Origin: Bactericera cockerelli
Taxonomy: Eukaryota > Arthropoda > Insecta > Hemiptera > Triozidae
Direction of reading: 5' to 3'
Length of the DNA stretch: 64,000 bases
Assembly: GCA_024516035.1 (NCBI GenBank)
Contig: CM044964.1
Span: 24,249,956-24,313,955, forward strand
Part shown: in pieces, positions 1 to 64,000 of the stretch
Layout of the letters: the number at the start of each line of letters is the position of its first letter
Numbering within the stretch: position 1 is the stretch's first letter
Notes under the pieces: generated by a model
Database searches by the model: none
What the model saw: only the letters and a program-made list of their open reading frames with translations
Told to the model about the DNA's origin: nothing
Position numbers and translations under genes: made by a program

Positions 1-1430
1 ATGATGATGATGATGAACTTATGAAGCGTTGAAGAAGAAAGTACCCGATCGAGAAATGTGGCGATCTCAACAAAGTGTAGCCTTTAGAATAATTATGATA
101 ATGATACTAGACTAAAAATGGTTCTTAAGCAAGACTCAAGGTTCATTTTTTTCAATATTTCCGTTCCTTAGCAGCACAAGGGAAGCCATTTTTTTTTTTT
201 TTTTTTTTTTACTTTCTATTATTTTAATTATTACGTAAAACATTTTAGAACCTAGTTTGCAGAATTTCCACATCCCCCTCTCGGATTTCTTTCAATTTCC
301 TCACAAATAACTCGTTGAGAAGTACAACTCTTTATAAACTCTTTTCACAGGGAAAACTTTTTTTGCACGAGTACAATCAGGGCGAAAAATAATTCCTTCC
401 TCTCCAGCTCTGTCATTGAGTAATGAGTTAAGTTGGGGAATTATTTTGAGCATTCAAAACAAATTTGGCAGTGTTGCCGCTTAGATTTCATGCAACGTTG
501 CCGAAGTCAAAAATGAAGATTAAAAACATAAAAATATTTATTGATTTTTCGCTTATACCATGATTATGTGTATAGATATGTGCTACTTTTAACCAGTAAC
601 AAGTAAAGTTGAGGAAATATTTAGGTATTGTAGATTATAGGTAATACTTATCTGCCGCGCTGTCTCTTTTTTGTATAAGACATTCTTCACACCTCGGCCG
701 ATATGCTTGATCTAGAAATTTAAAAGCAATTTCAAAGTGTAGCCGCTTGGAATTTATTTCAGATTGGATTGCCAGAGTTGAATGTGAGGAACTTGAGTAA
801 AAAACATAAAACTATTTATTTTTGCTCAAGTTTTTAAATCAGAAACTACTATGGAATATTTTTTTATTTTTTAAAATCTTTGTATTACTGAGGCAAAGTT
901 CAATGCTATATGCTTCATATACGAGTATTACCTATCACTTAATTGCTTCAGCCATAAGACTGTCATATGATACTCAGTGCCAGAAAATCCTAGATCCTCA
1001 GAAATATTAGAATATAAAATCTAGACAAAGAGCAAGGGGAAAACTACACCATTACTTCTAGCTTCCAACACTTTGAAACAATAGTTTTCTTGGAAAAACA
1101 GGAGAGGAAAATAAAAGGGACAAGAATATCAGATCCCCCAAAAAACTTCGAGTGCTTCCGTTTAAGGTGCTATTTCCTTGTAGTGTCCCACCGGCTGCGT
1201 GTGAATAGCGCTGCTAGTCCAGTAGTGAGACTAGCCAAGTAGTGTGGCTAGTCGAGTATTGCGGCCATAAAAGACCATTTTTCAATGTATTGTCGATTTG
1301 GTGAATCTGCCTATTTTCATTCTTTCAGTCACCGTGGACGGGTGGACTACCTATTATTATTATGACTACCAAGTTGACTGTAAAATTGTGACATAATAAC
1401 ACAAAACCACCACATTCATACATTCAAAAT
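1..1430. other. AT-rich stretch, no gene seen
   Basis: Starts in (ATG)n, has a T-run near 190. A GTTGCCG motif recurs (473, 498). No credible exon on either strand. Confidence 0.5.
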
Positions 1431-1629
1431 GCCTGGGAGACGTTAATCTGGGAGAAGACCAGTGTCTCTCTAGAGGACTATAAACAGAGAACAGACTAGC
1501 CAGCCCTAACAAGCCTGGCTAGCTTGCAGTTCCCCAAGGGTTTAGTAATATTATAATATAGTACCCAGTCGCTCATGAGTACGGGACATGTGAGGACCTG
1601 GTTACTGGGTTCTTAGTGTAACCTGTAAC

Positions 1630-1652
1630 CCCCCCCCCCCCCCCCCCCACCT
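1630..1652. repeat. C homopolymer
   Basis: About 20 consecutive C; length is unreliable in assemblies. Confidence 0.8.
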
Positions 1653-2324
1653 AAACAAGAGTTTCAAATGGCTTAAAAAGGAAAAAGTCCAAGTTCTTAC
1701 GATGGTTGTTCGCACATAGAAACATGTGATTCAGAACGAGACAACTTTTAAATAAAGCTGTCTGGAGACCATCAACCTCAGCTGTAGCCAAGTTAGTAAG
1801 AACAACAACATACATTCAACATACATTGAAAAAAATTAGTAAGCAGCTGGTCGGGCGACGAGGCCAGGACGCGTCAGAAATAAGACATAAGACTGTATTT
1901 TTATTGCTCTTTTTTAAATACATTAGACAGTACATCAGAACAATTTGTCAATTTTATGGTAAAAAAGAAAAAATAAAGAAAAAATAAATCATCTTTAAGA
2001 GAAAATATAGACTACCGTGATTGCTGTGACTTGGCCTGCTGAACTGCCGGCGGATACGAGTTCACAAAGGTGGAAGTAACCAAGGAGCAAAAGAAGGATA
2101 CAACTAGGGACTCGAATATCAAAGGAAAGAGGTTAACTACCAAGCTGCAGTTAGAGGTAATGTCTCAGAAGACATAGGAGTGGGGGAATCTCTCAGAGGA
2201 GTGGGGGAATGTCTCACAGGAGTAAGGGGGATGTCTCAAAAGAGTGGGGGGAACAGTCAAACGTCAGGAGACATCCGGATTCTATTTCCTGAGACATTTG
2301 AGATGGTAAGAAATAATTGTCAGT

Positions 2325-2440
2325 GGCGAAGCGAGGAATAGATTTTAGGAGAATTTACTTTCGTCTACCCCAACCCGGGATCAAACTCGGAATCTTTGGA
2401 CTACGGGCAGCAGTATCAACTGTCACGCCACAGAGGCTGA
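2325..2440 (-). mobile_element. SINE-D head part, old
   Basis: Minus strand: AGCCTCTGTGGCGTGACAGT head, GAGTTTGATCCCGGGTTGGG B box. Confidence 0.75.
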
Positions 2441-2778
2441 CTATTAAGTGGTATACTATACAAAAAAAGTGAATATGTTACATAATTAAAAAAAAAAAAT
2501 TGTGCCATTGAATAATATTCCCCTTTTGGAAGCAATTGCACCTCCACTGATCACCTGACATGAAACAATTCTTTCACCATGAGGTATCTATTAAGTGGCT
2601 TTATAATGTTAAGTGGTATACTATATCAAAAAAATTGATAATTTTACATAATTTTTAAATAAAAAAAATTGTGTCATTGAATAATATTCCCCTCTTGGAA
2701 GCAATTGCACCTCCACTGATCACCCCTGACATGAAACAATTCTTTCACCAGGAGGTATCTATTAAGTAGCTTTATAAT
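2441..2778. repeat. 168-bp direct tandem duplication
   Basis: AAGTGGTATACTATA ... GAATAATATTCCCC ... GCAATTGCACCTCCACTGAT ... AGGTATCTATTAAGT occurs twice in a row (from about 2444 and 2612). Confidence 0.8.
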
Positions 2779-3169
2779 GATCCTGATTGACGCCAGGTAG
2801 AATTCATTGACGCCATATTGTCTGACAGCTGCTGATTTCCACGTGTCTTCAGCCGATCAACAATATGGATTACGCTGACGTGACATTTCATTCGCTCTTT
2901 TTGTACAGGGATTGTACAGGGTGGCTTTGAATTAATGGTTAATTTGTTGGCTGCTAGGAGGTTTCTTAAAATACTTCCTTTAAAAGAAACTAGAACCTAA
3001 TTTCTTAATATATTTTATAACACAAAGACTTCATTCAATGAATTTGTGAAGGGGAATGAGCCCGCAATGCTGGCTGCATTCCCCCTCTGAATGGCCAGGC
3101 TTAGACGTTGGATGAGGTAGGATGCTGCTCCCCTTTAAAATACCAAATATACAGGTGTATTTTAGAATA

Positions 3170-3325
3170 GCTCCTTTAGTTCAGAGTGCACGATTAGCTC
3201 AGTGTCCCTTGCCAAGCGGAAGACCCTTGGACAGACAGACTACAAGACAGACCACAAGCGTCTACAGTAGCTCCTGTTTCATGGCTACGAAATCAAAAAG
3301 GCTTGGAAACACTCGTATTTGAAAA
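3170..3325 (+). mobile_element. SINE-H, internally deleted
   Basis: TTCAGAGTGCACGATTAGCT head joined to GACCACAAGCGTCTACAGTA and GGCTTGGAAACACTC. Confidence 0.65.
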
Positions 3326-3531
3326 GAGAAGAAAAAAAAAACAACTTTCTCTAATTTTCTCGGTGTATAGTTCCGAAAAATGTCAAAACATAAAATTAAG
3401 ACAAATCAGCGGATGGCTTGTCAAGTGAAAGTTTGGCCGGATTACGTTTCACAGAACAAGCCAGGCCTAATCCGATTTTCAGGTCAAAAGATTCCGAAGT
3501 CAAAAATCTTAACTCTGGCAGAGGAGACATT

Positions 3532-3645
3532 GGGTTGGGGAGGTGTTAGGTGGGGGGGGGGAGAGACGAGGGAGTAGGGCGGGGGACTGGGGAGGTTTTA
3601 TTGGGGTGAGTGAGGATTGGGTGGGGGTTTTAAGGGTGAAATGTA
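3532..3645 (+). other. G-rich stretch with quadruplex potential
   Basis: Runs GGGG, GGGGGGGGG, GGG, GGGGG, GGGG, GGGG, GGGGG within about 110 bp on the + strand. No gene context. Confidence 0.5.
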
Positions 3646-3659
3646 TTATGCGAGATGAT

Positions 3660-5860
3660 TTGGGGAGAGTAAAGGTTAGGAGCGGAAGAAACTGAAAAAG
3701 AATTAATTAGATATTTTGATCCCCAGTATTGTTGTTTTTTTTTTACAAGAGTTATTTTTATCTCTGTTTTTTTTTTTTTTTTTTCTTTTTTTTGATGAAT
3801 ATTTTTTTTAAAGAAAGGTCTGTAACACTCTAAAGTCCTTGCCTCTTATCTTTTCTTACTATAGGAATCTGATTTCAAAGGCCGGCAAATGGCCTAGTCT
3901 TTTCGAGCTATTTTTGGCAAATCGGGGACAACTCAAAATAGATTTCTGTGTCTTTTTTCTTCAGAAAATATTAGGTATTAGTATCTAAAAAAGTTGTGAG
4001 GGAGAATGGACAAAGGTTGTTTTATTTAGACAAGTTGGTTCTCCATTCAAATAAATACCATTCTAAAAATAATTATTTTAAATAAATTTCAACAAATTTT
4101 TTTGTAAATATTTAGTTATTTTTAAGTAGGCTTAGAAACATTACGATAGAGAAATACAGTTATATTATAAAACTCTATCTCTCTATCGTATTGAAAGCAA
4201 CGTGAAACACAAAAAAAGAACATCTTACATGGTCACAATATTTGAAAACAAAACTAAACCGATTAAATACATACGACATAAAAAGTTATTTAAAAAAAAA
4301 ATTAATCACAAATTTGGTATCAAACTCTGTGTGCCTTACAAAAGTCTCAAACCACCTCCAGATTTCAAAACTTGTGATCACCTTATCCATCGATAAACTA
4401 TGTTTTGTATCTAAAACGATTTAACTTTTTTTTTACACTTTATTTTTAATACAAAACAATCATCAATAAATTAAAAACAAAAAACTTAAAACATAATATA
4501 CCTAACATTACTTGAATTTCTAATATGAACCTGATAACAAATAACCTCTAACGATTGAATTTTAAAACTTTAGGTTGAATTTTAAAACTTTAACTGTCAC
4601 AGTTCACCGTTCAGATATTTACCGTTGGAGACTGACTATAAATGTCAACCTCTCCATCTTTCCATCTTTAATTTCGATGTCCACTTTTCCATCTTTAATC
4701 GATGTACAGAAACTCGGTGATAAATTCCTACCCTGTATATTTTTTTTACTGTAAATATGTCTTCGTACCCCGTAGCATTTCTCCTGATGTTTATTTCGTG
4801 TATAATGAATTGTTTATTTTCAGTCTGTGTTTAATGAAATAATTAATTAATCCCGACTGATTTTCATTTCAGTCTTAACTCATTTTACTTCAATTAATCC
4901 CTAATTTTATTACTAAGCTACCATTCTACTTAATTTCTTTTTACTCTTTTTAGAAAAGGAAAGTAATATTAAAATTAATCGTCTCATTTCATTTTAGGTA
5001 CTAATTTGATTTCTTTTTCTACTAATCTCTCTCTTCAAAGTGTTCAAACCTTTACAGGTGGATTAACGTGATTTTTGGGTGCATCTAATTGGGTTGTGTT
5101 TAATTTTCTGTGAGGGTCCTCCGCGTGTCCATGATTATCATCTAACAGGTAACTACCATGCACTGGGAGCATGTATTTTTTTCCCAAGCTACTTTTGCAT
5201 CTCAGGGTAGATAATACTATTTTCACATTGAAATTGCTCGTTTGTACGTGAGAAAACTATAAAATAGATATGTACGTAGCTACTGAAATGGGGCGTATAG
5301 TTTTAATTTAAAATTATAATTAGGATAATTTTATTAATTAACTGACTGCTTTGGCAAGAATTAAACCCGGAATAAATGGGCATTCTAAATGACGAATTGT
5401 AGAATGCTTTGGATCATAATAATTATGATAAATAATTTATCATACATGTATAATATTTTATCACGGGACTTTAAAATTACAAATTATACGAAATTATACC
5501 TGTTTTATTATACATGAAAGTACTAAAAAAATGTACTTGGGAATTTTGTCATACTTTTGTTTTAGCTGATAACACTTCTAGACGAATTAGATTCTCCTGA
5601 TTCCCAAAAAAGTGTTTCTTTTTGTCTGAGAACTCGATAGATACTCGTGCTGTTTACAAATGTAGCTTGTCAATCCTCTTTGCAAAAGTAGCTTGTGAAA
5701 AATACGTCATGTCCACTGGAATGAGTCTGTGCCACCGAATGCTAATCTTCAACTTTGAGATCGTTCTGAAGTCCCTACAAGAATGTTGACTTGGTCCTGT
5801 TATTGTTCAAAAGGGAGTGTCTAGGGATACGTCAAATTGTACCACCCATGACTACGTGGT
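3660..5860. other. AT-rich stretch, no gene seen
   Basis: T-runs at 3730-3800 and 4430. Short direct repeats such as TTGAATTTTAAAACTTTA (4556, 4574) and CCATCTTTAAT (4664, 4690). No coding signal found. Confidence 0.5.
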
Positions 5861-5865
5861 TTGGC

Positions 5866-6012
5866 CGTATAGGCAATAAACCCGCCCTTTTGTTAGGACC
5901 TAAATTATGTGTATATATTTTTCCCTTTTTTTTTTTTTTTTTTTTAATTTTGTAATAATTATTTATACTGTAAATACATATGTCTTAATATGTAATAAAG
6001 AATTAATTAATT
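5866..6012 (+). repeat. Dispersed repeat K, old copy 8
   Basis: GTATAGGCAATAAACCCGCC ... TATGTAATAAAGAATTAATT. Confidence 0.65.
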
Positions 6013-6236
6013 CATATTAATAATAATGATTAAGAGCGGTTATGATTCCTTAAAAAGATTCCTCAGCTTGTGTTGTCACTTCTGAATTGACCATGACGTA
6101 TTCCTAGACCCTTTTCTAAACTGTTCATGTTCCCAAATATGTGGCATCCTCCTGCACCGTGTTATTTTACTATAATAAATAGAGTAGTCTCCATTGCCAG
6201 AAAGTTAATATGAAATAGTGTTTATCATATTATATA

Positions 6237-6468
6237 CAGGGTCCGCCAAAAAAGGGACCACTCGAAATATCTAAAAATTACTGAAACCTGGGAAATCAAA
6301 TGTACTATATCTCCGGCCATGTTTTGATTAAAAATTGTCTTAAATAACTTTTAATGTCAATCAAAACATAGTACCCCTTGATATATAGGTAAACATGTTC
6401 TATCCTTTTTTTAAATATTAATCCGTTCCCTAGATATTTCGAGTGGCTACTTTTTTTGGAGGACCCTG
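6237..6468. mobile_element. Tc1/mariner-type MITE (CAGGGTCCGCC family), copy 1
   Basis: 232 bp with about 37-bp inverted ends beginning CAGGGTCCGCCAAAAAAGGG and sharing CCACTCGAAATATCTA, flanked by TA on both sides. No ORF. Confidence 0.85.
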
Positions 6469-6512
6469 TATATAAATTTCCTTCTAAGTATGTGTACTGT
6501 AACTACTGTGGG

Positions 6513-6710
6513 TGTAATAATATCGCCTTATCTATACTGCTCGATTAGGAGTATTGAATCCCATTATTCCATCAGACGTACGAATATTATTATACGATAT
6601 GCAGTCATAATCCCAAATGGGAGGATAACTTGCCATGTCCCGGCTGGGTTTCAAATCCGAGACCTCTAGATTACCAGACTGAAGCCTTGACCACTGAGCT
6701 ATCGGGACTA
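6513..6710 (-). mobile_element. SINE-A, diverged
   Basis: AGTCCCGATAGCTCAGTGGT head (right end), CATTTGGGATTATGACTGC body, AATATCGCC tail. Confidence 0.85.
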
Positions 6711-6889
6711 CATAATTATAATTTGCTCAGTGCAAACTTTCATGGAATTTTCTCTTTGGTTCTATCGTGGGATTCGAACCACCGGACTTTCTGGCAATGA
6801 AGGAACTTCCTGCAATAATCTGTTCTGATATGTACCTATTTAAGGCATTGTGTCTGTATTGAATTGAAAAATTAAAGCTATTTATATTT

Positions 6890-7105
6890 ATTATTCAATT
6901 AAATGTTATACACATCGTCAAAGGTTAGCGTAGAGGGAAATGAGTACAGCACACTGGCGAAAGTTAACACTCAGTCATTTATCTGGATTTCTCAGCACTG
7001 GTATATCCAAAGAGGCTGAAATTTGGTCACTTTTAGGTCTAAGGTGCGCACTAAGAAAGGATTATGAAATATTCTAACTGGGACGCCAGCCGCGGGTGAA
7101 GAAAA
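6890..7105 (+). mobile_element. Weak, old Helitron-like fragment
   Basis: Shares only AGGCTGAAATTTGG and the order of short motifs with the 40207-40445 family; no clean ends. Confidence 0.3.
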
Positions 7106-7109
7106 AACA

Positions 7110-8040
7110 TTGTACATAATACGTCTGTACCTAACACATTATTTACATAGAAACAATATTCCTATCTTTAGTCTTTATTGCCGACCAACATTATTTTTGT
7201 TTTACAAAACATTTTATAACAACAATTATTATTATTCTCAATGTAAAAATAAAACAAACATTAAACAAAAAATCTCGATATTCTCCTCTCCTATAGTTGG
7301 AATTGTCAAGATGGAATTTCAATAGTTGAAGCTTTTATCTGGTTCACTTCAAAATTTTGTATTTTCTGATTTATGATTTACTGTGACTACTAGAGTACTC
7401 GATCATCAATTTTTTTTTAACATGTCAGGATAAGAAAAAGAAGATTGAATTGAAAAAGTTTTGTTTAGTTTAAAAAGAGCTAAATCGTCAAAAAAATCTT
7501 TTACAGTAGGTAATATATATATTTATCTTTAGCCTAAAAAATTATAGAAATCTGTAGCCTTTTTTATTCCACACGTTTATTTATTTTTCCTTTATTATTC
7601 CCATAAATCTTTGACAGAAAATTTTTCTACAATTTTTTGTAATAGTGACTTTTTCTCTCTAAAATTGTCAATCACAAAATTGTCAAGATTTTAATATTTT
7701 TGTTTTATTTTTATTTGTTCTATTTCTTTTAAGAAAATAATTATATTAAATTAGGCAAAGTATTTTTTAATGATGGTTTGAAAAATGTATCATAATGAAT
7801 CTGTATTATTGTTTTCATTATTAAGCTTTCAAATTGGTAGATATCTCTTTTACTATAGGCACATTGGGTGATTCAATTTGTTGAGGTATACAATACATGT
7901 TTAAGGCTTTTCAATTTGTTTTCCATTAGGCTTTCTGATATGAAAGTTTTAGTACCGAGAAGAATTTCTTTTTGACGATATTTTCAATTTTCTAACATTT
8001 CTCTTGATAATAATATTGTTTAGGAGATATCACTGATATT
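7110..8040. other. AT-rich stretch, no gene seen
   Basis: Only short open frames of AT composition; an AAAATTGTCAA motif repeats around 7665-7685. Confidence 0.5.
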
Positions 8041-8227
8041 TTCCTCCATGCGTTTTCCTCACTCTGTCAAAGGCTCGTCTCTATTATCTTCTTTTCTCTC
8101 TTTATTTTTCTTCTTCTCTCTTTTCTTCTCTGTTTCTTCTTTGTTTCTTTTCCACCATATTTCACTATCTTCCTTTTTTTCTCCCTCGTTTTCTATAATA
8201 GTATTTCCTATTTCACCCTTTCTGGCT

Positions 8228-8380
8228 GGGGGACTATAAACAGTGAGGAGACCAGCATTGGCTTGTTTCTGGGGGCCCTTGTCAAGTATTAGCCTCCTTG
8301 TAAGACAGTGGTAGAAGTACAAAGTCATTCCTCCACAGTCTCACTACTATCGTTCACGATGACGCCACCCTATGATGATG
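8228..8380 (+). repeat. Dispersed repeat G, copy 1
   Basis: GGGGGACTATAAACAG, GGGGGCCCTTGTCAAGTATT, TATCGTTCACGATGACGCCA, then (ATG)n. Possibly a SINE without recognisable head. Confidence 0.75.
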
Positions 8381-8629
8381 ATGATTTCATCCTTTATAAC
8401 TCTATCTTTCTCTTCTTTTTGTTTTGTTTTTGTTGACATTCGTTATCTCTGTACATATATTTGTCTCCTCTTTACTATCTCTCCTATTTAAAAAAAATGT
8501 AGAACAGTACTTCCCAGAAGGGAACAAGAGGCAGAAAAAAAGATGCATTTTTATTTTATTTTATATTCGATTCAAACAATCCTTCTCTTCTATTTCTCAT
8601 ATTTTTTATTTCTATTTTAATCTCTCTCC

Positions 8630-9173
8630 CTCTCATGCTCTTTCGCTCTCTCTATATTTTTCTCTCTATCTCTCTTCATCTGCTCATTATCTGTTCTTTT
8701 TTTATCTCTCTCACCCAATACATTCCTCTCTCTTTCTCTCTCTCTTGCATATTTTCTCTTTTTTTTATCTCTTTTCTTCCACCTTCTCTCTTTTTCCTAT
8801 GTCTTCTCTTTCTTTACTCCACGCTCCCTCTCCGCTTCCCTCTCTTTTTTTACACTGGTACGTACGAGTATGTATATTTTAACACTCTTTTTTTATTCTT
8901 CTTTTTTATTTTTGCTGCTTCTTTCTTTCTTTCTCTATCATGTATTCCTATCCTCTGTTTTTCTGTTTTCTTTTTCCTACTTTCCTGCTCTTTCTTCTTC
9001 TCTCTCATTCTCCCTCTCTTTTTCTCTGCTCTCTCTCTTTCTCTCTCTCTCTCCCTCCTTCTCTCTCAATCTATTTATCTATGTATCTGACAGCAATATT
9101 TCCAGCAATATTTAATATTCTGTCCTTCTGGTATCTTATGTACGTGATCAGAGCTCGTATTTCTTCTATCTCC

Positions 9174-9211
<38 letters not shown>

Positions 9212-9271
9212 TACTCTCTCTCTCTCTCTCTCTTTCTTTCTCTCTCTCTCTCTCTACTCTCTCTCTTCTCT

Positions 9272-9326
<55 letters not shown>

Positions 9327-9400
9327 TCTCTCCTTCTCCCCCTCTCTCTCTCTCTCTCTCTCTTATCTCTCTCTCTTTCTTCCTATATGTGTCATGTTTA
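8630..9400. repeat. (TC)n pyrimidine microsatellite tract
   Basis: Nearly pure C/T on the + strand, densest at 9160-9380 as (TC)n with TTTC interruptions; looser T/C-rich sequence extends back to about 8080. Long apparent Ser/Leu/Phe ORFs here are artefacts of composition. Confidence 0.95.
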
Positions 9401-9727
9401 GTTTACTGCTACTCCTCTCCTTTTCTGTCTTCTTCGTTGGTTCTAATTTCACCCAGCGCATGAATTTCGTGGTCAAATCATAAATGAGAGAGTAACCACT
9501 GACTTGACCACTGAGCTACCAGACCAACTACACTAGAAATAACTTTATACTTATGATTTTGCACACGATAATGTATAAACGCGTCTCTTTAAACTTTTCA
9601 CGATCTAATACATGAGACGGTTAGCCCTTGGCAGCCTGAATGAATCCTTGCCTGTAATGTTTGCCGTTTACTGTATGTAAATTTTTATGTACCTTCATTT
9701 TTATCTAATAAATGTATTTTTGGTTGT

Positions 9728-9785
9728 CATAATGGGACTACCTGTCTTGCGCTGACAGTCTAAATAAAGCACTACTTATACTTGT
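9728..9785 (+). repeat. Short dispersed repeat (TAATGGGACTACCTGTC)
   Basis: GGGACTACCTGTCTTGCGCT, GACAGTCTAAATAAAGCACT. Same unit at 51147-51205 (+) and 36160-36220 (-); probably the 3' end of a longer element. Confidence 0.7.
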
Positions 9786-10374
9786 ACTTATTATATGTTA
9801 ATATTTTACCTATTCCATGTATATAACAATTGGTGTAAATAAATTACAAATGATTCGGTTGCACAACTCTGGCAGCCAAGATTTTTTAACCCAGCCTGGC
9901 TGCTTAATGGGCGATGTCTCAAATATATTATATTATAAGGTACATCAATGGCTGTCTGGTGGGATCTCGTCTTTAGTAATTGCTGCATCTCAGTGGAATT
10001 GAAGGTAAAAAATGGTTTTCACGAGAGAAAAAAAAATCAGTTTTTTACCTTATTGAACAATGATTTTCATTTGTCTCATCAGAGTTGTTTGTTCAATTTG
10101 AATGTTTCCTCATGTTTAAACCAGGCATGTCTGTGTACCCTCACTTTTTTTCTGTCTATGAGGCATGTCCATTGTATGTTCTTACCCCTCCTAGATTTAA
10201 GTAATTATTAATAAGTTTAAAAATATTTATGTTTACTACAATTTTTAATCTCATAATGAAGCCCAAAGGATTCATATTTAATAATTTGACATAGTTCATC
10301 TTTCCCAAATAAAATGAAAATTGAAATATATAATCAAATTATGACTAAAATACCTCTTCCAAGGCTCTAGTGTT

Positions 10375-10740
10375 TGGAATGCTATCCTTCACACTTCGCA
10401 TCACCTCGCTGGATGGCCATTATTTTCATGCCTCCCTCCGAACACTTCAGGCTGGCCTTTCCGCCTCAACGCAGGCTGGGTGAGGTTAATGTGGGGTGCT
10501 GGTGCGATTCCCAGGGTAAAAGGGTAAAACCACCGTACTGATGAGGATGTTAAAATAAATAGATAGTGACGTTAGGAAGGCAATCCAGCTGAAAAAATAT
10601 GGCTGTATGGGTTGTTTTTGCCCAATGCCAAAAAAAGCTGCAAAAATGCGCCACAACCAAGCAACTTCAACCATGGGGTTGAACAATGCCGACCCCTATT
10701 AAGTTTGGGAAAAAGACAAAGTGAAAAAAGAAGAAGATTG
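10375..10740 (+). mobile_element. SINE-D, diverged
   Basis: Body GGCTGGGTGAGGTTAATGTG at about 10468, GACGTTAGGAAGGCAATCCA, GGGGTTGAACAATGCCGACC and a GAAGAAG end; head replaced or eroded. Confidence 0.75.
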
Positions 10741-10849
10741 TTTTCCACATTCTCGTTGTTATTTGTTGTGTGTGGGTTAACACTAAATAGCAAATAATTA
10801 AATGCATTATAGATTCATATTAAATATAAAGCAACATTTTAACTGTATG

Positions 10850-10965
10850 ATGCACTGTGTGTCAGACCAACATTTTAAGCAACATTTTAACCCTACGTTG
10901 CACTGTGTGTCAGACCAACATTTTAAGCAACATTTTAACCCTACGTTGCACTGTGTGTCAGACCT
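10850..10965. repeat. 48-bp tandem repeat, about 2.4 copies
   Basis: CACTGTGTGTCAGACCAACA followed by TTTTAAGCAACATTTTAACC recurs at 10852 and 10900; a third unit is partial. Confidence 0.85.
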
Positions 10966-11257
10966 GGCTTTCGCATTACTTCACGCTGAAAATTTTCTCG
11001 CATTACTTCCACAGGATATGTAGATATATCAGTGTACATGAAGAAAAAAAAATCTTACTACCGTTATATTCCAGTGACGGAAATATTCAGTCAAAAAATT
11101 CGCCCATGTTGAGATTCGAACCCCTAACATTCGGATCAAGAGGCAATGTTTCTCTTGATCCGGGTCAGTACTCACTCCTACCGCTATGAAAATGAACCTT
11201 TAGGATTAACCTGCAACAGCGTTGTCACTTGTCTTCTTGTCAGCATTAAACTCCCTT

Positions 11258-12570
11258 GCATTTAGATTTAAATGTCTACCTTGCTAATGTCCTTTGCATC
11301 AAGATCTCTTATTATGTCTCCCCTGTATTAATATCTCTTTTAATTATTACTATTATTTTTTTAAAAAAATATTACACAACAGACGTATTATTATAATGTA
11401 CAACACAAGTTACAATTACAAAGAAATGAAAAAATGGAAATAATGTAAACAATAAAAAGGAAGAAAAAATATGATAAATATACACAGTACACACATATGT
11501 CATAACTAGTGGGGTTGTTGTTTATGGCAATCTCTTCCACCCAACCCTTATGTCTCCCTTACCAATGTCCCTTGCATTAAGAACTCTTATTATGTGTCCC
11601 TTGCATTAAAATCTCTTATAATGTGTCCTTTACATTAAAATCTCTTATTATGTGTCCCTTGCATTACAATATCTTATAATGAGTATCTTGTATTAAAATA
11701 TCTTATAATGTGTCCCTTGCATAAAAATCTCTTATAATGTGTCCCCTGCATTAAATTCTCTTATTAGGTGTACCTTGCATTCAAATATCTTATAATGTGA
11801 CCTTTGCATTAAAGTCTCTTACAATGAGTCCCTTGCATTAAAAAATCTTATAATGTGTCCCTTGCATTAAAATTTCTTATAATGTGTCCCTTGCATTATA
11901 ATCTCTTATTATGTGTCCCTTGCATTAAAATCTTTTATAATGAGTCCCTTGCATTAAAATCTCTTATAATGTGTCTCTTGCATTAAAATATCTTATTATG
12001 TGTACCTTGCATTTAAATCTCTTATAATGTGTCCCTTGCATTTAAATCTCTTATAATGTGTCCTTTACATTAAAATCTCTTATTATGTGTCCCTTGCATT
12101 ACAATATCTTATAATGAGTATCTTGTATTAAAATATCTTATAATGTGTCCCTTGCATAAAAATCTCTTATAATGTGTCCCCTGCATTAAATTCTCTTATT
12201 AGGTGTACCTTGCATTCAAATATCTTATAATGTGACCTTTGCATTAAAGTCTCTTACAATGAGTCCCTTGCATTAAAAAATCTTATAATGTGTCCCTTGC
12301 ATTAAAATTTCTTATAATGTGTCCCTTGCATTATAATCTCTTATTATGTGTCCCTTGCATTAAAATCTTTTATAATGAGTCCCTTGCATTAAAATCTCTT
12401 ATAATGTGTCTCTTGCATTAAAATATCTTATTATGTGTACCTTGCATTTAAATCTCTTATAATGTGTCCCTTGCATTTAAATCTCTTATAATGTGTCCCT
12501 TGCATTAAAATCTCTTATAATGTGTCCCTTGCATTAAAATCTCTTATAATGTGTCCTTTGCATCAAGATT
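11258..12570. repeat. 29-bp minisatellite with a 435-bp higher-order duplication
   Basis: Tandem units near GTGTCCCTTGCATTAAAATC plus TCTTATAAT (29 bp). A block of 15 diverged units starting at 11626 recurs, apparently identically, at 12061 (offset 435 = 15 x 29). The first units (11258-11340) are cut off from the rest by a dispersed repeat at 11341-11560. Confidence 0.92.
11341..11560 (-). repeat. Dispersed repeat K, copy 7, inside the minisatellite
   Basis: AT-rich body with TATGTCATAACTAGTGGGGT and TGGCAATCTCTTCCACCCAA; minisatellite units lie on both sides. Confidence 0.75.
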
Positions 12571-12618
12571 CCTCATCACTCTATGTTTGTTTTTTTTTTT
12601 GTCATGTCAGTGTCACCT

Positions 12619-12720
12619 TGCTTCCATTTTATTCTGGACAGACGATATTTTCTTTAAACAATTTACCTGGTACTTCCATTTTATTCTGGACAGACGATAT
12701 TTTCTTTAAACAATTTTTCT
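12619..12720. repeat. Two direct copies of a 45-bp unit
   Basis: CTTCCATTTTATTCTGGACA ... TTTCTTTAAACAATTT at 12620 and 12675; a partly inverted relative (TTCTGTCCAGAATAGAAAG) lies at 12839. Confidence 0.75.
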
Positions 12721-13323
12721 ATCCTTAGAGAAAACCAGAGTTATTGCTTGTTAGGATCCAAACATGGGTTTTATTCCTTTGAATTGTAAAAATAAAAATC
12801 ATATTGGCTTAAAAAAATATGTCCAATGTGGACATTTCATTCTGTCCAGAATAGAAAGGCGGCCAGAATATATCTTCTCTTTTGCTTGATGAATGAAAAT
12901 TGCCTGAAAACCTACAGCCTGTCTTGAGATTTTTTAAAAGAGTAGTTGCAAATCGTGGTGTACTCATAATTATTACTAATAGTACCTTTGAAAAAAGAAA
13001 TTCTAAGAGCTTCATGTAGAATGAAATCTTTTACTATGGGCTTTGCTTTAAATTTACACTTAGGGCGGAATTAATAGACAACATCAATAACTTAAGTCTT
13101 TGGTAAGTGTCGGTTTTCCCTATCTTACACAGTACGCAATTGGTGACTTAGCACCACAGAGGTATTACAAAAACGTCTAATTATTCCACCCTTATTCTCA
13201 AAAATTGACAAGAGCCTCAGTTTGATATAAAACTTTCAACAGCGATTTGCAACTATTCTTAAATAGTTCCAGTTATTACAAGACGACCTAATAGTTATGT
13301 TTCTTCTTCTTATCTGATTCCAG

Positions 13324-16276
13324 CCCCATCACCTGGATGACAGAGTACAAGCACGCTCAATATTTCGACAACAGCATCGTACCAGTGTGCCTCACTCAAG
13401 CGGAGAAGATGTGGCCTGCCACCTACTTTGTCCTCATCATCCTTGTCTTCTTCATCCTGCCTCTCATCCTTCTCATTGTTCTCTACGCCATCATCGCTAA
13501 GAACCTCATGGCGGAGATTAACAACACGAACGATAATAATATCTACAACCAGAGGGCGCGTCGCCAAGTCGTCACGATGCTAGCGCTCGTAGTGTTGTCC
13601 TTCTTCCTCTGTCTCCTTCCGTTCCGAATCATAACTCTATGGATTGTGATCATTCCCGACGATAATGTGTACAGCATCAAAAAGTTGAAGCTCATTACTT
13701 ACTACAAGGTGCTTTTCATTAGTAGAATTTTATTGTATTTGAATTCTGCGATCAATCCTATCCTGTACAACATTATGAGTTCGAAATTTCGTAAAGGGTT
13801 CAAGAAGTTGATAGGCATGAGGAATACGAATCACAGAAAGTTTACATACACGGGAACGTTGACAACAACCATGAATTCTTCGAACCAAAGCTCCACTCGA
13901 AGATTGTTGATGACACAGAAGTCTACTCCTAATTTCTACAATGATGACTCGAACAGTTTTAAAAATAAAAATCTGTACCGACAAAGCACTGATAGCATGT
14001 TATTTGATAAGCGAAACAAAAATCTTCAGATGTTGAAAAATTCTGGAAGCTTTCAGACCAAGTCAAAAGACTTTGATGAGCTGTTGAACAAAACTTGTCG
14101 ACAATGTGGAACAACTTTAGAGGAATTCTGTAAACATTGTAGAAAAATTGTAAATAAATCACTCTTAGAGCAGCACACAAAAGCGAAAAAAGTTTGCCAT
14201 TGTGAGCAGAACATCGAAAAAAATGATAAAAACAACTATTTGTACTGTAAAGATTGTGAAATATTTGTAAATAACCGAATCAACAAAGCCAAACACAGCT
14301 TAGACGCATCATTGTCAACTTGTTCAAGACTTCCTATCAATATTTTGATTCAAACTTTTGAAAGTTTTGATAATTCTCCTGTTCTTCTTAAAAAGTTTAA
14401 CGATGAAAAACAAAAGGAAAAACTCAGACTAGAAATGGATAAAATAGCAGATGATGAATCAAAAGATGCCCAACTACCTCTATTAAACAGACATGTTATG
14501 GAAGGGGAAAATAAATCTTCTGAGTCTGTAGCTTTGAATAGAGACTACGACAACCTAACTGACATTGAAGAAGAAAACAATCGAGCAAATCTAGAAAAAC
14601 AAAACCACAAAAACTGTTTAGAACCAAAAATAGTTGATCATATAACACTCAATTCTGATCGAGCAAATTTGAGAAATATGGAATGCATGAAGTTAGAAGA
14701 ATTTTCAATACAACCTGCAGAAAAAACAACATACGATGTCCCAAAAATTCCAGTATCAGAAGCAGATAAGAAGAGAGACAAGTTTTCTAGCATACTAAAG
14801 AAGAGTAATAGAAAATTAGTTACAAAGAAATCGAACGTTTCATTTGATTTGGAAAATTTAAACAAAATTGTAGACAGTGGAAGTATAGAAGACAAAAATA
14901 AGAGTGAAAATTTACATGATAGAGGAGACCCAGACATTTCTGATAGTATTCTAAACAACCAAGGTAGGTTCTCTATAACCAGAACAAGTGTTTACGATAA
15001 TGTAGATATTCCGTATGACAACCATAGTATAGTTGCTATCGAAAACACTACAAATGATGCAAACAATTCCATTTCTATTCCTGAGACAAATTTCTCACAA
15101 GATAACAGTCATATAGGAATCAACTCAAACAAGAACTGCAAAATGATGGGTCATATAAATCAAATGTCTTGTTTTGATTATGGAAGTGCTCGATCTGATT
15201 CTAGAGATCTGGTTGGCATATTTGATGACAAATTACATTCCAAAACAATAAGTAGCGAATTAGACTTGAGGTCAAGTAACAACACAAACGTACTAGATCA
15301 AATCATTGGTGAACCAATAGAAGTGAATCCGCAACTAATTGATATCTGTGATAGACATATTAATCTAGAGTCGAACACCTTGGAGTTTCACTGTGATTCT
15401 AAAGACCAAACCTTTGATGAAATCCATGGTAAAATAGAAAATTCTATTAAACTCTTGGGCAAAATTGCTATTTCTTGTTCTGGTAAAGAATATTCCAATA
15501 AAATAGACCAAAATTGTACTCTTAATAATGCCGGTAATGTTATTAGAAATCTCATACCTCAATCTCTGACTGTCACAGAGTCAACCGAAACCCTGATGAC
15601 TGCAACTATTCTACCTCTCAGCAGTGGCATGTCCAAGATGTCTACAATAGAAGAGGTCTCTCCCGTGTCTCCAGTCTGTGATAACAAAAGCTCTTTTTCA
15701 ATTGCGGAAGACTCACAGCATGTTCTTCCTCTCAGTAAAATTCCAAGTCAAAGTACTGTCGGCGTTCCCAGGTATCACAAATGTCTTGGGCAAAACAGTA
15801 CAGGAATCTCAACTGATCTCTCGTCCTCAATATGTGAAGCACCACTTGTTGAAAATGGTTCAACAGATCTTACAAGCAACAAAATTAAGAATTACTCCCA
15901 TTGCAATGGTAGCTCCACCGGCCATAAATCAAAAGATCTCAAGTGCCAACTAAACAAACCAAAATTCCCCTCAAACATTATTAAAAAAATGAAAAACAAA
16001 AAATCCTACGATGACATCCGAATCGAAATGAAACGGCGGAAAAGTCGGAAAAAGCCCAAGCTCCGTCGGGAGAACTCGTTCGATCTCGGAGACTTGGACT
16101 TGCTGAAAGTTCCTCCAGCGCCAGACATTCTGGCTCCATTTTCCTACTCCAACTCTGAGACCAATGTGAAAGACTTGATTACCTCCCAGCAAGCCAAGAG
16201 TAGCACACCCGCAGCTAACAATGTGTTCATCAATTTGTTTGACCTGAAAGACTCAAACGAAGAGACTTTTGTGTAG
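13324..16276 (+). CDS. ETHR: ETHR-like GPCR, alternative terminal exon 1 (TM5-TM7 plus giant C-tail)
   Basis: Partial CDS: a 3'-terminal coding exon. The acceptor AG is at 13322-13323; the exon opens with one base completing a split codon, then P-I-T-W and the open frame from Met 13337 (979 residues). Numbering from that Met: extracellular-loop-2 Cys18 in VCLTQA; TM5 about 29-54; TM6 about 79-106 with the LCLLPFR motif in place of CWxP; TM7 about 121-145 with N-P-I-L-Y at 140-144; helix 8 SSKFRKGF at 148-155. These motifs, especially CLTQA, LLPFR and YLNSAINPILYN, resemble the ecdysis-triggering-hormone receptor, with TRH receptor as next-best family. The roughly 820-residue tail has Cys pairs at 254/257, 265/268, 287/289 and 304/307, and R-R-E-N-S-F-D-L at about 910. 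TM1-TM4 are not in the window. AATAAA lies at 16278 and 16348. The internal Met is not the real start. Confidence 0.8.
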
Positions 16277-17955
16277 AAATAAAACAAATTTCTGGACCCA
16301 GGGTGCCGAGTAGAATGTTGATTAAATCAAAAAGACAAAGTAAAGTAAATAAATTGGCTGTTTCTTTTTTTCATGACATGAAAGAAAAAAGGAAAATATA
16401 ATAATACCAACCAAAAAGCCACACATAATTATGTAAGAATGTGTAGAATAAAAAGAAATGGATGATTAAATAAGGGCACAGTCATTTTAAGAGCACTATT
16501 TTACCAAAGGAGAGGAGTGAGAGGAGTTTCCTAAGATTTATGGTTTAACTCCTCCAAGACAACATTTGAGATTCACTACTTAATATGACTTCCAATATAA
16601 TGCCTCTATAAAGGTTATTTTTATTTCATTGGTTTACCAAAAATCAAGACAATATTTTGAAGTTCAACACTGTAAAATTAGATATAATATGTATATTAGA
16701 TTTGATTTTTATAACCAAACATGTTTATTCTTAAAAGTCTGCAAATATTCAATAATTTTATTAAAGTACGTGATTGTGTGAATAGAGAATAAATTATTTA
16801 GAGAAAAGTAGAATGAAAATGGTTGTTATGTTTTTATTTTGTTATGTTTTCACATTATTACAAAATTATTATTCTTATTATTTATTGAATTTAATGAATT
16901 CACACTTGTATGTACATAGCTATTCTCCACAATTATTTACGTATATTATTTTATACCTACATAATATATGAATTTATTCAAATAACCTACATACACATAC
17001 ACACCTACCCTATATTTTATTATTTCAAATTTAATCTCTCTCTCTTTCCTCTTCTCTCTTTCTTTCTCTCCTCCCTATACATTTTTTCTCTACACTTAAG
17101 TATATAAAATTCCTTCCAAATAAATGAAAACAATAAATAAAGTTAAAATTTGTGTGTTTTGTTTACTATTTTCATTTCGATATTTCAGAGAAAAAAATTA
17201 CTGACGTGTAAAAGTATAGAGAATAGATTCGACGGTAAGTTGGTAACTTTAGATTTCTGGATATTATTTCTGTTCTCTTTCATATTGTTAACTACAGTTT
17301 GTACCTTCCAAATGTATACTAATAATGAGCCATACGATAAATAAAAATCTGGATATTATACATAATATACATACTTATACCTACTAAAAATGCAGTTGTA
17401 CAAAGGAAGATCTGAAGATATTGTAAACAAAGGACTTTTCGCCGCCGCGCGCCGGTTTCCAACTATGTTTCCAACTGAGAATTGGCTAGAATTTGGAACG
17501 CAGAAGTGTTACAACAGCAGATGGTCACAAACACAACAAAGAAAATGTTGCGTGAAGTGGGAAACAAATCTATGGAGCTTTGAAAAGCAGGTAAAGCACA
17601 TTTTATAACATTGCACATTGCATATACAAAATAAATAAACGGCGTGCATACAATTTTATCTTATTTCATTTTCTTAGTTTCTTATTGATAACTTAAGATA
17701 AATTGATAATCATAATATTACCTAATTGTTGATCGTGTTTCTCGAATTAAAATAAAATTAATTAGATATTAATATAGCAGAGTAAGGAGTATGAGTTAGC
17801 GTTGACGGTAGGTTAAGCAACTTTCTGCGTGGTCAGAACTTGGTGTTTGAACAATCAAATTTCATCCTTCGTGACGCTTGCTATTCCCGGCCCACCACGG
17901 GCTGGCTGAGGGTAATGGGAATGATTTCTCACTTCTCTATTCAATTAATTTTATA
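16277..17955. other. 3' flank of the first ETHR exon and AT-rich spacer
   Basis: AATAAA at 16278, 16348 and about 16787 could end the transcript. The remainder is AT-rich; the open frame at 17390-17608 matches nothing I recognise. Confidence 0.5.
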
Positions 17956-17959
17956 TTGA

Positions 17960-18340
17960 TATTTACAGGTAAAATTCATTAAATTTTGCCCGTACTACTA
18001 CTACTACTACTGCCCGTAGTCCAGAGTTACCGAGTTCAACTCCCGGCTGGGGCAGACTTTTCGAAGAAAATTCTGTCCCATCCAAACACGTGAGGCTGGT
18101 ATTTCCGGCCCTACCCAGGCTGGGTGAGGTTAATGTGGGTAGCTGGTACGATTCCCAGCGAATGGAGGGTAAAACCCCCGTCCTAATCCAGGACGTTAAA
18201 TCAAATATAGAATCGTTGGCGTTAGGAAGGGCATCCAGCCGTAAAAAAAAATGTGCCAAAACCAATAAACCTCAACCATGAGGTTGAACAACGTCGACCC
18301 TGCTTGAGCGGGATAAGACAGAGTAAAAGAAGAAGAAGAA
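17960..18340 (+). mobile_element. SINE-D (tRNA-like head, shared body, CTTGAGCGGGAT tail)
   Basis: TACTGCCCGTAGTCCAGAGT head part, TTCAACTCCCGGCTGGGGCA, body GGCTGGGTGAGGTTAATGTG, tail GGTTGAACAACGTCGACCCT then TAAAAGAAGAAGAAG. Confidence 0.88.
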
Positions 18341-18488
18341 GAAAATTCATTAAATTTTGTACTTTTTTTCTAGTACCAACGTAGCTATAACTGTAGTATA
18401 AAATGACTTAGGTAATTTAGGTATAGGTACGAATAGGTATGGTTTTCTAGTATCTACATAATTTGTCAGTTAAAAGTAATAATAATAA

Positions 18489-18815
18489 TAACACTCTTTA
18501 GTGAAAGACAACATCCAGGTGAGTTCAATGCTTAAATCATTTCCTACCACCTAAAACTCAGAGTCTTTAAACTCAAATGAATGAGTAAAAATTCATGCAT
18601 TGAGTGAGATTCGAACCAACGGATCTCTATGCTACCTCGGCTGGAGTAAAGGAACTTTTCAGTCTTACCTCGGCAGTATAAACAAGGTATATTCTATTCT
18701 ACACTATCTAGATTACCAGACTAGTGCGTTAACCATTTGACTGCTGTAGTAATTTGACGTTTCAGTCTTACCTCGGCAGTATAAACAAGGTATTCTATTC
18801 TATTCTATTCTATTG
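18489..18815 (-). mobile_element. SINE-B interrupted by a SINE-A-like tail
   Basis: SINE-B pattern (ACACTCTTTAGTG ... ACCACCTAAAACTCAGAGTC ... GATTCGAACCAACGGATCTC) is broken at about 18650 by CTCCAG-type/TATTC-tail sequence and then resumes with ATTACCAGACTAGTGCGTTA. Confidence 0.7.
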
Positions 18816-18912
18816 ACTACCAGTGCACGGTATTGTATGTACAACAAAATCATTGAGTACTTTTCGAGCAATCTGGTTCTGATGGCAATTCAGGAAACAT
18901 TCAGTGTCCTCT

Positions 18913-19127
18913 AATAATAATAATACTCTTTAGTGGAAAGTAACCACCAGGCGAGGTCAATGCTCAAAGCATTTTCTACCACCTAACCCTCAGAGTCTTA
19001 TTATTATGTGGTCACACAAAGTCAAATTATTGAGGAAAAATTCGTGCACTGGGTGGGATTCGAACCAACGGATCCCTATTAGCTACCTGGATTACCAGAC
19101 TAGCGCGTTAACCACTTGACTACCAGT
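18913..19127 (-). mobile_element. SINE-B (tRNA-like head), full length
   Basis: Minus strand: ACTGGTAGTCAAGTGGTTAA head, TTGGTTCGAATCCCACCC B box, AGGTGGTAGAAAATGCTTTG body, GGTGGTTACTTTCCACTAAA and (ATT)n tail. Confidence 0.88.
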
Positions 19128-19307
19128 CCTCTAATGCCCGGACGTGGTGGCATTTGCAAAGGATTCTGGGGTGGGAGGTCGTTATTCCTTATCGTCGAGA
19201 AGAAGGATTCCGGGGAACAGTTTGTTCTTATTTCCTGCACTTCCTGGCCCTCTTCAGTCCTCCAGGACTGGGGGCCAAATTATGAAACAGGATTGGCTTT
19301 AATTTAA

Positions 19308-19530
19308 GTGGACACTACTGCCTGTAGTCCAGAGGTCTCGATTTCGACTCCCGGTTGGGGCAAACTTTGCGAAGAAAATTCTGTCCCTTCCAAACACGTC
19401 AGGCTGGCCTTTTCGGCCCTACCCAGGCGGGGTGAGGTTAATGTGGGTAGATGGTAAGATTCGCAGCCAATGGAGGGTAAAACCCCTGTCCCGACTATCT
19501 CAAATCAGGACGTTAAAACCGAATAGAATC
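19308..19530 (+). mobile_element. SINE-D, head plus body
   Basis: CTGCCTGTAGTCCAGAGGTC, TTTCGACTCCCGGTTGGGGC, body GGCGGGGTGAGGTTAATGTG, ends ACCGAATAGAATCAACTG. Confidence 0.88.
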
Positions 19531-20146
19531 AACTGGTCACAATAGATCTAATTAGGTCGCAGTGTTAATTGTAAGGGTTTCATTTAAAACCCTGCAACCT
19601 GGTCAGATAATAATAAAAATCCCCTAAAACCTCAGCAAATCGCTGAATTGGAACACTATTAATTATTGCTAATGTATTTTTTAAGTGTAATTTTGTATCC
19701 AATTTTTTCCAAATAAAGGTTTATTTATCCGTCCCGTTTTCTCGCTCATCAGAGGAAAACTTATGTTTGGGAATGTTATCACAACACATGGCATGGTTAC
19801 GAATCCTGTTGAATTCGTTAAAAAAACCTCCACTAGCTGGGAAATTGCAAGCCAGCAGTTACCCCCATATCAACATCACCTAGCATGAGATTCTCTCAAT
19901 ATTCCATACCTGGTATCAATTTATATTATGTTACAATAACGGGTAGAGAAAGAACAATTTTTCTAGTTTTTCTTACAAAGACTTTTCTTTTAAGTACGAT
20001 TCTTTGAAACTACATAGTATTATTATGAAACAAAATACTGTTTTCATGCGTATCGACTTCAAAAGTTTTCATAGGTATCATTTTCTAAGTTTCTCTATTT
20101 TTCAGCAGCGTTACTTATGAATATGAAATATGTAAGGTTTTATTTG

Positions 20147-20539
20147 TGGTGAAGCACAAGGCTTCTTCACAATTTTTGTGGGTAGCGCAGCATTACTAAG
20201 AGCCTTCTTTACTTTTTCGAATAATTATTTTTCTATTACATAAATTTCTTTTAACTCTGGTAATGCCACCACTGGTCGTTACTCATACAAGCATTACTAA
20301 GAGCCTCCTTTACTTTTTCGAATAATTATTTTTCTATTACATTAATTTCTTTTTACTCCGGTAATGCCGCCACTGGTCGTTACTCATACAAGTAACTACT
20401 CATTTTTCCTCACGAGGAATGAGTAGACCCTGAACATCCAAGTACAGAGCAGAAAAATTCTTGCCCCGCTGGGGATCGAACCCAGGTCACCATGCGTGCA
20501 ATGCCTAGCGCGCTAACTCACTCTGCCACGGTGACTACT
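20147..20539 (-). mobile_element. SINE-C with internal 100-bp tandem duplication
   Basis: Minus strand head AGTCACCGTGGCAGAGTGAG and B box GGGTTCGATCCCCAG at the right. The CATTACTAAGAGCC(T/C)-to-TACTCATACAAG segment occurs twice (about 20189 and 20291). Confidence 0.88.
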
Positions 20540-20563
20540 CATGAATATGAATGCAATAAGTAG

Positions 20564-20790
20564 TCACCGTGGCCGAGTGGGTAGCGCGCTAGGCTTGCGC
20601 GCATGGTGACCTGGGTTCGAATCCCAGCGCAGTTGGATTTTTTTGGCTCTGTACTTAGAATGTTACGGGGTCCACTCATACCTCGTGAGGATAAATGAGT
20701 AGCTGTTGTGAGCAGCAACCAGTGGCAGAATTATGAGCAAAAAAAAATATAGTTCTTTCAATGCGCTACCCACTGGAAGTGTGATATAAT
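20564..20790 (+). mobile_element. SINE-C, head-to-head with the previous copy
   Basis: AGTCACCGTGGCCGAGTGGG head, CTGGGTTCGAATCCCAG B box, CCACTCATACCTCGTGAGGA body; 3' part diverged. Confidence 0.88.
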
Positions 20791-20835
20791 AACACAAATC
20801 ACGAGGTAAACATATGTAAAATATATTTCGAAGGT

Positions 20836-21040
20836 ATAATAATAATATCGCCTTATTTATACTGCCCGATTAAGACTACTAAAGTCCCATTATTCCAGCA
20901 GTAAACCCAAGACACATTATTATGTGGTAAAAATCCCAATTGGGAGGATAACTTATCATGTCCCGGCTGGGTTTTGAACCCACGACCTCTATAACCTCTG
21001 GATTCACAGAGTGCCGCCTTTAACACTGAGCTACCGGGAC
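20836..21040 (-). mobile_element. SINE-A, full length
   Basis: Reverse orientation; GTCCCGGTAGCTCAGTGTTA head at the right end, AATAATATCGCC tail at the left. Confidence 0.9.
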
Positions 21041-21470
21041 AGAAGGTAAAACATTTCTTCAAACTCACTACCGAGAGGAAGCGTGCCTCTGATAGGTATT
21101 TATTTGTATTTATGAACACTAATAGGTATTTATTTATTTATTATGAATGTACCATAAATATGGGTCTACCTAAATGAAATAAAATTAAATGTCATATTAT
21201 TGTGCATAAAAACGTGACCACGCAAAAGGACTTAAGAGACAAACCAACTGTTAGGGACAATAAATTTTTATAATTTTTCTCCAACTTTTTCTTAAAAACT
21301 CGAAAATGTTTTCAGAAGTTTGAATTTATTTTTATAACTTTACAGAAAAATAACGGTAACAGGTTCATAAAACAGATGTATCTGGTTTTTAGCGCAATTC
21401 CCTTTCGCAATGAGCTGTTAGTCTGAAACAGATTCATTCAACAGATAAACTGTCTGTCTGTCATAGGTCT

Positions 21471-21704
21471 GTCCCGGTAGCTCAGTGGTAAAGGCGGTAC
21501 TCTGTGAATCTAGAACTTCCTGAGGTCGTGGGTTTGAAACCCAGCCGGGACATGACAAGTTATCCTCCCAATTGGGATTTTTACCTCATATACGTAATAA
21601 ATTGTAATAATATGTATTAGGCTTACTGCTGGAATAAAGGGACTTTAATAGTCCTAATTGGGCAGTATAAATAAGGCGATATTATTATTATTATCCTCAA
21701 ATTT
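21471..21704 (+). mobile_element. SINE-A (tRNA-derived), full length
   Basis: Head GTCCCGGTAGCTCAGTGGTA with A box, GTGGGTTTGAAACCCAG B box and CCGGGAC closing the acceptor-like stem; body TTATCCTCCCAATTGGGATT; tail GGGCAGTATAAATAAGGCGA then (TTA)n. Confidence 0.9.
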
Positions 21705-21780
21705 TAGAATTATCTTTTACTTTATATTTTAGAATTTGACCACACAATAATGTTACCCAGAACAGCAATTTTGTAGAATT

Positions 21781-21905
21781 AGTAGTCTTAGCGGTAAGGG
21801 TGCTAGTCTGGTAATCCAGGTAGTGTAGTGATCCATTGGTTCGAATACCACTCGATGCATGAATTTATACTCATTTATTTTACACGTTGACCACATAATA
21901 ATAGC
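21781..21905 (+). mobile_element. SINE-B head part
   Basis: GTAGTCTTAGCGGTAAGGGT ... TTGGTTCGAATACCACTCGA; body missing. Confidence 0.7.
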
Positions 21906-21999
21906 ACCAAATCAATTGCTGAAATAACAGTTTCTCTAGTGTCTTATTTTTTTTCCTACGCCTAGATAGATTTTTTATAATATAGATCTATTATTATCT

Positions 22000-23400
22000 A
22001 CTATTTATACCTGTCGTATAGGTCCTCTTCACTAAATTCCGTGTCCATCCTACTCTGCGATATGGACACGACACTGTAGGTAGGGGTTGTGTGGACACGG
22101 AGATAGAAGGTGAGACAGTATTGGCATTGGGAAGAAACAGGTCCACAGTCTCTGGTCCATAGGTTCGATTCCAGGTCCATGATTATTCTGTGTTATCCGA
22201 TTTTGATTATGGTACTAGAATTTTTGTAATTTGAATTCCGGTGTGTAGAATTCTGCGTGTCAGAAGATTAATCTTGTAATGCTATGAAAAGTTGGACAGT
22301 TTTGTGATGGCCAAAAAATAGTTTTACGCCGGTTTTTTTTTTTTTTTTTCTTCTTCTTCTTTTTTTAAAAAGGTGTTTTTGTATTTGGCCGAATATTTTC
22401 CAATACCATTCGATAGTCTCAAAATAGTTCAATAAATTTATCCTACTGAATTTCCAACAAACTCAAGATATCGTATCGAATTGAACGTTGAATCTAACAG
22501 GTCACTGCAAACGTCTTGGCAGGCTATGTGGACTTATGAGCGCCGTGTAACTATTGAATTAGGCAATGTGCAATGATTGAAATACTCGTTAGTGAATAAA
22601 TTTTTGTGATAAATAAGGCACATTGGAACTCTCCTGTAATTCACACGTGTTGAAAAAAATTTAGGGAGGGGAATCATGTGATTCCTGTTGAGATTAATTT
22701 TTAAGATTTTTTTATAAATTCCCAACCCGATTGTGATAAAAGGGTTTATTGAACAGAAAAGTGTAACATGCATTTACACTTGCTACCTACTTTGTGAACT
22801 ATCTCGATTTAGTAATTAAGATTATATAGCTTTCAAAATTACATAATTATATAAAGTAAAAGATAACGATATTTTCAATTCAGAAGTATCACTCTGTGTA
22901 GAAGAAGTTAAAAATAGTTAGGATGTCATTATTCATCATGTAAGTACCTATGTAAATTAAATTTTCATAAAATAAGTGAAAAACTCATGAAATATGTTTA
23001 AAATTAATAAATTACGGTCGAAACTTTCGGAGCCATGTTTGAGGTTCAAAGACCAATAACCTAAAAAAAAAGTGTCACAGATGCTGAAGGAGATGCATTA
23101 TTTCTTTCCTCCTCTTTTACGAAGTGATTCGTATTAAAAAGAAACGTTCTCAAAATCTTATTTGCTGTTTTTTAATACTGATAGCTTCCATTGAAAATTT
23201 ATTGCTTACATTCCGAAAACTTTATATCTTGACTGGAATTGTCTTGACTAGCTTTATTGGTATTTTATGCATTTCGTTCTGAATCTAAATTTTTATCAAT
23301 GCAGGGTGAATTGTTACAGGAAAGTTGGCCGAAAACGGATCATGGATTTGTCACATGTGTGTTGTAATTTGGTTTAGAAAAAGTATAAAACTACAATTAA
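22000..23400. other. AT-rich spacer with one tRNA-like box
   Basis: TAGGTTCGATTCCAGGTCCA at about 22162 looks like a SINE B box with an eroded head before it. The rest shows nothing. Confidence 0.45.
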
Positions 23401-23404
23401 ATAT

Positions 23405-23950
23405 AACAACTTCAGTGCCATGAGTCTCTCCATTTGGGGTCTCACAGAATTTCATCAAAAAGCCCAGCCAATAGAATAGTATCGATTAGTTGTATTGAAA
23501 CATAAATGTTTTTTTTACAAAGGTTAGCCAAAATTAAACAAATAAAATATTATAATCAAAGTGCCAAGCCAATATATGGATGCCATTTCCCAACAACCCA
23601 CGATACATTTACTTCCAATAAATTTCTAATATTAGAAAATCGAAAGTATTGTGTTCGTTTTTGTTAAAAATAAATAAATACAATACATATTTTATATATT
23701 TTTTCCTATCTGATCTGGTCACTCGAAGACAGCAATTCCAGAGGTTTAAAACAATTGTAAAATAAATTTAAGGGATGAATTGTACCTGTATGAGGTCCCA
23801 GTAGGTTCTCATGACCTCCTGGAACAAATTTTCTTTAGATTCAAACATTATTTGATATTCCACTCATTAATTGCGTTGTTTTGCTGAGTTGAGGGTACTC
23901 ATGGCACTTTGGCGAAGTTCTCTTAAAAACAGCATGGCACTGAAGTTGTT
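23405..23950. mobile_element. Candidate 546-bp foldback element
   Basis: Perfect 18-bp inverted ends AACAACTTCAGTGCCATG at 23405-23422 and 23933-23950; a second inverted GTGCCATGAGT pair lies just inside. AT-rich interior without ORF. The superfamily cannot be assigned. Confidence 0.5.
23608..23647. repeat. 37-bp imperfect palindrome, diverged copy 4
   Basis: TTTACTTCCAATAAATTTCT continuing AATATTAGAAAATCGAAAGT. Inside the foldback element at 23405-23950. Confidence 0.5.
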
Positions 23951-23959
23951 CAGAAGCAT

Positions 23960-24262
23960 CGCTCGTTGGTGCGATGATCACACCAGTACTTGTTCTGTCA
24001 CTGAAGTTGAGCAGCGTCCAGCGAGGCTAGGACTTTAAAGAAAATCTTTCTTGGGTGGCCTGACTGGGTGATCATTCAAATTCGAACCCTCGTGGTTTTG
24101 GCTATTCCCAGCCCCACTCAGGTTGGGTGAGGTTGTTTTCAGTAGCTGGTTATGAGTTTCTGGTGAAAGGAGGGTGAAACTCCTCACGTTACAGCCAGCA
24201 GAAGGTGGATTGACATGATGACCATGGATGTCCTTACCACGCTGGTCGTTGCTCAACTAAAG
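23960..24262 (+). mobile_element. 5S-rRNA-derived SINE (SINE-F), most complete 5S head
   Basis: CACTGAAGTTGAGCAGCGTC and GGGTGGCCTGACTGGGTGAT match box A and the region around box C of 5S rRNA. Then comes the body GGTTGGGTGAGGTT and the tail GGAGGGTGAAACTCCTCACG. Confidence 0.8.
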
Positions 24263-24544
24263 TAATCGAAAGAAAACTGGCGTATATTCAACAAACCATC
24301 TCCTCTGCGGAAATACTTAAGTTCAGCATAAACCTGAACTTTTGATCGTCCCAAATATTAGCAACTTCACCCTACATTTTCTACAGATAACGAAATCGCG
24401 AGTTGAATATATTCTGAAAATTTGAGGAATCACTGTTAAATTGCTTCTTTTTTTTCTCGTTTTAAGAATTGAAAATAGATTTTTTAAACATAGGTACTAC
24501 TAGAGTATAGATCCCGTTGTGAAGAAGATTCTCTTATGCAAGTG

Positions 24545-25065
24545 CAGGGTGGTACAAAAGTACCTTCCCTATGAAAAAAAATCATATATTTCTTATACAT
24601 TATTGTTATTGAAAATTGTTTTTCTGGTATAAGTTACAAGGCTTGTCAAATTTTATATGAATCCTACACTATTTCACAGCGATCAAAAATACTTAAAACA
24701 CAACGTGAAAACGGACATTTAATTAATTAAAAACATGTTTCAACAGCTCCTAACTTCTTTCTGTGGGGCTACCTAAAGGAAAAATTCTACAACAATAACG
24801 GCAATCATCAGAGAAGCTCAAAAACAAAATTCGAGTAGAGATTGAAAAAATACAACTGCAAACTGTTAAAAAGACATGAAAAATGCTCTAAAATAAACCA
24901 ATGATAACATGAGTTCTAGAATACTTGACCGACATAACTTTTCAAAACCTCCGTAAAAAATCTCCATAAAAACTATTGTCTATTACAATTTATTTTAATT
25001 TTTTCTGTCCTGTTGATCAAAATTTATTAAATATTTACATAGGAAAGGTACTTTTTGACCACCTT
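24545..25065 (+). mobile_element. Degenerate Tc1/mariner element with transposase remnant
   Basis: Inverted termini GGGTGGTACAAAAGTACCTT (24547) and the complement of AAGGTACTTTTTGACCACCT (25045). Inside, around 24745-24890, the + strand still encodes P-N-F-F-L-W-G-Y-L-K-E-K-F-Y-N-N and, after damage, R-L-K-K-Y-N-C-K-L-L-K-R. This matches the C-terminal catalytic end of DDE transposases of the Tc1/mariner group. Not functional. Confidence 0.7.
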
Positions 25066-25079
25066 ATATAAATTTATTA

Positions 25080-25868
25080 TTATGTACACTTATACATAAT
25101 TTATAACGTACCGTACGTAACATAACATTATGATACATTGCTTTGGCAGTACACAATTTGAATTTGCAGTGAATAAATGTATTTTACGGAAAAACTACAG
25201 GGTGTAACATTTTTCCCCTTGTTTTTTCTCCACGATTAGGTAAGTAATTTCGTGATTCCATTGCTTTTAATTATGAAGCGAATACAATTACAACTGCAAA
25301 TACTTTATGTACCTATACTGCCGGAGTAGGACTGAAGAGTTTCTTTTGTTAGCAAGTTAAACCAAGTCTCATTTATTGGTACTACTTTGTTTATACTGGC
25401 AAGATAAGACTAAATAGTCTCTTTACTCCAGCAGTCAAACAGGTCTTATATATTATATAAGTAAACTAATAAGTCGATAAAACAATTCTTGTTGAACACG
25501 TTGGACGCCTGAGTCCCCTATGTGGGTTTCAGTAAATTTGTTGAACTGGCCTGAAGCCCATAAATGGATTTCAGACTCCATAAGAAATACATTGTAACTG
25601 AAACACAGATATGTGATTCGGGCTCATTTCGAATGAGTCTTGTTGAGTCCCACATGTGGTACTCAGACCTGTTAAGAACTAAATAGTGAAACCCACTGTT
25701 GGGTCTCAGGCCCACTCAGCAATCATAGTGATTTCGTCCCCGGCCCAATGCTAACATATCTAACATATGGCTGTGAACAATAAAAAAAAAGAGGCTGTAA
25801 AAAAAAAGAGTACTTTCTTTTATTATCAAACTAATCACTTGTTTCAATGCTTTCCCTATTTGTTCCAG
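25080..25868. other. Spacer/intron before the second ETHR exon
   Basis: Contains a SINE-A-like tail piece (25310-25450) and degenerate TGGGTTTCAG-type repeats (25520-25715). Pyrimidine tract and TTCCAG at 25850-25868 form the acceptor. Confidence 0.5.
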
Positions 25869-28800
25869 CCCGATGTTGATCATCGCCAGCTACGAGCTGT
25901 TGGACTACGGCCCCATCTGTCTCACCCAGGCTGACACCCCCTGGCGCGTCTTCTTCTTCGCCACCTCCATCGTGGTCTTCTACGTCATCCCCTGCGTCAT
26001 CCTCATCATCCTCTACTCCATGATCTCCAAGAACCTCATGAAACCCACCCCCGGACTTGTGCAGACATCCTCCGCGTCGCTCCGCTATCGCAAACAGGTC
26101 ATTCTCATGTTGGGAACCGTCGTCATCAGCTTCTTCGTCTTGCTCCTGCCATTCCGCTTGATCACTCTCTTCATCATTTTTGTCCCGACCGAGATCTTTA
26201 TGAACTGGTTTGTCAAAAACTACAACGTCTATCTCGTCATTCTCTATTCCTCCCGCATACTGATCTATCTCAACTCCGCCATCAATCCCATTCTCTACAA
26301 CCTCATGTCGAGCAAGTTTCGCACGGGCTTTTACAAGTTGTTCATGATTAACAACCGGTTCCTGTGCGCTTCCCTGTTCTGCACTCAGAGCGTGAGTCGG
26401 AGGAACACGATGACCAGCTCTCTGGTAACGACAACGACGACCAATGTGACGTCATCCAGCGTGATCAAACACCAGTACTCGATCTCAAGCGTGCATTCGA
26501 CTCAGTCCCATAGTGTTTCAGCAAGAAAACATGCCAGGCATAGTGTTGTAAAGACTTCTTCCAATAGAGTTTGCACGGATGATAAACTGGATGGAAGCAA
26601 AAGACATCACTGTCACTATTGTAGCAAGCAGATTCATGTTAATATTGAAGATTTGACTAAAGATTCAGAAGATGATGTGGACTGCAGTAGATTTGTGAAA
26701 AATGGAAAACGGGAATGTGATATTGCAAGGGAAAGTTGTTCGAGCGGTGATGATGAAATTATGAACCATTTGACACCGAACCATTTGTTTGAATCTTTTG
26801 AAGAGACTAGCCCGTCAAGTGGGAAAAGAGCGATAGCTTACCCAAATTGTCCTGTTTGTAAAATATTCAATAAGTTTGTAAATGTAAATAGTACGTGTGA
26901 GTTTATTGCTAGAAAGAAGTGCTCAGAACATGAACATGATGAAGCTGTGAAATGTAAAAGAAGTTCAAACATACTAAGTGTTAATTTAGAAACTCCATCG
27001 CTTCTCGATAACAATGAAGAAAGGAGTGATCAATTGAAAAATCTTGACGTTCGCGTTGGTGAAAGTTCTATAAATATACTCTTAAATGACAAAGTAGATC
27101 AAAATAATGTACATATCGATAGGATGAATGTAGATGTAAATAATTCACAACCAATTTTAAGAACAAGGCTTATGAAAGTTAGTATAGCTAAATCTGAAAT
27201 ACATGACATCAATCCATCAGACTTTGACCAAATATCAAAGAAATCTGTATCATGTAAGAACGACAAGAAAATACTTAGACGACGCTCAACATATGATTTG
27301 TTTGTAGATAAAATATGTAGCAAAAAGTTGAAGGGAATGACAAATAATTCAGGAGAGCACAGTGATTATTACCTGTATCAGAACTTTTCTAAACTTGGTG
27401 TTGAAAAAGTCAAACCACTGAAAGCTGTAAGCTTGGACAATGATAACCAAGTGGTCAATACTCATAAAATCTGTAAGGAAATGTCGGAAGAAAAATTTGT
27501 TAAGATTCACAATAGGAATAAATCAATTGATGAAGAGTTTTATACAAATTTTCAACAAAATACTCATAAAACCCAAGACCATGACTTAATCAATCACAAC
27601 CAATGTAAACAGCCTTCAGAAAGGGACATGTATCTCTATAAAAAGGATATCAATAACTATGTTAACTTTGAATTAATTAATCAAGGGCTCTTAGATAAAT
27701 TGAAACAAAAAAATATTGGACACTCTGTGTCTTTACATGATAGCTTTAGGAGTCAAAATGGAACGTGCTACAGCTGTCTTGAATATCCTTGTTCTTGTCA
27801 AACAGAAATTGAAAAATGGAAGAGTAAAAATGAAGCAAATAAACAAACATATGCCGGTAGAATTCTAAATTTTAAAACCCAACGTCAATCAATAGACCTG
27901 GATGACATTGATAAAACATATTTTGATGAAATAGAAATACCAGAGGAAAAATATGACCAGAGAAAACCATCACAAATTGAGTCTAAAAATTATTATATCC
28001 TAAAGAACGGTCAAACATATCATAAAACGGATTTCCAAGAAATTCGAAGAGACACCAATGTACGAAATTCAAAAAGTGATGAAAAACTCGATAAACTTCA
28101 AAACCAAACTATAACATTAGGAGAAACAAACGGTATAGATAATCTCAGCCGATTCAGAAATCAACTTGAAACATTAGAAACAAAGAATAAAGTTCAAGAA
28201 AACGATAATGTGGACCGTCAAGTCTATTTTTCCTCCCACAACACAACTGCTCAAATATGTTCAAAGTGCTCAAACAAGAATAAAAAAATAATAAGGCGGA
28301 AATCGTTCGACCTCAGCATGTACAACAGCAGAAAAAAACTACAGTACGAAAAATATTCCCAGTTGGGACAAGCAAAACAAGATGACGTGACTCGTAGGAA
28401 ATCCTGCGATTTTGAACAGATCGTCCAAGAGAACTGTCACCAGAAAAGAATAGACAATTTTCATGCAATGTCATCATCGAAGAAACGAGCATCAAGGTCC
28501 TGGTCCAACGAATCACTAGCTGACAGAGACCTTTGCAGCATTTTTGAAAACCCCATGACTGCATATCATTCGCTTCATGAAGAAAGACTTGAAATGTTAC
28601 AGGGACTAAACGGTAGATCAAATAGTGTAACCAAAGACATCGCTGATCTAGTGGACTTTAGAATAATTGGAAACAGGGATTCTGACAAATTTGATCGCGC
28701 AAATTCACCTAACAATGACCCAGTGGATTACAAAATTGGAAAATGGGATTCCAAACCTAATAGACCAATAGATAATCCGAGTTTCTTTGGTTTCAAAGAA

Positions 28801-29031
28801 CCTGATATACATATTTGGTCGAGTAAATCTCACGACGAAGAAATCCATTCAAGCTCGATCCAACAGAAAACAATAGAGGATGCTTTCGAAATCAAAAGTT
28901 CATCGAGTAGGATACCAGGTCTGTCCAAAGGATCAAAAAGAAAGCTCTATCATAGTCGATCATTCCATTCCGGCGCTGTTGAGGATACAGGGATTCAAGG
29001 ACGATACAAAAGGAGGTTAGACGATGAATAG
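25869..29031 (+). CDS. ETHR: ETHR-like GPCR, alternative terminal exon 2 (TM5-TM7 plus giant C-tail)
   Basis: Partial CDS: second terminal coding exon, homologous to 13324-16276 and in the same splice phase (AG at 25867-25868, one base completing a codon, then Pro). The frame from Met 25873 is 1052 residues. Loop-2 Cys16 is in ICLTQA; TM5 about 27-52; TM6 about 75-104 with VLLLPFR; TM7 about 118-142 with N-P-I-L-Y at 138-142; then SSKFRTGF. The tail (about 900 residues) repeats the CxxC theme (247/250, 326/329 and later pairs) and has three basic-Ser motifs: RRRSTYDL near 469, RRKSFDL near 808, RRKSCDF near 841. Known ETHR genes make two isoforms by choosing between two 3' exons encoding the later TM segments, which fits this pair; a tandem duplicate gene is the alternative. 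No TM1-TM4 exon was seen between the pair. The stop is 28 bp before a SINE. Confidence 0.8.
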
Positions 29032-29059
29032 TAAATTCATCGTTTGTCTGCTTAAGTCT

Positions 29060-29272
29060 GTCCCGGTAGCTCAGTGGTAAAGGCGGCACTCTGTGAATCC
29101 ACAGGTTATAGAGGTCGTGGGTTCGAAACCCAGCCGGGACATGACAAGTTACCCTCCCATTTGGGATTTTTACCACATAATAATATGTCTTGGGCTTACT
29201 GCTGGAATAATGGGACTTTAATAGTCCTTATCGGGCAGTATAAATAAGGCGATATTATTATTATTATTATCG
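29060..29272 (+). mobile_element. SINE-A, full length, 28 bp after an ETHR exon stop
   Basis: Complete head (81-nt tRNA-like part, 7/7 acceptor-type pairing), body and (ATT)n tail. Its position would place it in the 3' UTR of exon 25869-29031. Confidence 0.92.
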
Positions 29273-29594
29273 TTTTAGATTAGTTAAAGAAGAAGATCAA
29301 AAATTAGCATATACCTAGTCTCTCAAATTTACAGTTAGGTAATGGATTCTTTTACATTCAGACGAAGTGAGCTGAGAATGGGTATGATGAAAATGTAAAC
29401 ATCTCATTTGTCTGCTTAATTATTAGCTTCTACTGCCCTGGAATACCCTGACCTACTGGTTGTCTTTCTTGGCACAATATTTTGTTTTATTATTATTATT
29501 TTAAATAATTAACTCACCAATTAAGCTCCCACTATTTTTTTTTTTTTTTTTTTTTTTCAAAAAAGTTTTACTTATATTTTGTAATAATAATAAT

Positions 29595-29680
29595 ATATCA
29601 TTTGTTTTATTTTTCTTTTTTGTATACAGAGGACCCATCCTGAGCCTTTTTTATTTGGCTTCTAAGATCTAATTTTGTAT
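29595..29680 (+). repeat. Dispersed GTATACAGAGGACCCATCC repeat
   Basis: Also present at about 56055-56135 and 56565-56640; ends in CATTTGGCTTCTAAGAT-like sequence. Origin unknown. Confidence 0.7.
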
Positions 29681-29847
29681 TTTTAACTATCGCATACTAT
29701 GCCAACCAACTATTGTAAAATCATAGTACAAATAAATGAGATTATTAATAACAAAGTACAAGTAGAAGTAAGCAAAGAGTTAAGTGTCCACATGTAGTTC
29801 ATTCCTTTTGCTGCGTTTGTCTGAAAGTAAACACCATATAGAAACAC

Positions 29848-30046
29848 AATAATAAAACTCCTCAGTAGAAGGTAACTACCAGGAACGAGGTTATTATTAT
29901 TATTATTATTATTCAATACTAAACACTTTATTCGATATATAAAGACATAATATGTACAGTACAAATAATTATTTCAACAATGAACCCCTACGTTACCTGG
30001 ATTACCAGACTAGCGCATTAACCACTTGACTACCAGTGCACGTTAA
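29848..30046 (-). mobile_element. SINE-B, internally rearranged
   Basis: Tail piece CTCAGTAGAAGGTAACTACC and head piece TTACCTGGATTACCAGACTA are separated by a (TTA)n run and unrelated AT-rich DNA. Confidence 0.65.
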
Positions 30047-30049
30047 AGT

Positions 30050-30845
30050 AAAGTAAGAGCTAAAAAGTTGACCAATATTTCTTACAAACTGTGCATCTAA
30101 ACGTAGACATGGGGATGTTTTTTTCTTGACGTACACTAAACTGCTTGATCTCACGATAAACAAAGTTTAAATTAGGTATTAATTAAGCACATTTTTCTCA
30201 AAAAGTTAACCTCTATGAGCATTGTAATAGGTTTAGTTTATACTTTTCTGTTTATACTGATAGTATTCCTGTGAAAAATCTTGTTGATATTTCAGTTCAG
30301 TTTATTTTCAATGGGTATTTTTATATATTTTTTTTATCTATTAAATCTAAGAACATTATTTGTACACGCGCTTTTATGACTACAATGTTCACTTATCAAG
30401 TATTTATGGTCTATTATTTTCTTCATACCAATATTTTTTCCCATTTTTCACAGATTTATTAAGAAAAGCTCCTCGTTTAAGAAGTTTTTCTCATGTAATG
30501 CTCGAATAAGCTGAAATACGATAAGAATCTTTTTTTATATACTGCCAAAATATGTAATTTATGTATATACATAGATATAAATACTAGATTAATATTTTTA
30601 AAAAATTCCAAGGGTATGAACTGTTCACTATAGAGACATATAAATGTTGGTAAAGAATACGTAGTATAAATTGTTTGGTATCTCGAAGAAGGACTCTGAA
30701 AGAAAGTCGCACTGATGAGGGGTTTAAACAACTGATAGAATTAGTCTGACTGATGAACCAGGCTCTTGATCGTTCCAGAAATCTTTCTTACCCTTATAAT
30801 CCCCAAATTTCCCTTTCAACCATCACACAAATCATCACACACACA
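30050..30845. other. AT-rich spacer, nothing recognised
   Basis: No coding or repeat family signal apart from short AT runs. Confidence 0.45.
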
Positions 30846-30847
30846 CA

Positions 30848-31088
30848 ATATTAACACTCTTTAGTGGAAGGTAACCACCAGGCGAGATTAATGCTTAAAG
30901 CATTTTCTACCACCTTACCCTCAAAGTTATTTATTTATTAAATAAATAAATAAAAAAAAGTCTTATTATTATGTCTTCATAAACTCAAATTAATGAGGAA
31001 AAATTCACGCTTAGGGTGGGATTCGAACCAACGGATCTCTACGCTACCTGGAACACCAGACTAGAGCGTTAACCACTTGACTACCAGT
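30848..31088 (-). mobile_element. SINE-B, full length
   Basis: AACACTCTTTAGTGGAAGGT tail, ATTCGAACCAACGGATCTCT B box, AACCACTTGACTACCAG head; internal TTTATTTATTAAATAAATAA insertion near 30930. Confidence 0.88.
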
Positions 31089-31414
31089 TTTTATCAGACT
31101 CTGATTGGTTCATTTCAATGAATTAACCAATCAGAGTGCGTTGAGTGACTGTTGAAAGGGAGATTTGGGGATAATGAGGGTGAGAGTGGTTTTTGGAACA
31201 AGGGCCAGCAGTCTGGTTAGATGATAATAATCAGGGAGTACCTAGACCAGCAGTTTTGTCTGTAGGATTTTCAAGGGGGAACAATATTATTGTTGATTTT
31301 GGAGCCAATTTGTTGGCAAAACTGTACTTAGAATTAGAAGAGTATCATCCTATTCTACTACGACTACTATAGTAGAGCTCAGGCCAGAAATACAAGAAAG
31401 TTTCACCCATAATT

Positions 31415-31585
31415 ATTTTTATTATGAAACTCTTTATTAGAAGAACATATTATATACAAACAAACAATGGTAAAATTAAAATACAAAATTGACAATATAA
31501 ATATTAACAGAAAAAAATACATACATGTCCTAACTAAAGGGCGGGGTTATTGCCTATGGCAATCTCTTCCACCCAACACTTACCA
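31415..31585 (-). repeat. Dispersed repeat K, copy 6
   Basis: GAAACTCTTTATTAGAAGAA at left, GGCAATCTCTTCCACCCAAC at right. Confidence 0.8.
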
Positions 31586-31999
31586 CAAGGCTCTATTATG
31601 GGTCGAAAAGACACATTTGTGTTGTTTTTTTCATTTTGTCCTGCGAATGGAGGGTAACATCCCTGTCATAATATGACCTTGCGGACGAAAGCGACGTTAA
31701 GAAAAGACACATTTTGCTTTGTTTTTAGCTTCAATAAAATATTGTTGTTTTTCTTTAAGAAAAATTATTCCACTATACTAGAAACTATACGATTTTGTGT
31801 TACTTTTAAGCCGAATAAAATTATATTTATCACCTTGAATCGATGTTTTATATTAAATTATTCTACTCTATATATTATTTGTAACTTTTTGTGTTTTTTA
31901 TTCATCATTTAAGATTGCAGGTTTTGTAAATAAATTAAATTAAATTTATTGAGTAGCACATAATTACAGGACCTTAATAATTAATCTTTAATATTCCAA

Positions 32000-32195
32000 A
32001 GCTCTCATGATGTATTTCACCACAAGTCGCTGCTCACATCAAAGCAGTTAGGTACTCATTTTTCCTCACGAAATATGCGTGAGTACAGAGCCAAAGTCTG
32101 TACTTTAATATCCAACCCCACTGAAATACAAACCCGAATCTCCTAAGTGCACATCGAGAATTCTGCCCACTCAGGCACAATCATTACAGTTTAAT
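32000..32195 (-). mobile_element. SINE-C, old copy
   Basis: TTCACCACAAGTCG end, TACTCATTTTTCCTCACGAA body, degenerate head near 32150-32190. Confidence 0.65.
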
Positions 32196-32208
32196 AGTCT
32201 TTATCTGG

Positions 32209-32335
32209 AAGCCAGCTTCCGTGGCGTAACGCTTGTGACTACTGCCCGTATTCCAAAGATTTCGATTCCCGGTTGGAGCAGAATTTTCGATCGGAAAATT
32301 CTGTCCTCTCCCAACATGTGAGGCTGGCATCACAG
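32209..32335 (+). mobile_element. SINE-D head part
   Basis: CAGCTTCCGTGGCGTAACGC ... ATTTCGATTCCCGGTTGGAG ... CTGTCCTCTCCCAACATGTG, then breaks off. Confidence 0.8.
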
Positions 32336-32995
32336 ACAGACAGATGGACGGACGCACGGACCAATGGCTGAAAACAACTTTTTTGCTAAAGTTCCCTTTT
32401 TTGAAACCCTCACAATCCACGCTAACCCTGAACATATGAAAAAGTACTTTGGTAGCAAATAGAACAGACAGGTTGTGTGAAAATCTGCAATATTTTCTCT
32501 AAAGTGATTTTACCAGAATAGGTTGGACAAGAAAACATATATCATCGCGTTCGCAATGCAAAACCTCACAAGTTAAATAAAAAACCCATTGTTGAAACAG
32601 GTGTTGTATGATCATTGCACGGTGGATGAACTGTATAAAAAACAGCGGATCTCGAGAAAAGATCCATTTGTGAAGAACATCGATCACAATTTTGCGAAAA
32701 CTGTTAATATTATAAATAAATGCCATTAGTGGTAATTTTACCATTTTAATTTTATAATAAAATATTTTTCGTCTAAATGAATTGACCCAAACTGCATTAA
32801 TCTCGTAATTAAGCTTTTATGAAGTAGGGTAGTGGGGCCGAATAGAGGACACCGTTTAAAATTCTTGAATGAATTTAGAATTGTGAATTACCTTCACATA
32901 CCGTCCGTCGGCTTAGGATCAGGTGTCCTATAGCTCTGACGCTTTGACGCAGGTCCTTCTACATAGTATTGACATTGCATCTAATTCCAGCTATA

Positions 32996-35900
32996 ATGTC
33001 TCACACTACCGGGTGGTTCATCGCTGTTCTGTGCCTCGTCCTAACAGGTAAGTCAAACCAGATTTTACTTTGTAATTACATCTATTTATTACATTGAATT
33101 ATTACAAATTTTAATAATAGAATGTTACCCTTTCTCAAAGTTGAAAAATACCGTTCTGAGAAAGCGGAAATAAATTCTGGTATTTTTCAGGTTTTTCTAC
33201 CCTCCTGAGACCTGGGCATGTTTTCCCGAAAGTACTGATTTAGACCTGGATGTACTGTTAAAAGTACATAAGACAGATACTGCTTGAGTCCTCGGCATGT
33301 ATTCCAGAAAGTACTGATTAAGACCTGGTATACTTTTAAAAGTACATGGAATTTAAAAAATTCCCGACGGTTTTTGAGAGAAGATAGTAGTGTGAAGTGA
33401 AGTTGTCTTATGTACTTTTAAAAGCACATTCAGGTCTCAGGAGGCTACTCAGAAACGTCATCGGCTCAGAATTCAAGGCTACAAAATCTTCCGATGCCGG
33501 CGTCGATGGCGCGTTGAATGCAACGGTTCTTTTGGGATCACCGAAGTTAAGCAATGTCCAGCGAGGTGAAGACTTCGTGATGCTGGCATTCCGGCTCCAC
33601 CCAGGCTGGGTGAGGGTAATGTGGGTAGCAGGTTTGTGAGTTTCCTGCGAATGGAGCCTAACACCGCGGTCGTGATATGACCATGCAGTTGAAAACGACG
33701 TCAAAGCAAAAAATAAATTAAAAATAATACGACCGTTTTTTACGCCTGGTGGTTACCTTCAACTAAAGAGGAATAAAATTTCCATTATTAGGTTTTATTT
33801 ATTTAAAATACAAATTTGTTTAACTCATAGATAAAACACCTCCCGCATATATTATATCTGCTGTCCTCTTCATTGTTCCAAACACACTCGCTGCATTTCC
33901 AACCTGAACAGCCAAACTTATTCTTTGCATTAGGTAGGCTTTTGCTCTCTTCTCTCCTGTCACACATGCTATCCGCTCTCCCAACTCTTTTAAAAACTTC
34001 AATTCCATCTTTGCAAATTGGCCCCATAGTTTCAATAGCAACAGGTACAAAGTGATAATCTCTTGCAATATTTTGTTTGTATTAATTTGTCAAGTTTTTT
34101 TTTTCCTGTTATTTTTTTTTTTAAGCTTTATTAGGAGGACAAAGTACAATGGTAACAGTATAAAATTAAGAAAAGAAAAAAACAAACAAATGACAAAATA
34201 AATAAGTAAAAAAGAAAATAACAATAATGTCCTACCTAAAGGGCGGGGTTATTGCCTGTGGCAATCTCTTCCACCCAACCTTTTTTTTCTATTTTTCCTG
34301 CTATTTCAACTAAAGAGTATTACTATTCAATTCAATTCTTCACAGGTAACTCTTTGGCTGACAACTAAAGAGTATTATTATTCAATTCAATTCTTCACAG
34401 GTAACTCTTTGGCTGACAAATAAAGAGTAATATTATTCAATTCAATTCTTCACAGGTGACTCTTTGGCCGACAACTATCCGTCTACCGCGAACACCAAGA
34501 AGCCCTGTGCCCGACGCAAGAACACCATGATGGTCCAGGGACCTCTGTGCCAGTGGGACAACAACACCAACAGCTACTCGCCAGACTCTGTGGCGCTCTG
34601 CGGGGGGGACTACTATTCCGCCAAACGGGAGTGTCCCGAGTTCAACCAAGCCAGCTGCGAAAAGTGAGATTTTTTCGGAATTAATAGAGTAAAAAAGAAA
34701 TAGAGGAAATGTAAACAAATAAGATTTTTTTTCTGCTCCACATAGGAAAATAAACACATGATTATACTGTTGATATAACAATCTATATTAATTAGAATAT
34801 TATACTATAAAGCATGAAAATGCTCAAAAAGGGGCCCTGAGGTAATGTTACAAAACGGTTCCAGGGCCATCAAAATAAAGATCAGGAGGGGTTTTTTGGA
34901 GGGTAAAAACTCTTTCTTATATCCAGGCTCCACTGTACTTATGTATCTCCCTGTTCCTCTCAGGTACAAAGATATTCACTGCTGTAGACTCAGGTACAAG
35001 ACAACATGGAACACATGGATGTAATTCTCTTATATCCAGGCTCAACTGTACTTATGTATCTCCCTGTTCCTCTCAGGTACAAAGATATTCACTGCTGCAG
35101 ACTCAGGTACAAGACAGCATGGAACACCTGGATGTAATTCTCTTATATCCAGGCTCCACTGTACTTATGTATCTCCCTGTTCCTCTCAGGTACAAAGATA
35201 TTCACTGCTGCAGACTCAGGTACAAGACAAGATGGAACACGTGGATGTAATTCTCTTATATCCAGGCCCCACTGTACTTATGTACAGGGTGGGGCAAAAG
35301 TCTGGAAACCCCTGAATAACTTTCGAATGCCTTCTTCGGTAAACTTAAAATTTTGTACGGTAAACCGAGCTAATAAGACCTTCTTTTAGAGTGGGGTCGA
35401 TTTTTGTTACCGGCCCCCATGTCGGGGCCAGGGGGGCCATCTTCATTTTTTTAAATACGAACCCCCACCTTGCGATACATTTTTGGAAAAGTCTTCAAAT
35501 AAGAAATACATTGGTGCAAATTTTATTTTTTTAATATTATTTTTTTGCAAATGGCGTCCAACTTTGTGTATGCAGTAAAGTCTGGAAACCACTGAATATC
35601 TTTCGAAAAGACTTTCTCAGTAAATTTAAATTTGTGTACGGTAATCCTTGGTAATTAGACCTTTTATTAGAATTGGACCGATTTTTTTTTACTGGCCTCC
35701 ATGTCGGGGCCAGGGAGGTCAACTTCATTCTTTAAATACGAAACCCCACCTTGCGATACATTTTTGGAAATGTCTAATTACCCCGACTTACCGTGCACAA
35801 TTTAAATTAACTGAGAAAGCCCTTTCAAAATATATTCAGGGGTTTCCAGACTTTACTGCAAACACAGAGTTGGACGCCATTTGCAAACAGTTTAATATTA

Positions 35901-38856
35901 AAAAAATAAAATTTGCACCAATGTATTTCTTATTTAAAGACCTTTCCAAAAATGTATCGCAAGGTGGGGGTTCGTATTTAAAAAAATGAAGATGGCCCCC
36001 CTGGCCCCGACATGGGGGCCGGTAACAAAAATCGACCCCACTCTAAAAGGAGGTCTTATTAGCCCGGTTTACCTTACAAAATTTTAATTTTACCGAAGAA
36101 GCCATTCGAAAGTTATTCAGGGGTTTCCAGACTTTTGCCCCACCCTGTATAGTATAGTATAGTAGTGCTTTATTTAGACTGTCGGCTCGAGACAAGAAGT
36201 CCCATTACGCTAACAGTTTCTCCCTGTATCTCTTATGTATCTCCCTGTTCCTCTCAGGTACAAAGATATTCACTGCTGTAGACTCAGGTACAAGACAACT
36301 TGGAACACCTGGATGGAAGTGTACTACGCGAACCAGTACAAGCCCGGGGACTATCTGAAACCCGAGGACAATGTCTATGATGTAATAGAGATCCACCGCA
36401 AGGTGGATGACGATCACGAGAAGGACTTTGGAAAAGTCAACCAGCCCGACTACCCAGACAACGGTGAGTCCCATTTTGTGTCATTATTCAACACTTTATG
36501 TATACTTATAAAAGAGAGTTTCACTCACTGACTGACTCACTCACTCACTCACTGATTTATCCCTGTTTCTCCGAACTGGTAAGTCCTAGGAAGCTGAAAT
36601 TTGGTAGGTAGCTTTGTCTTATATTCTAGATGTGCAATAAGACGGGATTTTTCGAAATTCCCACTACAACACCTGCCATTGGCGAAAAAGGATTTTTTGC
36701 TTTGCGGGCCATGCCTCGGCCCCCAAAAAGGGGACGACAGCCCTCTAGTCTCTATATTATAAATGAGAAATATTTACGGGCTTTGTGTGTCCAAATTGCA
36801 GGAAACATACAAACTCAAATTAAACTCACCCATCTTGAGTGGGGCCGGCAATAGCCAGCATGACGAGGGTACGAATTTTTTTTTTTTTTAATTGGGGTTT
36901 AACGTCGCTTTCAACTGCCATGGTCAATTGGTCATATCACGACGGGGGTTTTACCCTCCATTCGCAGGAAACTCACAAACCTGCTACTCACATTGACCTC
37001 ACCCAGCCTGAGTGGGGCCGGGAAAAGCCAGCGTCACGAGAGTTAGAATTTGAATGGTCACCCATCCAAGTCTTAACCTAGCTGGATGTCGCTTAACTTC
37101 GGTGTTCTGAAGGGAACCGGTGTATTCAACATGCCATCGACGCTGGCTTAGGTACGAATTTGAATGATGAAATATTGTGTCACTTCTCGCCCATCAGAGA
37201 GGAGGCATACAACGGGATGGGCAAGCTACATCACAGACCACAAGTGTTTACAGTAGCTCCTGTTTCATGACTACGAAATAAAAAAGGCTGTGAAACACTA
37301 AAAAAAAAAAAAAAAAAAATGTGGAAGTAGGGAGTGCCGGAACTAACCAGCTACTCCGATTAACCTCCCTCACCCAGACTGAGTGGGGCCGGAAATAGCC
37401 AGCATCACAAGGCGAGGGTTGGATTTTGAATGGTTTTAAGAATACATTTATTTGTTGTTGTTGTAACCAGTTGGCCTAAAGCTGGAGAGAGAGATGGTCT
37501 TCAGCCAACTTAATTTGAAAAGTTGGCTCGTCCTGAACCAAATATTTCTTTGTGCGATCAACTACCATTAGAAGCTTTTTTTTTTCTCAAGACATTAATC
37601 CCTTGCGGAACTGCAAACTAGCCTGACTTGTTAGGGTCGGCTAGTTTAGGCTAGTCTGTCCCGGTAGCTCAGTGGTAAAGGCGGCACTCTGTGAATCCAA
37701 AGGTTCCAGAGGTCGCGGGTTCGAAACACAGTCGGGGCATGACAAGTTATCCTCCCATTTGGGATTTTTACCACATAATATTATGTCTTGAGCTTACTGC
37801 TCGAATAATGGGACTTTAATATCAGGCCTTATCAGGCAGTATTAATAAGGCGATATTATTATTATTATTATTATCTATTTATAGTCCTCGAGCGAGACAC
37901 TACATATTATATTCCGGGGTTAAGTGGCAGAAAATGCCTAAGGCATTAAAAATTAATATTGATCTTTATTATTATTTTTTCGTTCTACATACTTCTAAGT
38001 TTTTTTTAATATTGTTATTAATTCTTTGTTGATGATTGTTTTGTAAAAATAAATAAAGTGTAAATAAATAAAATAAATATTCCCTTTGTTTCAGTTCTCG
38101 ACCCTCAGGGGGCACGCGGTCTGAAATGGATCGACGTGAAAAGCCCGAAGAAGCACAACTTCACCGCCAAAGGCCCATTCTGCAAGGGCATGATTCAGGA
38201 CGCGCGTTGCACCGACTTGGATGAGCCGGGCACCAGCTATCGCTACCTCCGCGACAACTACCCCGAAGGTAGGGATGCCAATATCGAATCACAATATCGA
38301 TATTTATGATATCGATATTATCGAAAGCAAAGTATCGATATCCGATATTTATCGAAACGAAAATATCGATATTCCGATATATCGAACTTCGATATTTTTA
38401 TTTATTTAATAATTTCATTAGAACAGATGGAGATATAAGTTTAGCTTAGGACTTAGGTGTAGGTACTGTAGGTGTCACGCTATTAATTAGTCTTAAGTGC
38501 ATTGTGTTGTAGGTTATAGGTACCTGTACCTATCATATTAATTATTATTTTATTAATGCAATTACCTATAAATCATACATTACAATATTTCAGAAAATTA
38601 ATACAAAGCAACTTAAGACACGTGTTTTGTTCTTATTGGAACTCATCAGTATTTACAGTATTAAATGATTTTAACCTACAAAACAAGCAAATTTAATCCA
38701 TTTGGTGTGGGTATTCGATAAGGATATTTTTTTTTCGATACTATCGATATTATTTTTTTTTGTTTATTTTATATACGGTATAATTGTCAGTTATTGCTGG
38801 GGATTATGGCTGTAGGTAGTAATACTTGCAACCTCATCTCCAGTGTAGACATATAT

Positions 38857-38891
<35 letters not shown>

Positions 38892-39322
38892 TATCGGAAC
38901 CTCAGTATCGATACCAAATATCGATAATATCGGATCCAAATTATCGATATTTCAAAATATCGATATACCTAATATTGACATCCCTACCCGAAGGTTTCGA
39001 TCCGAGCTGCAACATTCCCCGAACCGCCTACGAAAACCAGATTCGGGCGACCATCAAGATCACGTACGAGTCCGCCTGTCGGGATGCGCTCGTCAGCAAA
39101 ACCAAAGTCCCCACCTGCACCGTCTACTATCGGAGGAACGGGGTGCCCAAGGACAACAACAAAGACACAGCCATCACCAGTTTCATTTTCATGGAGGCGC
39201 AATTGATCTTCGACGAGAAAGGGAACCTCAAATTGCGCTATGCGTACTGGAACATCGAAGATGCCGAGATACGGGATCTTATATTCAAGGATAAAGATTG
39301 GTACATGGGCCCTGGGTTGTAG
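32996..39322 (+). CDS. Unrecognised secreted cysteine-rich protein, copy 1 (exon 4 carries a transposon)
   Basis: Spliced gene: exons 32996-33047, 34456-34663, 36258-36463, 38095-38268 and 38994-39322 (969 nt, 322 residues). The first exon is a signal peptide (MSHTTGWFIAVLCLVLTG). Donors GTAAGT, GTGAGA and GTGAGT and acceptors after CACAG, CTCAG and TTCAG give phases 1, 2, 1. The mature part has 12 Cys, including an H-C-C-R motif in exon 3, and motifs NQYKPGDYL, IEIHRKVD, DPQGARGLKW and YAYWNIED. In the paralogue at 46705-51785 the fourth exon is continuous; here a 717-bp element (38270-38986) splits it at P-E-G-F-D. If the insert is spliced out, the frame is intact; otherwise this copy is broken. 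Exon 3 is preceded by three partial tandem copies of itself. I do not recognise the family. The signal peptide and even Cys number suggest an extracellular, disulfide-bonded protein. Confidence 0.75.
33190..33450. mobile_element. Small candidate MITE in intron 1 of the + secreted gene
   Basis: Inverted ends TCCTGAGACCTG (33203) and CAGGTCTCAGGAGG (33431), with internal repeats of AAAGTACTGATT(T/A)AGACCTGG and ACTTTTAAAAG. No ORF, target duplication unclear. Confidence 0.5.
33480..33716 (+). mobile_element. 5S-rRNA-derived SINE (SINE-F)
   Basis: GGCGCGTTGAATGCAACGGT then GGATCACCGAAGTTAAGCAA is 5S-like. Body CAGGCTGGGTGAGGGTAATG, tail GCGAATGGAGCC ... GATATGACCATGCAGTTG. In intron 1 of the + secreted gene. 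Confidence 0.85.
33803..34085 (-). pseudogene. Decayed retroelement ORF fragment
   Basis: The minus-strand frame carries LGERIACVTGEKRAKAYLMQ and RISLAVQVGNAASVFGT, resembling a block near the C-terminus of several LINE ORF2 proteins. It lies in intron 1 of the + secreted gene. A short piece of the same 3' end recurs at about 54145-54185. Confidence 0.5.
34118..34285 (-). repeat. Dispersed repeat K, copy 5
   Basis: TTTAAGCTTTATTAGGAGGA at left, GCAATCTCTTCCACCCAACC at right; intron 1 of the + secreted gene. Confidence 0.85.
34905..35275 (+). repeat. Three 113-bp tandem copies of intron end plus start of exon 3
   Basis: Each unit contains CTGTTCCTCTCAG and the first 58 bp of exon 3 of the + secreted gene, with acceptor-like junctions before 34964, 35077 and 35190. 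All three run straight into TAATTC instead of the exon's continuation. The true exon starts at 36258. Confidence 0.88.
35285..36147. mobile_element. 863-bp foldback Tc1/mariner-type element
   Basis: TA-flanked, with ends CAGGGTGGGGCAAAAGTCTG and its complement. The left outer arm (35285-35530) is repeated as a diverged direct copy (35575-35775), and the right arm (about 35770-36147) is the inverted copy, so nearly the whole element folds on itself. It lies in intron 2 of the + secreted gene, between the decoy exon copies and the true exon 3. Confidence 0.85.
36499..36748 (+). mobile_element. Diverged Helitron copy with adjoining second 5' end
   Basis: Same interior (GAAATTTGGTAGGTAGCTTT, GCAATAAGACGGGATTTTTC) with an eroded 5' part full of CACT repeats; 3' hairpin CCCC-AAAAA-GGGG and CTAG at 36745-36748. 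The following TCTCTATATTATAAATGAG (36749) looks like the 5' end of a second, truncated Helitron. Confidence 0.7.
36872..37150 (-). mobile_element. 5S-rRNA-derived SINE (SINE-F)
   Basis: On the minus strand: AATACACCGGTTC, CCGAAGTTAAGCGACATCCA and GACTTGGATGGGTGACCATT, the last two being near-canonical 5S rRNA, followed by body GGCTGGGTGAGGTCAATGTG. In intron 3 of the + secreted gene. Confidence 0.88.
37165..37318 (+). mobile_element. SINE-H 3' part
   Basis: ATTGTGTCACTTCTCGCCCA ... CACAGACCACAAGTGTTTAC ... GGCTGTGAAACACT then poly(A). Confidence 0.8.
37325..37440 (-). mobile_element. SINE-F body fragment
   Basis: Minus strand carries GTGATGCTGGCTATTTCCGG and CAGTCTGGGTGAGGGAGGTT without head or tail. 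Confidence 0.6.
37658..37875 (+). mobile_element. SINE-A, full length
   Basis: GTCCCGGTAGCTCAGTGGTA head, CGGGTTCGAAACACAG B box, (ATT)n tail. In intron 3 of the + secreted gene. Confidence 0.9.
38270..38986. mobile_element. hAT-like non-autonomous DNA transposon inside a coding exon
   Basis: 717 bp bounded by terminal inverted repeats TAGGGATG(C/T)CAATAT and flanked by a perfect 8-bp duplication CCCGAAGG (38262-38269 and 38987-38994). The subterminal regions are packed with ATATCGATAT motifs on both sides. An 8-bp duplication and this TIR type fit the hAT superfamily. There is no transposase ORF; internally there is an A28-type homopolymer near 38863-38888. A related terminus is at 53209-53300. 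Confidence 0.85.
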
Positions 39323-39449
39323 TGAGGCAATTGCCTCGTCCTTTATAATAATAATAATAATATTCTATGTTTGCTACTGCTAGCCCATAGAATAATATTT
39401 ATTACCATATTATGTAGGTATAAATATGAGAAATAAAACGAACTAATAA

Positions 39450-39630
39450 TAAAATAACAATACTCTTTAGTGGAAGTTAACCACCAAGCGAGGTTTATGC
39501 TTAAAGCATTTTCTACCACCTAACCCTCAGAGTCTTATTATTTTGTTGTCACATACTCAAATTAATGAGGAAAAAATCATGCACTGGATTGCTAGACTAA
39601 CGCCCCACTTGACTACGAATGCACTTTAGC
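39450..39630 (-). mobile_element. SINE-B with deleted B-box region
   Basis: TACTCTTTAGTGGAAGTTAA tail, ACCACCTAACCCTCAGAGTC body, then ATCATGCACTGG joined to CTAGACTAACG. Confidence 0.8.
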
Positions 39631-39639
39631 AAGGATAAT

Positions 39640-40205
39640 AAAAAAATGTTTTGTCCGTTTTTATGTCTCTCTGTTCTCATGTCTGCACATCAGATGGGCT
39701 TACAATGGCCTTAAACCTCAGAAAAAATGATCACTTGGGTGAATGAAATCCTCACTTCAGATGAAAATACTGGATAAATACCTATTCGCAATATGTTTTA
39801 CTAAAAGTATGGAGTGGTGAGAAAATTTACATCTTGGATATATAATAATTAATATTATATTTCAGACCTGAAGTACCTATTTCTTTCTCTGTATTTTATA
39901 TAACCCTACTATACACAGTTACACACAAGGCATTGCCTTTCAAGCTGAGGATTGGATATAATGTTTCCTTTTGCACACGAAGTGTATTTTTGGGAGATAT
40001 CAAGAATTTTTGGTCGATTACATTTTTTGCACACATGCAACAAGGTAGAATTAACTATATCTTTGAAGATATTGATGGCTTCAATTTATTCTGGCTCATC
40101 ATCTCTTTTCTTCGGTACAATATTTTTAAATTATTGTACCTTCATTTTTTTTTTCTTTAAAATATATTTTGATTCATCGATACCTTATTTTCAGGCAGAT
40201 ATACA
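39640..40205. other. AT-rich spacer downstream of the + secreted gene
   Basis: No family recognised; AATAAA at 39433 is a possible poly(A) signal for the gene ending at 39322. Confidence 0.4.
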
Positions 40206-40206
40206 A

Positions 40207-40445
40207 TCTTAATATATAAAATGTCAAAGTCACTGACTGACCACTGACTGATCATCGCTCTACCTACAGCCCAAACCGTAATACCTAGAGAGCTGAAATT
40301 TGGTAGGTAGCTTTGTCTTATAGTCTAGATGTGCAATAAGACGGGATTTTTCGAAACTCCCACTACAACACCTGCCATTGGCGAAAAAGGATTTTTTGCT
40401 TTCACGGCCATGCCTCGGCCCGCAAAGCGGGCCACAGCCCGCTAG
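40207..40445 (+). mobile_element. Short non-autonomous Helitron, solitary copy
   Basis: 239 bp starting TCTTAATATATAAAATGTC after an A and ending CTAG before a T. A GC-rich hairpin (CCCGC-AAA-GCGGG) lies about 10 bp before the end. These are the hallmarks of Helitrons: no target duplication, A/T target, 5' TC, 3' CTRR with hairpin. Confidence 0.85.
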
Positions 40446-41167
40446 TGTATTATATATTCTTTTCTTAATCTTGTGAAAATCTACACCAAGGTACATACAG
40501 AATGTCTCGCTGGGTAATGTCAGACAGAGACAGAACCAGCTTTCTCAGACAAAAGACAATAACACAAATCATTGGCGCCTCTACCAGGGTTGGCGTTAAT
40601 TTAGTTTGGCGCCTTATTCTAATCACAGTAGTTACCAATCTTTCCAATGAAAAAAAACTGACGCATGTTCAAGAGTCATTATTAACAGTAATAAGGACAC
40701 CCAGAACTTAAGTTATTATTTTTTTAAATCAAAATGACCAACACGCATTACAAAATAATTTAAAAGAAAGAAAAACGGCACGAATTTGGATTTTTTTTTT
40801 CTTCTTCTGTGAAGCAAAATCTTTAAAATATAGGGACAATCCAAATTTTTCCTGAAAGAGGTACTCTCTAATGAGTTATAAATTGTTTTGAACAGCACAT
40901 ATTCAGCCTTAATAATTGGAAATTAGAACCAGAGGTCAATAAAGTAAGTATCCCGATAGGAAAAACATTTTGCATCGATAGTTTTGGTACACCACGTACT
41001 CAACTGGTTTGAATGGTACAACAGAAGTAAACGAGTTTTTTTTGTCTTTTTCACGGGAAAGGTACAATGTAGGTATTGCGTAGGTGCCTATTGGATTATT
41101 CATGACTACCTAAATGATTGTAAAGTAAAGTCTATTGTTTTATAAGAACATTACACATTAGTACAAC
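40446..41167. other. Spacer between Helitron and LINE, nothing recognised
   Basis: GGCGCCTCTACCAGGGTTGG near 40586 is locally GC-richer, but no exon is supported. Confidence 0.4.
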
Positions 41168-41365
41168 CTTTTTTTTTTTTTTTTTTTTTTACACAAACTT
41201 ACGGGGTTAAGCCCATTTTTGTTACAAAAAAAAAACTAACAAAGTTAAATTTAAAATTAAAGAAAAAAAAAAAAAAAAAAACGTGATGAAAGGAAAACCT
41301 TCATCGCAACCCCAATCATGTCGAGAGCACGGACCCTAGAGCAATGATATGGTGGTTAACCATCA

Positions 41366-44347
41366 TCAACGCATCAGCTCTACATGGGCCACGCTCACCA
41401 CATCATTGAGTGTGCAGAAAAAAATATCAATACTACTAACTTTATTTCCAATGTTCTGCATTCTCTGGAGCGGGGAAAATTCACCGGTGTTGGTGTTTCT
41501 TTTATGGAGCTTGAACATGGTCGTTAACCTGGTGTTAGCACTTCTCACTCTGAAGTTTAGGTTACTAAGTAGTTCAGGGGAATATATTTGACCATTTACT
41601 ATTTTGTATAGAAAAGTGAGATCTGACATCCTTCTACGGTATTCCAGAGTGACAAAATCCTGAGAATGCATGATTTCATCATAGTTGTGGTTGATGATGG
41701 GAGTTTTTAATTTATATGCAAGCATTCTCAGGAAAGTTCGCTGAACAGCTTCTAAAGATGAAATGTGTATAGAATACTGAGGAGACCACACACTTGAGCA
41801 ATATTCTAAATGTGATCGGACATAAGCATAATATAAAATTTTGAGTGTATTTGGATTAGTAAAGTCTTTTGTTTGTCTAAAAAGGAATCCCAACATTTTA
41901 AATGCTTTTTTATTAATATTATTATAGTGAGAGTTAAATTTAAGGTTACGTTGGAATGTAACTCCTAAATCCTTTACTTCATTTACTCTATTCAGTGGGA
42001 TATCATTAATCTTATAGGTATATAGATAGGGATTTTTTTTATTGTAAAAGTTCATTATTTTACATTTCTCAATGTTCAGCTCCATAAGATTTTCCCTACA
42101 CCAGGAATGCAGAAGATCAAGGGTGTCCTGAAGTATGGCAGCCTCCCGCGACCCGCCAACTCTTATAGCTATTTTGAAGTCGTCGGCAAACAACCAGCCT
42201 CGTACTTCGGGGGGTAATATAGACACGATGTCATTAATAAAACACAAAAATAGAATTCCTGAGAGGTGTCCCCCCTGAATACAGCCTGAAGTTACGTCGA
42301 CTTCTTTGGAAAAATAATTTTTGCTAATAGCGATGTTACTCTGCCTATTTACCCTCACAATCTGTTTCCTGTTCTTGTGGAAGTCTTCAAGCCACAGTAA
42401 CAATTTACCTCCAACCCCTAATGCATTTAACTTGGATATAAGTAGGTTGTGATTTATTTTGTCGAAACATTTTGAAAAATCCGTAAGAATAACGTCCACC
42501 TGGCCACCATCATCAAGTACATGTGATATATATTCAGTGAATGAGATTAAGTTGGTGGCGGTGGAACGTTTTTTCATAAATCCGTGCTGGTTATCATTAA
42601 CAACATTAGATAAAACGGGGTACAGTTGACGAGAAACGAGATTTTCCAAAAGTTTGGGTACAATGGAGGTAATACTTACTGGGCGATAGTTTTTAACATT
42701 ATCGTTGTCACCAGATTTATAAATGGGGGTAATATAGGCTTTTTTCCATCTCTCCGGGAAAACTCCGGTATCAAGTGAGCGTTGGAATATAAGAGTTAGC
42801 GGAGCGGCTAGTACTGAGGCGCAAGATTTAAACAAAAGGGGAGAGACCTCATCCGGACCACGGCATGCATGTTTAGGTAACTTGCTTAAAAGTTGGAAGG
42901 TATCATTTACCGAGAGCTCAATACGCGTAATATTTATACATGTATTGAAATTATATTCTCTCTTGTCAGACGTGATACTAGAATAATTATGAGCAAAGTT
43001 CCTCGCAAATAAATCTGCTATGGATTTTGGATCTTGGCTGACCAAGTTATCTAGTCTCATAATTGAAGGAATGGCAGGACTTTTTTTCTTTGATGACAGA
43101 AAATTCCAAATTAGTTCTGGTTCATTCGTTATTTTATTTTCCATAGACTGAATATATGCATGGTAGTCGCGAGATGAAATATCTTTACATGTTTGTCTTA
43201 ATTGCTTAAATTGAAAATACATTTGACGACAACCCAGAGACTTATATTGTTTATGAATCCTTTTCTTCTCAAAAATTAGATTTTTCAATTCCGAACTGTA
43301 CCAACCTGGGAACCGAGATGTTTTGATTTTCCTTTCGGGTACATGAAGCTCAATACCTTTCAATAAATATAAATAAAATGCCTCCACAAGAGTATCTAAG
43401 TTTGAGTCGGGATTGAATTTGTCTCTATGACTGAGGTTTTCATATAGATAGGAGGAAAGCTTTGTATAATCAGCTTTTTTAAAATCTTTAAGGACTACAG
43501 TGGTATTGTCAATAGGTACTTTCTGACTCGTTAACTTTTTCGGGGAAATATTTATGAGCAATGCAGGGTGGTGAGTATCAAGTTTTATAATTTCGTCATC
43601 ACAGCGAGTTACCTTCAAAAGAGACGGATTATTTGTTAGTACTAAGTCTAAGACTGTATTATTTTTATTGGCAATAAAATTAAGCTGTGATAGCGCGTGT
43701 AATTCAAGAGAAGACGAGAAAACATCAGCTCCAGCACTATTTTTAACCATCGTCGGTTGACAAGTTGAAGGATCCCACACTATATTAGGGAGGTTATAAT
43801 CTCCGGTTAAAATGAAGTTTGTCTTGGGGAACTTTTGAAACATTTCGTCTAGAAGAAAAGTATATTTTAAATATTGTGAGGCTGGACTGTCTGGTGGTAT
43901 GTAAACAGTGCTTATAAGGAAATTCCTACTCTTGATTTTAAATTTCACTGTTAAAATCTCTAGGTTGTCTTGCTCATTAAGTTTAACATTAGAAGATTTT
44001 ATGCGTTTATTTATAGCTATTAAGACAGACCCACCCCTACCATTCCCACCATGATTCCTATCCAATCTGTATATTACATAGTTATCCATCCCCAATTCCG
44101 CACTGTTTATAGAAGCATTTAGCCAGGTCTCGGTGAAAACAACAATATCATAATCAAAAAGCGGTACATTGCAAACTAATGTGCGGAGCTTGGTCCTTAA
44201 TCCTCTGACATTTTGATAATAAATAGATGTACCTGATATATTCTTATTGGTTTTATTTATATTTATTAGATTAGTTGAATTTCTTTGTCTACAAGTGTTA
44301 AATCTAATTTCATTATCTTGCTCTGTTAATATATTCTTGTTGTACAA
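41366..44347 (-). CDS. LINE ORF2: AP-type endonuclease plus reverse transcriptase
   Basis: 993 residues as read from a TTG at 44347; the same frame stays open upstream to about 44525 and overlaps the ORF1 stop, so the true protein is longer. Endonuclease: QNVRGLRTK (45-53), FTETWLN (71-77), GRGGSVLIA (103-111), TGDYNLPNIVWD (181-192), DTHHPAL (257-263). Reverse transcriptase: AYITPIYKSGD (537-547), NYRPVSITS (553-561), TDFSKCFDKINH (622-633), SGCIQGGHLSGILF (687-700; family norm is nearer S-G-V-P-Q-G), catalytic LFADD (719-723). The C-terminal SHLEYCSSVWSP motif is typical of jockey/CR1-like proteins. No RNase H was seen. Function: target-primed reverse transcription of its own RNA. Confidence 0.92.
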   Translation of the reverse strand: MYNKNILTEQDNEIRFNTCRQRNSTNLININKTNKNISGTSIYYQNVRGLRTKLRTLVCNVPLFDYDIVVFTETWLNASINSAELGMDNYVIYRLDRNHGGNGRGGSVLIAINKRIKSSNVKLNEQDNLEILTVKFKIKSRNFLISTVYIPPDSPASQYLKYTFLLDEMFQKFPKTNFILTGDYNLPNIVWDPSTCQPTMVKNSAGADVFSSSLELHALSQLNFIANKNNTVLDLVLTNNPSLLKVTRCDDEIIKLDTHHPALLINISPKKLTSQKVPIDNTTVVLKDFKKADYTKLSSYLYENLSHRDKFNPDSNLDTLVEAFYLYLLKGIELHVPERKIKTSRFPGWYSSELKNLIFEKKRIHKQYKSLGCRQMYFQFKQLRQTCKDISSRDYHAYIQSMENKITNEPELIWNFLSSKKKSPAIPSIMRLDNLVSQDPKSIADLFARNFAHNYSSITSDKREYNFNTCINITRIELSVNDTFQLLSKLPKHACRGPDEVSPLLFKSCASVLAAPLTLIFQRSLDTGVFPERWKKAYITPIYKSGDNDNVKNYRPVSITSIVPKLLENLVSRQLYPVLSNVVNDNQHGFMKKRSTATNLISFTEYISHVLDDGGQVDVILTDFSKCFDKINHNLLISKLNALGVGGKLLLWLEDFHKNRKQIVRVNRQSNIAISKNYFSKEVDVTSGCIQGGHLSGILFLCFINDIVSILPPEVRGWLFADDFKIAIRVGGSREAAILQDTLDLLHSWCRENLMELNIEKCKIMNFYNKKNPYLYTYKINDIPLNRVNEVKDLGVTFQRNLKFNSHYNNINKKAFKMLGFLFRQTKDFTNPNTLKILYYAYVRSHLEYCSSVWSPQYSIHISSLEAVQRTFLRMLAYKLKTPIINHNYDEIMHSQDFVTLEYRRRMSDLTFLYKIVNGQIYSPELLSNLNFRVRSANTRLTTMFKLHKRNTNTGEFSPLQRMQNIGNKVSSIDIFFCTLNDVVSVAHVELMR

Positions 44348-44520
44348 TTCATACGAGCCATTTGTTAAGGTTATGATATTATTGAAACTATCGTAACGAC
44401 TAATATTTGAAATATCATTACTGGTGTCTAATGTCAGATTAGGGCTGGAATCACAGTGGTAATGTCTATCATAATTACTATCAATATAAAGATGTTGGAT
44501 GTCATGTTGAACTGTATGGA

Positions 44521-45213
44521 CTATTTTATCTGTGATGATTGAGGGCTCAATGAAAAAGTTGACTCAGGGGAATCTACAACAGGAGACAAATCTACGACAG
44601 GAGATAATTCTACAAGTGGAATACATGGAGTAGTGCGAGACAATGATGGAAACATAATACGAGAGTTAATATCAGGTGTATGAATATAACTAATATTAGG
44701 TGTATGTAGATTAGGTGTGGGTATACGACTTCTATTATTCAACAAGTTTAAATTATTAAAGTCATAAGCATAACTTTGATTAAGATCAAAGCTAGTGCCC
44801 ATTGATGGGTTTACTGTGCATGTCACTGTGTTAGGCATACATGCATTATCACATGACACATGCACATTATTGAGGTGCTCTGTCTCAGGCACAGGGTCCT
44901 CACTAAGTACTGATACTTTCTGGAGATAAATTTTGAGCTTAAGACTTAAAAGTCGCTTACCGTTAATATTGAGATGGAGGCCGTCTTTGGCATAATGCCA
45001 CGGGCGAAGGAAGTAATTCGGATCTAAATAGGAAATGCTTTTTGATCTAAGTTTTTCTCTAAGCTGATTATTGAATTTTTGTACACGTCTATTCAAATGA
45101 GGGCTATCCCATCTTATTGGAACTAAAATGAAACATAATTGTTGACTCTGATGTCTATTCAGGATCTGGTCAACGGCTTCGAACGCCTTTGTCCAGTTCC
45201 TATAATTAATATA
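44521..45213 (-). CDS. LINE ORF1, 3' part, with SGNH-esterase-like segment
   Basis: The open frame ends at 44521. Its 5' part beyond 45213 is SINE sequence, so the apparent Met start at 45384 is artificial. Residues after the junction include ILVPIRWDSPHLNRRVQKFN and KDGLHLNINGKRLLSLKL. The D-G-L-H-L-N block looks like the D-x-x-H end of an SGNH/GDSL hydrolase, a domain known from ORF1 of CR1-group LINEs. After it comes a low-complexity Pro/Ser/Asn region. ORF1 and ORF2 overlap slightly in different frames. Confidence 0.65.
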   Translation of the reverse strand, partial: YINYRNWTKAFEAVDQILNRHQSQQLCFILVPIRWDSPHLNRRVQKFNNQLREKLRSKSISYLDPNYFLRPWHYAKDGLHLNINGKRLLSLKLKIYLQKVSVLSEDPVPETEHLNNVHVSCDNACMPNTVTCTVNPSMGTSFDLNQSYAYDFNNLNLLNNRSRIPTPNLHTPNISYIHTPDINSRIMFPSLSRTTPCIPLVELSPVVDLSPVVDSPESTFSLSPQSSQIK

Positions 45214-45409
45214 ATAATAATAATAATATCGCCTTATACTCCCCCGATTAAGACTACTAAATCCCATTATTCCAGCATTAAGCCCAAGACATAATATTAT
45301 AAGGTAAAAATCCCAAATGGGAGGATGACTTGTCATGTCCCGGCTGGGTTTCGAACCCACGACCACTGGAATCTCTGGATTCACAGACTGAGCAATGAGC
45401 TACCGGGAC
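45214..45409 (-). mobile_element. SINE-A joined to the 5'-truncated LINE
   Basis: GTCCCGGTAGCTCATTGCTC head at 45409; the (ATT)n tail ends where LINE ORF1 sequence starts (about 45213). Confidence 0.88.
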
Positions 45410-45439
45410 CGATGTGCATTCGAAACTCGGTATCTCGGG

Positions 45440-45530
45440 AATCGGAAATTAAGTGGTAGAAAACGCTTTGAGTATTAACCTCGCCTGGTGGTTACCTTCC
45501 ACTAAAGAGTGTTATTATTATTATTACCAT
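45440..45530 (+). mobile_element. SINE-B 3' part
   Basis: AAGTGGTAGAAAACGCTTTG ... GCCTGGTGGTTACCTTCCAC, then (TTA)n. Confidence 0.8.
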
Positions 45531-45966
45531 TCAGGTGCTGGGTCAACACAAGAGTACCGGAATCCCTTATAAACAATATTTTTTTTTTTTGCTTCAGTTT
45601 CTGCAGTTCACACACATAGGGACATGACTGATGTACCCAAACTGTAAATCTATGTAAAATTTATAAATATCTATGTAAATATCCGGATAGGAAAGATCAT
45701 TTTGAATCTTTACATTTACATAGATATTTACATCTTGGTTTAGCAATCCAGACAAGAAACGCAGCTTCATTTTTGGGAGCAATTCCAACAACTGGAGTTT
45801 TCGATGAAAATTTTATGTTAAATAAATTGTAAACTGAAATTTATTCTTAAAAAAATAAATAAAAATTGATTAGTAACTAAATATGTTTCACCGGTACTAG
45901 GTATCAAATCATGTATTACCTACTAATGCCTCTAAAAAACATATTTGTCTCCTAGATACCCTTATA

Positions 45967-46477
45967 CAGGGTCCGCCAAAAAAAAGGAGCCACTCAAAAT
46001 ATCTAGAGAACGGATTTAAATTTTGAAAAATGCTAAATTATATTCGAAAACGGATAATTTTAATATTAAAAATAAGTTGACCTCTTGACATATTCCCTGG
46101 TAAAGCTAATGTATAAAAAAGGCTTAAAATTTTAATTATTTCTTAATTGGAATTTATTAAAGTGTGCCAACATGTCTTAATGGAATAACATTTGTTTAAC
46201 AATTTACAAAAATACAATTATATTTCTTATAAAAAAAATTGTTGAAACCTTTGAAATACAATGTACGATATCTCCGGCCCTGTTTTGTTCAAAAAAGGCA
46301 AAATACTTTAATGACAACTACTTTCCAGAAATGTATCACAAACAGGATGGTTCTATTAAAGATTCGAAAGTTGATCTGCCCTGGTGCCGACCCTGGTAGA
46401 TAATGATAAAAAATCAGAAGCCAGTAAAAATGTTTACCCTTTGATAATTCGAGTGGCCTCTTTTTTGGTGGACTCTG
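45967..46477. mobile_element. Tc1/mariner-type MITE (CAGGGTCCGCC family), copy 2
   Basis: 511 bp, TA-flanked, ends CAGGGTCCGCC and (complement) CAGAGTCCACC, with the subterminal CCACTC(A/G)AA block of the 6237-6468 element. It is longer internally, without a readable transposase. Confidence 0.8.
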
Positions 46478-46704
46478 TATATATGTATATTCACTATTCA
46501 CAATAAAAATACATTTTACAGTAATATTCTATTCCTTTGAGTATAATCGTATATTTTATAGTAATATTCAAGAATATCGATAGCATAAAACATTTTCAAT
46601 GGCTGAAACTTATTGAATAGGATCCTGGCTCTAGAACCTGGCTTTCAATGATAGATTGTGGGGATTTATATCCAGCAAATCCATCAAAATCATTCCAATT
46701 TAAT

Positions 46705-49700
46705 TTAACTTTTTTTCTTCTTCTTCATCGATTTGTCACCATCAAGGTCACTGTCCATCCACGGCAACTTTGACAAACTTTTCCAATCTCTATCCTTAAA
46801 AATGAGGTCCCGTGTTCCGACGTCTTCAATATTCCAGTGCGCATATCGGACCGAGAACTGTCCAAATACATCTAAAATCAATTGAGACTCCAAGAAAATG
46901 AAATTTGTTACGGTCAACGCGTCGACGCCTGCAGGCACTCCGATTCTCCTGAAGAAGGTCGTGCAAGTGGGGACTCTTTTACCACTGCGATATTCAACAA
47001 CAGGTTCACCCAGGATCGCGTATCTACACTTGGACTCCGTGACAATTTCTATCTTCGCGCTGACCTCATCTTCGTAGGGGGTTCTCGGGATTTTGAACTT
47101 CGGATCAAACCCGTCGCGGTAGTTCTCGTGCAGATACCGGAAGCTGGTGCCCGGAATGTCCTCGTCCGTGCAGCGAAAGTCCGTGCCATTCTCACACAAG
47201 ACGCCGGCGCCCGTGCTGCTGGTAAAGTTATGCGGCTTCGGGTCTTTCACGACCATCCACTTGAGGCCACGCTTTCCCTGAGGATCCAGAACTGAAACAC
47301 GGAACCACATTTACGGACGGATTCAACCTGTCGCAATCTCTTCCACCCAACTAAGGGTAAGGTGGAAGAGATTGCCACAGGCAATAACCCCGCCCTTTAG
47401 GTAGGACATTATTGTTATTTTCTTTTTTTTACTTATTTATTTTGTCATTTGTTTGTTTGTTTGTTTTTTTTTCTTTTCTTCATTTTATACTGTTACCATT
47501 GTACTTTGTCCTCCTAATAAAGCTTAAAAAAAAACTTGTATAAGAGCAAGAATCGCACGAAGTCTACCCCTAGCAACTCCAACATTCGCAGATCCTTTAC
47601 ACTCATTTCCGGACTATCCTTTATAGAGCGTGCGATTCGCTCAGTGGTTCAGCACTCGCTTGCGATGCGGAAGGTCCCGGGTTCGAACCCACGTGCCGAC
47701 AAAAATTTGTATTCTTAATTTGGTTCCAATTGTTTGTAAGGGAGACCTTCCGGTGCGCTCGTGTTGACCCAGCACCTAATTGGGAAGTATTGTGTCACTT
47801 CTCGCCCATCAGAGGGGATGCATACTACGGGATGGGCAGGCTACAACACAGACCACAAGCGTAAAACGGCTGTAAAACACTCATAAAAAAATTCCGGACC
47901 AACTGTGAGTTTAAGTAAATGAAAATTATTATAAGCCGGCGTTGATAACACGTTGAATAGATCATTTCTTATTATGTCACTGAAGTTAAGCAACGTCCAG
48001 CAGTATCCAATGTCGATGGGACGTTCAATACCAGAATACTGCCTACAAACGGCTCCAAGATAAATGCTAATTTACATACATTGCCGGGTCTTCGGAGACT
48101 TATTGAGGATAGATCAGGCCGGCTGGTGGGTTTGTTAGTTGCTGGCGAATGGAGGGTATACCTCCCATATCGGATGACACAAAAAGAGAAGAAAATAATG
48201 TGACTCACCGTTGTTAGGGTAATCGGGCTGACTGACATTACCGAAGTCCTTGACGTATTCTGGATCAACCATGCGGTGAATCTCAATAATATCGTGAGTG
48301 TTGACCTCCGGATTCACGAAGAAGCCAGGTTTGTACTGGTTGGCATAGAACACCTCCATCCAAGTATTCCTCTTGGCATAGTATCGGAGCTTACACGAGT
48401 GATAGTCGTTCATTCTGAGAGGAAAATATGATAAACCAGATCATATGCATAGAAGTTTGCATAAGCTTAGGAGATAATATTAAGAAATATTATTATTGTA
48501 CAAATAAAAAGAACCATTTTTATTCAATTCAATTCTTTCTTTCTTTCAATTCAATGCAGTCAAATCTGGATATAAGAAGTTGTCATATTTCTGTTCATCA
48601 CAACTTAAAATCACTTCCGCCAGCGTCGCGCGTCGATGGCGCGTTGAATGCGCCGGTTCTCGTAGGATCACCGAAGTTGTACAACGTCCAGCGAGGTGAA
48701 GACTTCGTGATGCTGGCATTCCGACACAACCCAGTCTGGGTGGGGTCAATGTGGGTAGCAGGATTGTGAATTTCCTGCGATTGGGAGGTAAAAACCCCGT
48801 CACGATATGACCATGCAGTTTGAAAGCGACGTTAAACCCAATTTAAAATAAACTGGTGTGACATCGCACGACTTTATTTAACCCTTTGTCTGGTTGTGGT
48901 ATACTATTGAAACCACAGATTTAAGATTTTTTTTCGTAAACTTCCAGTGGTTTCAGCGTTATACCACTTCAGACGTAGCTTCTTTATACTCTTCTGTTAT
49001 CACTGATTTTTTTTTGTTACGCGCATGTGCGCCGTTTTTTTTTTTTTTTTTTTTTTTTATCAGATACCTATCATTCTCAAATGTCATTGGAAGTATGTTA
49101 TCAACAAAAAAATTTTTTTTGAATCAGCAGATTTCGAATTATGCCAGACAAAGGGTTAAAAAACAATTTAAAAAAAATAATACTTCTGCTTCTGAAAATA
49201 GTCTGGCCGGGGGACTATAAACAGGGAGTAGACCAGCATTCGCTTGGTTCTGGGGGCCCTTGTCAATTATTAGCCTCCTTGTAAAGACAGTGGTAGAAGT
49301 GCTCATTCCTCCAGTGTCAGCACATCTACCCTGAGTCATTCCTCCACTGTTTGGCTACCATCGTTCACGATTACGTCACCCTATGATAATAATACTTCCG
49401 TGTCCGTGAGACAGGTATTGATACCTAAATCACGGTAGTGAGAGGATTATATGGACGCCTAGATCCAATGTCTAGGCTCCTTTCATGTCCATTGATTCTA
49501 TTTGGTTTTAACGTCCTGACTTGAGGTAGACGGGACGGGGGCTTTACCCTCCATTAGCTGGGAATCGTAGCAGCTACCCACATTAACCTCACCCAGCCTG
49601 GGTAGGGCCGGAAATGCCCGTCTCACATGCACGGAGGAACAGAATTTTCTGTGTGAAAAATCTGCTCCGACCGGGAATCGAACTCAGGATCTCTGGACTA

Positions 49701-51785
49701 CGGGCAGTAGTCACAACCGTTACGCCACGGAGGCTGGCACCATATGATGATGATGACTTCTGATTTCTAATATTAGAAACTTATCGGAAGTAGCACAATC
49801 TTACAGCACGCAGCTTGCTTCGTTGAACTCCGGACACTCCTGCTTGAGGGCACCCCGACACAGCCCGAGGGAGTCAGCCGAGTAGTCCTTCGCCACTTCG
49901 TCCCACTCACACAGACGGCCTTGCGTCACGATGGCGTTCTTGCGACGCGCGCAGGGTTTCACGGTGTTGGCATTCGACGGATAGTTGTCGGCCACGGAAG
50001 AGGCTGTTAAAGAGGCAGATCAACCAAGTAAAAAAACACTGCCAATTATGGACACAATACTTCCTCGTGATTGTTTCACATTCTAAACACGTGCCAATTT
50101 TGAGATTTTATACAAAATTACTTGTATCTCCATAACGACTGAACCGATTTTCTTCAAATTTGTTTCAAATGGTAGAATATTGGATTTTCGGACAAAATTT
50201 CGGATTTTCTTAAATATCAGAGTCAAAATATAATTAATTAAAAATAAATATAAATATCCTATGTAAAACAATAATATGCATATACATACAAAATTTCATC
50301 AAAATCGGGTGTACCGTTCACGAGATATAAGCGTTTAAGTAAAAAGTTAGTGGTCAGGCGCATGGTCTCTTTCACCATGAACCGCTAGTACGAATTCGAT
50401 GAATTTAAAATGAGACCATCTACAGAATGTCTCCTAGATGTGTGCAAAATTTCATCAAAATCAGTCGAGTAGTTTCCGAGATTTGCGCGTTACAAGGAAT
50501 CGTTTTAACAGACCGACAGACGGACACAAAACCAAATTTGCTCAGGAGGTTATGAAACGTCCAGAAATATGAAAATAATTGAAATCGGAGCAAAAAAATA
50601 TTTTTTTTTACAAAAACGAACACAATACTTCCGATTTCTAATATTAGAAATTTATCGGAAGTAATATCGGCTATAAGGAAGGATAAGACCTCGCCTCAGA
50701 TGGATGGACCAATTGGAGGACGACCTGAAGGAGATGCAAGTCACTGGATGGGGAATGGGGATCCGCTGTCAAGGACCTGCTAATCTGGAGGAGAGTGGTT
50801 GAACAGGCTAAGGCCCACCCCGGGCTGTAGCGCCTATTGGTAAGGTAAGGTAAGGAAGGATATAGACAGTAAAAATATCGAGATCCCATTTTTGGATTTT
50901 CGCTTATACATATCTCAAGAACGCTACATCGTAAAAGCTTTGTGGGTATGTAGTACAAATAAAGCAAATAAAATTTGGGACACTTTTGATTCTATGCTAC
51001 TTTGAATAATTCCTTTATTTTCTGCGGCCGCCATGATGTAATGGTAACGCCTCTACCTCTCAATCAAAATATTGCCCGTTCATTACTCGGTCAGGAATAC
51101 ACGATTAGAAAATGACACTATAGGCTACAAACTAAAACTGGCGGCATAATGGGACTACCTGTCTTGCGCTGACAGTCTAAATAAAGCACTACTTATACTT
51201 ATAGGCTAAGAATAAGTGTAGAGTGCGTGAGAGACGATGCGGCCAATTCCTTTGGATACTTGTTCATGAGGGTGAGATAGTAAACATACTAAAAGTCCTG
51301 ACGTGTAGGATGGGAGGGAATAGAGTTAGGGGGGTAAAAGTGTTTCAGAATATATGTCCCATTTTGGGATTTTTGCTGATAATTCCAGAACGCTACTTTG
51401 TAAAAGCTTTGAATGCAGTACAATTAAAGCAAATAAAATTTGGGACAATTTTGATTCAATGCTACTTTGACAAATTCCTGACTGTTTTTGAGATATACGC
51501 TTGTAGAAAAGCAACTATCTCACCCTCCTGGAGTAATATGCTAACGAATTGGCTGCGTCACCTCACACATATTCTACACGGTCTTTGAAATCATTTATTA
51601 ATTAGACTACTAGTTATTTTATATTTTTTTCTTAATATCTACATCATTCGATAAAGCGATATGGAAGGTAGGTACTCCATTCACCAAATTAAATATCCAC
51701 ACAGATTATCGTTTAACATACCTGTTAGCATGAGGCACAGGAAAACATGATGGAGTGCAACGGACCATCTGGTAGAGTGATACAT
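46705..51785 (-). CDS. Unrecognised secreted cysteine-rich protein, copy 2 (intact)
   Basis: Spliced minus-strand gene: exons 51785-51722, 50003-49805, 48414-48209 and 47291-46705 (1056 nt, 351 residues). Exon 1 is a signal peptide (M-Y-H-S-T-R-W start, ending in L-M-L-T). Intron phases 1, 2, 1 equal those of the + copy at 32996-39322, and exon 3 is the same length (206 nt). Shared blocks include PCARRKN, ECPEFN, NTWMEV, YANQYKPG, DPQG.RGLKW, GFDP...IPRT, VPTC, AHWNIED and RDLIFKD. Differences: a Lys-rich C-terminal extension ending KKKKKS, an insertion near VEYRSGKR, and 10 rather than 12 Cys; the two missing ones (H-S-C-K and D-P-K-F here) may be partners in one lost disulfide. The two copies are convergent, so this is an inverted gene duplication, old enough for all introns to differ. 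Family unknown; function not assigned. Confidence 0.8.
47340..47535 (+). repeat. Dispersed repeat K (GGGTGGAAGAGATTGCC), copy 1
   Basis: TAAGGTGGAAGAGATTGCCA, AATAACCCCGCCCTTTAGGT, T-rich middle, end CTAATAAAGCTTAAAAA. About 200 bp with constant ends. Confidence 0.8.
47622..47892 (+). mobile_element. SINE-H (tRNA-like head), full length
   Basis: GTGCGATTCGCTCAGTGGTT head, CCCGGGTTCGAACCCACGTG B box, body GTGCTCGTGTTGACCCAGCA and CACTTCTCGCCCATCAGAGG, end GGCTGTAAAACACTC. In intron 3 of the minus-strand secreted gene. Confidence 0.82.
47936..48035 (+). mobile_element. Partial 5S-derived SINE
   Basis: GGCGTTGATAACACGTTGAA and TCACTGAAGTTAAGCAACGT; the body is missing or rearranged. A remnant GAATGGAGGG at 48149 may be its tail. 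Confidence 0.6.
48618..48850 (+). mobile_element. 5S-rRNA-derived SINE (SINE-F)
   Basis: GTTGAATGCGCCGGTTCTCG then GGATCACCGAAGTTGTACAA (5S-like), body TCTGGGTGGGGTCAATGTGG, tail CACGATATGACCATGCAG. In intron 2 of the minus-strand secreted gene. Confidence 0.85.
49206..49392 (+). repeat. Dispersed repeat G, copy 2
   Basis: GGGGGACTATAAACAGGGAG ... CTACCATCGTTCACGATTAC, with a partial internal duplication of CATTCCTCC(A)(C/G)TGT. Confidence 0.8.
49396..49738 (-). mobile_element. SINE-D, full length, second tail type
   Basis: Minus strand: AGCCTCCGTGGCGTAACGGT head at 49735, body GGCTGGGTGAGGTTAATGTG, GACATGAAAGGAGCCTAGAC tail. In intron 2/exon 2 flank of the minus-strand secreted gene, downstream of its exon 2 donor. 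Confidence 0.9.
49756..49792. repeat. 37-bp imperfect palindrome, copy 1
   Basis: ACTTCTGATTTCTAATATTA continuing GAAACTTATCGGAAGTA; it folds into one hairpin around TCTAATATTAGA. Lies 12 bp beyond the exon 2 donor of the minus-strand secreted gene. Confidence 0.7.
50060..50620 (+). repeat. Dispersed repeat, copy 1 (CGTTCACGAGATATAAGCG)
   Basis: Contains CAAAATTTCATCAAAATCGG, GTACCGTTCACGAGATATAA and GACCGACAGACGGACAC. A diverged second copy is at 53745-53980. Ends at a palindrome (50626). In intron 1 of the minus-strand secreted gene; family not recognised. Confidence 0.6.
50626..50663. repeat. 37-bp imperfect palindrome, copy 2
   Basis: TACTTCCGATTTCTAATATT continuing AGAAATTTATCGGAAGTA; nearly perfect self-complement. 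Confidence 0.75.
50665..50850 (+). pseudogene. Decayed LINE ORF2 C-terminus
   Basis: Translates to R-P-R-L-R-W-M-D-Q-L-E-D-D-L-K-E-M then a damaged stretch ending in V-V-E-Q-A-K-A-H-P-G-L-stop. This is the typical end of an RTE/R1-like LINE ORF2 (GRPRLRW ... HPGL). It is followed by GGTAAGGTAAGGTAAGG, a short-repeat tail. It lies in intron 1 of the minus-strand secreted gene. Confidence 0.65.
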
Positions 51786-51884
51786 TCTTTTTAGTATCGC
51801 GAGTCTAACAAATGAAAATAATTTGAAAATTAAATAAGATAGTTAATTAAAACAAAATTAACAAATTAAATGAACAATAAAAAT

Positions 51885-52036
51885 TGGTTTTTTTGCGTTT
51901 GATATCGCTTTCAACTACATGGTCATATCACGACAGGGGTTTTACCCTCCATTCGCTGGAAACTCACAAATCGAACCCACGACTCCACGACCTCTGGATT
52001 CACAGAGTGCCGCCTTTACCACTGAGCTACCGGGAC
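51885..52036 (-). mobile_element. Chimeric SINE: tRNA-type head (SINE-A) fused to SINE-F tail
   Basis: Read on the minus strand: GTCCCGGTAGCTCAGTGGTA ... GTGGGTTCGATT (SINE-A head) passes directly into TGTGAGTTTCCAGCGAATGG ... GTCGTGATATGACCATGTAG (SINE-F tail). The SINE-A body is absent. Confidence 0.8.
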
Positions 52037-52247
52037 AGACAACTGGCTTTCTTTATCGACTTCACCAACTATTTATACTGCTCATCGGCCGTGAAATAAT
52101 CGTTCAACATCAGACGCGGCCGGACCGGTGCTAAGGAGCTGCGGAACTGCAGCACCCCCAGAAAAAATGAAAAAGAGAGGATTTTCTCAAGTCCTCGCTC
52201 GTACACAATGAAAATCATCACACATTTACTAACGCATATACACACAT

Positions 52248-52455
52248 AAGGGTCGGGTGGAAGAGATTGCCATAGGCAATAACCCCGCCCTTTAGTTAGG
52301 ACATAATATGTATATATTTTGTTTATTATTTTTTTTTTTCTTGTTTATATTATTAATATTGTCAATTTTTATATTTAATTTTTACTATTATTTGTCTGTA
52401 TAATTTATGTTCTACCTACTAATAAAGAGTTTCTAAATAAATAAATAAATAAAAA
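52248..52455 (+). repeat. Dispersed repeat K, copy 2
   Basis: GGGTCGGGTGGAAGAGATTG start, CTACTAATAAAGAGTTTCTA then (AAAT)n end. Confidence 0.85.
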
Positions 52456-52459
52456 TGCA

Positions 52460-53205
52460 TAATTATTATGATTGACATGGTAAACAAACTCAAACTATGA
52501 TACAGAAATAGCGACTCTTTTAATCAAATTTTAGTCCGGTTTATGTGGCAGCATCCCCGAAATTTTCTCACCCGCCGCGACTGTTCAGCACCTGTTTTAA
52601 CAATTTAATTGTTCTTTTCTGCCTTTTGTTGGTCTTGTCAAAGTACGGCAGGAGAAATTAATTCTATGATTAACTGAACAAATACTGCAAATAGAGCCGA
52701 AAAATCTCTGGAAAAATCAGATTTTTTTTTTTATACAAATTTTCAGTTGTGTCTGTTCTATGAGCTACCAAGAGTTTTTTTAGGAGATTATAATTTCGAC
52801 AAATTGACTGCAGATTTCAGAAATTCAAGGCAAGATTGTAATCTTCTTCGTTCCCTCTGACATAGCTACTGTTGAAAATATTTTAATGTTTGTTTTTTTT
52901 TTTAATTTTTTTTTAATGAGCCTAAGCGGGTACAAGTCCACTTTGGCCAGTTTTAATGTTTGATTTGTTTAAACTTCTTAAGCTTTTTTGTCGATTTTCT
53001 GATCTGAATCAGATTTACTTTATGAATACATGAAAAAATACATAAATACTTACATGAAAGATACAAAAAATATAAAAAAAAATTGTTTAAAAAAACGCTT
53101 GCATACGAGTCTGCAACCATTTCGACATTTTCATCTTTACTATTCAAGGTCCAAAACCCAACTGACCAAATTTCGTATTGTGCGCATGACACACACTTTC
53201 CCTCT
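52460..53205. other. AT-rich stretch, nothing recognised
   Basis: T-runs at 52720 and 52895; no exon or repeat family supported. Confidence 0.4.
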
Positions 53206-53208
53206 TCT

Positions 53209-53360
53209 CTTAGGGTTGCAATATCGAAACGAAAATATCGATATTAGGTATATCGATAATATCGAAACCATAATATCGATATCCGATATTAGAAGACTTC
53301 TCTCCCTTTACAATTCGATATTTCGTTACATAATATCGTTACATAATATCGTTACATAAT
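53209..53360. mobile_element. Fragment related to the hAT-like ATATCGAT element
   Basis: Begins TAGGGTTGCAATATCGAAAC and continues with several ATATCGATAT motifs, like the ends of the element at 38270-38986. It degenerates into four TTACATAAT(A/T)TCG-type short repeats. No clear second terminus. Confidence 0.6.
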
Positions 53361-53469
53361 TTCGTCACATAATTTTGGTTATGTGCCAGAGCAAAGACAT
53401 GAAAATGTCGAAATGTAAAAATAAATCGGCATAGTTTGGTTAAAGATACGTTATCATCATATATTATTC

Positions 53470-53695
53470 GATTCCCAGCGGGTGAGGATTTTTCCTGCTC
53501 TGTACTTGTATGTTCGGGGTCCACTCATACCTCGTGAGGAAAAATGAGTAGTTACTTGTATGAGTAACGACCAGTGGCGGCATTACCAGAGTAAAAAGAA
53601 ATTAATGTAATAGAATAATTCGAAATGTAAAGGAGGCTCTTAGTAATGCTGCGCTACCCACAAAAATTGTGAAGAAGCCTTGTGCTTCACCACAA
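53470..53695 (+). mobile_element. SINE-C, head-truncated
   Basis: Starts in the B-box region (GATTCCCAGCGGG), continues GGGGTCCACTCATACCTCGT and ends TGAAGAAGCCTTGTGCTTCA. Confidence 0.85.
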
Positions 53696-53744
53696 AGAAA
53701 TTCGTACATAATATTATTTGAGTTAAAAACAATAGTAATATTAC

Positions 53745-53980
53745 CTATCACATTTATTACTCTAACTAGCTTCTAAATTTTTGTTTATCTTGGGAACTTC
53801 AAATTTTGAATTTTCTTAATATCAGAGCTAGCTTAATCATATTTTATTTAAAAAATAATTTCAAATGCACTATTTAATATTATGCTAACACGCATATACA
53901 ATACATACAAAGTTTCATCAAAAGCAGGTATACCGTTCATGAGATATAAGCGTATGAGTAAAAAGTTAGTCGTCAGACGG
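53745..53980 (+). repeat. Dispersed repeat, copy 2
   Basis: Shares AAAGTTTCATCAAAAGCAGG, TACCGTTCATGAGATATAAG and AGTAAAAAGTTAGTCGTCAG with 50220-50365; joined directly to a SINE-A 3' part. Confidence 0.6.
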
Positions 53981-54102
53981 GACATGACAAGTTATCCTCC
54001 CATTTGAGATTTTTACCACATTATAATACGTCTTGGGCCTACTGTTGGAATAATGGGACTTAATAGTCCTAATCGGGCAGTATAAACAAGGCGATATTAT
54101 AA
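53977..54102 (+). mobile_element. SINE-A, head-truncated
   Basis: Starts at GGGACATGACAAGTTATCCT and continues to GCAGTATAAACAAGGCGATA. Confidence 0.85.
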
Positions 54103-54399
54103 ATGTCAAATGGCTATCTACAAATATAATATATATTTTTTTTAAATACAAATTCGTTTAACTAATAGATAAAACACCTCCGATATTATTATTAATTCCA
54201 CCCTAAAAGTTCTTTGTAATTTATTCAGAAGAAAGAGAAAATAATCAAGTCTTGGAGAAATATTTGTAAAACAATAACAGGAAAGTGTGAATACTTTTAT
54301 TTTTCATCAATACATTGTTTTGCAATATATACATACTTAGAACAAGAAAAGGAGGTCGAACCTTCGACTACCCGAATGGAAATCTCTCGCAGACACCTG

Positions 54400-54592
54400 T
54401 ATATTGGTGCTCAGTGGTTGAACCTCTAGTCTGGCAATCCAGTATCCGGTGGTTCGAATCCCAACCAATGCAATAATTTTCGCTAATTTTATTTGAGACA
54501 TTGAGCACATAATATTGGCAGCAAAACAACTGCTTGAAAGGGTTATGGGGATCTTTAGTCCTCATTGGGTAGTATAAATAAGTTTCTATTTT
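54400..54592 (+). mobile_element. SINE with B-like head
   Basis: GGTGCTCAGTGGTTGAACCT head, GTGGTTCGAATCCCAACCAA B box, ATTGGGTAGTATAAATAAG tail resembling SINE-A. Confidence 0.7.
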
Positions 54593-54596
54593 TATT

Positions 54597-54802
54597 TTTT
54601 TTCGAAAAGGTTTTTTTTTTTTTTGAAAAGGTGACTGTGCCCCGGAACAACTTTCGCATTACTTCAGGGCACTTTACTTTTACATCCATGCCATTCCGGA
54701 AACGGAGAACTCGGTTAGAATTTTCCGCTCCGGCCGGGATTCGAACCGGCAACCTCCGGGTCAGCAACCAATGCTCTTAACCACTGAGTCACGGAGGTCG
54801 GC
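54597..54802 (-). mobile_element. SINE-E
   Basis: Reverse copy: GACCTCCGTGACTCAGTGGT head, GGTTCGAATCCCGGCCGGAG B box, same GGAATGGCATGGATGTAAAA body, poly(A) as T-run at 54600-54625. Confidence 0.88.
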
Positions 54803-54969
54803 TTTCCATTATTGCTATCTTATCATAGGAGACCAGAAATTTGAGACCTCTTTAACAAAAGAGTCGAGAATTTAAAGTAGATTATTTGTTTCCTATTAGG
54901 CTGTGAGGGTTTTCAAAGTGTGCAAGTTTGGTTCTTTTAAATGATAAAAGATACAAGATGCAGTTTTCA

Positions 54970-55280
54970 GAGAGATGGAGAGAGAGAGGGAGGGAGAGAT
55001 GAGTAGAGAAGGAGAGAAAGAGAGAGAGAGAGAGAGACAGAGAGAGAGAGAGGGAGAGAGAGAAAGAGAGAGAGAGGGGGGGAGAGAGAGAAAGTGAGAG
55101 AGAGGGGGGGAGAGAGAGAGAAAGAAAGAGAGAGAGAAAGAAAGAGAGAGAGAGAAGAAAGAGAGAGAAAGAAAGAGAAAGAGAGAGAGGAGAGAGAAAG
55201 AGAGAGAGAGATAAAGAGAGAGAGAGAAAGAGGAGAGAGAGAGAGAGAGGAGAGAGAGGAGAGAGAGGAAGGGGGGGAGG
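54970..55280. repeat. (GA)n purine microsatellite tract
   Basis: Imperfect (AG)n with AAAG and GGGG interruptions, about 300 bp. Confidence 0.95.
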
Positions 55281-55537
55281 ACGGGAAATCTAATTTTAAT
55301 AAGCGCACAAAAAGTAAATTATTCGAAAAGGCTTCAATTTCAATGTATTCTAAAATGGTTTCAACGATAACTATAGCTCCCTAACATTCATTACTTTACT
55401 ATCTGAACGCCATTAATCAGGCGATAAACTCATCGCTTTTATTTTAATATAATCGGAACGGCTGTTTTACGGAAAATGGCTCCTCAAAACGAGACCTACA
55501 TTAATAGATTATTTGCAAGTTCTCAAACTTTTCATTA

Positions 55538-55760
55538 AGCACTGGTAGTGGAGGTGGTTAGAGTGCTAGACTTGTAAACAATCCAGCGCGTGGATCCGTG
55601 ATCTATGGATCGGATCCCACCCAATGCTTGGATTTTTCTTAATAAATTTGAGTTATATGACCACATCATAATAAGACTCTCAGGGTTAGGTGGTAGAAAA
55701 TACTTTGAGCATTAACCTCGCCTGGTGATTACCTTCCACTGAAGAGTAATATTATTATAT
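55538..55760 (+). mobile_element. SINE-B, full length
   Basis: CACTGGTAGTGGAGGTGGTT head, ATCGGATCCCACCCAATGC, TTAGGTGGTAGAAAATACTT body, CCTTCCACTGAAGAGTAATA tail. Confidence 0.85.
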
Positions 55761-56129
55761 TTTATTTCTCATACTATACATGGTAAAAATTAACATCATC
55801 TATGGGCTAGGATGTTGCAAACTTAGAAGGATTACAATTATTATTATTATTATTGATAGGTTCACCCATATCAATCCTTCCAACACCATGACATCACACA
55901 TGGACTCGGAAAATAAAACAAATAAAAAGTTATTATTATTATTTACTTTTTCTGTTTACCCTCCACTAAAGAGTATTATTATTGTAACAAAAATACAAAA
56001 TAACTCGTTTGTCTATATATACTCTATAAAATTACTGTTGCTAATAATAATAATAAATCATTTATTTTATTTTTCATATTTTTTTTTGTATACAGAGGAT
56101 CCATCCTAAGCCATTTTCATTTGGCTTCT

Positions 56130-56480
56130 AAGATATTTCATTTGGCTTTGATAAGGTTTGCTAGACTAGGTTTATCTAGCTATATTTGGGGAGCGGCTGG
56201 TGTTTATGCCTTATCCACTTGGTTATCTATAACTCTCTGTAGCAATTAATTGCAATTTAATGTAGCTAGATTTGTATCTAGCGTGATTTCGGGGAGCGGC
56301 ACCTGTTTTTAGACCTATCCGCGGGTTATTTTAGAGGTTATCTATAACTCTCTGTAGCAAATAATAATTGCAACTTTACTGTTGCTAGATAAGGTTTATC
56401 TAGCGTGATTTCGGGGAGCGACTCCTGTTTTTGACTTATTCGCAGGATATCTATAACTATAGAATTTGAACAGAGCGCGT
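56130..56480. repeat. Three diverged tandem units downstream of mitofilin
   Basis: TCTAGC...GGGGAGCG(G/A)C...CCTG(G)TTTT...TATCTATAACTCTCTGTAG occurs three times with indels. It is embedded between two copies of a GTATACAGAGGA(T/C)CCATCCTAAGCC repeat (56088 and 56588). Confidence 0.7.
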
Positions 56481-56780
56481 TGAATTCTATCGCCAGCAGC
56501 ATCACAGAAACACAACATTCTCTACGCCGAACTTCCGATGACGGCAAGTCGCCCGTGACTCTTTTGTTTTTCATATTATTTTTTATGTATACAGAGGACC
56601 CATCCTAAGCCATTTTTATTTGGCTTCTAAGATATTTCACTTGGCTTTTAAGATAATTTAAGATTTGAACAGAAAGCGTTGAATTCTATCGCCAGCAGCA
56701 TCACAGAAAACACAACATTATCTACCGCCGAACTTCCGATGTGACGACGGCAAGTCGCCGCCCGTGTGACTCGGTACTGG
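56460..56780. repeat. Direct duplication of mitofilin 3' flank
   Basis: TTGAATTCTATCGCCAGCAG through CCGAACTTCCGATG and GGCAAGTCGCC is present at about 56478-56560 and again at 56678-56762, about 45 bp beyond the mitofilin stop codon (3' UTR side). Confidence 0.8.
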
Positions 56781-56807
56781 AACTGCGGCCTCTAGCCACC
56801 GCGGCCT

Positions 56808-59800
56808 CTACTGGACGAAGGCCACCGAGGCCGCGTGGCTCAGGAGGGCCTGGGCCGCCGTCTGGGTCTCGAGATACACGAGGGCGTCCCTCACCCACGC
56901 GTGGGACACAGCCTGGGCCCCGCCCCTCAGCAGGTTCATGTACTTGACGGCCTGGAGCAGGTCCGAGCGGTCCACGAAGTATCTGGGGGCAGAGAGCATC
57001 AGGCGCGGAGTTATGATTTGAAGAAACAAAAGTAAGAACGGGGGATTGAGAATACAGGCGCGGAGTTATGATTTGAAGAAAAAAGTTGTTGGGTTGAAAT
57101 AAGGGTTGGGTGGAAGAGATTGCCATAGGCAATAACACCTCCCTTTAGTTAGGACTTATGTATATATTTTGTTTTTTTTTTTCCTTGTTTATATATTATT
57201 AATATTGTAAATTTTTATATTTAATTTTTACCATTATTTGTCTGTATATATATATGTTCTACCTATTAATAAAGAGTTTCTAAATAAATAAATAAAAGTA
57301 AAATGACTGTATGGAGGTTTGAACGGGGGATTTAGGCTGTTGCCAGCGGGTGCCCCCTTTCAATCGCCCAACAGGGGTGGATGGAGGGAGCTTACAAAAA
57401 AAAAAAAAGGCTCGGAGTTATGCAGAGTTTACGCGGCGGGTATTTACGGGCGAGCTGTTTGAGCAATAATTTTGTGTGTGTTTTTTTTTAAGTTAATAGT
57501 TAAAGTTATCATATTTATTTGTGTTTATCACTCAAACTCGTTTTAACTAAATCTACACTGAAATCGGGACTTGAACCACCAACCTCCAGGTTACAAGTCC
57601 GCCGCCTTATCGATCAAGCTGCAGAGGTCGGTGTGTTTTTTTTTTTTTAGTTATTATATCTGTGTTATAATAATAACATCGCCTCATTTATACTTCCCGA
57701 TTAGGACTATCAAGTCCTATAATTCCAGTAGTAAGTCCAAGATATAATTACTATGAAGTGGTAAAAAACCAAAGTAGTTGGATACCTTGTCAATTATAGG
57801 TGCTGGGTCAACACGATCTCACCGGAAGGTATCCCTTACAAACAATTGTGACCAAATTAAGAATGCTTTTTTTTAAGCTTTATTAGGTAGAACAAAAAAT
57901 ATATACAGTAGAACACAATGAAATATAAAGAAAAACAAAAAAATTAAAAAAATATACAAGAAGGAAAAAAAAGAGAGAAATGTCCTACCTAAAGGGCAGG
58001 GTTATTGCCTGTGGCAATCTCTTCCACCCAACCCTTATTGGGTTGTTGGCAGTCTTGTGTTTGTTTCTGTAAATAAAAAACACAGGAAGTATGTAGGTAT
58101 TTACTCTGGGTGTTTCTTTTTTTACCTGGCTCGCTCCAGTATCTCGTAGGTGTTCAAGTGGCTGAGCTTGGAGGTCGGCTCATCTCGGATCTCCTCGGGT
58201 GAGATCGCCGCCAGCCCTCGGATCACGAAGAGAGACTGCAGGTAGGAGAGGAACACTACGGGCAGGGAGGAGCCTGGAGAAGGGGACAGAACAAGTGAAT
58301 AGAATAGAATAGAATAGAATAGAATAGAACAGAATAGAATAGAATAGAATAGAACAGAATAGAATAGAATAGAATAGAATATACCTTGTTTATACTGCCG
58401 AGGTAAGACTGAAAAGTCCCTTTACTCCAGCAGTCAAACAGGTCTTATATATTTTATGGGATAAATAAGTGAACGTCATAATGATTTTGAATTTGAATTT
58501 ATCATAAACTATATTTATATAAAAAAATCATAATAATGATAATACTAATAATACGAGCCGACTTCCGTGGCTCAGTGGCTAAGAGCACTGGTTACTGACC
58601 CGGAGGTTGCGGGTTCGAATCCCGGCCGGAGCGGAAATTTCTGACCAAAATTTTTCGTTTCCGGAATGGCATGGATGTAAAGGTAAAGTGCCCTGAAGTA
58701 ATGCGAAAGCGGTTCCGGGGCACACTTACCTTAAAAAAAAAAAATACTAGGTAATAATTTGAATTTGAATTTAAAACCCCCGTCCTAATCCACGACGTTA
58801 AATCAAGTAGAATCGTTGGTGTTAGAAAGGTTATCCAGCCGTAAAAAATGTGCCAAAACCAATCAATCCCAACCATGAGGTTGAACAACGTCGACCCTGC
58901 TTGAGCGGGATATGAGGTTGAACAACGTTGACCCTGCTTGAGCGGGATATGAGGTTGAACAAAATCGACCCTGCTTGAGCGGGATATGAGGTTGAACAAC
59001 GTTGACCCTGCTTGAGCGGGATATGAGGTTGAACAAAATCGACCCTGCTTGAGCGGGATATGAGGTTGAACAACGTCGACCCTGCTTGAGCGGGATAACA
59101 CAGAGTAAAAGAAGAAGATTGCCTGTTACTGCCTATGTGGCAAATTCAAATGCCTCTCTTTCGTAAAAAGCCATAGTCCGCTCGTTGTTTGATATTAGCC
59201 AATAATGATTAAGAGATTGGGCAAGACAGCCTCCATGGCGTAACGGTTGTGACTACTGCCCGTAGTCCAGAGATCCTGAGTTCGATTCCCGGTTGCAGCA
59301 CTTTTCGAAGAAAATTCTGTTCCCTCCAAACAGAGGCCCTACCCAGGCTGGGTGAGGTTAATGTGGGTAGCTGGTACGATTCCCAGCAAATGGAGGGTAA
59401 AACCCCCGTCGTGTCTACCTCAAGACAGGACGTTAAAACCAAATAGAATCAATGGACATGAAAGGAGCCTAGACATTGGATCCGGGCGTCTCACCACCGT
59501 GATTTAGATATCAATACCTATCTCATGGACACGGAATAAGATAAGATAAGATAATGTTTTATTGGTGTTCATTCAACATAAAAGTTGTTAACACAAGTCA
59601 AGGTACAAGTAGAAGTAATACAAAAAAAGCATAAAATACAATAAATACAAAAATATAGTAAGGGAAGAGACACTACAAAATAAAGAAAAATCACAATATA
59701 TCAAAGATAGTGAAAAGGGGGTATGCAAAATACTCATCGTAAACCTAACATGTATCAGGAATTATTATTATTATTGGGCAAGTACCTTCGTCGGGCACCA

Positions 59801-61963
59801 GAGCTACGCGGTAGGCGGTGTCTTGCACGTTCAGAAATCTCTCCCGCAGCGCCTGCTCGGAGTATACACCACGACTCAGAGCTTCGTCGGGGAAAGCCGC
59901 GCAGATGGTCTGGACGAATGTGTCAGACTTTGCTGGAAAAAGAAGAAGGATATCTTAATATATAAATGTCAAAGTCACTGACTGACCACTGACTGATCAT
60001 CGCTCTACAGCCCAAACCGTAAGTCCTAGGAAGCTGAAATTTGGTAGGTAGCTTTGTCTTATAGTCTAGATGTGCAATAAGACGGGATTTTTCGAAATTC
60101 CCACTACAACACCTGCCATTGGCGAAAAAGGATTTTTTGCTTTCACGGCCATGCCTCGGCCCGCAAAGCGGGCGACAGCTCGCTAGTCTTAATATATAAA
60201 TGTCAAAGTCACTGACTGACTGGCTGATCATCGCTCTACAGCCCAAACCGTAATACCTAGCGAGCTGAAATTTGGTAGGTAGCTTTGTCTTATAGTCTAG
60301 ATGTGCAATAAGACGGGATTTTTCGAAACTCCCACTACAACAACTGCCATTGGCGAAAAAGGATTTTTTGCTTTTACGACCATGCCTCGGCCCGCAAAGC
60401 GGGCGACAGCCCGCTAGTAATGAATAAGGTTCATTGTATTTTTAAATAATTACAATTTGGTTGGCTAATACATATGCAGAGATTATAAATATAATAGAAA
60501 TTATACTAAACAAATCAAATTAGAATTATTATTAGGTATTTATGACAATAAATTTACAAGTAGTCACCGTGGCAGAGTGAGTTAGCGCGCTAGGCATTGC
60601 AAGCATGGTGACCTGGGTTCAATTCCCAGTGGGGCAGGAATTTTTCTGCTTGGATGTTCGGGGTCCACTCATACCTCGTGAGGAAAAATGAGTAGTTACT
60701 TGTATGAGTAACGACCAGTGGCGGCATTACCAGAGTAAAAAGAAATTAATGTAATAGAATACTTCGAAATGTGAAGGAGGCTCATTTCGAAGTAATGCTG
60801 CGCTACCCACAAAAATTCTGAAGAGGCCTTGTGCTTCACCACAAATAAAAGCATACATACATACTTCTGATTTCTAATATTAGAAATTTTACGGAAGTAA
60901 TAAAAAATATTGTATCGAGTTCCTTTATTCTAGCAATAAGCCCAAGACGTATTATTTTGTGGTCAAATCCCAAACGGGAGGATATCTTGTCATGTCTCAG
61001 CTGGTTTCGAACCTGCGACCTCTGGATTGCTGGACGGATGCGTTCACCACTGAGCTACCGGGACTTTAACATCATTATTTACTGGTCGTTACTCATACAA
61101 GTAAATACTCTTTTTTCCTCACGAGGTATGAGCGCTTGAAATGCACTCAGAGTAGTCAAGCGAAACGGTCGTTCCGCGGGAGAACGCCTCCCAGAAGCTA
61201 CAGGGCTTATATAATGGTAAATATAGTTTGTTTTGATAATTGTTTTTGATTTCCGGCCCTACCCAGGCTGGGTGAGGTTAATGTGGGTAGCTGGTACGAT
61301 TCCCAGCGAATGGAGGGTAAAACCCCCGTCCTAATCCGGGACGATAAATCAAATAGAATCGTTGGCGTTAGGAAGGGCATCCAGCCGTAAAAGAATGTGC
61401 CAAAACCAACCAACCTCAGCCATGAGGTTAAACAACGTCGACCATGCTTGAGCGGGATAAGACAGAGTAAAAGAAGATTTGTTTTGATAGTTACATCAAC
61501 AGTAGTTAACATATTTACCTGCAGACTTCTTGATGGCTTCTACTTCTGACTTCAAAGGTTTCACGTCTTGAGGCTTGACAGCACTCTTGATTCTCAGTAT
61601 GAGCACTCGACAAACACCCCACAAGGCTAGATAGTTACATCAACAGTAGTTTAAATATTTACTGACCTCAGAAGCTTGATCGATAAGGCGGCAGACTTAT
61701 CGATCAAGTCCCGGCTTCATCGTAGATTTAGTAAAGCGATTTAAAGTAGTTGTGACATCACGAAAGTGATTAACACAAATATATAACTTACTAACTTACT
61801 TAGTTAAACTATTTACCTGCAGACTTCTTGATGGCTTCTACTTCTGACTTCAAAGGTTTCACGTCTTGAGGCTTGACAGCACTCTTGATTCTCAGTATGA
61901 GCGCTTGACACGCACTCCACAAGGCCTGACTGTGATGCACTGCCTCTTCCGCGTAGGCTCGCT
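56808..61963 (-). CDS. Mic60: Mitofilin / MIC60, last four exons (5' part outside window)
   Basis: Minus-strand exons 61963-61817, 59932-59786, 58273-58126 and 56982-56808 (617 nt, about 205 residues, stop at 56810-56808). All have GT donors and AG acceptors and join in frame (phases 1, 1, 2). Recognisable C-terminal mitofilin blocks in order: QALWSACQALILRIKS and VKPLKSEVEAIKKSA; FPDEALSRGVYSEQALRERF and ALVPDEG; LPVVFLSYLQSLFV with TYEILERARYFVDRSDLLQA; then VKYMNLLRG and VSHAWVRDALVYLETQ. In the family this is the conserved region at the intermembrane-space C-terminus. MIC60 is the inner-membrane core of MICOS at crista junctions and contacts the outer membrane. The N-terminal presequence, TM and coiled-coil are not present. 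Introns hold tandem Helitrons, SINEs and a partial duplicate of the first exon (61515-61626). The exons are clearly GC-richer than the surrounding DNA. Confidence 0.9.
57103..57300 (+). repeat. Dispersed repeat K, copy 3
   Basis: AAGGGTTGGGTGGAAGAGAT start, TTAATAAAGAGTTTCTAAAT then (AAAT)n end; near the acceptor of the last mitofilin exon. Confidence 0.85.
57668..57790 (-). mobile_element. SINE-A, 3' part, diverged
   Basis: ATAATAACATCGCCTCATTT ... GTCCAAGATATAAT; head lost. Confidence 0.7.
57795..57875 (-). mobile_element. SINE-H central part
   Basis: AGGTGCTGGGTCAACACGAT ... TTGTGACCAAATTAAGAATG (reverse). A similar shorter piece lies at 45532-45585. Confidence 0.75.
57872..58040 (-). 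repeat. Dispersed repeat K, copy 4
   Basis: TAAGCTTTATTAGGTAGAAC at left, TGGCAATCTCTTCCACCCAA at right. Confidence 0.85.
58289..58382. repeat. (AGAAT)n microsatellite at a SINE tail
   Basis: About 18 units of ATAGA/AGAAT, directly joined to the 3' end of a minus-strand SINE (GGTATA...CAGTATAAACAAG type). The short TATTC run at 18691-18815 is the same tail type. Confidence 0.85.
58382..58462 (-). mobile_element. SINE-A-like subfamily with (TATTC)n tail, 3' part
   Basis: ATACCTTGTTTATACTGCCG ... TTTACTCCAGCAGTCAAACA; tail microsatellite at 58289-58382. Relatives at 18655-18800 and 25310-25450. Confidence 0.75.
58556..58742 (+). mobile_element. SINE-E (tRNA-like head)
   Basis: CCGTGGCTCAGTGGCTAAGA head, GCGGGTTCGAATCCCGGCCG B box, body GAATGGCATGGATGTAAAGG and CCTGAAGTAATGCGAAAG, A-rich end. 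Confidence 0.88.
58775..59117 (+). mobile_element. SINE-D 3' part with expanded tail
   Basis: AAAACCCCCGTCCTAATCCA through the 37-bp array (58875-59096) to AGAGTAAAAGAAGAAG. Confidence 0.88.
58875..59096 (+). repeat. Six-copy 37-bp tandem array derived from a SINE tail
   Basis: Units ATGAGGTTGAACAACGTCGA plus CCCTGCTTGAGCGGGAT start at 58875, 58912, 58949, 58986, 59023 and 59060. Variants CGTCGAC, CGTTGAC and AATCGAC alternate. Other SINE-D copies have a single unit. Confidence 0.92.
59226..59537 (+). mobile_element. SINE-D, full length, second tail type
   Basis: GCCTCCATGGCGTAACGGTT head, GAGTTCGATTCCCGGTTGCA B box, body GGCTGGGTGAGGTTAATGTG, tail GACATGAAAGGAGCCTAGAC ... TATCTCATGGACACGG. 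Confidence 0.9.
59953..60186 (+). mobile_element. Short non-autonomous Helitron, tandem copy 1
   Basis: 234 bp, preceded by A, 5' TCTTAATATATAAATG, hairpin GCCCGC-AAA-GCGGGC at 60159-60173, 3' CTAG at 60183-60186. The next copy starts at the very next base. In a mitofilin intron. Confidence 0.88.
60187..60417 (+). mobile_element. Short non-autonomous Helitron, tandem copy 2
   Basis: 231 bp, 5' TC directly abutting CTAG of the previous copy; same hairpin; 3' CTAG at 60414-60417 followed by T. Confidence 0.88.
60559..60848 (+). mobile_element. SINE-C, full length
   Basis: AGTCACCGTGGCAGAGTGAG head, CTGGGTTCAATTCCCAG B box, ACGACCAGTGGCGGCATTAC body, CTTGTGCTTCACCAC end. Confidence 0.9.
60862..60899. 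repeat. 37-bp imperfect palindrome, copy 3
   Basis: TACTTCTGATTTCTAATATT continuing AGAAATTTTACGGAAGTA, next to the end of a SINE-C copy. Confidence 0.7.
60905..61064 (-). mobile_element. SINE-A, tail-truncated
   Basis: AGTCCCGGTAGCTCAGTGGT head, body CGTTTGGGATTTGACCAC; lacks the GGCGATATTATT tail. Confidence 0.85.
61076..61140 (-). mobile_element. SINE-C fragment
   Basis: TACTGGTCGTTACTCATACA and TTTTCCTCACGAGGTATGAG only. Confidence 0.75.
61248..61476 (+). mobile_element. SINE-D, head-truncated
   Basis: Body GGCTGGGTGAGGTTAATGTG, then TGAGGTTAAACAACGTCGAC and GCTTGAGCGGGATAAGAC. Confidence 0.88.
61487..61660 (-). pseudogene. Truncated tandem duplicate of a mitofilin exon
   Basis: The 3' two-thirds of the exon at 61963-61817, with its GT donor, is repeated at about 61626-61515, preceded and followed by copies of the flank AGTTACATCAACAGTAGTT (61488 and 61629). 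The duplicate lacks the exon's 5' end and acceptor and has a few substitutions, so it is a partial exon copy that should not be spliced in normally. Confidence 0.75.
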
Positions 61964-62028
61964 CTGAAAAATCAATCAGTTCAAAAGGCGTTAGGCAAAA
62001 AGTAATAATAATAGTAGTATAAACATAA

Positions 62029-62172
62029 TAGGACTATAAACAGGGAGTTGACCAGCATTGGCTTGATTCTGGGGGCCTTAGTCAATTATTAGCCTCCTTG
62101 ACAGTGGTAGAAGTGCTGAGTCATTCCTCCACTGTCTGGCTACCATTGTTCACGATGACGCCACCCTATGAT
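62029..62172 (+). repeat. Dispersed repeat G, copy 3
   Basis: GGACTATAAACAGGGAGTTG ... ACCATTGTTCACGATGACGC. Confidence 0.8.
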
Positions 62173-62174
62173 GA

Positions 62175-63505
62175 ATAGTAGTAATGAAAATAATAAATAA
62201 TACAATGATGTTATCTGTTCTCAGAATGACTATAATTAAGACTATAATTGGGACGCTTATTTTCGTTGTAATCTCATTTCATAATTTGACTTTTAGTGCA
62301 TCTAAAAAATCTCTAAACAATATTTAGAGTTTTTCAAATGATTTGAATAAGTCTGTGAACTTCTCGAGTGGCAAGCTTTTTTTTTGTTACCTAAACTACA
62401 TACTTATTTCATAATGGAACTAGAAGAAGATAATGAAAGACTTCAATCAAAGGCCACAACACTTTTAGTTATATTCATTTTATTGTAAAATGAAATCGTT
62501 CAAAATGCAATAAATTTAACGAATTTTAATGATTTTTAAAGGTAAAATAAAATATTCAAAACAGGTAAAAAAAAACAGTATCCTTCAATAGGCTAAAACT
62601 AAAACTTGAAGCTGAGATATAAATAAATAAAACTTGAAATAAATATGATCTGAAAGAAAGAAAAAATTCCACACAATCTGCAAAATAAATATCATAAAAT
62701 AATTATAAGAAAATGAACAACATGCATTGCTGTATCTGTAGGTATTCAAAATATAAGATATTTCAATGAATTGCACTAAAAAATAAATAAAATTAAACGA
62801 AAAAAAAATCCGATTGCTAGTGTTTTTTTTAACTAATTGACTATTGTCAAAATTAAAATGAAAAAATCGGGACACTTTTCCCCTTTTATTTTACAAAAAA
62901 CATCATTATCAAGATTCTCAAGAGACACTCGGAAGTAATAATAATGAACATAACATCAACAAAAACATAACATCAACAAAAAACTACACTACTTCTCATT
63001 TCCACAGCGGTTTTCACAAATGCACGCAAAATAAAAACTGAAAAGAAACGGGATGCATGAATTCATTGGTTCTACCGCCTCCTCTGCTTACCATGGACAA
63101 CATATCCCAGATCTGAACTCAATAATTGTGAAACAAGAAACACGATTAAAAATGACATTAGTTTTTTTTACAACATATAATCTAATAAATCACATTAGTT
63201 ATTTGTAGGAACATTATTTATTTTTATCACATGTAATTGTTAGAAAAAATCGTGATATCAAAATCACTCAATCCCGCTTTACAAATTTTTTTACTTAAAT
63301 TAGGACTTGAATAACCGACTTCCAGGCTACAAGTCCACAGCCTTATCCATGATTTTTTTCTATATTAATGGAACATAATTCTCACTGTTGGTGTTGGTTC
63401 TCCGGATCTTTGGATCTCCGGGGTTCACTCATACCTCGGCAGTGGCCAACCTATTCCTTGTGCTTGTTAGGTTCTGGCTGGCACTCCTACCTTCACATAT
63501 TACGA
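62175..63505. other. Intronic AT-rich stretch upstream of the mitofilin exons
   Basis: No further mitofilin exon was found here; open frames are AT artefacts. A direct repeat ACATAACATCAACAAAAA lies near 62945-62985. Confidence 0.45.
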
Positions 63506-63507
63506 CT

Positions 63508-63718
63508 TAATAATAATAATAATATCGCCTTATTTATACTGCTCGATTAGGACTATTAAAGTCCCATTATTCCAGCAGTAAGTCCAAGACATATTATTAT
63601 GTGGTGAAAATCCCAATTGGGAAGATAACATGTCATGTCCCAGCTGGGTTTCGAACCCACGACCTCTGGAGTCTTTGGATTCACAGAGTGCCGCTTTTAT
63701 CACTGAGCTACCGGGACA
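63508..63718 (-). mobile_element. SINE-A, full length
   Basis: GTCCCGGTAGCTCAGTGATA head at the right end, GGGCAGTATAAATAAG-like tail at the left with (ATT)n. Confidence 0.9.
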
Positions 63719-63729
63719 GACTTAATACC

Positions 63730-64000
63730 TTTCCTAACGCTAACCCTGCTAAGGGAGCCACTGATTCATGTTTAGGTTTCCTCGCCTGACAATAGGGTTC
63801 TCGGTCGGTGAAAGGACAAAGCAAAAGAAAAAGGAGAACTAAACCAAACTCTCAAACATGCCTTGGGATCTTGTCATATTCCATCGGTTCTTGAACCATC
63901 AGGTCTATTCAGCAAGACGGCAAAAGAAAAAGACCGGATGGTATGACATTGGTCCCATGGAAACGGGGGAGGCAAATGGTTTGGGACGCGACATGCGTAG
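63730..64000 (+). pseudogene. Retroelement ORF remnant running off the right edge
   Basis: The frame near 63917-63998 reads [18 protein letters not shown] then VWDATCV, a conserved C-terminal block in many animal LINE-like ORFs. Just upstream, in another frame, lie N-A-N-P-A-K-G-A and E-P-S-G-L-F. Frame changes indicate a decayed copy. Confidence 0.6.

Follow-up and report, generated by a model that had tools for sequence, protein, structure and literature searches.

Splice-ready insertions of a hAT-like MITE family in coding exons of Bactericera cockerelli: a candidate introner

A hAT-like family of non-autonomous elements (MITEs) in Bactericera cockerelli very probably acts as an introner, both in the gene analysed here and in others. 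The gene lies in a 64,000-nucleotide stretch of DNA, referred to as the window, and carries one copy of the element in its exon 4 (Table 1). This insertion most likely added a fourth intron (38269-38993, predicted) to a secreted-protein gene.

The insertion in the window gene

An earlier sequence-only reading had placed a 717-bp hAT-like element between two target copies, in an exon that is continuous in a paralogue. Both points were borne out. The element occupies 38270-38986, its target duplications are identical (8/8), and its terminal inverted repeats (TIRs) match at 14 of 15 positions. The intron is absent from the paralogues: exon 4 is continuous there, and besides the paralogue in the window 54 other matches of the gene family cover the insertion position in one piece (3 of the 54 with a stop codon). 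The window copy is longer than the 573-bp family consensus because it contains a 141-bp poly-A-ended insert; most family matches to the window element run to ~477-486 and pick up again at 619. Since it differs from the consensus at 14 of 546 sites, 5 of them private, and carries the nested insert, the copy is not brand new.

Removal of 38269-38993 (725 nt) yields CCC-GAA-GGT-TTC-GAT, restoring P-E-G-F-D as that reading had proposed, and the frame then stays open as far as the stop codon at 39320-39322. With the element retained, the product stops after 226 residues. The proposed geometry also proved exact: the target duplication contains the acceptor AG and, together with the element end, the donor GT, so that the predicted cuts are AAG^GTAGGG and CCCGAAG^G (the caret marks the cut). 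Note that an AAG acceptor is generally weaker than CAG. A CTAAT ahead of the acceptor is a possible branch point.

The predicted spliced product agrees at 315 of 322 residues with a single database protein, P0001 (322 aa, intron-less, from a 1038-bp contig), in an alignment that is gap-free across the insertion site. The 7 differing residues may reflect another species or another allele. The genome yielded a single P0001-like copy; the exon-4 match ranking second is 66% identical. Exon 4 is intact on either side of the insertion, and no copy of the gene without the insertion was found in the assembly.

Table 1. Features of the window and coding-supported copies of the element elsewhere in the genome
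Feature	Position	Strand	Remarks
Host gene, exon 1	32996..33047	+	ATG, signal-peptide-like start by eye; donor CAG^GTAAGT; reproduces P0001
Host gene, exon 2	34456..34663	+	gene model
Host gene, exon 3	36258..36463	+	67/69 residues identical to P0001 in tblastn stretch
Exon 4, portion upstream of insertion	38095..38268	+	gene model
Left target duplication CCCGAAGG	38262..38269	+	final G and element's first T form donor AAG^GTAGGG
Predicted new intron, 725 nt, GT...AG	38269..38993	+	AG-free zone of 86 nt ahead of acceptor
hAT-like non-autonomous element (MITE), 717 bp	38270..38986	+	TIRs, 8-bp duplication, related copies
Left TIR TAGGGATGCCAATAT	38270..38284	+	15 bp
Nested 141-bp poly-A-ended insert	38747..38887	+	no cover from other family matches
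CTAAT, possible branch point	38969..38973	+	read directly; A ~21 nt before acceptor AG
Right TIR TAGGGATGTCAATAT	38972..38986	-	in intron sense reads ...CATCCCTA
Right target duplication CCCGAAGG	38987..38994	+	gives acceptor CCCGAAG^G
Exon 4, portion downstream of insertion to stop codon	38994..39322	+	gene model
Paralogue, similar four-part layout (first part weak match)	46705..51785	-	exon 4 (47295-46705) uninterrupted
L019, window gene			own family
L022, Nup160 (C5:11.03 Mb)			coding at junction
L026, cyclin E (C1:21.03 Mb)			coding at junction
L029, DUF4779			coding at junction
L036, Nup155 (C4:13.85 Mb)			coding at junction
L042, Ig			weak match, below Pfam cut-off
L068, Rictor (C3:48.06 Mb)			coding at junction
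L079, M1 peptidase (M1 aminopeptidase)			coding at junction
L003, I-set			later exonic copy
L046, carboxylesterase			later exonic copy
L069/70, MADF			later exonic copy

The element family and its exonic copies

A search of the 565-Mb genome returned at least 95 pieces that match the element (of 943 candidates from a first look, 40 were scored) and at least 91 listed exact TIR sites. We resolved 34 insertions with duplications agreeing at 6 or more of 8 bases, 28 of them at all 8; the duplication finder sought 8-bp repeats, and 22 further loci, several representing the same insertion, gave none, some being resolved later. The 8-bp duplications and the short TIRs are of the kind found in the hAT superfamily, whose TIR type is (C/T)AGGG(A/G)TG, and on these two features, duplication length and TIR form, we call the family hAT-like. 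Dimer_Tnp_hAT matches in the genome number 145, but no autonomous element with matching ends was identified. Two copies longer than 4 kb (C1:7.59 Mb and C2:25.18 Mb) looked promising as autonomous partners, but the ORFs of at least 100 aa in their ends appear by eye to be unrelated nested sequence. One of these ORFs looks reverse-transcriptase-like by eye.

Among the 34 insertions, 15 have a duplication that, read in one of its orientations, ends in AGG; the base before it is invariably A or C ([A/C]AG^G). Recognisable coding sequence is interrupted in 8 of these 15, each with a sense-oriented motif. A further three exonic copies (L003, L046 and L069/70) were found later, partly through a motif search and hence not blind. 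The genome search for exonic copies suggested by the sequence-only reading was therefore positive, and its introner interpretation gains support: all 11 coding-supported copies, at different coding positions, carry a sense-oriented [A/C]AG^G, the element lying in the same orientation in 7 and reversed in 4. As judged from sequence, these copies supply donor and acceptor, and their predicted removal restores the reading frame. Donors other than GTAGGG occur in 3 of the 15 (L036 GTACGG, L042 GTATTG, L079 GTGGGG). A further 5 copies have AGGT inside the duplication and are splice-competent too; the ORFs of L005, L027 and L072 from this group gave no Pfam hit (L025 and L031 were left out). The exonic copies are mostly 1-3.5% from the family consensus.

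At the protein level, Nup155 is colinear with its PDB relatives through the junction, with no gap nearby; for cyclin E, M1, Rictor and Nup160 the alignments have 1-2-residue gaps that fall on the junction or no more than ~6 residues away. Only the interrupted copy of cyclin E, and likewise of Nup155, was found in the assembly. A protein search with Nup155 residues 15-135 returned only P0003, a 45% relative, and no further transcript of this animal.

Pfam domains were recognised in 7 of the 15 AGG-class insertions, compared with 0 of the 14 insertions whose duplication is not splice-competent (Fisher p = 0.006); in the latter group 11 insertions contributed the crossing ORFs, 20 in all. Within the AGG class no domain was found for L001, L028, L040, L041, L043 and L080; with L076, a likely duplicate of L080 that was left out of the Pfam search, 7 of the 15 lack a recognised domain. 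L041 and L043 appear by eye to lie at native splice junctions, not mid-exon. Pfam also gave 7TM matches (7tm_1, Srw) for one ORF without naming a receptor; by its sequence the ORF is probably ecdysis-triggering-hormone-receptor-like.

The genome-wide pattern of splice-ready exonic insertions is not luck. A random coding position yields a splice-competent duplication with a probability of about 2-3%: 0.0227 on 11,766 bases that are partly presumed coding sequence, perhaps of lower G+C than the host exons, and 0.031 when the null was redone on host exons (57% G+C), the less extreme values being adopted. At host-exon composition, the chance of AGG in 8/8 copies is 1e-14, or 9e-13 if internal AGGT is counted. 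MAGG precedes the exact TIR at 11 of the 91 listed sites, and a reversed-pattern control gave 0 at up to 1 mismatch. In a simulation with an assumed indel rate, the probability that all 8 frames stayed open while unconstrained since insertion was 0.004 to 0.00005, according to how age was measured.

Predicted splicing and alternative explanations

We infer that the spliceosome uses these sites, in the window gene and in the other genes. The element would enter a coding exon where the 8-bp target ends in sense [A/C]AGG. The left target copy plus the element's first base, T, would form the donor, [A/C]AG^GTAGGG in most copies, and the right target copy would provide the acceptor, CATCCCTA-NNNN[A/C]AG^G. 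Because the two ends of the family unit share their first 8 TIR bases (TAGGGATG), each end could, whichever way the element lies, act as donor or supply the pyrimidine-rich stretch that precedes the acceptor. Excision of the element with one duplication copy would then leave an mRNA equal to that of the empty site.

Viewed by itself, the window case could be luck, given that ~2-3% of random coding positions are splice-competent. It might be a disruptive or polymorphic allele with a coincidentally splice-ready duplication, the functional mRNA and P0001 stemming from empty alleles. P0001 cannot separate splicing from an empty allele, since both give the same sequence, and a collapsed assembly would conceal a second, empty allele. 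We consider this explanation unlikely, as the coincidence would have to recur in 8/8 systematically found exonic copies, the window copy, with its differences from the consensus and its nested insert, is not brand new, and the gene has both exon parts intact with no uninterrupted counterpart found in the assembly. The alternative of a pseudogene is likewise weakened by the match to P0001 and by the interrupted-only copies of cyclin E and Nup155.

That the element instead entered pre-existing introns near their ends, creating no new intron, is very improbable. Two copies do lie just inside apparent native donors, L030 and L077, in exons that we take from their translations to be DNA-ligase-like and MTHFD1-like, respectively, and L041 and L043 are at likely native junctions. 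Against this, in all 11 coding-supported copies the element ends abut the duplications with no other intron sequence left, the duplications agreeing at 7 or 8 of 8 bases in ten copies and at 8/8, with one extra base ahead of the right copy, in L046; exon 4 is, moreover, continuous in the window-gene paralogues. If copies had spread through reverse splicing of an excised intron RNA and not through DNA transposition, this would account for the location of exonic copies at proto-splice sites. We reject this route as scarcely credible, because the bases ahead of each acceptor copy the local exon, as an 8-bp duplication, and not a common source intron; copies without the motif also carry ordinary 8-bp duplications, within a set of 34 resolved copies chosen for having a duplication.

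Integration by the family may itself be biased to exonic sites of the CYYS[A/C]AGG type, producing spliceable introns far above the random rate. We put this forward tentatively. If 1-3% of random coding positions are suitable, 11 such copies by survival alone would need ~350-1000 exonic insertions, whereas a few dozen copies of the family were seen in all.

Relation to known systems and significance

Ac/Ds repeats start with (C/T)AGGGATG. Giroux et al. 1994 reportedly described a maize Ds, a hAT element, in shrunken2 with an 8-bp duplication, where precise splicing restores the mRNA; it is said to concern a single mutant plant allele with minor splicing. The present family shares the 8-bp duplication and the restored mRNA, here predicted from sequence, but differs in being a multi-copy family retained in many animal genes. 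The survey of introners discussed below is reportedly by Gozashti et al. 2022, and the AGGT proto-splice model by Yenerall & Zhou 2012.

In the survey, introners are non-autonomous DNA elements with target duplications and TIRs in coding sequence, their splice sites derive partly or wholly from the duplication, insertion is GC-rich and genic, and most families leave mRNA length unchanged (PMC9860276). The present family resembles them in being non-autonomous, with duplications, TIRs, GC-rich genic insertions in coding sequence, duplication-derived predicted splice sites and a predicted mRNA of unchanged length; unlike in them, a single symmetric TIR start is predicted to let both orientations work here. 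The survey covers 835 genomes of animals and land plants and lists introners in only two animal groups, copepods being one named; the word hAT is absent from its main text (PMC9860276). In the literature searched, with subscription journals thinly covered, we came across no arthropod introner family of the hAT type.

The transposon-insertion model has a duplicated AGGT target giving an AG^GT donor and an AG^G acceptor (PMC3443670). Since the transposon contributes the T of GT in the AGG class, the target needs only AGG here, unlike in that model. The same source asks whether particular transposons preferentially make introns, for which the family would be a concrete case. Recent crustacean intron gains in Daphnia, some of which carry a short direct repeat at either end, are put down to double-strand break repair (PMC4202315), whereas here a transposon family would be responsible. 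Introners and the maize Ds case were already known; an animal hAT-like family, probably functional in both orientations and in core genes, would be a new example of them.

The origin of introns is a long-standing question, and clear animal cases are few. Since every copy that interrupts recognised coding sequence has the proto-splice motif and the non-competent copies gave no domain match, targeting and selection become separately testable. The roughly dated introns would allow us to track how a new intron is tuned. If integration is indeed biased, the family would represent a DNA transposon specialised for invisible gene insertion, its symmetric TIR acting as both donor and pyrimidine tract.

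A split exon and its predicted product

The window element is flanked by two identical copies of CCCGAAGG and carries 15-bp terminal inverted repeats (TIRs) that match at 14 of 15 positions; the window as a whole has a G+C content of 36%. The sequence-only reading had proposed that the element is removed as an intron together with one target copy. Its coordinates and joins at the insertion proved exact, as re-derivation of the duplications and removal of the predicted intron gave P-E-G-F-D, with the frame open to the stop codon. With the element kept in, the product ends after 226 residues. The window copy exceeds the 573-bp family consensus because of a nested insert, and its CTAAT, a branch-point motif, could serve as branch point. 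A second stretch of the window, 84% identical to the element's first 80 bp and with a TIR-like start, is probably a relict or truncated copy.

Features of the window (positions counted within it)
Feature	Position	Strand	Remark
Element, 717 bp	38270-38986		Splits last coding exon of + strand gene
Nested poly-A-ended insert, 141 bp	38747-38887		Skipped by other family matches
Predicted intron	38269-38993	+
CTAAT, candidate branch point	38969-38973
Joined host-gene exons	32996-33047, 34456-34663, 36258-36463, 38095-38268, 38994-39322	+
Stop codon	39320-39322	+
Host gene family	32996-39322; 51785-46705	+; -	Host gene; paralogue
Partial exon-3 copies	34962-35247		Upstream of real exon 3 (36258)
Element-like stretch	53211-53290
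GPCR-like last exons	13337-16276; 25873-29031		7tm_1 found in first
LINE-like open reading frame (ORF), 993 aa	41366-44347	-	Between two convergent paralogues

We searched 5.8 billion proteins with the exon of the uninterrupted paralogue and then with the protein so found, P0001 (322 aa; a single 1038-bp contig with the source label 'lgn', which we take to be Logan). The joined exons equal P0001 at 315 of 322 residues, and P0001 is continuous across the insertion point; no other exon-4 match in the assembly exceeds 66% identity to it. The seven differing residues could reflect another allele or another species. The contig has no room for introns and thus resembles cDNA, and the host gene appears to be transcribed, in the source animal or a close one. 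P0001 backs the predicted product but cannot show splicing of the element, because an allele lacking the element would give an mRNA identical in sequence to the spliced one. The search with P0001 returned only P0001 itself and a 32% relative, and no element-retaining form.

Among other matches of the host gene family, 54 run unbroken across the insertion point, and three of these contain a stop codon. The family has dozens of exon-4 matches in the genome and is apparently secreted. It gave two matches in the protein search with P0001 and no Pfam match over the cut-off for the exons tested, the paralogue's exon included. Three tandem copies of the exon 3 acceptor and first 20 codons, 113 bp apart and each followed directly by TAA, look like decoy partial exons. 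Elsewhere in the window, the two GPCR-like last exons, which resemble those of ecdysis-triggering-hormone receptors, each continue into an unusually long open tail of ~800-900 residues, and an endonuclease/reverse-transcriptase ORF (Pfam) is still open.

The element family and its exonic copies

The genome searched (565 Mb, 1032 contigs) contains the TIR pattern TAGGGATGYCRATAT without mismatch at 91 sites, and BLAST with the element gave at least 95 matching pieces (40 of 943 first-look candidates scored). The family's TIRs start TAGGGATG at both ends. Divergence from the consensus is 1.0-3.5% in 28 of 31 aligned copies and 6.6-13.3% in three; the window copy differs at 14 of 546 sites, five of the differences being private among 28 copies. 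Duplication length and TIR type point to hAT, and none of the genome's 145 hAT transposase domain matches was tied to the family's ends. By eye, these matches crowd in the first ~6 Mb of contig C1 and in contigs C88, C121 and C143, which look like a repeat-rich sex-chromosome-like or heterochromatic region. Several copies form pairs ~0.15-0.7 Mb apart on one contig, a few of them inverted, whose flanks match or are similar (L074/L079, L023/L024, L027/L031, L038/L039, L005/L007, L052/L054, L057/L059, L076/L080); either uncollapsed haplotypes that ended up in the scaffold or true segmental duplications could explain them.

For 34 insertions, judged distinct by their flanks, the duplication and both element ends were resolved; L025/L027/L031 and L076/L080 each probably represent one event counted more than once. 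In one orientation the duplication ends in AGG in 15 of the 34, always as CAGG or AAGG (AGG class); five more have AGGT inside the duplication, and 14 have neither. Empty sites of the AGG class were translated in the AGG sense, and chosen ORFs, some trimmed, were submitted to Pfam (ten copies, then L028, L043 and L080; L076 was left out, and the window gene was judged by its paralogues instead). At E up to 0.01, matches were obtained for seven copies, to Nup120/160, Cyclin_N, DUF4779, Nucleoporin_C, Ig (a weak match under the Ig cut-off), RICTOR_N and Peptidase_M1. Counting the window gene, coding sequence is recognisable in 8 of 15. The Pfam stretch crosses the junction in L022, L029, L042 and L068, starts at it in L026 and lies downstream in L036 and L079. 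For these last three, support across the junction comes from solved-structure relatives; those of Nup155, cyclin E1, M1 aminopeptidases, Rictor and Nup160 align through it, with nearby gaps of at most 2 residues.

In contrast, of the 14 control copies, which lack a splice-competent duplication, 11 gave a total of 20 crossing ORFs and three gave none; no ORF matched Pfam (7/15 vs 0/14; Fisher p = 0.006). Five ORFs from the internal-AGGT copies L005, L027 and L072, a subset of crossing ORFs, also had no Pfam match. Three further exonic copies, missed by the end-finder and found partly through a MAGG-before-TIR search and so not blind, are L003 (I-set), L046 (carboxylesterase; its right duplication is preceded by an additional base) and L069/70 (MADF, 1701 bp). 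The search for other family copies in exons, suggested by the sequence-only reading, was thus positive, with all 11 coding-supported copies at [A/C]AG|G in the sense orientation. AGG occupies 0.018 of positions in host exons; under host-exon composition the chance of 8 in 8 is ~1e-14, or 9e-13 with internal AGGT allowed, and an earlier, first null gave a still smaller value. Two copies, L030 and L077, lie a few bases inside apparent native introns, directly behind likely native GTGAGT donors; from their translations we take the hosts to be DNA-ligase-like and MTHFD1-like genes.

Predicted splice signals, probable constraint and insertion sites

All 15 AGG-class copies have a donor [A/C]AG|GT running into the TIR (GTAGGG in 12) and an acceptor [A/C]AG|G. 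The T of the left TIR would complete GT behind the duplication's last G, giving GTAGGG; at the right, the repeat reads CATCCCTA, and its pyrimidine-rich run would lead into the duplication's CYYS[A/C]AG. In 14 of 15 copies (exception, L041), 39-194 nt separate the last upstream AG from the acceptor, so the duplication would give the first AG after the branch point if that point lies within this stretch. Excision of the element with one duplication copy would restore the pre-insertion mRNA exactly. Because the two ends are alike, both orientations would work; 7 of the 11 exonic copies are in gene sense and 4 reversed. Splicing is the likely outcome.

Loss of cyclin E or Nup155 function would be expected to be lethal to an animal. 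For both genes the interrupted copy was the only one found in the assembly, the third, weak match of the cyclin E search being a 42% cyclin-domain match elsewhere. These copies are therefore spliced, or heterozygous with an allele dropped by the assembly. A second locus of the M1 gene, on the same contig as the first, apparently carries this insertion as well: L074 shows its right end and duplication, and its left end is seen as a pattern match only. In simulated decay of eight frames at an assumed indel rate, the joint chance of staying open was 0.004 to 0.00005 by age measure, which supports ongoing constraint without being decisive.

The motif could reflect targeting or survival. Eighteen AGG-class duplications have the pattern C-Y-Y-S-[A/C]-A-G-G in common (15 of them with the first C), and the other 19, in which terminal AGG is absent by definition, show no clear bias at their other positions. 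That other copies lack the motif argues for its imposition by selection for splicing, if weakly, since the motif itself was the criterion that separated the classes. If survival were the sole cause, roughly 350-1000 insertions into exons would have been required, which argues for an additional preference of insertion for exons or for sites of this kind. Flank G+C has a median of 0.59 in the AGG class vs 0.43 (p = 0.007), all 15 measured AGG-class flanks being at least 0.51. L005 and L025/L027/L031, with internal AGGT, have flanks of 0.68-0.72 and are further candidates for exonic copies. These data fit targeting and selection alike, in keeping with the point left open by the review PMC3443670. 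The AGG-class flanks are in line with a GC-rich genic bias of introners, DNA elements creating introns through target duplications, reported in a passage of PMC9860276.

Relation to introners

On sequence grounds the family works like an introner and has the introner features examined. Maize reportedly provides a precedent (attributed to Giroux, 1994), in which a hAT element flanked by an 8-bp duplication created an intron. Among animals, introners are reported in only two groups in a passage of PMC9860276. The family is of interest as an animal case with a built-in contrast between copies.
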